Of a DNA stretch of 32,846 nt, positions 1 through 32,846 are shown in pieces; positions within the stretch are counted from its first letter, which is position 1; each line of letters starts with the position of its first letter. Source of the DNA: a bacterium (lineage in GTDB: Bacteria > Vulcanimicrobiota > Vulcanimicrobiia > Vulcanimicrobiales > Vulcanimicrobiaceae). The notes beneath the pieces are model-generated. The model was not told where the DNA came from and did not search any database. It saw nothing but the letters and a program-made list of their open reading frames with translations. The stretch covers positions 1-32,846 of the forward strand of contig JAJYCL010000031.1 in NCBI GenBank assembly GCA_021778415.1. Direction: 5' to 3'. The translations under genes were made by a program, and so were the position numbers.

Positions 1-299
1 CCTCAGGGTGACAAGGCTTGCATCTGTCATGCTGAGGAGCACGCGCAGCGTGCGTCTCGAAGCATAAGCCCTTCGAGACGCGCACTGCGTGCGCTCCTCA
101 GGGTAACAACCCCCTGTCATGCTGAGGAGCGATGCGCAGCATCGCGTCTCGAAGCATCATCACAACGGAGCACGCGAAGCGTGCAACATTCCCAAGCGCC
201 CCTTCGAGACGCGCACTTTGTGCGCTCCTCAGGGTGACAGGGTTTGCATCGCGTTCCGCCCTTCGAGACGCGCACTTTGTGCGCTCCTCAGGGTGACAG
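1..299. repeat. Array of dispersed palindromic repeats
   Basis: Units share CTTCGAGACGC, then a short palindrome, then TCCTCAG and GGTRACA or CATGACA. Copies in one orientation lie at about 69-108, 199-239 and 259-299, with a cut copy at 1-13. Copies in the opposite orientation lie at 25-65 and 115-157. A remnant with only the palindrome lies at 167-184. The palindrome differs between copies but stays self-complementary: GCGCACTTTGTGCGC, GCGCACTGCGTGCGC, GCGATGCGCAGCATCGC, GCACGCGCAGCGTGC. Spacing is irregular and there are no spacers, so this is not CRISPR. It resembles REP/ERIC-like intergenic repeats. The short reading frames across it look spurious. Confidence 0.9.
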
Positions 300-311
300 C
301 GCTTGTATCTG

Positions 312-884
312 TCAGGCCTTCGTGGGCGTTTGCCAGCGGGCGAAGAGGGTGTTGGGAATTGCGAACTGATCGAGAACTTTGCCGACCGTGTGCGCGATGA
401 TATCGTCAACGGATTGCGGGTGCGCGTACATCGCAGGGATCGGTGGAAGAATTGTGGCTCCGTACTCGGCAAGATTCGTCAGTAAACGCAAGTGACCGAG
501 ATGCAGCGGGGTTTCGCGCACCACCAAAACTAACCGTCGCTTCTCTTTTAAGCAGACATCGGCTGCACGCACTAATAAATTATCGTTGTAAGAATTCGCA
601 ATGCCCGATGCACTTTTCATCGAACATGGAATGACCACCATGCCGTCGGTCACAAACGAGCCGCTGGATATTGACGCAGCAAGATCATCATCGCGATGCA
701 CCACGTCCGCTAAGGCGTGAAAATCGGCCAGCGAATATGCCGTCTCCAACGCCAGCGTCCGTTCGGCGGCTTTTGAAAGAACGAGATGAACTTCAACTCC
801 GCCAACCGCGCGCAGCGCCTGCAGTGCCGTATACCCATAGGCACTTCCACTCGCTCCGCTGATGCCGACAATAATCCTTCGCAT
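312..884 (-). CDS. ubiX: Flavin prenyltransferase UbiX/Pad1 family
   Basis: 190 aa, the usual length for UbiX. This family joins a dimethylallyl group to FMN to make the prenylated FMN cofactor used by UbiD-type decarboxylases. Visible family features are the N-terminal flavin-binding GISGASGSAYG, the SSGSF and PCSMKSASGIA segments, RAADVCLKEKRRLVLVVRETP in the middle, and PPIPAMYAHP near the C-terminus. It is transcribed away from the nuclease gene at 947. No ubiD is present in the window, so its partner decarboxylase must be elsewhere. The start ATG has AAGGG immediately upstream, unusually close, so the transcript may be nearly leaderless. The 3' end runs into the repeat array. Confidence 0.93.
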   Translation of the reverse strand: MRRIIVGISGASGSAYGYTALQALRAVGGVEVHLVLSKAAERTLALETAYSLADFHALADVVHRDDDLAASISSGSFVTDGMVVIPCSMKSASGIANSYNDNLLVRAADVCLKEKRRLVLVVRETPLHLGHLRLLTNLAEYGATILPPIPAMYAHPQSVDDIIAHTVGKVLDQFAIPNTLFARWQTPTKA

Positions 885-946
885 ACCCTTGTTAGACTCG
901 CACGAGGTGCGTCGCGTTGCAACCCCTAACGTGCGTACCCCAACTG

Positions 947-1846
947 ATGAGCCAGGAATCTTTCAGACTCGCCGACCCCGTGCAGCCCGAAGTACCCACA
1001 TCCGTGCGGACGCCGAGGCGGGCACTCTCAGCGTCGTCGCTCAATGCCTACGCCACCTGCGAGCGCAAATGGTATTTCCGCTACGTTTGCAACGTCGTCG
1101 ACGACCCGGGATCGTCCGCTGCGTCCTATGGAACGGCCTTTCACGAAGCCCTCGAGGCCTTCCATAAAGTATACATGCGCCCCAACCCGGCGGAGGAAAC
1201 GGCGATGCGACGCGATCTCGCCGCCCAACTCGACCGCGTCTTTGCCGATCCGGACGCGAAGTTCTCACACGCCGTTGAACGCGAATTACAGCGCCGCCGC
1301 GCCATCCGCACGGCAGAACGCTATATCGATTGGCTCCTCGCGGAAGCTCGGTTGCACCCTTTTACCGTCGTTGGCTGCGAGGCCCATGCTCCGCTTGCAA
1401 TCGACGGGTACGACTTCACGGGATATATCGATCGCATCGATCGCGACGACACAACAGGTGATGTCACGATCTACGACTATAAGACCGGCTCGATTGCAGA
1501 AAGTGCAAAGGAATATCTTACGGATGTGCGAGCCGGAACGGAATTTCAACTGCCATTCTATTATTATGCACGATCGCAATCCGGCGAGAAGGTTGTTCGC
1601 CTTTCGCTCATTCCTCTCAAAGACTCGCTCACGCCGGTGCGTCCCGTTGCCATTGAGATCACACCATTGGTGGAAAAAGATCTCGACAAGGCACGAACAC
1701 GAATGGGCAAACTCGCAGCGACGCTGATAGAAGGGTCCCAAGACGTGTACCGCGTCGCCACCGATCCCGACGCCTGCACGTATTGCGCCTATACGCTCTC
1801 GTGCCGCAATCGCCCAGTTCCGGCCGATGAGAAATTCGGACGTTGA
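947..1846 (+). CDS. RecB-type PD-(D/E)XK nuclease, probable Fe-S cluster
   Basis: 299 aa from the ATG at 947. An in-frame upstream start at 917 is possible but adds ten residues without family features. The catalytic core is GYIDRID followed by IYDYKTG, the D...D-Y-K arrangement of the RecB/AddB/Cas4 nuclease family (PF12705-like). Four cysteines are placed as in AddB and Cas4 iron-sulfur nucleases: C38 in CERKWYFRY, and C277, C280 and C286 in CTYCAYTLSC. It likely processes DNA ends together with the helicase encoded next. The stop overlaps the helicase start by TTGA, so the two are probably translationally coupled. It is shorter than a typical full AddB, which carries helicase and nuclease in one chain. 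Cas4 is less likely because no cas genes are near. Confidence 0.85.
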   Translation: MSQESFRLADPVQPEVPTSVRTPRRALSASSLNAYATCERKWYFRYVCNVVDDPGSSAASYGTAFHEALEAFHKVYMRPNPAEETAMRRDLAAQLDRVFADPDAKFSHAVERELQRRRAIRTAERYIDWLLAEARLHPFTVVGCEAHAPLAIDGYDFTGYIDRIDRDDTTGDVTIYDYKTGSIAESAKEYLTDVRAGTEFQLPFYYYARSQSGEKVVRLSLIPLKDSLTPVRPVAIEITPLVEKDLDKARTRMGKLAATLIEGSQDVYRVATDPDACTYCAYTLSCRNRPVPADEKFGR

Positions 1847-3843
1847 GCGCGCACGTTTTTGGCGGCCCTGCAGGGTCGGGCAAATCCGCCCAACTTCGGC
1901 AACGTGTTTCCGAACTCGTCGATGCGAACGGTACCGACGCAGTGCACATACTTTGCCCCCCAATCGATCGCCTCGCTTGCGCGATGCTGGCTCGTCTTTC
2001 GATTCCCGAATCGGCCTACGAAATCATCGATGATGCTCATGCCTTTGAAGTCCTCACCTTCGCAGCACAACCGCTCTTCGATCTGCAGTGGGAAGAATTT
2101 TCTCACGGGTTAGATCCGGAAGTATCCGGGCTTCGCTCGCCGGATCGCTTTTTGATGCAAGCGTATTCCCTTTTTGGAAAACTCCAGGGCGCACTCATTG
2201 CACCGACGGCATTTCTTGATGCGTGTCTTCGAGGAGCGACGGCGTTCTATGGAAGCCCTCATAATTTAGCACATCCGAAGCTCTTATTGGACACGCCGGA
2301 AAAATACCGCTCCAGTTTAGCGGTCGATGAAAACGAACTCACACGCCAACACAAACACGAAGTGGCACTCGCGCGCATTCTCGCCAAACTCTATGAAGAG
2401 TACCTTGCCGAGTTCGAAGCGCAAGCGCAAATACCATCGTCCGGTGCTCTTTTCGCACTCGTCCAACATCTACGCGCGAATCCCGCCGATACGGCGACCT
2501 CGCTTGGGCCGCTACGCGCACTCGCCGTCGACGACGTCCATAACTGTACGCTTGCCGAAATCAGCTTACTTCGTCTCCTCGCCGATGAACCGACGTTTAC
2601 GCTCATTGTCGCCGGCGACGGCGATTCTGCCATCGCACGCTTTCGCGGTGCGCGCCCCGATCTTGCACTCGCCATAAGCAAGGATCTCACGTCACTCTCC
2701 CAGCGATTTCGTCGTCCCAGTAGCCTGCAAGTTGCCAGAGCTGCTACGCAGGAAGCAGAAGCCGAACTCGTTGCACGTTGGATCGAGAAGCAGGCATCGA
2801 CAGGGATACCGCTGCATGAGATTGCGATTATTCTTCGCAGCATGGAGCGAGCCGAACTCTACGAACGCGCACTCCTCGCTCGCGACATCCCTGCACAAAG
2901 CCTCGGCGCATGCAACCCGTTCGCTCATCGCGATGCGCTCGATGCGTTAGCACCACTTTTTTTTGCAGTGCGACCGGAACGTAGCGATTGGCTGCTCCGA
3001 CTCCTCACTTCGCCGGCGGTTGCGCTCTCCGACGCGACGCTGGCGACACTGTGCGGTGTACCGCAGGCGCAGATTGAATTGCTCGCGTCGCCAAACACGC
3101 CATCCACCCGAGACCCGCTGCGCCTTGAACGTCTGATGCGCAACGTCCTCGACGGAGATCGAGATGGAGAGCTTTCATCGGTTGCAGCGCAACGATTGGC
3201 ACGGCTTCGCGGGATGCGTACATCCTGGCTTGCCTCAGCGAATAGCGTTGATACACTCGTGACAACGATTTGGGCCGATGCACTTGCCTCAAAAACGTCT
3301 GCCGCTCGCGACACGCAACAGATCGTGCTCAAGAACCTTTTCTCGCACCTGAAGCGCTTCATCGAGACGCAACCCGATGCGCAGCTTGCCGATTATCTCG
3401 ATGAAGTCCAACGCTTACTCGACGATCCCTTTACGCGAAACGAGAAAACCGCGGAACACGGAGTTCTCTGCATCCGTTCGCTCGATTCCATTGCGGGATT
3501 GGAATTTTCAGCCGTGGCTATTCCGAACGCGCGCGCCGGATCGTTTCCACGATGGTATGTTCCCGATGCCTTTCTTTTTAGTCCGCAAGCGGGAATAATC
3601 GCCAGAGATAACGTCGGCGACGCGCGAGCCTCGCGCACGGCAAAAATCACGCACTATCTTGCAAAGAACGGCACGCGGCAGCGCTACAATGAACAGGAAC
3701 GCATGGCCTTTGAGTACGCTCTCTCGCGAGCCACGCAAGCCATTCTCGTCACCGCATCGGGACGCCCGACGATGGGGCGCACGGCTCCGGAGTTCTGCGA
3801 AGAGTTTCGCATGCGACCCGGCGTAACGGAGTTTCGCGCATGA
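1843..3843 (+). CDS. UvrD/AddB-like superfamily 1 helicase
   Basis: 666 aa from a TTG start that overlaps the nuclease stop (TTGA). Motifs in order: Walker A GGPAGSGKS at residues 6-14; a motif II-like LAVDDVHN near 225-232; motif III-like AGDGDSAIARFRGA; motif V-like SIAGLEFSAVAIPNA; and motif VI-like ALSRATQA near the C-terminus. This is the pattern of UvrD/RecB/AddB helicases. Motif II reads DDVH where active members usually have DE-x-Q/H, so ATP hydrolysis may be altered. No nuclease domain is visible in this chain; it lies in the preceding gene. The likely role is unwinding DNA ends for recombination. It could also act in a dedicated repair pathway, since no AddA/RecC partner is in the window. 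Confidence 0.8.
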   Translation: MSAHVFGGPAGSGKSAQLRQRVSELVDANGTDAVHILCPPIDRLACAMLARLSIPESAYEIIDDAHAFEVLTFAAQPLFDLQWEEFSHGLDPEVSGLRSPDRFLMQAYSLFGKLQGALIAPTAFLDACLRGATAFYGSPHNLAHPKLLLDTPEKYRSSLAVDENELTRQHKHEVALARILAKLYEEYLAEFEAQAQIPSSGALFALVQHLRANPADTATSLGPLRALAVDDVHNCTLAEISLLRLLADEPTFTLIVAGDGDSAIARFRGARPDLALAISKDLTSLSQRFRRPSSLQVARAATQEAEAELVARWIEKQASTGIPLHEIAIILRSMERAELYERALLARDIPAQSLGACNPFAHRDALDALAPLFFAVRPERSDWLLRLLTSPAVALSDATLATLCGVPQAQIELLASPNTPSTRDPLRLERLMRNVLDGDRDGELSSVAAQRLARLRGMRTSWLASANSVDTLVTTIWADALASKTSAARDTQQIVLKNLFSHLKRFIETQPDAQLADYLDEVQRLLDDPFTRNEKTAEHGVLCIRSLDSIAGLEFSAVAIPNARAGSFPRWYVPDAFLFSPQAGIIARDNVGDARASRTAKITHYLAKNGTRQRYNEQERMAFEYALSRATQAILVTASGRPTMGRTAPEFCEEFRMRPGVTEFRA

Positions 3844-4805
3844 GTTTTGAACTGCGCGAACTTTCTTGCGATGAGTACGCAGAACGCGTTCTCCCACTGA
3901 CGCACAGCCTATGGGCGGGAACGCGAGATGTTGTGCATTACATCGACGATAATCTCGCCCTCGCCAATACGACCTGGGGGAAAAAGCACTTCCGCACCTG
4001 GGGTCTCTTCAACGGCGACGAACTCGTCGCTTCGCATAAGACCTATGCGCGCGAGGTACTGCACGAAGATCGACACTTAAGCGCCATCGGGATCGGTGCC
4101 GTGTTTACACCGCCGGAATTTCGCGGGCGGGGATATGCAAGCAGTATGCTGGCCAGAAGTTTGGACGAGTGCAAGCGCCGAGGGGATGACGCGATGTTTC
4201 TCTTCTCGGATATCGCTCCCGTATTCTATGAGAGCATCGGCTTCGTTGCCCTGGCGTCGCGAGCGATCACCATTCGCGCAGATAACGTCGTTCCGGCGCG
4301 CATCCCCGTCCGCAGCATTGAAAATTCCGATGCGACCGCCATTCGCGCGTGTTTTACGGCCGCTGATGTCTCACGCTCGTCGCGATTTCTACGCTCACCG
4401 GCCTGGTGGCAGTGGGCTCAAACCCGACTCGATCAGGGAAGCGAACATCCTCGAGGGGCGGTTGTCGGCCTGATGATCGGAACGTCGGAAAAAGTGGACG
4501 GCTATGTGATCGGCGTGCGCATGCCAAGTCGCGACGCGTTCATTCTCGATGAATGCGGCCTTGCCGATCCCTCGGCATCGGAAATTCTTGCCACCCTCTT
4601 ACGCAGTGCAGCCGGTGATTTACATCGCATTACCGGATGGCTTCCGCCGAACCCCCTGCGATCACTTTTGCCACGCGGTTCGGTGCATCGACGCCGAAGC
4701 GCGACGTTGATGATCGCGCCGGTTTCGCGCGCCGGAAAAACGTGGGTCAAAGAACTCGAATTGCGTGATTCAGGTGATCCCGTTTGGGCGCTCGATCATG
4801 TCTGA
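3840..4805 (+). CDS. GNAT-family N-acetyltransferase
   Basis: 321 aa. The N-terminal half is a GNAT fold: acetyl-CoA-binding motif RGRGYAS at residues 95-101, then FLFSDIAPVFYESIGF, a common GNAT ending. Length and layout resemble Eis-like acetyltransferases with an extra C-terminal part; I cannot assign residues from about 160 onward. The substrate is unknown. The start overlaps the helicase stop by ATGA, placing it third in the nuclease/helicase operon, though a role in DNA repair is not implied by the sequence. The 3' end overlaps the convergent dinB gene by 36 bp. Confidence 0.82.
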   Translation: MSFELRELSCDEYAERVLPLTHSLWAGTRDVVHYIDDNLALANTTWGKKHFRTWGLFNGDELVASHKTYAREVLHEDRHLSAIGIGAVFTPPEFRGRGYASSMLARSLDECKRRGDDAMFLFSDIAPVFYESIGFVALASRAITIRADNVVPARIPVRSIENSDATAIRACFTAADVSRSSRFLRSPAWWQWAQTRLDQGSEHPRGAVVGLMIGTSEKVDGYVIGVRMPSRDAFILDECGLADPSASEILATLLRSAAGDLHRITGWLPPNPLRSLLPRGSVHRRRSATLMIAPVSRAGKTWVKELELRDSGDPVWALDHV

Positions 4806-5840
4806 GAATGACAATTGTGCCGGCTGCTCCTCAATAAAATTCGCGACGCGCGTTCCTAAAAGGCGAACAGCCGCGTCACCATGATCGCTTCGTCGCAAAC
4901 ACCAACGAGCTGCGGCATAAATGCGCCGGGCGTCGGCCACGGGCTCGCGCAGACTCACTTGACGCCCGCGTACGGTAAAATCCGCAAGTTTAAGTTTTAC
5001 TCCCACCGTCCCGGCCCAAAGATGTTCTCGTTCGAGCGTTTGCGCAAGTTCTTCGGCCTGTAGACGCAACGTCCGAAGCAGTACTCGCTCGTTATCGACA
5101 TCATACTCGAAGGTTTCTTCCGTCGAAATCGATTTCGTTTCACGTTCCGGCTGAACTTGACGCTCATCGATGCCACGCGCGAGGTTTGCGAAAAACGATG
5201 CCGAGGAGCCGAGCAAAACATCCGCCGTATGCGGATCGAGTCGCGCAAGATCACCGATGGTGAGTATAGCCGCCTGCTCGAGCCGAGCTTTGGTTTTTGG
5301 CCCAATTCCCCACAGTTGCCCCACGGATAACGGCGCGAGGAACTCTGCTTCCTCACCGGGCGGCACGCAACATATGCCGTTGGGTTTATTCATTTCCGAT
5401 GCGATTTTTGCGACGACTTTACTGCTGCCCACACCGGCACTCGCCGTTAATCGCGTCTGTTGGGCAATGAGATCGCGAAGTCGATTTGTGTAAATGCACG
5501 CATCCACATACGGCATCTCTCCGAGATCGATAAACGCTTCGTCAAGAGAGAGGCCCTCAACGGGGTAGCCGTCCGCTCGCAAAATCGCAAATACCTGTGC
5601 CGATAGCGTTTTGTACCGCGCCATTTCCGGCGGCACGACGATGAGTTGCGGGCAAAGTTCCAGAGCTCGATACAATGGTATTGCCGAGCGAATTTTAAAG
5701 GGGCGGGCTTCGTATGATGCGGTGAGCACAACGCTTCGCCGGCCAGAAAACGCTACGACAAGCGGTTTTCCCCGTAATTCGGGATGATCGAGCAGGGCAA
5801 CCGATGCATAAAACGCATCGAGATCGAGGTGCGCAATCAA
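4770..5840 (-). CDS. dinB: DNA polymerase IV (Y-family)
   Basis: 356 aa, normal for DinB. It copies damaged templates as an error-prone translesion polymerase. Visible features are the palm motif HLDLDAFYASV at residues 4-14 with metal-binding Asp and steric-gate aromatic, SLDEAFIDL with D100-E101, the helix-hairpin-helix LWGIGPKTKARL, and a little-finger domain. The C-terminal AQLSFSD resembles a sliding-clamp-binding QLxLF-type motif. TTG start overlapping the nfo stop by TTGA, so it is the last gene of the six-gene chain. No LexA-type box was recognised upstream, but its promoter is probably far away at the NUDIX gene. Confidence 0.95.
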   Translation of the reverse strand: MIAHLDLDAFYASVALLDHPELRGKPLVVAFSGRRSVVLTASYEARPFKIRSAIPLYRALELCPQLIVVPPEMARYKTLSAQVFAILRADGYPVEGLSLDEAFIDLGEMPYVDACIYTNRLRDLIAQQTRLTASAGVGSSKVVAKIASEMNKPNGICCVPPGEEAEFLAPLSVGQLWGIGPKTKARLEQAAILTIGDLARLDPHTADVLLGSSASFFANLARGIDERQVQPERETKSISTEETFEYDVDNERVLLRTLRLQAEELAQTLEREHLWAGTVGVKLKLADFTVRGRQVSLREPVADARRIYAAARWCLRRSDHGDAAVRLLGTRVANFIEEQPAQLSFSDMIERPNGIT

Positions 5841-6661
5841 CTCAAAGCGCGCAGCGTCGCCATATTCCGAGCGTCGTCCGCTTCGTCTCCGGGAGTCTCA
5901 AGGATTGCCGTTTTGTGTTTGAGATCGGAGCGGTGAAGCAGATAAGCAAACGCCTCGCGGCCGATATTGCCTTCGCCGATATGCCAATGCCGATCCTTAT
6001 TGCCGCCAAGCGGAATCTGCGTATCGTTAAAGTGAAACATCACGATGCGATCTATCCCGAGTTTTTCTGCGGCTTCATCGATAAATGCCTTGGGATCGGC
6101 ATGCAAATCGTACCCGGCGGCCCACGCGTGCGCGGTATCCAAGCAGATCCCCAATTGCGGATGATCGACGGCTTTTACAAACTGCGCAAGCTCATCGAGT
6201 GTGCCACCGGCTAATGCACCGGCTCCGGCCGAATTTTCCAGCACGAGAGTCACGCCGGGGCGAATCGATGCTACTACTGCGCTTAGCGCACGCACGATTG
6301 CCGTAAAGCCTTCCTTACGATCTCGTTTTCCGTACGAACCCAAGTGCGTATTGACATAATCGATGCCGCCAACGGCAGCGGTCTCGAGGTCGTGGGCCAG
6401 TAAACGCTGCGACCCCTGCGAGATTCGTTCTTCTTCACTTGCCAAGTTAATAAGATACGGCGTGTGGATTACGCAGCGCTGGATACCGGCAGCCTTGCGC
6501 AGTTCTGCGAACGCACGTTGAGCCGGTTCGTTAATAGGGGAAACACGATAGGTGCGCGGGTTCGAGGAAAATATCTGAATCGCCGTGCAACCGAGATGTT
6601 GTGCATACGAAACGGCATGTTCGTATCCATCTCCGACGGCAACATGCACGCCGATGTTCAC
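5837..6661 (-). CDS. nfo: Deoxyribonuclease IV (AP endonuclease)
   Basis: 274 aa, typical for EndoIV. It cuts 5' of abasic sites in base excision repair, using three Zn ions in a TIM barrel. Family segments: GVHVAVGDGYEHAV at the N-terminus, QIFSSNPRTYR, LVLENSAGAG, GICLDTAHAWAAGYDL, and HFNDTQIPLGGNKDRHWHIG with metal-binding His and Asp residues. GTG start overlapping the methyltransferase stop by GTGA; its own stop overlaps dinB by TTGA. Placement beside dinB makes sense as a DNA damage tolerance pair. Confidence 0.95.
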   Translation of the reverse strand: MNIGVHVAVGDGYEHAVSYAQHLGCTAIQIFSSNPRTYRVSPINEPAQRAFAELRKAAGIQRCVIHTPYLINLASEEERISQGSQRLLAHDLETAAVGGIDYVNTHLGSYGKRDRKEGFTAIVRALSAVVASIRPGVTLVLENSAGAGALAGGTLDELAQFVKAVDHPQLGICLDTAHAWAAGYDLHADPKAFIDEAAEKLGIDRIVMFHFNDTQIPLGGNKDRHWHIGEGNIGREAFAYLLHRSDLKHKTAILETPGDEADDARNMATLRALS

Positions 6662-7374
6662 GATTTAGGGCGATTCCCCGTATACATGTACACTAGGTAG
6701 GCAAGACTCAAATAGGGATTCCCATCGCCGAAGCGCGCGCTGAGGCGCTTTTGCAAGCGCTTTTCATAGGATTTCGTATCACCATTGCAGGCCTCCGAAA
6801 TTTCCGGACGTGCGATTTGCTCGGCGACAATATCGGAAATCCGTTGCGTGCGCCGCCAGGGAATCACGCGAAGCGTTTGATTCTCCAGTGACGGGGCGGC
6901 ATAAAATTCGCGAAATCCACGGACAAGACCCGATGAAATCCAGGTAAAACCGCTCTCTTTCGCAGCAGCGATACATTCATCGCTTACCGGATCTTCACTC
7001 ATTTGATTACGCCACCAGGCGGCAAAAATTCCGCCCGGTACGAGTAGGCGCGCCGCCTCTTCGATACAACGTGAACCATCGTATCGATGAAGCGCGTCAC
7101 CGGAAATGGCGACATCGAAACTTTCGGCTTGCAGTCCCGTCCGTTCGGGCGATGCTTCCTTCCAGGTCGCGCTCGGATACTCGGTCTTCGCCCGAGCGAG
7201 CAGCGTGGAGTTATCATCGATGCCGGTTACGGAGAAGCCGTTGGCAATGAGTGGTTCGCTGGTCCTGCCGATACCGCAGCCGAAGTCCACGATCCGCGCA
7301 TGCTCGCGCAGTCCAAGATCGACCAATCGATCGTAAATCTCAGCGGGGTATACCGGTGCTACGAGTTCCGTCAT
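6658..7374 (-). CDS. Class I SAM-dependent methyltransferase
   Basis: 238 aa. The SAM-binding motif I is RIVDFGCGIGRTSEP at about residues 23-37, followed by VTGIDDN (acidic loop after beta-2), AESFDVAISGDALHRY (motif around beta-4) and LLVPGGIFAAWW (beta-5), as in the Methyltransf_11 group. The C-terminal third has no recognisable signature, and the substrate is not predictable. Start ATG overlaps the scpB stop by ATGA; its stop overlaps nfo. It sits between segregation and repair genes, but methylation of DNA is not suggested because no DNA target motif (NPPY/DPPY) is seen. Confidence 0.85.
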   Translation of the reverse strand: MTELVAPVYPAEIYDRLVDLGLREHARIVDFGCGIGRTSEPLIANGFSVTGIDDNSTLLARAKTEYPSATWKEASPERTGLQAESFDVAISGDALHRYDGSRCIEEAARLLVPGGIFAAWWRNQMSEDPVSDECIAAAKESGFTWISSGLVRGFREFYAAPSLENQTLRVIPWRRTQRISDIVAEQIARPEISEACNGDTKSYEKRLQKRLSARFGDGNPYLSLAYLVYMYTGNRPKS

Positions 7375-7985
7375 GCCAAAACTTCCACGTCGACTTCCTC
7401 GGGAGTATTGAGGGGTAACGGCTGCTCGGCGACAAGCAAATCAAGCTCGAGGGGCTGTCCTGGTTCAAGTTCCAGTTCCGGAAGATCGGCAAGCGATCGA
7501 AGGCCGAATGATTCTAAGAACAATGGCGTGGTGCCATATTGCATCGGGCGCCCGATGACATCCTTACGGCCGGACTCGGCAATAAGATTGCGCTCCAATA
7601 ATGTACTGACAACACTATCGGAATTGACTCCGCGAATCGATTCGATTTCGCCCTTGGTGACCGGTTGCATATGAGCGATAATCGCCAATGTCTCCAAAGC
7701 AGGCGTGGACAGCGTCGATTTCGGTGGCAAGAGGTACGCTTCGACGGCATCGCGAGCAATCGCCGATGTTGCAAAGCGGTAGCCGCCGGCGACTTCCCGT
7801 AGCACGATTCCGCGATCTGCATACAGTGCTTCTATCGACTGCAACGCAACGGCAACGTCGGCTTCATCCGCGCGAGCGAGCTTGGCGAGCTGTTTTATCG
7901 AGAGCGGTTCGCTTGCGACGAAAAGTAATGCCTCGAGCACATACGTCAAATCGATTTCAGGTGTGGGTTCGGGTTGCTCGGTCAC
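7371..7985 (-). CDS. scpB: Segregation and condensation protein B
   Basis: 204 aa. ScpB is the dimeric winged-helix subunit of the SMC-ScpA-ScpB condensin. The N-terminal LTYVLEALLFVASEPLSIKQLAKL is diagnostic of the family, as are YRFATS, LSTPALETLAIIAHMQPVTKGEIE and the second winged helix NLIAESGRKDVIGRPMQYGTT. The last 30 residues are acidic and probably disordered. GTG start overlapping scpA by GTGA. The order scpA-scpB matches most bacteria. Confidence 0.95.
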   Translation of the reverse strand: MTEQPEPTPEIDLTYVLEALLFVASEPLSIKQLAKLARADEADVAVALQSIEALYADRGIVLREVAGGYRFATSAIARDAVEAYLLPPKSTLSTPALETLAIIAHMQPVTKGEIESIRGVNSDSVVSTLLERNLIAESGRKDVIGRPMQYGTTPLFLESFGLRSLADLPELELEPGQPLELDLLVAEQPLPLNTPEEVDVEVLA

Positions 7986-8770
7986 TGGGAAACCTCGTGA
8001 GAAATTGTGGCTGGAACGATGCGAATATCATCGAACGCATCGACTTGTTCGACATCGACGCGACGACGGCGAATTAACTCAAGCACTGCAAGGAAGGTTA
8101 CGACGATCACCTCTCGGGTCATGCCGAGTTCATGGCAAAGTTCCGAGAACAGGGCCTCCCCGCGTTCGCGTACACGTTTGGCCACGTAATCCATTTGGGC
8201 GATCAGGGTAATACGCTCGCGCACAATCGTGCGTTTTTCGGGACGTGCTTGACGCAGCATCGCTAAGAATGCACGCTTGAGGCGTTCGGGATCGACGCGA
8301 TAGCGCTGGATGAGATCTCCGAGCGGATCCCCGGAATCCCGATAGTAGAATCCGGAGGCTTCGCTCTGCTTCGTGCGGAGTTGATCGCCAATTTCGCGAT
8401 ATTTCGAATACGCGATGAGCCGCTTACGAAGTCGCTCTTCAACTTGTTCGGGCGTCTCGGCATCCTCATCCATAAACTCTTGCGGAATGGGCGGCAAGAG
8501 CGCCTTGGATTTTAGGAAGAGCAACGTTGCGGCGATCACCAAATATTCGGCGGCCACTTCAACGTTGAGATCTTCCATCATCGAAACGTACGCCAGATAC
8601 TGCGCGGCCATACTCGCGAGCGGAACGGTGGCGATATCGAGTTGATGATCTTTCACGAGCGACAGCAGCAAATCCAGCGGTCCGTCAAAGACGTCCAAAC
8701 GCACGAGACAAGCGCTATCATCCACCGTCGCCGTGGACGACGCGGAAAGTTCCAGGGTTTCCGTGCTCAA
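7982..8770 (-). CDS. scpA: Segregation and condensation protein A (kleisin)
   Basis: 262 aa. ScpA is the kleisin that bridges the SMC heads. The conserved N-terminal part LDVFDGPLDLLLSLVKDHQLDI at about residues 24-45 binds the SMC neck, followed by AAEYLVIAATLLFLKSKALLP. A C-terminal winged helix ends in FLAVLELIRRRRVDVEQVDAFDDI. TTG start overlapping the NUDIX stop by TTGA. No smc gene is in the window. Confidence 0.95.
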   Translation of the reverse strand: MSTETLELSASSTATVDDSACLVRLDVFDGPLDLLLSLVKDHQLDIATVPLASMAAQYLAYVSMMEDLNVEVAAEYLVIAATLLFLKSKALLPPIPQEFMDEDAETPEQVEERLRKRLIAYSKYREIGDQLRTKQSEASGFYYRDSGDPLGDLIQRYRVDPERLKRAFLAMLRQARPEKRTIVRERITLIAQMDYVAKRVRERGEALFSELCHELGMTREVIVVTFLAVLELIRRRRVDVEQVDAFDDIRIVPATISHEVSQ

Positions 8771-9249
8771 GATATTTGCTGCCGCTCCGCGACGGTAATA
8801 ACTGCCGGACGATCGCCAAGCGCATCGGGATGCGCATCAAGATAGTCTAGCGCCATATCGACCAAGCGCTTTTCGTTGACGTATTTGAGCGCACGACGAG
8901 CCGCTCCGATCTCGAACCAGGCCGCCTCATCAACTTCATAATCGTGATTCGACGTTTGCCCAGAAAGATAGCGCATGAGGAAAAACGTGACCGTTTTCTT
9001 GTGCTTGGCTTTACCGGTATAAAACCAGTAGGCAATCTCGTTGAGGCGCACGAGAATCTCGCCCCAGCATCCGGTCTCCTCACGAACTTCTCGAATCGCC
9101 GCCTGCTCGTTCGATTCTCGCGCCTCGAGATGCCCTTTTGGCAATGTCCAGGTTCGTGGAGTGCCGCGACCGATGAGCAATGCTTCAAGACCGGCTTCGC
9201 GCGTACGCAAGACCAGCCCACCTGCAGAGACCTCATACTTGATGCGCAT
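8767..9249 (-). CDS. NUDIX hydrolase
   Basis: 160 aa from the ATG at 9249, chosen because GGGTGG lies five bases upstream; a GTG nine bases earlier (9258) is the alternative. The Nudix box is complete: G39-x5-E-x7-REVREETG ending at about residue 60, which binds Mg and hydrolyses a nucleoside diphosphate linked to another group. The TWTLPKGHLE start is typical of diadenosine-polyphosphate or MutT-like enzymes; substrate uncertain. First gene of the six-gene minus-strand chain, preceded by TATAAT at 9307-9312. A sanitising role would fit the repair genes downstream, but that is inference. Confidence 0.88.
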   Translation of the reverse strand: MRIKYEVSAGGLVLRTREAGLEALLIGRGTPRTWTLPKGHLEARESNEQAAIREVREETGCWGEILVRLNEIAYWFYTGKAKHKKTVTFFLMRYLSGQTSNHDYEVDEAAWFEIGAARRALKYVNEKRLVDMALDYLDAHPDALGDRPAVITVAERQQIS

Positions 9250-9276
9250 AGTGTCCACCCATCCGGAGGTGCGAAG

Positions 9277-9294
9277 GGGGCGCTCGCGCGCCCC
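9277..9294. other. GC-rich hairpin in NUDIX 5' leader
   Basis: A perfect 7-bp stem GGGGCGC/GCGCCCC with a 4-base loop. Read on the plus strand it is followed by TTTGTT like a terminator. Read on the minus strand it sits between the TATAAT box and the ribosome binding site of the NUDIX gene, where it could affect translation or mRNA stability. Confidence 0.5.
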
Positions 9295-9306
9295 TTTGTT
9301 CCCCTC

Positions 9307-9312
9307 ATTATA
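9307..9312 (-). promoter_or_regulatory. -10 element of NUDIX-scpAB-nfo-dinB operon
   Basis: A perfect TATAAT on the minus strand in the only non-coding gap before the six coupled genes. It would give a leader of about 50 nt to the ATG at 9249. No good -35 hexamer is seen 16-18 bases upstream, so the promoter call rests on the -10 and its position. Confidence 0.5.
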
Positions 9313-9327
9313 GCCCGAAGGCCCAAG

Positions 9328-9357
9328 AGGGACCTACCGAAAGGGTAGCCCTTTTTT
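9328..9357 (+). terminator. Plus-strand Rho-independent terminator, no obvious source gene
   Basis: AGGG...CTACC-GAAAG-GGTAG...CCCT forms a 9-bp stem with a 2-base bulge followed by six T. A second overlapping form is AGCCC-TTTTTT-GGGCT then TTTTT (9347-9366). Both have the T tract only on the plus strand, whereas both flanking genes are on the minus strand. Confidence 0.55.
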
Positions 9358-9373
9358 GGGCTTTTTGCGGCTC

Positions 9374-10888
9374 CTAGGCGGTCGCCGGCTGGCGCCAGCG
9401 GAGATCCGGCTGGCGGGCCGCCCGCGTCTCGTCGATTCGACCAACAACCGTGTTGACCGGGGAGTCGAGAATCGCTTGCGGATCGGATTTCGCCGTCGTG
9501 ATGATCTCGCGCATCGTCTCGATGAAGGCATCGAGCGTCTCTTTGGATTCCGTCTCCGTCGGTTCGATCATCAGGCACTCGGGCACAATGAGCGGGAAGT
9601 AGATGGTTGGCGCCATGTAGCCGCGATCGAGCAGGGCCTTGGCGATATCCAGAGCGCGAACGCCGGTCTCCGATTTCAGCTTTTGCGCCGAGGCCACAAA
9701 TTCGTGACGACACACCTCCGGGTACGGAGTGTCTAAAAATTCTGCGACCTTGACGCGGATGTAATTGGCATTAAGAACGGCCAATTGCGATACCTTAGCG
9801 AGCCCTTCGGCTCCATTTGCATAGATATACGCCAGAGCTCGAACCGAGTGCGCAAAATTCGACCAGAATGAACGCATCGGCCCAATCGATTTCGGACGAT
9901 CGAAATCCAAGGTGAAGGTCATATGGTCGCTAGGCGCAGTTGGACCATGTGCAACCCCGTTCGTTTTCGGCGTCGCACGAACGACGGGCGTAGGAAGATA
10001 CTCGACAAGATGCGCGGCAACACCGACCGGGCCGTGGCCTGCCCCACCACCACCGTGCGGAATAGTAAAGGTCTTGTGGAGATTGAGGTGCATCAAATCA
10101 AAGCCCATATCGCCCGGACGCACGTTGCCCATGATGGCGTTAGCGTTAGCTCCATCGTAATACATCAACCCGCCGGCTTCATGAACTGCCGCGGCGATTT
10201 CCGCGATATGATCTTCGAATAAGCCCAACGTATTGGGATTCGTCATCATACAGACCGCCGTATCATCGCCGACGACGCGCTTGATTTCATCGACGCTGAC
10301 GCGACCGCGCGCATCCGACGGCAATGATATCACCGTAAAGCCGCACATCGCTGCCGAAGCCGGATTCGTTCCATGCGCGGTATCGGGAACGATGACTTTC
10401 GTGCGTTTCACCTCGCCGCGATCGGCGAAATACCGCTTGGCGATGAGCAATGCCGTGAGCTCGGCCTGCGCTCCGGCAGAGGGATTCAAGCTGAATGCGG
10501 CCATCCCAAAAAGTGACGCGAGCGATCGCTCCAACTCGTAATGCACCTGCAGTGCGCCCTGCGCCAACGAATCGTCGGTATAGGGATGCAGATCGCGAAA
10601 ACCGGGAAGATTCGCCATCGCATCGTTAATGCGAGGATTATACTTCATCGTGCACGAGCCGAGCGGATAGAACCCCAGGTCGATGCCAAACGTCCGATTC
10701 GAAAGTTTCGTAAAATGACGCACGACATCGAGTTCGCTATTATCCGGCAATGCTAGATCATCGCGAAGTAACGACGACGGAACGAAGGTATCGTGAGATT
10801 GGCCATGTTCGACATAATGATTGGCACGACCGGACTGCCCGGTTTCGAAGATCAATGGAATCGGCTCGTTATACGTGGACGTAGGCAT
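9374..10888 (-). CDS. gcvPB: Glycine dehydrogenase (decarboxylating) subunit 2
   Basis: 504 aa from the ATG at 10888, preceded by GAGGTGG three bases upstream; a longer reading from 10909 lacks support. The PLP lysine is K272 in HLNLHKTFTIPHGGGG, followed by GHGPVGV. Other family segments are GFYPLGSCTMKYNP and LNPSAGAQAELTALL. Together with GcvPA it forms the P-protein, which decarboxylates glycine and transfers the aminomethyl group to the lipoyl arm of GcvH. It overlaps the end of gcvPA by 20 bp, suggesting coupled 1:1 synthesis. Last gene of the glycine cleavage operon. Confidence 0.96.
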   Translation of the reverse strand: MPTSTYNEPIPLIFETGQSGRANHYVEHGQSHDTFVPSSLLRDDLALPDNSELDVVRHFTKLSNRTFGIDLGFYPLGSCTMKYNPRINDAMANLPGFRDLHPYTDDSLAQGALQVHYELERSLASLFGMAAFSLNPSAGAQAELTALLIAKRYFADRGEVKRTKVIVPDTAHGTNPASAAMCGFTVISLPSDARGRVSVDEIKRVVGDDTAVCMMTNPNTLGLFEDHIAEIAAAVHEAGGLMYYDGANANAIMGNVRPGDMGFDLMHLNLHKTFTIPHGGGGAGHGPVGVAAHLVEYLPTPVVRATPKTNGVAHGPTAPSDHMTFTLDFDRPKSIGPMRSFWSNFAHSVRALAYIYANGAEGLAKVSQLAVLNANYIRVKVAEFLDTPYPEVCRHEFVASAQKLKSETGVRALDIAKALLDRGYMAPTIYFPLIVPECLMIEPTETESKETLDAFIETMREIITTAKSDPQAILDSPVNTVVGRIDETRAARQPDLRWRQPATA

Positions 10889-12230
10889 GAACCACCTCGG
10901 AAAGTGCATCGGCGAGTGCCGTAATCTGTGCGCTGGTCGTCAACTCGGTTGCCGTCATCAAGATGCAATTGCGATGTTCGGGATAGAAGCGACCGAGATC
11001 GACCCCACCGAGAATGTTGTGTTTGCGAAGGGCTTCCAACACTTCTCCTGCCGGGCGACCAACGTCGACGACAACCTCATTAAAGAACGGCGCATCATAC
11101 GTCAGCTTCACGCCGTCGATCGACGAAACGGCCGTCGCGAGTTCGCGAGATCGCTGGAGATTGAGTGCCGCGACATCGTAAAGGCCGGTTTTCCCCATGA
11201 ATGCCAACCACATCGTGGCGATTAACGCGCAATGTGCTTGATTCGTGCAGATATTCGACGTCGCTTTTTCACGACGAATATGTTGTTCGCGCGCCTGCAG
11301 TGTCAGCGTATACGCTTGCTTGCCATGCTTATCTAACGTCTTCCCGACCAAACGACCGGGAATACGACGCATATGTTCTTGCGTCGCCGCGATGAAACCG
11401 ACATACGGACCGCCATACGCAACGGCGACACCAAATGATTGCGCTTCCCCGACGACGATTTGCGCACCCCATGCGCTCGGCGGACGCAACGCGCCCATTG
11501 CAACCGCCTCGGCAATCACGGCAATCGGAACTGTTCCCGATTCGGTGACAGCCGCAAGAGAAGCCGCATCAAGCTCCTCAATGACGCCGAAGAAATTCGG
11601 GGTCTGCAAGGCGACGGCCGCATAGCTCTTATCGGCAAGGCGAGCCACAAGATCGGAACAATCGGTGCGACCGTCGGCCAGCATCGGCAATTCATCGATT
11701 GCGACATCGAGACCATCGCAATAGGTTTTCAACACGGCGCGATAATTCGGGTGAATCGCATGCGATATCAAAAGACGCTTGCGTCCGGTCGCATTGATCG
11801 CCATGATCGCGCCTTCGGCCAACGCCGTAGCACCATCATAGACGGATGCATTCGCGATCTCCATGCCGGTTAGCAAGCAAATATACGACTGCCACTCATA
11901 GATGGCTTGCAGATAACCCTGCGAGACTTCGGCTTGATACGGCGTATACGCAGTGAGAAATTCACCGCGCATTGCGAGCGTTCCAATCGCCGGCGGAATG
12001 TAGTGATGATACGAGCCCGCACCGAGGAATGAGGAATACTCGATGCCTGCGTTCTTTCGCGCAAAGTGATCGAAGCGTCGGGCAATCTGATATTCGGGAA
12101 GCGCTGGAACGAGATCGAGCGTTGCTTTGAGCGCGACGGCTTCGGGTACGCGCAAAAGCTCTTCGAGCGATGCGACGCCGACTGCCGAGAGCATCTCGGC
12201 AATATCGGCATCCGTGTGCGGGGTATACAT
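10869..12230 (-). CDS. gcvPA: Glycine dehydrogenase (decarboxylating) subunit 1
   Basis: 453 aa, the usual size of the N-terminal half-protein in species with a split P-protein. It begins MYTPHTDADIAEML, followed by FLGAGSYHHYIPP, TAYTPYQAEVSQG and YEWQSYICLLTGMEIANAS, all typical of GcvPA. It lacks the PLP lysine, which lies in GcvPB. Four bases separate its start from the gcvH stop. The split form is common in Firmicutes, Thermotogae, cyanobacteria-distant deep lineages and archaea, and absent from most Proteobacteria. Confidence 0.96.
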   Translation of the reverse strand: MYTPHTDADIAEMLSAVGVASLEELLRVPEAVALKATLDLVPALPEYQIARRFDHFARKNAGIEYSSFLGAGSYHHYIPPAIGTLAMRGEFLTAYTPYQAEVSQGYLQAIYEWQSYICLLTGMEIANASVYDGATALAEGAIMAINATGRKRLLISHAIHPNYRAVLKTYCDGLDVAIDELPMLADGRTDCSDLVARLADKSYAAVALQTPNFFGVIEELDAASLAAVTESGTVPIAVIAEAVAMGALRPPSAWGAQIVVGEAQSFGVAVAYGGPYVGFIAATQEHMRRIPGRLVGKTLDKHGKQAYTLTLQAREQHIRREKATSNICTNQAHCALIATMWLAFMGKTGLYDVAALNLQRSRELATAVSSIDGVKLTYDAPFFNEVVVDVGRPAGEVLEALRKHNILGGVDLGRFYPEHRNCILMTATELTTSAQITALADALSEVVHAYVHV

Positions 12231-12234
12231 CGTC

Positions 12235-12615
12235 TTACTCCGCGGTCAGTTTTTCATAGGCGGCGGCATCGAGGAGATTCGCCGTCTGGGATGCGTCGGT
12301 GACTTTCACTTTAAAGAGCCAGCCTTCGCCGAAAGCATCGCGATTCACCGCGGCCGGATCGGCGTCCAGATGTGTGTTGATTTCGGTAACTTCGCCGCCG
12401 ATCGGCGTATACAGATCCGAAACGGCCTTGACCGATTCAATGACGCCGACGTTGCCGAACTGCGTGACGGTGGCGCCGACTTTCGGAAGCTCCACATACA
12501 CGATATCTCCGAGTGAATCTTGGGCGTAGGTCGTAATGCCGATGGTCGCGGTATCACCTTCGAGCTTCACCCATTCATGTTCTTTACTAAACTGCAATCC
12601 GGTGGGTAGAGTCAC
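12235..12615 (-). CDS. gcvH: Glycine cleavage system H protein
   Basis: 126 aa. The lipoyl-carrier protein shuttles the aminomethyl group between P-protein and GcvT. The lipoylation site is K63 in GVIESVKAVSDLYTPIGGEV. It begins with the typical FSKEHEWVKLEGDTATIGIT. GTG start with a strong AAAAGGAG seven bases upstream. Twenty-three bases separate it from gcvT. Confidence 0.97.
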   Translation of the reverse strand: MTLPTGLQFSKEHEWVKLEGDTATIGITTYAQDSLGDIVYVELPKVGATVTQFGNVGVIESVKAVSDLYTPIGGEVTEINTHLDADPAAVNRDAFGEGWLFKVKVTDASQTANLLDAAAYEKLTAE

Positions 12616-12638
12616 TACAATCTCCTTTTAGACGTGAG

Positions 12639-13742
12639 TTAGGCGCGTTTATAGAATGGAAGCGCAACAACCGTTGCGCCGTGAAGCGTACCTCGCACCT
12701 CAACCTGGAGGCGCGTTCCGAGGGTTGCGGCCGATTTCTCGACCAACGCCGTGGCAATGTTGATGTTTCCAAGAGCCGGAGCCATCGAACCGCTGCGAAT
12801 TTCGCCGACGCGTTCGCCGCTTGCGAACACTGCGTAGCCTTCTCGCGCCGGAACTTTTCCGTCCATTTTCAAGCCCACGATGCGCGCATAGGTATCGCTT
12901 TCAACTTGCGCAGCAAGAACGTCGCGCCCGATAAATGCCGGCTTGGAAAGTTTGAGCGCCCAACTTTGTCCCGCTTGCACCGGACCGATTTCAGCGGTGA
13001 GCTCGTGCCCGTAGAGCGGCATACCCGCTTCCAAACGCAAGACATCACGCGCACCGAGGCCGCAAGGAATGAGGCCTTCTTGCCCGTGTGCTGCAAGCAG
13101 CGTGTTCCAAATTTTTGTTGCCTGCTCGCCATCGACAAAGAGTTCGAAACCATCTTCGCCGGTATATCCCGTCCGAGCAATAAGCGCCGGAACGCCATCG
13201 ACCTTCGCGCGCGCGCAAAAATAATATTTCATCGCAGCGAGATCGATATCGACGTGCGGTTGTAGCATCGCGACGGAAGCCGGGCCTTGGATCGCGATCA
13301 ATGCGGCTTTCCCGTGATGACTCTCAAGCGTCACGCCATCGGCGAGATGTGCGTTGAGATGCGCCCACATCGCATCGGCGTTGCTCGCATTCACCACAAG
13401 CATCCACTCGTCGCCTTCAAGACGATAAAAAATGGTATCATCGTGCGCGCCGCCGCGTTCGTTACAGAAAATATTATATCGCGCTTGCCATGGCTTCATC
13501 GTAGCAACGGCGTTGATCGTTAACGCGTCGGCCCATTCGGCCACGCGCGGACCGCGAAGCAGAAATTGCCCCATGTGTGAAAGATCGAAAAGGCCGGCAC
13601 GATGACGCACCGCCTCATGTTCTTTGAGAATCCCACCATATTGCACGGGCATCGCAAAGCCGCCAAAGGGAACCAGACGCGCTCCTAGCGCAACATGCGC
13701 ATCGTAAAGCGCCGTTTTTTTGAGTTCTTCGGTCGCGGTCAC
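12639..13742 (-). CDS. gcvT: Aminomethyltransferase (glycine cleavage T protein)
   Basis: 367 aa, normal length. It transfers the methylene carbon to tetrahydrofolate and releases ammonia. Visible features are [16 protein letters not shown] near the N-terminus, [36 protein letters not shown] and [21 protein letters not shown], the last being characteristic of GcvT and not of the related sarcosine-type enzymes. GTG start overlapping the upstream thioesterase stop by GTGA. Confidence 0.96.
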
Positions 13743-14170
13743 GCTGTTGGTCTCTCCTCCGGATAGCTATTGAGAAAATTAAACGTCGCGTGCGCGACGG
13801 TTCGCTCACCACTGCGTACAAAAACCTCGCCGTAGCAAATCCGACGCCCCGAACGAATGACAGAAGCTTCGGCGACGAGATCATGCGGCGGTAATGCCGG
13901 TGAGAGAAAATTACATTGCAATGAAACGGTGGTGGTATCTTGATCCTCACCGTAGATTGATGCGAGTGCGCAATAGAAGACGGTATCGCACAAGCTGACA
14001 ATTGCGCCCCCGTGGGCAGCACCCGTTCCATTTTGAATGCGCTCCGAGAACGGCATACGCATGACGGCCCGTCCGCGTTCGACATGCTCGAGGCGTAAGT
14101 CGAGCACATCGACAAAGCGCGAGCGTTCTTTATCCCACCGGCGAACGGCGGCTAGTACATCAGCGTTCAT
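13739..14170 (-). CDS. PaaI-type hotdog-fold thioesterase
   Basis: 143 aa from the ATG at 14170 (GGAA just upstream); an ATG at 14203 would add 11 residues without a ribosome binding site. The hallmark NGTGAAHGGAIVSLCDTVFY contains the conserved Asn-Gly and HGG of acyl-CoA thioesterases of the 4HBT/PaaI group. LQCNFLSPALPPHDLVAEA and GRRICYGEVFV complete the fold. Substrate is an unidentified acyl-CoA. It is the first gene of the glycine cleavage operon and overlaps gcvT by GTGA; a functional link to glycine breakdown is not obvious. Confidence 0.85.
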   Translation of the reverse strand: MNADVLAAVRRWDKERSRFVDVLDLRLEHVERGRAVMRMPFSERIQNGTGAAHGGAIVSLCDTVFYCALASIYGEDQDTTTVSLQCNFLSPALPPHDLVAEASVIRSGRRICYGEVFVRSGERTVAHATFNFLNSYPEERPTA

Positions 14171-14299
14171 AGGTTCCACAAGGAAGGTACGATTCGGCGG
14201 CATGGAAGCGCTACCGCTTTTCTCTTGCTGTGAAGCGGGAGAGCGCTGCGCCCCAAACGAAGCGCGCGCTATACGTCCGTACTGTACAAAGGATGCCGC

Positions 14300-14959
14300 A
14301 TGAAGATTTCCTCACGTTTCTCCGCAGCGACGCTGGCGCTCGTCGCGACCGTCGCGCTGGCCGCGTGCGGCCACAAAGCCGTCACGCAAACAAGCTCGGC
14401 CACGGATACCGTCGCCGCGTCCGCTGGCGGCACGGTCCTCGTCAAGGCCGGAACGAAGATGTTCGGCAAGCTCGAAGCCCCGATCAATACCAAAGTCGAA
14501 AAAGATGGCGACACCTTCGCCATCGATGCCAGCGACTCGATGTTTTACAAGAACCCGGCCGCCCTCAAAGGCGCCGTGATTCAAGGGCACCTCACGGGAG
14601 TGCAAAAAGCGGGCATGGGTAAGGGCGCAAAGCTCACGCTTGTCTTCGATACGATCAAGATGGCCGACGGCACAACGGCACCGGCTGATGTGAGCCTCGC
14701 CTCGCTCAAGGCGTTCCACGCCAAGAGCCACCATTTGCGCACCATGGGCATGGTCATCGGCGGCGCGATTGCCGGGCATATGGCCGCAGGCAAGCACCAT
14801 GGCGGCATGCTGGGCGCGGCCGGCGGCTACGCTCTCTCTCAGGAAATGAAAACCGATATCGTCGTTCCGGCCGGAACCGTCTTGACGGTGAAGTTCCTCA
14901 AGGATGCCGTGTCGGGGGCAGCCGCATCGGCCGCTCCCGCAAGCAGTTCGTCTCCCTAG
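14300..14959 (+). CDS. Glycine-rich lipoprotein, unknown function
   Basis: 219 aa. The signal peptide MKISSRFSAATLALVATVAL ends in the lipobox LAAC with lipidated C23. The ATG has AAAGGA about seven bases upstream. The middle part contains charged beta-rich sequence with a TLVFDTIKMADGTTAP segment. Residues about 150-180 hold a glycine- and histidine-rich zipper-like stretch (MGMVIGGAIAGHMAAG, GGMLGAAGG) that may insert in a membrane or oligomerise. The C-terminus ends in an Ala/Ser/Pro tail. No named family was recognised. It diverges from the thioesterase-gcv operon and converges with the SDR gene. Confidence 0.8.
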   Translation: MKISSRFSAATLALVATVALAACGHKAVTQTSSATDTVAASAGGTVLVKAGTKMFGKLEAPINTKVEKDGDTFAIDASDSMFYKNPAALKGAVIQGHLTGVQKAGMGKGAKLTLVFDTIKMADGTTAPADVSLASLKAFHAKSHHLRTMGMVIGGAIAGHMAAGKHHGGMLGAAGGYALSQEMKTDIVVPAGTVLTVKFLKDAVSGAAASAAPASSSSP

Positions 14960-14971
14960 TCCTCGATTGCC

Positions 14972-14989
14972 GGGGGCGTTTACGCCCCC
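14972..14989. terminator. Hairpin between convergent lipoprotein and SDR genes
   Basis: GGGGGCG-TTTA-CGCCCCC, a perfect 7-bp GC stem with a 4-base loop. It lies 12 bases after the lipoprotein stop and spans the SDR stop codon. There is no long T tract on either side, so termination strength is uncertain. Confidence 0.5.
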
Positions 14990-15792
14990 TGGCCCTTCAT
15001 CATGGCATCGTATGCGCCGCGGAAGTTCATTGAACCGCCGTGGACGCCTTGCGCTCCGTCGACTGCCAGCGTCGCGCCGCTGACCCACGAAGCGTCATCG
15101 CTACAGATCCAGGTAGCCGCACGCGTCACATCCTCGACCTCGCCGAGGCGACCGAGCGGAACCTGTTTGACGACCAGCTTTTCGATCGCACCGACCGACC
15201 ACAAATTTTTATCGGTGCCCTCGGTGTGAACCGGCCCCGGGGCGATGCAATTCACGCGGATTCCGAATTGCCCCCACTCGGCGGCCAACGTTTGCGTCAT
15301 CGCCCACACGCCGGCTTTCGCCGATGCCGAATGCACGGCGCCGGGTTCGCCTTTCCAGGCATACGATGCAATGATATTGAGAATCGCACCATGACGAGCA
15401 GAGAGCGTCGTGAATGCCGCGCGCGTCGCATTGAACGTGCCGAGCAAAACGATATCGACGACTGATTTGAATCCGTTCGGCGAAAGCGTCTCTGATGGCG
15501 CGATGAAATTTCCCGCCGCATTGTTCACCAGCACATCGATACCGCCGGTCTTGGCGACAATTTCGTCGATGATCTCTTGCACGCGCTGCGCATCGCGAAC
15601 GTCGCCGGAAAGCCCAAATGCCTTACCGCCGGCCTTTTCAATGAGCGCGCACGTCTCATCGAGCTTTTCTTGCCTGCGCCCAATAACGCACACGTGTGCG
15701 CCTTCTGCTGCAAATCCAAGGGCCATATCGCGACCGAGCCCGCTACCGCCGCCGGTGATGACGGTCGTTTTATTTTCATAGCGACGATGCAT
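14980..15792 (-). CDS. SDR oxidoreductase, 2,4-dienoyl-CoA reductase type
   Basis: 270 aa Rossmann-fold enzyme. Cofactor motif TGGGSGLG at 13-20 and NNAAGNF at 90-96 follow the SDR pattern. The usual YxxxK is replaced: the Tyr (Y144) lies 15 residues before the Lys (K159) in ASYAWK and HSASAKAG. This spacing matches the 2,4-dienoyl-CoA reductases (Y199/K214 in mammalian DECR1) that reduce dienoyl-CoA with NADPH in beta-oxidation of unsaturated fatty acids. FIAPSETLSPNGFKSVVDIVLLGTF also fits that group. The start directly abuts the speE stop (TAAATG), so it is co-transcribed with speE, although no metabolic link is clear. Confidence 0.85.
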   Translation of the reverse strand: MHRRYENKTTVITGGGSGLGRDMALGFAAEGAHVCVIGRRQEKLDETCALIEKAGGKAFGLSGDVRDAQRVQEIIDEIVAKTGGIDVLVNNAAGNFIAPSETLSPNGFKSVVDIVLLGTFNATRAAFTTLSARHGAILNIIASYAWKGEPGAVHSASAKAGVWAMTQTLAAEWGQFGIRVNCIAPGPVHTEGTDKNLWSVGAIEKLVVKQVPLGRLGEVEDVTRAATWICSDDASWVSGATLAVDGAQGVHGGSMNFRGAYDAMMKGQGA

Positions 15793-16680
15793 TTAGAATG
15801 TTGCTCCTGGCGCTGCTAGCATGCGGCGCAGATAGAGAGGAAGTGAAAAGAGACGCGCGTGTGTTTGCGCGTCGTAAAAGAAATTCTCGCCCGACAACTG
15901 CGAGCAGTAGCTATCGATTCGTTCGCGAGCCAGAACGGAAAGATCGATCTCATCGCTGCATGCTAAAAAAGCCCAATCGGTATCAAACGCCGGGACGTGC
16001 GTGAAAAACGAGGTCACGTGCGCATAGTGCCTACGCAACGTGCGCGCCATTTTGCAATGCAAGGAGGCATTGTGCCATGCCGCCGTGCTGGCTTGCAACA
16101 CATAGACGCCACCTGGTGCAAGGCGTGCTTTAATATCGGCAAATACGTCATGATTGAACAACAGATTCGACGGCGAATCTTCAAGCGGTTCGGTGAGGTC
16201 GGAAATAATGACGCCGTACTGGCCGCGATCTTCGCGCAAATACGCCAACGCATCGCCGACGATAACGTTTGCGCGCGGATTCTCAAAAGCGCCATCGGCC
16301 CACTCGGGAAGATACTTTTTAGAAAGATCGATCACCAAGCCGTCGATGTCGACCATTGTACAGCGCTTGACCCCCTTATGCCGCAGCACTTCGCGTAAGG
16401 TCGCGCCCTCGCCACCGCCGAGAATCAACACCTCTTCGATGCTCCTTGCCGCAGCCATCGCGGGGTGAACCAGCGTCTCATGGTAGATCTTCTCATCGCC
16501 TTGCGACGATTGCGTATCGCCGTCGAGAATGAGCATCTTGCCGAACACCGGCGTCTCGATGACCGAGACTTGCTGAAAGTCGCTCCGTCCTTCGAAAAAG
16601 ACACGCGAAATTGCATGATGGTGGGCCTCGGTGGGCGCCGATTCTTCGACGTACCATTGCCAAAATTCAGTCTTGGGCAT
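15793..16680 (-). CDS. speE: Spermidine synthase
   Basis: 295 aa from the ATG at 16680 (MPKTEFWQWY); the in-frame start at 16710 would run into the divergent gene and lacks family sequence. It transfers aminopropyl from decarboxylated SAM to putrescine. Family features are GKMLILDGDTQSSQGDEKIYHE, LILGGGEGATLREVLRH (decarboxylated-SAM binding), DIDGLVIDLSKKYLPEW and the catalytic-loop IISDLTEPLEDSP. SpeD, which makes its co-substrate, is encoded 460 bp upstream on the same strand, with a plus-strand gene in between. Confidence 0.95.
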   Translation of the reverse strand: MPKTEFWQWYVEESAPTEAHHHAISRVFFEGRSDFQQVSVIETPVFGKMLILDGDTQSSQGDEKIYHETLVHPAMAAARSIEEVLILGGGEGATLREVLRHKGVKRCTMVDIDGLVIDLSKKYLPEWADGAFENPRANVIVGDALAYLREDRGQYGVIISDLTEPLEDSPSNLLFNHDVFADIKARLAPGGVYVLQASTAAWHNASLHCKMARTLRRHYAHVTSFFTHVPAFDTDWAFLACSDEIDLSVLARERIDSYCSQLSGENFFYDAQTHARLFSLPLYLRRMLAAPGATF

Positions 16681-16703
16681 AGGGCGCGGGAGGTTCGCCG
16701 TGA

Positions 16704-17087
16704 ATGCCACCCAAAACTTCTCGACCTGTGATTATCCTCGCATCGATCTTTATTGGGCTCGTCGCCCTGATCCACGCCTACATTCTCATTCTCGAAGTCT
16801 TTCTTTGGGAGACGCCGCGCGGCCAACGTGCCTTCGGCAATACTCCCGTCTCGGCGGCGGCGACTAAAACGCTGGCCGCCAACCAAGGTCTCTACAATGG
16901 CTTTCTCGCCGCCGGGCTTGTCGTCGGCTTCTTTCTCTTGCATGACCTCCCGATGACGTTTTTCTTGCTCGGATGCGTCATCGTTGCTGCGCTTTTTGGC
17001 GCCGCGACGACAAAAATTGTTCGCATTCTTTTCATCCAGGGTCTGCCGGCGCTCCTCGCCCTCATCGCGCTTATCGTAGCAAGATAA
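16704..17087 (+). CDS. DUF1304 family membrane protein
   Basis: 127 aa with four predicted membrane helices: residues about 8-30, 66-80, 84-102 and 108-126. LIHAYILILEVFLWETPRGQRAFG and NQGLYNGFLAAGLV are typical of DUF1304, a family of unknown function. A GGGAGG lies ten bases before the ATG. It is divergent from speE with about 23 bases between them and convergent with speD, so it splits the polyamine genes. Confidence 0.88.
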   Translation: MPPKTSRPVIILASIFIGLVALIHAYILILEVFLWETPRGQRAFGNTPVSAAATKTLAANQGLYNGFLAAGLVVGFFLLHDLPMTFFLLGCVIVAALFGAATTKIVRILFIQGLPALLALIALIVAR

Positions 17088-17113
17088 ACGCCTCCGACTT
17101 TCGACGGAGGCGT
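17088..17113. terminator. Bidirectional hairpin terminator
   Basis: ACGCCTCCG/CGGAGGCGT is a perfect 9-bp stem with an 8-base loop between the convergent DUF1304 and speD genes. On the minus strand it is followed by TTATCTT, on the plus strand by GAAGGGG, so it suits speD better. Confidence 0.6.
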
Positions 17114-17142
17114 GAAGGGGTGGGATGTTCCGGTAGGGGTCG

Positions 17143-17553
17143 CTAGGCCGAGAGTTGTTGCGTCTCGTGATCGCGAGTGACGACGTGGGTGTACTGGCCC
17201 GAAGGCTGCGCGATGCCGCGCTTGACTTCTGTCGTCAGCATGGAACTGGCACCGAGGAGTTTGGCTGCAAAATCACAGGCCAACCATGGGTCGGTGTGGT
17301 CGCCGCAGGTGTAAAAATCCATTGCCGCATACCCTGACTCAGGCCAGGTATGAATACTAATATGCGACTCGGCGAGGACGACCACGCCTGAGACGCCTTG
17401 CGGCTGGAAACGGTGAAAGGCGACTTCCATAATTGTCGCTCTGGAGGCCTTGGCGGCTCCGACCATCATCTCGCGGACGCCATCGACGTCGGTGAGCAAT
17501 TCGGGGCTACATCCCGACAGTTCGCACACAATATGCGTTCCGAGTGCATTCAA
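17143..17553 (-). CDS. speD: S-adenosylmethionine decarboxylase proenzyme
   Basis: 136 aa, the short bacterial/archaeal class (SpeH-like). The chain self-cleaves to give a pyruvoyl group at S63 in LAESHISIHTWPES; H68 and C83 (FYTCGD) match the catalytic His and Cys positions known in the Thermotoga enzyme. It makes decarboxylated SAM for SpeE. The start is TTG at 17553, matching the family N-terminus NALGTHIVCELSGC; an AGGAG lies 11 bases upstream, inside the imperfect palindrome CTAGGAGCCTAG. A promoter and a long structured leader precede it. Confidence 0.95.
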   Translation of the reverse strand: MNALGTHIVCELSGCSPELLTDVDGVREMMVGAAKASRATIMEVAFHRFQPQGVSGVVVLAESHISIHTWPESGYAAMDFYTCGDHTDPWLACDFAAKLLGASSMLTTEVKRGIAQPSGQYTHVVTRDHETQQLSA

Positions 17554-17739
17554 TTTCTACTAGGCTCCTAGGTTTCCGGGAGAAAATCCCACCTCCGGAC
17601 TTCGTCGGCTGGCGTCTGCGAGATGCAGTCACGTCCCCGACCTTTCGATAAGCTCTTGCCGGCGCTTTTCGGTGCACGGGCGACTTACCGCGATGGCACG
17701 AACGGGCGTGCCTCCCCTACCGTGGACGTAAAACGTCCG
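17554..17739 (-). promoter_or_regulatory. Structured 5' leader of speD, candidate riboswitch/attenuator
   Basis: About 185 nt lie between the predicted start point near 17739 and the TTG start. Read on the minus strand, it holds hairpins at 17738-17724 (GGACGT/ACGTCC), 17712-17695 (GGCACG/CGTGCC), 17641-17604 (outer GTCGG/CCGAC, inner CTGC/GCAG with internal loops) and 17599-17575 (TCCGGAG pairing CTC-CGGA with one bulged C). The last is four bases from the sequence carrying AGGAG. No known SAM-I, SAM-II or polyamine element was recognised by eye. Function is inferred from length, structure and position. Confidence 0.5.
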
Positions 17740-17745
17740 GCATGT

Positions 17746-17774
17746 ATAGTACCGACCCCCGCTCCCCCTGTAAA
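17746..17774 (-). promoter_or_regulatory. speD promoter
   Basis: On the minus strand TTTACA (17774-17769), a 17-base spacer, then TACTAT (17751-17746). Five of six bases match the -35 consensus and four of six the -10. The predicted start is near 17739. Confidence 0.65.
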
Positions 17775-17797
17775 GAGTTTTAGGGGACAAAAACTTT

Positions 17798-17815
17798 GTG
17801 AAGTAAAGACTTCAC
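17798..17815. promoter_or_regulatory. Inverted repeat upstream of sufB, candidate operator
   Basis: GTGAAGT-AAAG-ACTTCAC is a perfect 7-4-7 inverted repeat ending 42 bases before the sufB ATG and just upstream of the best -35 (TTGACG). Fe-S genes are often controlled by Rrf2 or SufR regulators binding such sites; it is not the classical IscR or SufR consensus, so the regulator is unknown. Confidence 0.5.
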
Positions 17816-17819
17816 TATC

Positions 17820-17848
17820 TTGACGAACCCCCCTCGAAGGACTACTCT
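17820..17848 (+). promoter_or_regulatory. Candidate sufB promoter
   Basis: TTGACG (17820-17825), 17 bases, TACTCT (17843-17848). The start point would fall about three bases before the ATG, giving a leaderless or near-leaderless mRNA. A weaker alternative is ACTTTG-N17-TATCTT with the inverted repeat in its spacer. Confidence 0.4.
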
Positions 17849-17857
17849 TTCGAGGAT

Positions 17858-19282
17858 ATGGCAACGCAAGTACAGGCGGATTCCGCTCCAAACGAGCTTC
17901 TCTCGGATTACCGGCAAGGGTTTCACGACCCGGAGAACTACGTTTTTAAATCCGGCAAGGGCCTCACCCGCGAGATCGTCGAGCGTATCTCCGCGATGAA
18001 AGAGGAACCGGAGTGGATGCGTGAGTTTCGCCTGCATGCGTTCGAGACGTTCCAAAGCAAACCGATGCCGACATGGGGCGATTCGAAATTGCTCTCGGAG
18101 ATCGATTTTGCCGACATCCACTATTTCGTGCGGTCAACCGACGGCCCGGAGCGCTCCTGGGACGATGTCCCCGACGACATTAAACGGACCTTCGATCGCC
18201 TCGGCATCCCGGAAGCGGAGCGCAAGTTTCTCTCCGGCGTTTCGGCCCAATATGAATCCGAAGTGGTCTATCACTCGGTCGTCGAGGAGCTCGATCGCGA
18301 TGGCGTGATCTTTTGCGATATGGATACGGCCGTGAAGAAGTATCCCGAACTCGTCAAAAAATACTTAGCCACGATCATCCCCGTCGCCGACAACAAGTTT
18401 GCCGCGTTGAACTCGGCGGTCTGGAGTGGCGGATCGTTCGTCTACGTTCCTAAAGGCGTCACCGTGGCGATGCCGCTGCAAGCGTACTTCCGTATTAATG
18501 CGGAAAACATGGGCCAATTCGAGCGCACGCTGATCATCGCCGACGAAGGCGCAAAGGTGCATTATATCGAGGGATGTACGGCGCCGAAGTTTTCAACGTC
18601 GTCCTTGCACTCGGCCGTCGTCGAGCTCATTGCCTTTGAGGGCGCTTCGATTCGCTATACGACGATTCAGAACTGGTATCGCAATATTTTTAATCTCGTG
18701 ACCAAACGCGCCTATGCGTATAAAAACGCAACGGTTGAATGGGTCGATGGCAACATCGGATCCAAGCTCACGATGAAGTATCCGGCGATCTACCTGATGG
18801 GCGAAGGCGCTCGCGGAGAAATTCTCTCGATGGCATTTGCCGGCGAAGGCCAGCATCAAGATGCCGGTGCAAAAATCATTCACGCAGCAAAAAACACCAC
18901 GTCGGTCGTCACTAACAAATCCGTCACCGCGCATGGCGGCAAAACGACCTACCGCGGGCTCGTTGAAGTTCATCCAGGGGCAACGGGAACGAAGACACGC
19001 GTGAAGTGCGACGCCCTCATTATGGATGATCAATCCTCAAGCGACACCAAGCCGACGATGCAAATTCATGAATCGAGCGCGACGGTCGAGCATGAAGCCA
19101 GCGTGAGCAAAATCGGCGATGATCAACTCTTCTATGCCATGAGCCGCGGCCTCTCGGAAGCCGATGCAACCGCGATGATCGTCAACGGCTTCTTCGATTT
19201 CTTCGTGAAAGAATTACCGATGGAATATGCCGTCGAGCTCAATAGACTCGTCAAAATGGAGATGGAAGGCTCGGTCGGATAA
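17858..19282 (+). CDS. sufB: Fe-S cluster assembly protein SufB
   Basis: 474 aa, usual for SufB. It is the scaffold core of the SufBCD complex that builds Fe-S clusters in the cytoplasm. Diagnostic segments are [65 protein letters not shown], and the C-terminal [19 protein letters not shown] plus [17 protein letters not shown]. The spacing from any ribosome binding site to the ATG is poor (GAGGA ends two bases before it), consistent with a leaderless start. sufC, sufD and sufS, normally adjacent, are absent here; a Rieske gene follows after seven bases. Confidence 0.95.
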
Positions 19283-19289
19283 CGCGCGC

Positions 19290-19598
19290 ATGCCACGCTA
19301 TCAACTCGAGCATCTACCACAACCGGGGCATACACAAGCACTCACCGTCGATGGCCGGAGTATTCTGCTCTGCAACGTCGAGGGTGATTACTTCGCTATC
19401 GAGGATGTCTGTACGCACGACGGCTCGCCGTTCGACGACGGCCGCCTCATCGGCGCGTGCATCGAGTGCCCGCGCCACGGTGCGCGCTTCGATGTCCGAA
19501 CGGGCGAGGCGCTGACGCTGCCCGCGTTTTTACCGGTCGAGAGCTATCCCATCGAACGCAACGGCGATATCGTCACGATCGAGATTCCCGATTCATAA
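19290..19598 (+). CDS. Rieske [2Fe-2S] ferredoxin
   Basis: 102 aa from the ATG at 19290, seven bases after the sufB stop; an in-frame start at 19227 would lie inside sufB and is rejected. Cluster ligands are C41 and H43 in CTHDGSPFDDG and C60 and H63 in CPRHGARFDV, the complete Rieske pattern. Its size and shape fit the small soluble ferredoxins of dioxygenase systems or the NirD-like protein often seen in suf operons. It is probably co-transcribed with sufB and may deliver electrons during cluster assembly, which is inference. Confidence 0.92.
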   Translation: MPRYQLEHLPQPGHTQALTVDGRSILLCNVEGDYFAIEDVCTHDGSPFDDGRLIGACIECPRHGARFDVRTGEALTLPAFLPVESYPIERNGDIVTIEIPDS

Positions 19599-19916
19599 AT
19601 TCACAGCGGCCGTGTATCGAGTTCCGAAAAACGCGTGCCGCGCACTACCTGCCTCCCTTCGAGACGCGCACTTCGTGCGCTCCTCAGGGTAACAGCACTC
19701 ACCCCTTGTCATGCTGAGGAGCGATGCGAAGCATCGCGTCTCGAAGCATCATAAAAATGAAGCACGCGAAGCGTGCAACATTATCGAGATACCTTTCGTC
19801 AGATGCTCAGGACTGTTTCCTCCGAGGTTTCGTAGCAAGACGGTTATCGCTCCTGGAAATATTTGTGCCGCGCTTGGCGTCTTTGTTGCCGATGTCGGCC
19901 AGAGGCCGTGTTTTGG
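19599..19916. other. Intergenic region holding repeats; no gene seen
   Basis: About 318 bases between the Rieske gene and the Ntn-hydrolase gene. Repeats fill 19655-19782 (listed separately). Short open frames across them are not supported by codon pattern or ribosome binding sites. The remaining 19783-19916 must carry the promoter of the next gene, but no good -35/-10 pair was found by eye. Confidence 0.7.
19655..19782. repeat. Second copy of the composite palindromic repeat
   Basis: Three parts in fixed order: a forward unit (19655-19694, core GCGCACTTCGTGCGC), a reverse unit (19707-19749, core GCGATGCGAAGCATCGC) and a truncated unit (core GCACGCGAAGCGTGC at 19762-19776) followed by AACATT. 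The same order, including the AACATT end and the CATCAT link, is present at 69-190. Confidence 0.9.
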
Positions 19917-22187
19917 ATGCAGACGAATGCGCGCGTCATGAAGCATTGGGGAATCGTCTTACGTGTCGGCGGCATTACCGCCCTTGTCGTCATCGGCCTA
20001 CTCGCTTGGTACGCAACCCGTATTGAACAGGCCGACCATGCTCATCCGCAAATAACCGGAACGCTCACGATTGGCGGCTTGCTCGCTCCGGTGACGATTC
20101 GACGCGATCATCGCGGCATTCCGCATATCGACGCACAGAACGAACATGATCTCTTTTTTGCGCAGGGATATGCCGAAGGGCAAGATCGCCTCTTTCAGCT
20201 CGATCTTCTTCGCCGAGCCGTCTACGGCCGCTTGAGCGAAGTCTTCGGAAGAGCAACGCTGGGCGTAGATGAGAATGCACGCAATTTCGATGTTCGCGGA
20301 ATGGTCGCGCGCCAATGGCTTGCGCTAACGCCGAAGGAACGCGCGAACGTGCGTGCCTTTGCAAGCGGCGTCAATACGGCCGCACGCGATAATCCGACAC
20401 CAATTGAATTTCGCATCGGCCTTTACTCATTCGAACCCTGGACGCCGCAGGATACCCTGGCCGTCGGCATGGCGACCGTCATTGATCTTACCGATACGTG
20501 GAATGATATTGCGCCACGCGATGTTGCTCGGCGCGAGAAACTCTACAATCGGCAGTTTCCACTCAGCGATCCGTGTTTCGACGCGCCGGTCACCGATGGG
20601 TTGACGAAAATTGGTCCGGGCGAACATTGCCCTCGCGCCGTCGCCGCGATGCTTCGTGAACTCGGAAACGACCGATCCACGTTTGCCAGCAATGAGTGGG
20701 CCGCCGGCGCAGATCACACGCGCACGCATCGCGCATTGCTCGCCAACGATCCGCATTTGCGCCTCATGATTCCCGGCGTATGGTATCTTGCAGATCTTCG
20801 CGCCCCGGGATTTCATGCAGCTGGTGCAACGCTTGCGGGAACACCGGGCATTATTCTTGGCCATAGTGCCGATGTTGCGTGGGGTGCGACGAACGGCACC
20901 GTCGCCTCGATGAGCATCTATCGCGCCGGACCATTATCGCCGGACGATGCACACATGGTGACAGAACGTTTCCGCGTTCGCTTTGGCGGTGTTGTCCGTA
21001 AAGCGTACTATCGTGATCCGAAGCACGGCGTCTTTGGTGCGACGGCAACAACGTGGGTACAAGCACCATCCTCGGGATTGCCAATGCATTGGACGCATCC
21101 GGTGTTTCTCGTTCGCTGGCCGGCGTACGCTCATCCGCAATCGCCGCTTCCGGCCTTTGATGCGCTGGATCGCGCCCGCTCAATAGCCGATGCGCTTGCT
21201 GCGCTGCGCTCATATCCCGGACCGACGCAAAATTTCGTCGTAGCCGACACATCGGGCCGCGTCGCCTATCAACTTGCCGGAGATATTCCGAACGATCCGC
21301 TCTGGGCTCGCGGCGTTCACCGTGCATCCGACATCGGCCGCACGTTTGCGAACATTCCCTTCGATGCGCTCCCGCGCGTTGCGCCATCTCGCAACACGAT
21401 TGCGTGGACGGCCAACAACAAAATGTATGGGCCGGAGTATCGGCTTCGATTAAGTCCGCAGTTCGCCCCACCGTATCGGGCATATCGCATCGCCCAAATG
21501 CTGCGCTCCCGAAAAATCTATGACGTTGCCTATTTCACGGCAATGCAAATGGATACCCATTCCGTCATGGAGCGTGAACTTGCACGGGCTCCGCAATTCG
21601 AGGAAGCAATCTGGCAGCTTACCAACCACACGATCTCCAAAAACATGCTAAAGAACTGGGATGGGAACATCGCAGGTTCATCGTCGATTGCTCCGCAAAT
21701 CGTTTCACTGCGCCGATTTTTGGCGGCGCGCCATGGATCCGTTCGAGCGCGAATGGATGCCGAGCAACCGAATGCATCCTTCGTTTCGTCGACGGTCAAT
21801 GGCATAGAATCGGCAAAAAAATCCGGTCGCGTAACAACACCGCTTCCCCACGAATCCTGGGCCACGTTCGGCGCAGTTCCCGTTCTTCACGCATTTGCGA
21901 GCCTCGGAATTCCGTGGTTGAACGGAACGATGTTGGCGGGAAACGGCGATGCGTTGACCGTGCACATGCAAAAACACGGCTTCTCACAATCGTTTCGCGC
22001 GGTATGGGATGTCGGGAATTGGGATGCCGGTGGTATCACGATCCCGCAGGGGGAATCCGGACGCCCGGGTTCGTCGCATTACACCGACGAGGCGGGCGCG
22101 TGGGTAGCGGGAACGCTGCTCCCACTACCATTCACGCGCAAGGCCGTCGCTGCCGCAACGGCAGACGAGCTTGTCTTACGTCCTTAG
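19917..22187 (+). CDS. Penicillin acylase family Ntn hydrolase, membrane-anchored
   Basis: 756 aa from the ATG at 19917 (AGAGG 11 bases upstream); ATG 19938 is the alternative. A hydrophobic segment near residues 17-40 (VLRVGGITALVVIGLLAW) is a membrane anchor or uncleaved signal. The alpha part has GIPHIDAQNEHDLFFAQGY and QDRLFQLDLLRR, typical of the family. Maturation is expected before S258 in FASNEWAAG, the N-terminal nucleophile of the beta part; GTPGIILGHSADVAWGATNG follows. Members hydrolyse amides such as penicillin G or acyl-homoserine lactones; substrate here is unknown. It overlaps the convergent hydrolase gene by 12 bp. Confidence 0.9.
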   Translation: MQTNARVMKHWGIVLRVGGITALVVIGLLAWYATRIEQADHAHPQITGTLTIGGLLAPVTIRRDHRGIPHIDAQNEHDLFFAQGYAEGQDRLFQLDLLRRAVYGRLSEVFGRATLGVDENARNFDVRGMVARQWLALTPKERANVRAFASGVNTAARDNPTPIEFRIGLYSFEPWTPQDTLAVGMATVIDLTDTWNDIAPRDVARREKLYNRQFPLSDPCFDAPVTDGLTKIGPGEHCPRAVAAMLRELGNDRSTFASNEWAAGADHTRTHRALLANDPHLRLMIPGVWYLADLRAPGFHAAGATLAGTPGIILGHSADVAWGATNGTVASMSIYRAGPLSPDDAHMVTERFRVRFGGVVRKAYYRDPKHGVFGATATTWVQAPSSGLPMHWTHPVFLVRWPAYAHPQSPLPAFDALDRARSIADALAALRSYPGPTQNFVVADTSGRVAYQLAGDIPNDPLWARGVHRASDIGRTFANIPFDALPRVAPSRNTIAWTANNKMYGPEYRLRLSPQFAPPYRAYRIAQMLRSRKIYDVAYFTAMQMDTHSVMERELARAPQFEEAIWQLTNHTISKNMLKNWDGNIAGSSSIAPQIVSLRRFLAARHGSVRARMDAEQPNASFVSSTVNGIESAKKSGRVTTPLPHESWATFGAVPVLHAFASLGIPWLNGTMLAGNGDALTVHMQKHGFSQSFRAVWDVGNWDAGGITIPQGESGRPGSSHYTDEAGAWVAGTLLPLPFTRKAVAAATADELVLRP

Positions 22188-23162
22188 GGTCGTTGCGAGA
22201 TAGTGCCAGATCGTGCTCCAGGCACGTTTGCTAGCGGTGAGATCGCCTGCGACCGTGCCACCGAAGGCCAAGCCGGGAGTCCCCGGAATCGGCGCGACAA
22301 GCAGTTTTCCGGTCGGCATCCATGGCGAGAATAGAAAGATATGCCCCGCGTTGGGATATGCGATCATACGATCTGCATAGGGGTGATGATGGGCGTGAAG
22401 GTAGTCCATTGTCATCGTGCATTGGCGCGGTGAATCCCACATTTGATCGTCAACGGCGGCCAAACAAAGCACGGGCGCGGCGATGTTTTGGAGTGGAAAG
22501 AAAGCAGCTTTTACCGCATCGGCATTAGCGTTGAGTGAATCATCGTACAACGGTTTGAGTGCGACGGGTTTTCCACTATAAAACGCTTTGCCGATCGCCG
22601 CATTTCCACGTGGACTAGCCGCGACGCAGGGAAGCGGCTTTCCGCCTTTACTCCATGAGCAATCCGTTGGCATAGAGTACTGACCAAGGCCCATAAACGC
22701 CACGGGCGACGGCACGAAGGCCACCACCGCATGCAACTGAGGATACGTGGAAGCCGCCAAGAGCGCGAATTCACCACCCTTGGAGCCGCCCATGATGCCG
22801 ATTTTCGATGCGATCACATCTTTGCGACTTTGCAACGCAGCGATTGCGTGCCCAACCGTTTCAACAGGAATGTTGACAAGATATTTTGGCAATCCAGGTA
22901 AGCCAAAATAGGCAACGGATGCGCTGACGAAGCCATGTTGTGCAAAAACTTTGGCAGTTTGGGCCATAGAATTCCCGCCTTCGGATCCCCCGAGAAGAAT
23001 CATCGCGGGGTGCCGTTTCCCATCAGCCGGAGTGCACAGCGTCCCGATAAACGGCGCTTTCATTTGCGTGCATGACGGTGACAATATTGCCGCCGACGCG
23101 TTTTGCCATTGAAAAGCGGCCGCAACAACTGCGAGGGTGACGATCATAAGAAACTTATTCAT
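22176..23162 (-). CDS. Secreted alpha/beta hydrolase, BAAT/dienelactone-like
   Basis: 328 aa from the ATG at 23162, with AAGGAAG seven bases upstream. A much longer open frame upstream runs antisense-in-frame through the permease gene and is rejected. The signal peptide is MNKFLMIVTLAVVAAAFQ to about NASAA. GGSEGGNS resembles an oxyanion-hole loop, the nucleophile is S127 in GIMGGSKGGEF, the acid is in AAVDDQMWDS and the His in YPNAGHIF. This matches the BAAT C-terminal domain (acyl-CoA thioester hydrolase/acyltransferase) within the dienelactone-hydrolase superfamily. It ends the ABC-transporter operon, 23 bases after the permease. Confidence 0.82.
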   Translation of the reverse strand: MNKFLMIVTLAVVAAAFQWQNASAAILSPSCTQMKAPFIGTLCTPADGKRHPAMILLGGSEGGNSMAQTAKVFAQHGFVSASVAYFGLPGLPKYLVNIPVETVGHAIAALQSRKDVIASKIGIMGGSKGGEFALLAASTYPQLHAVVAFVPSPVAFMGLGQYSMPTDCSWSKGGKPLPCVAASPRGNAAIGKAFYSGKPVALKPLYDDSLNANADAVKAAFFPLQNIAAPVLCLAAVDDQMWDSPRQCTMTMDYLHAHHHPYADRMIAYPNAGHIFLFSPWMPTGKLLVAPIPGTPGLAFGGTVAGDLTASKRAWSTIWHYLATTLRT

Positions 23163-23185
23163 GATTTTCTTCCTTTTCAACAGAC

Positions 23186-23920
23186 TTACGCGAAACGAGT
23201 GCGTTGATCGCGGCGATAGCCGATGACGGCAATGACGAGCATGATGGCGCCGAACAGGGCAAGCCAAAGTAATGGCCGCGCGAAATTCATATCTCGAACA
23301 GCCGCCCAGACGGCTTCGCCGAATTGCCGCGTCGGAAAATAGGGCGAGAGCACTGCAAGCGGATGCGGAAGAAACTGCGGCGGAATCCATAATCCTCCAA
23401 CGACCGCACCCACGAGATACAACAAATTCGTCACCGGCATTGATGCCTTTGGTGGGAACCAATACGCGATCGCTAGGCCCATTGCGATGAATGGAATGGT
23501 GCCGACGACGGACACGATGCCAAGCAGTACGATCTCGGTTGCACTCATATGCATTTTCGTCGTAAGACTCCCCATGAGCACGACGATTCCGCCGGCAACC
23601 AGGGAGAAAAGCAACGCCGTGATGATGCGCGCAACAAACCGTTCGAATGCGCTCATCGGGAGGGTACGAAGATAGCGCTCCCACGGCGTTCCGCGTTCGT
23701 TCGCGACACTGACGCCAAACTGGAAGAGGCCCACGCCGATAACGGCAAACGCGACATACGAAGCGACGACTTGATTTGCAAGTACGGGGTCGCTGATCTG
23801 GGAACCAAAGAAGGCAAGAAACATCGAAGGAAAGACGACCATTGGAATCCACTGAGCTGGTGTCCGAAGGATGCCCAGAATGCCGTAATGCGAGAAGCGA
23901 ATGATTGCCGAGAAATTCAT
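23186..23920 (-). CDS. ABC-2 type transporter permease
   Basis: 244 aa with six predicted membrane segments, beginning around residue 22 (WIPMVVFPSMFLAFFG) and ending around 225-238 (WLALFGAIMLVIAVIGY). NERGTPWERYLRTLPMS between helices 2 and 3 is the typical ABC-2 coupling region. It pairs with the ATPase encoded before it; start and stop overlap by ATGA. Direction is presumably export; substrate unknown. Confidence 0.88.
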   Translation of the reverse strand: MNFSAIIRFSHYGILGILRTPAQWIPMVVFPSMFLAFFGSQISDPVLANQVVASYVAFAVIGVGLFQFGVSVANERGTPWERYLRTLPMSAFERFVARIITALLFSLVAGGIVVLMGSLTTKMHMSATEIVLLGIVSVVGTIPFIAMGLAIAYWFPPKASMPVTNLLYLVGAVVGGLWIPPQFLPHPLAVLSPYFPTRQFGEAVWAAVRDMNFARPLLWLALFGAIMLVIAVIGYRRDQRTRFA

Positions 23921-24744
23921 GCTGCGTTGCCTCCTGTTAGTGCGAGAAAAGCGTCATCAAGTCGAATCGCTTCGATGCACAAATTTTCGAATGAGATATT
24001 TCTGATCACGAGATCCCGAACGAACGCATCGGCGTCGCGCGAAACGATTTTTTCCTCTTTCCCATCGACAACGTAGGAGATGCGTTTCCCGCTAATCTGC
24101 GCCCGCATCTGCGCCGATGTCCCATCGAAGCAAATACGGCCGTGATCCATAACGATGACGCGAGCATCGAGTTCATCGATCTCTTCGAGGTAATGCGTGC
24201 TAAAGAGTACGGTCGTTCCGGCATCGACTGCTGCGCGAAGGGAATTCCAGACAGCGCGGCGCGATCCGATATCGAGCCCGGTTGTCGGTTCATCCAGAAC
24301 GACGAATTCGGGCGAAGCGATGAACGAGAGGGCGAGATTCAAGCGCCGTAATTCCCCGCCGGAGAGGGTGCTGGCAACGCGATTTCGCATTTCAAAAAGC
24401 CCGAAGCGAGTAAATACCTCATCAATTGCGCACGGACGACGATACGCACTTGCAACCATCAAGCCAATTTCGCGAAGCCGTAATGCTCCCGGATAACCGG
24501 TTTCCTGCGGTGTCGCACCGATACGCGAACGAACCGCGCGATCGCGGGGGTCGCTGCCGAAGACACGAATCGTGCCGCTTGTCGGTTGTCGCAAGCCGAG
24601 CACCATTTCGAGCGTTGAAGTTTTCCCGGCGCCATTCGGCCCGAGGATCGCAACCATTTCCCCGCGCTTAACGGTGAGGTGAACATCATCGACGGCGACC
24701 GTTGTGCCATACGTTTTTCGAACCTGCTGCATTTCAAGAATCAT
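23917..24744 (-). CDS. ABC transporter ATP-binding protein
   Basis: 275 aa. Walker A GPNGAGKTS at 35-43, Q-loop TPQETGYPG, signature STLSGGELRRLNLALSFIASP, Walker B FVVLDEPTTGLD and the H-loop in FSTHYLEE are all intact. Closest to DrrA/NodI-type exporters that pair with ABC-2 permeases. Both ends overlap neighbours by ATGA (regulator before, permease after), so the three are probably made together. Confidence 0.94.
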   Translation of the reverse strand: MILEMQQVRKTYGTTVAVDDVHLTVKRGEMVAILGPNGAGKTSTLEMVLGLRQPTSGTIRVFGSDPRDRAVRSRIGATPQETGYPGALRLREIGLMVASAYRRPCAIDEVFTRFGLFEMRNRVASTLSGGELRRLNLALSFIASPEFVVLDEPTTGLDIGSRRAVWNSLRAAVDAGTTVLFSTHYLEEIDELDARVIVMDHGRICFDGTSAQMRAQISGKRISYVVDGKEEKIVSRDADAFVRDLVIRNISFENLCIEAIRLDDAFLALTGGNAA

Positions 24745-25025
24745 GATGAGGGAGTTCCTTCTAAGAGTTTTTGTAACGCCTGAACGTGGTTTGCAAATGC
24801 CGATCGGCCGGATGCTGTAAGCCGATAGCGCGTTTGCGGGCGGCGGCCGACGAAACGTTTTTCTTCATCGATGTATCCGGCTTCGATCAATTTTCCGATA
24901 TGGGCCCCGAGATTGCCGACCGTTGCTCCTGTGGCTCGCGTCAGATCGGCAAACGTGGCCCATTCGCAGGTAAGCAACTCGGCGACGACGCTCAAGCGCA
25001 ATTTCGAAAGCAAGAGTTCATCCAT
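24741..25025 (-). CDS. Winged-helix transcriptional regulator (HTH_34/MarR-like)
   Basis: 94 aa from the ATG at 25025; a longer frame from 25139 has no family sequence. LSKLRLSVVAELLTC, TFADLTRATGATVGNLGAHIGKLIEAGYI and FVGRRPQTRYRLTASGRSAF are the diagnostic winged helix DNA-binding domain of PF13601. Such small regulators are often beside ABC-2 transporters and membrane proteins. Its start overlaps the stop of the upstream membrane gene by eight bases (ATGGATGA). It may control its own operon through the inverted repeat at 25626-25642. Confidence 0.9.
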   Translation of the reverse strand: MDELLLSKLRLSVVAELLTCEWATFADLTRATGATVGNLGAHIGKLIEAGYIDEEKRFVGRRPQTRYRLTASGRSAFANHVQALQKLLEGTPSS

Positions 25026-25605
25026 TGCGACGCGGCATGGCGTAGGCAACACCAAGACCGGCGTAACCAACGATCCACCCTGCGGCGAGGATGTAGCCGC
25101 GCAATGGTTCATACCAAGCGGCGGCAAGAATCGACGCAATCATAACTCCGGTCGCAACGCCCGCTCGACGATCTCCCTGTTGCGCAATGAACCAGAGTGC
25201 AATGGCGGCGGCAGCGTTAAACATTGTGGGTCCGGCCCAGCCATGAAAAATCTGCGGCGCGCCATATGCAAGGATCATTGCCGTGCCAAACGTCGCGCCA
25301 AACATGCGTCCGATTTGTTGGCCCTTGAGCGAACGACGGTCTGCGCTCTGCATCCGACGAACAACGAGAATTTGATTGACGACCGCGATGACGAAAGCGG
25401 CGCCGGCAAGCCACATGAGATTTGACGGCGGAGCTCCCGTGCCGGCTCGAAACGCCGAGCTCGAGACTTGCCACACGATGTCGCTGATTGCTGCCGCAAA
25501 GCCCCAGACGATGAAGAGCGACGGAACATACTCAATCCGGGATTCGGTCCGCGAGAGAATTTTGCCGACGAGCTCCAAATGCTGATGTGCCTCCGAGCGA
25601 TCCAT
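25018..25605 (-). CDS. Membrane protein, unknown function
   Basis: 195 aa from the ATG at 25605, with GGAGG five bases upstream; the start at 25617 lacks such a site. The N-terminal 25 residues are soluble and helical (AHQHLELVGKILSRTESR). Five to six membrane segments follow, including LFIVWGFAAAISDIVWQV, WLAGAAFVIAVVNQILVV and FNAAAAIALWFIAQQ. No named family was recognised. First gene of the operon with the regulator and ABC transporter; small membrane proteins of this kind often accompany PF13601 regulators. Confidence 0.82.
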   Translation of the reverse strand: MDRSEAHQHLELVGKILSRTESRIEYVPSLFIVWGFAAAISDIVWQVSSSAFRAGTGAPPSNLMWLAGAAFVIAVVNQILVVRRMQSADRRSLKGQQIGRMFGATFGTAMILAYGAPQIFHGWAGPTMFNAAAAIALWFIAQQGDRRAGVATGVMIASILAAAWYEPLRGYILAAGWIVGYAGLGVAYAMPRRNG

Positions 25606-25625
25606 GCCAACCTCCAAAGTAGAAT

Positions 25626-25642
25626 ACTCTGTTTTTTAGAGT
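25626..25642. promoter_or_regulatory. Inverted repeat at the transcription start, candidate operator
   Basis: ACTCT-N7-AGAGT, extended imperfectly by AAT on one side and TTT on the other. It starts right at the predicted +1 of the operon promoter, where a bound regulator would block transcription. The winged-helix protein encoded in the operon is the obvious candidate. Confidence 0.5.
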
Positions 25643-25649
25643 TTTCTGG

Positions 25650-25678
25650 ACTTTAGGGCATTTAAGGGGGCCTGTCAA
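25650..25678 (-). promoter_or_regulatory. Promoter of the regulator-ABC operon
   Basis: On the minus strand a perfect TTGACA (25678-25673), 17-base spacer, then TAAAGT (25655-25650). Predicted start is near 25643, 38 bases before the first ATG. Confidence 0.75.
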
Positions 25679-25710
25679 GGCTCGATTTTGCGGCAACCAT
25701 CGTTAGGCGT

Positions 25711-25740
25711 TTGACACGGGAGGAGGCCGTACGGTAATGT
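25711..25740 (+). promoter_or_regulatory. rplU promoter
   Basis: Perfect TTGACA (25711-25716), 18-base spacer, TAATGT (25735-25740). Start would be about three bases before the rplU ATG, so the mRNA is probably leaderless. The -35 boxes of this and the divergent operon are 32 bases apart. Confidence 0.6.
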
Positions 25741-25749
25741 ACCGAGGTT

Positions 25750-26064
25750 ATGTACGCGATTATCCAGACGGGCGGCAAGCAATACCGCGTCGCCGAAGGC
25801 GATATTCTCCGATGCGATCTCATTCAGAGCGAAGTTGGCTCTGAAGTGACCTTTGACCATGTGATTCTCGCCGGCGAAGGCGAGAGCGTGAAGGTCGGCA
25901 CGCCGACCATTGCCGGCGCCTCCGTGAGTGGCACCGTCTTGGCGCAGAAGAAAGACAAGAAAATTCTCGTCTTCCGCTACAAGCCCAAGAAGCGCGTTCG
26001 CAAACTCAACGGCCACCGCCAACTCTTCGCTGAAGTCAAGATCACGAAGATTTCGCTCGCGTAA
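25750..26064 (+). CDS. rplU: 50S ribosomal protein L21
   Basis: 104 aa, standard length. MYAIIQTGGKQYRVAEGDI at the N-terminus and FRYKPKKRVRKLNGHRQ near the C-terminus are typical of bL21, which binds 23S rRNA. Followed after eight bases by prp, as in many Firmicutes and related groups, but rpmA (bL27), which usually completes this operon, is absent here. Confidence 0.97.
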   Translation: MYAIIQTGGKQYRVAEGDILRCDLIQSEVGSEVTFDHVILAGEGESVKVGTPTIAGASVSGTVLAQKKDKKILVFRYKPKKRVRKLNGHRQLFAEVKITKISLA

Positions 26065-26072
26065 GCAGCCCG

Positions 26073-26408
26073 ATGCTTCGCGTCACGTTCTATGAAGACA
26101 GCCGTTCGCGGCTGTCTTCTTTTTCCGCCGAGGGGCACGCATCGTTCGCCGATTATGGCAACGACGTCGTCTGCGCCGCAGCGTCGGCCATCCTTCAGGC
26201 TGCGCGCCTGGGCCTGGAAGCCTATGCCGGAGCCGAGCCCGAGGTCGCCCAAAGTTCCGGCCGCATGCGCATTTTCGTCGCCGAATCCCATCGCGACGGT
26301 GAAGGCGTGCAAGCGATTTTAACCACGGCTGCGCTCTCTATCGAGCAGATCGCACGCCAGTTTCCCGAAAACATCACCTGCGCGCGTAAATCCGAATCGA
26401 AACCATAG
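26073..26408 (+). CDS. prp: Ribosomal-processing cysteine protease Prp
   Basis: 111 aa. The family signature is clear: catalytic H22 in AEGHASFADYGNDVVCAAAS with C34 twelve residues later. Prp removes an N-terminal extension from ribosomal protein L27 in species that have one. It normally sits between rplU and rpmA. Here it follows rplU by eight bases, but no rpmA follows. Confidence 0.9.
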   Translation: MLRVTFYEDSRSRLSSFSAEGHASFADYGNDVVCAAASAILQAARLGLEAYAGAEPEVAQSSGRMRIFVAESHRDGEGVQAILTTAALSIEQIARQFPENITCARKSESKP

Positions 26409-26461
26409 GACGATTCGCGAGTACCTCGTACTACACACGACACAAATTTCGAGGAGGAAGC

Positions 26462-26689
26462 ATGTCCGATCAACCCTGGATGAAATCCAACGAAAATGCT
26501 CCGCAGGGCGATAACGATGGCGAAGTCGGCCGCGTCGTGGTGATTGGTTTGCTTGGCGGCCTGCTTTCGGCTGCCGGATACCTCATCTATAAGCGCCTGC
26601 CGGACGAGCAAAAAGAAAAGCTCCATGCACAAGTCCGCACGGCCGTCACCTCGCGCATCGCCGAGTTCCGCGAGAACTTTAACCTGTAA
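26462..26689 (+). CDS. Small single-pass membrane protein, unknown
   Basis: 75 aa. The strong GAGGAGGAAG just before the ATG supports expression. An acidic soluble N-terminus precedes one membrane helix (VVVIGLLGGLLSAAGYLIY, about residues 25-43), and the C-terminal part is charged and helical (DEQKEKLHAQVRTAV). No family recognised. It occupies the place expected for rpmA, 53 bases after prp. Confidence 0.75.
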   Translation: MSDQPWMKSNENAPQGDNDGEVGRVVVIGLLGGLLSAAGYLIYKRLPDEQKEKLHAQVRTAVTSRIAEFRENFNL

Positions 26690-26739
26690 GCTACGCTCCG
26701 AAACGTCGGAGATTCACGACACGCGGGATATCACACGCT

Positions 26740-27297
26740 ATGATACCGCGTGTCTTCTTTTTGTTGCCCATCGCGTTCGTCGCGGTGTTCGCACCGCTCG
26801 CCGCGCAAACACCCCCGTCGTTACCGCTCGTCTACGCGCGAGCGTTGCGAGCCTATAATCCGGCGCTATCCCGCACATCAGCAGATTCCTTAGCGCGCGC
26901 AACGCTTGCCGTGAGCGACGCCGAACATCTCGATGCTCGATTCCTCGTTGCTCTCGTTGCCACCGAATCCAGCTGGCATCCCTATGCACGTTCTCGAGCC
27001 GGAGCGCGCGGCCTAGGGCAGCTCATGCCGGAAACGGCCCGAGCTCTCGGCGTCGATCCGGATGATCCGCTGAGCAATCTTATGGGCGCGGCGACGCAGC
27101 TACGTCGATTGCTCGATACGTACGCGCACACGCCGATTCCACTACGCTACGAATTTGCGCTCGCAGCCTACAACGCAGGGAGCGGTGCGGTGCAAAAATA
27201 CGGGGGGATTCCGCCCTACCCCGAGACGCGCAGGTATGTCGCTACGGTAATGGCTCGCTGGGCGGCGTTATCGGGGACGACGTGGACTCGCTACTAA
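26740..27297 (+). CDS. Lytic transglycosylase (SLT domain)
   Basis: 185 aa. An N-terminal signal peptide (MIPRVFFLLPIAFVAVFAP to about AAQ) exports it. The catalytic Glu is E76 in VATESSWHPYA, followed by GARGLGQLMPETA and YEFALAAYNAGSGAVQKYGG, the three family 23-type SLT motifs; it cleaves peptidoglycan glycan strands with formation of the anhydro sugar. Close to MltC/Slt-C-type small enzymes. Its last 56 bases overlap the convergent tatA gene. Confidence 0.92.
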   Translation: MIPRVFFLLPIAFVAVFAPLAAQTPPSLPLVYARALRAYNPALSRTSADSLARATLAVSDAEHLDARFLVALVATESSWHPYARSRAGARGLGQLMPETARALGVDPDDPLSNLMGAATQLRRLLDTYAHTPIPLRYEFALAAYNAGSGAVQKYGGIPPYPETRRYVATVMARWAALSGTTWTRY

Positions 27298-27505
27298 CCG
27301 ACGTTATGGGCGCAACCGACGCTACCGGCGTAACCGGCTCATTATAATCGGCGGCGCGTTCCATCTCGGCCACGAATGATTGCGAGGTATTCCGCACATC
27401 GCGCATCACACGGCCGGCTCCGCGCATCAGCCCGGGCAAGCGCTCCGGGCCGAACAATAAGAGCGCAAGGACGCCGACGACGATAATATCCGGAGCGGAA
27501 AACAT
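27242..27505 (-). CDS. tatA: Twin-arginine translocase TatA/TatB-type subunit
   Basis: 87 aa from the ATG at 27505; an upstream frame to 27655 lacks family sequence. One membrane helix (DIIVVGVLALLLFGPERLP) then the amphipathic helix GLMRGAGRVMRDVRNT, the TatA/TatB pattern with the conserved FGPERLP hinge. A Ser/Thr/Pro-rich tail ends the protein. TatC is not in the window; TatA cannot be firmly separated from TatB by sequence alone. The 3' end overlaps the transglycosylase gene. Confidence 0.85.
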   Translation of the reverse strand: MFSAPDIIVVGVLALLLFGPERLPGLMRGAGRVMRDVRNTSQSFVAEMERAADYNEPVTPVASVAPITSVSSESTSSPITPPSEPLP

Positions 27506-27565
27506 GGTAGGTCGAATCTTCGGCAGGTGCTCCTTGCAGACCCGTGCAAGGGCTGGCATCCGCCC

Positions 27566-28036
27566 GTGAAGATCATTTACACGCGTGGCAATCGTGTCGA
27601 AACGCTCGCTTCGCTTGCCACCCTGCGCAAGATCCTCCACCGATTCGTCGCTCACCGAGTCTTCTACGAAGTCTCGTCACGCAATCGAACCGGACACGAG
27701 TTCTTTTCCGCAAAAGGGCTTTTCGTCGTGGGCTCCATCGACGTCAACAATCGCGAGCACTTGACGATCCACATTTTTGATGCGAAGCACAAAGCCAATT
27801 CCCTTGAAATTTTCAATCCGCAAACGATGCGCATTTATGACGAATCGCCCGGCAAAGGTTTTGCCGTCTCATTCGTAAGCGAAAATAACGGCATCGAAGC
27901 ACGTTGTTACATTCGCGATGAAGGGCCTGACGGCAGCGAACTTTCCGCACAGACGGCGCTCGAGAAAATCACTTTGCCGCAACTTTTCGAATATCTCGAA
28001 GGCATCACGACCGAAGTCATCAGCCCCAAACGCTAA
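27566..28036 (+). CDS. Hypothetical protein
   Basis: 156 aa from the GTG at 27566 (VKIIYTRGNRVETL); a GTG at 27527 would add 13 residues of poor quality. No membrane segments or signal peptide. The sequence alternates short basic helical and beta segments (LRKILHRFVAHRVFYEV, LFVVGSIDVNNREHLTIHIF, YIRDEGPDGSEL). No family was recognised. Weak ribosome binding site; divergent from tatA with about 60 bases between them. Converges with the Clp-N gene with a six-base gap. Confidence 0.65.
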   Translation: MKIIYTRGNRVETLASLATLRKILHRFVAHRVFYEVSSRNRTGHEFFSAKGLFVVGSIDVNNREHLTIHIFDAKHKANSLEIFNPQTMRIYDESPGKGFAVSFVSENNGIEARCYIRDEGPDGSELSAQTALEKITLPQLFEYLEGITTEVISPKR

Positions 28037-28042
28037 ATCGCC

Positions 28043-28537
28043 TTAGAGCTTGTAGATTGCGTCGGTTAACTTCCCCGGCTGAATTCGCAATGTGGCCAGC
28101 ACCGCGGGCGACTGCGTCGCTTCGGCGGCTAAACCGAACGCTAAATGCTTGGGCGCAAATGTTCCTTCGGCGCGCTGGGCCGCTTCCATGAATACCGCAT
28201 ACGCTTCGCGATTAAGCCACAAGGAGTGTTTACCATCCGGGCTCTTAAAGGCCAGCGTATCATAACGCGCGAGTGCGGCGGCTTCGCCCGGCAACAGTCC
28301 TTTCTCGGGCAAGCGCGTCATGCCGAGGCGAATCGTCGGTGGGACCGGTTGTTCTTCGAGTTTATCGCGATCGATGAGCTCGGCAATTGCCGGACCGATC
28401 GTCGCATCTTCTAACAATGCGAGGAGCAGCGAGCGCGGCGTCACCGCAGGCTCTTTCAGACGCAATGAATGAGCCACCGCAGAACGCATAACGGTGAGGA
28501 GGTCATCCGATATGAAAATCTGCTCGGCGTCGCTCAC
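28043..28537 (-). CDS. Stand-alone Clp N-terminal-domain protein
   Basis: 164 aa. VTPRSLLLALLEDATIGPAIAELI (about residues 33-56) and FAPKHLAFGLAAEATQSPAVLATL (127-150) resemble the two repeats of the Clp N-terminal domain, joined by a central segment; no AAA ATPase domain is present. Stand-alone Clp-N proteins can be adaptors or inhibitors of ClpC-type unfoldases (ClpC-associated), but the role here is unknown. The GTG start overlaps the TPR stop by GTGA. Confidence 0.75.
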   Translation of the reverse strand: MSDAEQIFISDDLLTVMRSAVAHSLRLKEPAVTPRSLLLALLEDATIGPAIAELIDRDKLEEQPVPPTIRLGMTRLPEKGLLPGEAAALARYDTLAFKSPDGKHSLWLNREAYAVFMEAAQRAEGTFAPKHLAFGLAAEATQSPAVLATLRIQPGKLTDAIYKL

Positions 28538-29019
28538 AGCGTTTTGCTTGGCCTTTTAAGCGGGCTCACCTCTAACCACCAGGCGCGTCGAAGCTCCCGA
28601 ACGGATTCGCGTAATCGCCCCATCCGGCGATAGGCGACACCGAGATGGTGGTGGGCCGAGGCAAATTGATCGTCGATACGCAGAGCACGTTCGTAAAGCG
28701 CCACGGCAGCGTCAAGGTCGCCGGCTTCGAGTTCGAGATTGCCGAGGTTTGTTAGCGCGGCAACGCTTTGCTCGTTCTGCGTGAGCGCTTCGAGAAAATC
28801 ACGACGCGCGGCCTGAGGATCACCGGCACGGGCGGCGCATACGCCGCGCCGATTCCACAGATGGGAACGCAGTGCGGACGAGAGATCGCTGCGTTCGAGT
28901 TCTTTAGCAAAGGCCGCGCGCGCGGCCTCAAACTGACCCTGCGCGAGCAATTTTTCAGCTCCGATGGCAAGATCGCCCTGAGGTGCAGCGGTTGTCCGGC
29001 GTAAAAAGTTGAAGAGCAC
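28534..29019 (-). CDS. TPR-repeat protein
   Basis: 161 aa. About three tetratricopeptide repeats: AEKLLAQGQFEAARAAFAKEL, SVAALTNLGNLELEAGDLDAAVALYERALRID, and FASAHHHLGVAYRRMGRLRESVREL. They form a protein-binding solenoid; partner unknown. No signal peptide. GTG start with a weak ribosome binding site, six bases from trmD on the opposite strand. Probably co-translated with the Clp-N protein. Confidence 0.85.
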   Translation of the reverse strand: MLFNFLRRTTAAPQGDLAIGAEKLLAQGQFEAARAAFAKELERSDLSSALRSHLWNRRGVCAARAGDPQAARRDFLEALTQNEQSVAALTNLGNLELEAGDLDAAVALYERALRIDDQFASAHHHLGVAYRRMGRLRESVRELRRAWWLEVSPLKRPSKTL

Positions 29020-29025
29020 CCCGTT

Positions 29026-29703
29026 ATGTTCACGGTCGATGTCCTTACGCTCTTCCCCGAAATGTTCGCGCCTTTTGTCGGACTCTCAATTCTCGGCCGC
29101 GCCGTCGAGTCGGGGATCGTGCAGATTCGCTATCACCACATCGTCGATGCCCTCGACGGTAATGATCGCGCCGACGATACGCCCTTCGGCGGCGGCCCCG
29201 GACTGGTGCTACGTATCGAACCGCTGGCCCGAATCTTGGACGGCCTCCTCGCCGAGCCGGATCGCGGCGAGACGGCGATCGTCCTGATGTCGCCCGGAGG
29301 CTCGCCGTTTACGCAAGCCACGGCGCGACGCTATGCCAGCCTCGATCGGCTTATTCTCATTTGCGGCCACTACGAGGGCATCGACGACCGTCTGAGCGCG
29401 CTCTATCCCGTCGAAGAGCTTTCGCTGGGAGATTTCGTCCTCACCGGCGGCGAGATTCCAGCCCTCGCCGTGATGGATGCGACAGTTCGTCTGCTCGACG
29501 GAGCAATTCGCCCCGAATCGGCCGCACATGAATCCTTCGGCCCGGACGGCGGGTTGGATTATCCGGTCTTCACGCGACCACCGCAGTTCCGCGGCGTCGA
29601 TGTGCCGGACGTCTTGCTCAGCGGCGACCACGCAAAAATCGCCGCCTGGCGCCGAGAAGAATCCCGCCGCCGCACCATCGCCCGCAAACAACGTGACGAC
29701 TAG
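29026..29703 (+). CDS. trmD: tRNA (guanine37-N1)-methyltransferase
   Basis: 225 aa, slightly short for TrmD. SPOUT trefoil-knot enzyme that methylates G37 of tRNAs ending in G36 to prevent frameshifting. Visible: MFTVDVLTLFPEMF, TPFGGGPGLVLR, CGHYEGIDDRL, SLGDFVLTGGEIPALAVMDA and PVFTRPPQFRG. The catalytic Asp (D169 in E. coli and Haemophilus) aligns with E169 in AHESFG, a conservative change. It stands alone here, away from the usual rpsP-rimM-rplS cluster. Confidence 0.95.
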   Translation: MFTVDVLTLFPEMFAPFVGLSILGRAVESGIVQIRYHHIVDALDGNDRADDTPFGGGPGLVLRIEPLARILDGLLAEPDRGETAIVLMSPGGSPFTQATARRYASLDRLILICGHYEGIDDRLSALYPVEELSLGDFVLTGGEIPALAVMDATVRLLDGAIRPESAAHESFGPDGGLDYPVFTRPPQFRGVDVPDVLLSGDHAKIAAWRREESRRRTIARKQRDD

Positions 29704-29745
29704 CGCTAGCAGGACCAAGCCCCCCCCTAGAAAGCAAGCGCACGA

Positions 29746-29766
29746 CGGAAGAGCCGCCTTTTTTTT
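29746..29766 (+). terminator. Weak hairpin plus T tract after trmD
   Basis: CGG-AAGAG-CCG, a short stem, followed by CC and a run of eight T. The T tract is good but the stem is short, so termination may be partial. Confidence 0.35.
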
Positions 29767-29788
29767 GTTTTTCTACTAGGAGTCCATT

Positions 29789-30925
29789 GTGAATTTTCAA
29801 CCCTTACGAGCGACGCTCGTTTTTCTGTTTGCCGCAAGCCTTGCAGCGTGCAGCGGCGGCGCCGGATTGACGCCCAGCGTTCCGAGTACCATGCAGCCAG
29901 CAACGGCCCATATTATTGCTGCAGGGACGTGTCACCAAACCAAAATGACAGCAGGCCGGACTGCGATGGATATAAACTGTACCGATTGCTCCGCGGCGAA
30001 CCCCTGCCCTCCAGGATGTTCTCCGGGTGACACCGTTTGTGCCATTAATCCGCAGCCTCCGACCGGATGCGCCGGAATGGGCCTTCCAGCCGGATGCATG
30101 ACTCCACCAGGCGGCGGCTGTCTCGCTGGCGATCCGAATTGCGGCGGAACACCGTGTCATCCGATCTCATCGTGCATCTCCAAACCCGATCCGCTCTCTT
30201 GCGCACGGCCAAGCAGTGGAGGCGCGCTCACAATCGATGCCAAGGGAAATACAGTGAACTCACTGCTTGATGGAAGTCCGCCTTTGCAAGCGTTATTAGC
30301 TTCGTTGCATAACTTGGGCATTAACGTGACTGTTCAACTCGCGCAGCTTTCGGGCAATATCGTCGGAGAAGCCCAAATGACCAGCGCCAGTAGTGGGGTT
30401 CTCTTTTTTGATCCTTCCAAACTGCCTACGGCGGAAGCCGACGGACAAGATCCCGCACAACTCGTGTATCATGAAGCCGATCATTTATACTACTGGTCTC
30501 TTCCCGGATTTCTCACCGGAATGCCAAATAGCGCAACCTTTACGATTACCGGAACCACTTACGTCTATAATACCGCGAATTTAAGGACAAACACAGCCAA
30601 CGTAATGACGATCTCGCCCGGCGAACAGGGATGGGAGCATATGCTCATCGATACTGATATCAAGAATGCATTTGGTACCGACACGACAAGTGCGGCTAGT
30701 TCGGGGCTTACGGCGGCAACGAATGCGCCGAGCCCGGCTAATCTTGCCTCGACGCTAATAGCTATCCAGAACAAAAAAAGTGTATCGTCTAGGGCAATTA
30801 CGCAACCCAAGGTAAGTACTACATGCGTGGGCAAGAACGGGAGTCCATCGTCTCAAACGTCGATGTCAGTCGTAATCGAAAATGGCATCACCTATATCGA
30901 TCCCGGCTTCTCAGAGACGTATTGA
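29789..30925 (+). CDS. Cys-rich lipoprotein with HExxH motif
   Basis: 378 aa. GTG start with AGGAG six bases upstream. Signal peptide ends in SLAAC with lipidated C21. Residues about 47-140 are rich in Cys, Pro and Gly (CTDCSAANPCPPGCSPGD, GGCLAGDPNCGG), suggesting a disulfide-knotted surface domain. Residues 228-232 read HEADH in LVYHEADHLYYW, fitting a zinc metallopeptidase HExxH, although the Asp is unusual for that motif. GEQGWEHMLIDTDI downstream could supply a third ligand. No known family was recognised. Four bases precede the next secreted protein gene, suggesting co-transcription. Confidence 0.7.
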   Translation: MNFQPLRATLVFLFAASLAACSGGAGLTPSVPSTMQPATAHIIAAGTCHQTKMTAGRTAMDINCTDCSAANPCPPGCSPGDTVCAINPQPPTGCAGMGLPAGCMTPPGGGCLAGDPNCGGTPCHPISSCISKPDPLSCARPSSGGALTIDAKGNTVNSLLDGSPPLQALLASLHNLGINVTVQLAQLSGNIVGEAQMTSASSGVLFFDPSKLPTAEADGQDPAQLVYHEADHLYYWSLPGFLTGMPNSATFTITGTTYVYNTANLRTNTANVMTISPGEQGWEHMLIDTDIKNAFGTDTTSAASSGLTAATNAPSPANLASTLIAIQNKKSVSSRAITQPKVSTTCVGKNGSPSSQTSMSVVIENGITYIDPGFSETY

Positions 30926-30928
30926 TTC

Positions 30929-31456
30929 ATGCGGAAAAGTAGCCTACCTACTTTTATGTCCAGAGCTATTATCGGCGTAATCTTTGTTGCGATTTCACTC
31001 CAAAGTGCCCACGTTTCTGCTTCGCCGATGCAAGCTAAACCAACAAATCAAGCTTTAACTGCCCCGGCGGTCACGGTAAACACACATGCGCGCGAGTATC
31101 TTTGGCTAGTGCCCGAACGTCCTCACGACGCCCGGCGCATCCGCCTCATAACTGGGATCTTTCAATCATATACGCTTATCAAGATTAATTCATTTCCTTG
31201 GGAGATGACGATATCAATTCAAGACCCAAAAACAAAAATAAAGCGCGATTTTAATCTCGCATTCAATACCACATTAAATGGGGTACCGCTAAAATGCGAA
31301 CGCGATACCATAATTCAAGAAAAGTCATTTTGCGGAGTTCTGCCACGCGACATCATTCCCGGGAAAACCATTATTGCGCTCCTTTATTGGGATAAGGCAT
31401 TTGACGACTTCCCATTACTTCGCGGTACCGATACAATGATAACCGTGACGCACTAG
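30929..31456 (+). CDS. Small secreted protein, unknown
   Basis: 175 aa. A likely signal peptide (FMSRAIIGVIFVAISLQ to about SAS, near residue 31) targets it outward; an internal Met at residue 10 (30956) is an alternative start. The mature part is beta-rich (IRLITGIFQSYTLIKINSFPWEMTISI) with two cysteines, C118 (LKCERD) and C128 (FCGVLP), that may bridge. No family recognised. It follows the Cys-rich lipoprotein without its own ribosome binding site, so translation may be coupled. Base composition is more AT-rich than the housekeeping genes. Confidence 0.65.
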   Translation: MRKSSLPTFMSRAIIGVIFVAISLQSAHVSASPMQAKPTNQALTAPAVTVNTHAREYLWLVPERPHDARRIRLITGIFQSYTLIKINSFPWEMTISIQDPKTKIKRDFNLAFNTTLNGVPLKCERDTIIQEKSFCGVLPRDIIPGKTIIALLYWDKAFDDFPLLRGTDTMITVTH

Positions 31457-31462
31457 GATCGG

Positions 31463-31504
31463 AATTCACGAAGGTGTTCGATGGCAAGCGCACCTTCGTG
31501 AATT
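31463..31504. terminator. Long perfect inverted repeat, likely terminator
   Basis: AATTCACGAAGGTG pairs perfectly with CACCTTCGTGAATT, 14 bp, around a 14-base loop, seven bases after the secreted-protein stop. It is very stable but lacks a T tract, so it may instead be a repeat or protein-binding site. Confidence 0.55.
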
Positions 31505-32034
31505 TCACAGAAGAGAGATTTTAACACAAACCGCTTTTTAAAACGCTTTTGAAATTGCCTTATTCAATCTCCATCCGAGCAAGATTTTCGGGCAGTGCAA
31601 TACCGCTTTTTCGCTCGACTACGAAACAAAAATAGACGTCGACAGCCATTCAAATTACGCCTGCGTCACGTACATGAAGAATCCCAGGTGATTTTCCCGC
31701 TGACTACCAGACGCCAAGCCGACCGAACGACGCGCAACAAATAAATCTCACAGTTGGCGTTTTTGAGAAATATGCGTTTCACATCTTAACTGGCTGTCCC
31801 AAAATAAATTTGAAGTTTTGAGGATAGATACTTGATTTATCTACACATCATTCCGTAGTCGTCGATTCACCATTTCACAAACATGCCCTAAAATGCCAGC
31901 GTAAAAAACAGCCTCGGACGATCATCACTGCCATTGCCTTCCTATATCCAACGATGAGCGTGCCTTCGCTACCCCCAAGACGTAAAATGACAACACCAGG
32001 GATGTCGACTTGCTAAAGACAACTGAATAACTAA
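31505..32034. other. AT-rich gene-free stretch
   Basis: About 530 bases without a convincing reading frame, ribosome binding site or RNA gene. Composition is visibly AT-richer than the surroundings. GGCTGTCCCAAAATAAATTT near 31792-31812 looks like the terminal sequence of some insertion elements, but no partner end or transposase is present, so this is at most a scar. Confidence 0.6.
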
Positions 32035-32622
32035 ATGATTGCACCGGAAGTCGAACGCAACGGCATTCGCATTGAGCCGCTTGCGGCGAAGCATTTGCCT
32101 GATCTTATCGAGCACTGCAATGACCCGGCGCTTTGGGAATTCACGTTTCAGCCCAACCCGTTCGTTTCTGCATTGTCGGCGCAGCAATGGTTGGATGAGG
32201 CATTGCGTGATTCGGCATCCGTGCCACTTGCAATTGTCGATGTCTCATCAGGATGCGCAATCGGATCAACGCGCTATCTCGATATTCAAACCGAACATCG
32301 CAAACTTGAAATCGGCTGGACGTTTCTCGCTAAACCGTATTGGCGAACGCATGTGAACCGCACGGTCAAACTACTGCTTCTCGAATACGCCTTCGAATCT
32401 TGGAACGCCGTGCGCATACAATTCAAAGCCAATTCGTCGAATCAACGCTCACTTGACGCGCTGCAAGCGCTTGGTGCAACACAAGAGGGCACGCTACGTC
32501 GCTTTCGCATTCGTGCGCGCGACGGTGCCTACAATGACGTCACGTTTTTTAGCATCCTAGAAAATGAATGGCCGCTCATAAAAGCCCAGCTCCAGAACCG
32601 GAATAAAGCGAGCGATGCGTAA
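32035..32622 (+). CDS. GNAT acetyltransferase, RimJ/RimL-like
   Basis: 195 aa. Begins IRIEPLAAKHLPDLIEHC and continues with GCAIGSTRYLDI, KLEIGWTFLAKPYWRTHVN, VRIQFKANSSNQRSLDALQALGATQEGTLRRF, a RimJ/RimL-type N-acetyltransferase pattern (PF13302-like). It may acetylate a protein N-terminus or a small amine. No ribosome binding site is evident before the ATG (ACTAA-ATG), so initiation may be leaderless. It belongs to the accessory right end of the window. Confidence 0.85.
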   Translation: MIAPEVERNGIRIEPLAAKHLPDLIEHCNDPALWEFTFQPNPFVSALSAQQWLDEALRDSASVPLAIVDVSSGCAIGSTRYLDIQTEHRKLEIGWTFLAKPYWRTHVNRTVKLLLLEYAFESWNAVRIQFKANSSNQRSLDALQALGATQEGTLRRFRIRARDGAYNDVTFFSILENEWPLIKAQLQNRNKASDA

Positions 32623-32681
32623 CATACAATTTCCTTGAACATGTCTTTACGACGTGAATCAAGGGGCAAGGAGTCGACGGC

Positions 32682-32846
32682 ATGGTCTATCTCGTCAGCC
32701 CGTCTAACCGCGCAACTCCGTTCGAGGCCCAAGTATATCAGAGCATCGCGAAGACGCTAGTTGCAACTTCGCCGGCGTTGTTTCGAGTCAGCATCCCATT
32801 GCAAGCATGTGATTCGCCATCCCCGACCGTTAGGGCGCAGGACCGA
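32682..32846 (+). CDS. Partial unknown gene, truncated by window edge
   Basis: 55 codons open to the end of the window, starting at an ATG with a good AAGGAG eight bases upstream. The N-terminus reads MVYLVSPSNRATPFEAQVYQ. No family recognised, and the end is missing. Confidence 0.5.
   Translation, partial: MVYLVSPSNRATPFEAQVYQSIAKTLVATSPALFRVSIPLQACDSPSPTVRAQDR

Follow-up and report, generated by a model that had tools for sequence, protein, structure and literature searches.

A new conserved leader RNA upstream of the S-adenosylmethionine decarboxylase gene speD in Candidatus Eremiobacterota

In the SAM-II and SAM-V riboswitches an H-type pseudoknot forms the aptamer, which lies beside or over the Shine-Dalgarno sequence. 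Like these RNAs, the speD leader described here has a compact H-type pseudoknot and is likely to act on translation, but its pseudoknot lies about 130 nt upstream of the Shine-Dalgarno sequence and no Rfam model matches it. Natural polyamine riboswitches have long been disputed, and the 2023 paper on a spermidine riboswitch rests on rare variants of SAM-I that act by transcription termination (Salvail et al., 2023, PMC10853860). That riboswitch and the speD leader are alike in preceding polyamine-synthesis genes (speD, speE and speB included in the published case) and in being thought to sense the product of the pathway. However, the published RNA combines a SAM-I-like four-stem aptamer with a terminator, whereas the speD leader carries a pseudoknot followed by serial hairpins and is terminator-free. 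Messenger RNAs of the Escherichia coli polyamine modulon, which are stimulated by polyamines, have UUG starts and 10-nt spacing (PMC4405209). The speD leader resembles them in its UUG start and in a Shine-Dalgarno spacing that is unusually long, but a conserved leader with several helices is not what defines the modulon mRNAs. Finally, an Hfq-bound region in Bacillus subtilis labelled "unknown or speD leader" (PMC3574147) likewise maps upstream of speD; it is uncharacterised there, and the P5 strand described below was found in neither of two plasmid-borne Bacillota speD leaders, the related leader L148 among them. In the open-licence literature we found no Eremiobacterota riboswitch and no speD RNA motif, although a description that we have not seen is possible.

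The window analysed here, a stretch of 32,846 nt, comes from a 2.59 Mb genome of Candidatus Eremiobacterota (Vulcanimicrobiota, WPS-2), a little-known phylum of soil bacteria; in this genome speD and the divergent gene sufB are separated by an intergenic region of 304 bases (Table 1). An earlier note on this DNA had proposed that a promoter, TTTACA-N17-TACTAT, drives transcription from a start about 185 nt before a TTG codon. The promoter is indeed present on the minus strand and is kept among relatives: a matching promoter occurs in 71 of 73 distinct leaders, with a 17-nt spacer in 69. Assuming a start about 7 nt past the −10 box, the leader spans positions 17554-17739 (minus strand) and measures about 186 nt; as judged from the promoter, the 5′ end of the speD mRNA is predicted near 17739. 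The promoter spacer contains two G-runs (17752-17768, minus), as do 52 of the 71 promoters of relatives, and these are possibly a protein-binding site. A genome-wide search with the G-run promoter pattern returned no exact matches, the pattern being so strict that it missed even the window's own promoter.

Table 1. Features of the speD locus and leader in the window.
Feature	Positions	Strand	Basis
speD, S-adenosylmethionine decarboxylase	17143..17553	minus	PF02675, E 4.8e-41
sufB, divergent from speD	17858-19282	plus	–
Sigma-70-like promoter TTTACA-N17-TACTAT, two G-runs in spacer	17746..17774	minus	matching promoters in relatives
P1, first hairpin, length and sequence variable among relatives	17720..17740	minus	window fold and family alignment
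P2 with H-type pseudoknot	17695..17716	minus	compensatory changes, tree-based null
P3, long hairpin	17646..17690	minus	covariation, tree-based null
P4 hairpin, with conserved AUAG/AAAG joint ahead of it at 17645-17642	17604..17641	minus	compensatory changes, both at the base and in the apical stem
P5, with the strand GGAGGUGGGAUU at 17596-17585 and, at 17584-17579, a 3′ arm (UUCUCC) that varies	17579..17596	minus	sequence conservation, GGAGGTGGGAT exact in 71 of 72
Shine-Dalgarno AGGAG, inside genome-specific near-palindrome CCTAGGAGCCTAG	17565..17569	minus	relatives' leaders
speD start codon UUG	17551..17553	minus	SpeD protein match and relatives

Among 71 distinct leaders the start codon of speD is UUG in 64, GUG in five and AUG in two, and AGGAG is present in 61, mostly at a distance of 10-12 nt from the start codon. 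The near-palindrome in which the earlier note had embedded this AGGAG is real in the window genome, and the AGGAG itself is conserved, but relatives lack the palindrome around it. An inefficient start codon and unusual spacing of this kind would suit control without any aptamer, in which initiation is weak and directly polyamine-sensitive at the level of the ribosome and the mRNA, and the E. coli mRNAs with UUG starts and 10-nt spacing provide precedents (PMC4405209). We regard this explanation as quite improbable, since it leaves the conserved P2-P4 elements and the P5 strand unexplained and since the E. coli genes are polyamine-stimulated, a response that for speD would amount to positive feedback.

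Five hairpin elements, P1 to P5, make up the speD leader, where at least four had been claimed, and P1-P4 of the window's minimum-energy fold agree with the structure obtained by comparison. P1 lies outside the conserved core; the conserved part runs from after P1 to the start codon. Within it, a conserved RNA of about 135 nt consists of the pseudoknotted P2, then P3, P4 and the P5 strand, and is followed by the Shine-Dalgarno sequence and the UUG. In P2, the GGG at 17716-17714 pairs with the loop CCC at 17706-17704 and the stem is formed by 17712-17707 with 17700-17695; its consensus in alignment A2 (52 leaders), which supports the proposed structure, reads GGG-N1–2-GGCGCG-CCC-N2–5-CGCGCC. 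The P3 outer helix comprises seven base pairs (17690-17684 with 17652-17646) and is followed by a conserved internal loop, UC opposite AAGA, and by an inner stem (17681-17674 with 17665-17658) that includes a C-C mismatch; in A2 the internal loop leads into three pairs, then this mismatch and an apical stem that varies. A pairing of CCGGAC in P1 with GUCCGG before P5 is possible in the window genome; it is not kept in relatives and we rejected it.

From the window sequence alone this structure would not be credible, because its single-sequence stability is no greater than chance: compared with shuffled sequences, folding gave z values of −0.07 for the sense strand and −0.23 for the other strand. 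It is the comparative data that settle the structure. Sequences upstream of speD in the family, sampled at close to one per genus, can be aligned end to end, and the leader from promoter to start codon is conserved in nearly every genus. Taken together, 20 of the 35 pairs change on both sides and 95.2% of the cells are paired, with double changes in 106 cells against 25 in shuffles and 3-15 with slid partners; in the P3 outer helix both sides change in six of the seven pairs. The alignments were built by sequence alone and the structure was drawn from them, so that such counts lean towards that structure, for which the slid-partner and tree-based controls are a partial remedy. The tree-based null was added because related sequences can outperform shuffles without any structure, and in it each column's substitutions were simulated at random on a tree of speD coding sequences for 73 distinct leaders. 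All helices tested in this way lie above the null, with p = 0.02 for the pseudoknot, 0.0035 for P2, 0.0005 for the outer and 0.002 for the inner helix of P3, and 0.001 each for the base and the apical stem of P4, and 49 double changes fall on the same branch of the speD tree. Support for the pseudoknot comes from few events: AGG/CCU replaces GGG/CCC in three genomes and one genome has GGG/CCU. G-U pairs outnumber A-C combinations by 131 to 14, and therefore the RNA lies on the sense strand of speD. The 73 leaders were chosen by an exact P5 strand and this set is therefore uninformative on P5. An unguided covariation analysis of all column pairs on a leader-derived tree, which has low power, placed most of its top canonical pairs in the proposed helices; its E-values were weak (at least 0.35) and non-pairing columns that divide two deep groups ranked equally high, and it was replaced by the test of named pairs on the independent speD tree. 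The structured speD leader of the earlier note is borne out by this strong covariation among homologous leaders, a check that the note itself had set.

A covariance model of the leader, R1, was used to search the family (99 genomes) and the Eremiobacterota phylum. The model matches 85 of the 99 family genomes, including 53 of the 55 good ones, and two genomes of a sister family, with one copy in each apart from G018, which has two. The remaining matches in the phylum (E 0.03-0.07) look like chance, and by this within-phylum search the core of the leader RNA is confined to one order. Every match for which the downstream sequence was read (part of the 88 genomes with a match) leads to speD, at about 50 nt or less from the conserved strand, and among fetched matches with readable downstream sequence speD is the only gene associated with the RNA. 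In genome G038 a protein search found no speD, and the first speD codons are present there before the contig ends. With Rfam 15 covariance models we obtained no match in the window leader (E ≤ 10) and none in the leaders of relatives, in line with the earlier note, which had recognised no known class; the SAM-I model RF00162 in particular matched neither the window leader (E ≤ 10), nor the relatives' leaders, nor the whole genome. The speD leader is a new family of structured, probably cis-regulatory RNA. Two oddities surfaced along the way: genome G018 has two speD genes with an RNA leader before each (L026 and L052), and as it is an estimated 7% contaminated another organism may be the origin of the second copy, while L082 (CAJCIN010000188.1), labelled "Rhodospirillales bacterium", encodes a SpeD of the same kind as that of family genome G014 and is probably a mislabelled Eremiobacterota MAG.

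Hairpins related to P5 have a wider distribution than the core. In a count that did not select for it, the P5 strand GGAGGUGGGAU recurs exactly in 71 of 72 distinct leaders of the family. Most other families of the phylum have a related hairpin, without P2-P4, ahead of speD (e.g., L184-L205 and L035-L054), as in GGAGGU-GGG-AUCUCC and GGUGAG-AUU-CUCACC. The GGAGGU-containing hairpin that most families of the phylum carry before speD is a more ancient layer of this leader. In folding stability it surpasses shuffles only modestly, and the evidence for P5 is therefore sequence conservation and not covariation. In 147 genomes the pattern GGAGGTGGGATNYCC occurs at about one copy per genome where present and is nearly confined to speD leaders, with two matches for its reversed control; in the two non-speD matches that were read the surrounding sequence is unrelated to the speD leader.

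The GGAGGUG of P5 complements the 3′ end of 16S rRNA, and it resembles a perfect Shine-Dalgarno sequence. This complementarity, together with the related hairpin that recurs upstream of speD in most of the phylum's families, would fit a constitutive element in which GGAGGUG is an upstream landing site for the ribosome and P2-P4 protect or space the 5′ end, with nothing being sensed. Against this, the conserved core is elaborate and serves just one gene of a pathway, and the element is not used before other genes in the same genomes; we consider such a constitutive role improbable. GGA motifs in both P5 and the Shine-Dalgarno sequence also bring to mind CsrA, which is encoded in the window genome (E 1.3e-25) and could bind at these motifs and repress translation of speD. 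Nevertheless, the leader is kept without a CsrA match in the near-complete genomes G009 (97%), G007 (99%) and G021 (96%), subject to the caveat of MAG incompleteness, and G041 and G043 keep P5 without a CsrA match. Since, in addition, the GGA of the P5 loop is absent in some relatives and P2-P4 would go unexplained, control by CsrA seems very improbable.

As to how the RNA works, there is no terminator-like site between the speD promoter and the start codon, and open reading frames of at least eight codons with a Shine-Dalgarno-like word occur in only 15 of the 73 leaders and at varying positions. No leader peptide is conserved and an attenuator based on one is disfavoured. Because terminator and conserved leader peptide are both lacking and the leader ends at a Shine-Dalgarno sequence mostly 10-12 nt from the UUG, the RNA, which would act in cis on speD, probably does so at translation initiation. 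In the window genome the CUCC in the 3′ arm of P5 has two alternative pairing partners, the GGAG of P5 and the Shine-Dalgarno AGGAG. A simple anti-Shine-Dalgarno toggle is unsupported, since this choice of pairing is not kept across 71 relatives; when these were folded in silico with the P5 strand blocked, the mean unpaired value of the Shine-Dalgarno sequence went from 0.64 to 0.62.

We favour metabolite sensing because of the identity of the gene, the frequent speD-speE neighbourhood (speE directly follows speD in many relatives), and two features of the structure, its size and its invariant unpaired bases. What we found is a covarying, conserved leader structure upstream of a metabolic gene, as in a riboswitch, and the gene context and the kind of conservation make ligand sensing plausible. 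However, since the RNA serves one gene only, its genomic context does not tell a ligand from a protein partner. P2-P5 might be recognised by SpeD itself, or by some other RNA-binding protein, for autogenous control of translation with no small ligand, and the large structure, its invariant unpaired bases and the strict association with one gene, typical of autogenous control and also of some riboswitches, would all agree with this. SpeD shows no RNA-binding domain, only AdoMet_dc being seen, and no candidate protein was identified; a protein-bound leader is, in our judgement, unlikely, with perhaps a small minority of the probability. A riboswitch for a metabolite between SAM and spermidine is the best explanation, at roughly an even chance. 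Here P2-P4 would sense the metabolite, most likely (and less surely than the action in cis) spermidine, decarboxylated SAM or methylthioadenosine; ligand binding would decide the availability of the P5 strand and the ribosome-binding region, and SpeD would be turned down when its product is plentiful. That the leader of about 135 nt acts in cis on speD in just this way, with P2-P4 sensing such a metabolite and gating ribosome binding, we judge to be a shade short of evenly balanced. More tentatively still, it may represent an unprecedented riboswitch class, with an aptamer of pseudoknot, P3 and P4 for spermidine, decarboxylated SAM or a close metabolite, that acts on translation through the phylum-wide Shine-Dalgarno-like hairpin. 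Counting against the riboswitch reading are the ordinary single-sequence stability, the lack of effect of the P5 block and the limitation of the core to one order.

If true, the new class would give the polyamine pathway a riboswitch that has no relation to SAM-I, and with a second, unrelated leader RNA fixed to speD the control of spermidine synthesis by RNA could be tested directly. For a largely uncultivated phylum the leader is also a candidate structured RNA whose one target gene is clear and whose more than 70 distinct natural variants can guide mutational tests.

Further observations concern the surroundings of the leader. Directly 3′ of the speD stop codon lies a terminator-like hairpin with a T-rich tail (17088-17113, minus), which is consistent with speD forming a single-gene transcript in the window genome. 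In the window speE (minus strand) is separated from speD by an opposite-strand DUF1304 gene whose start overlaps that of speE (15793-17087). On the sufB side of the intergenic region a perfect inverted repeat, GTGAAGT-N4-ACTTCAC, occupies positions 17798-17815; it is the single exact copy in the genome, similar sequence is present in several relatives, and the repeat may serve the suf genes as an operator.
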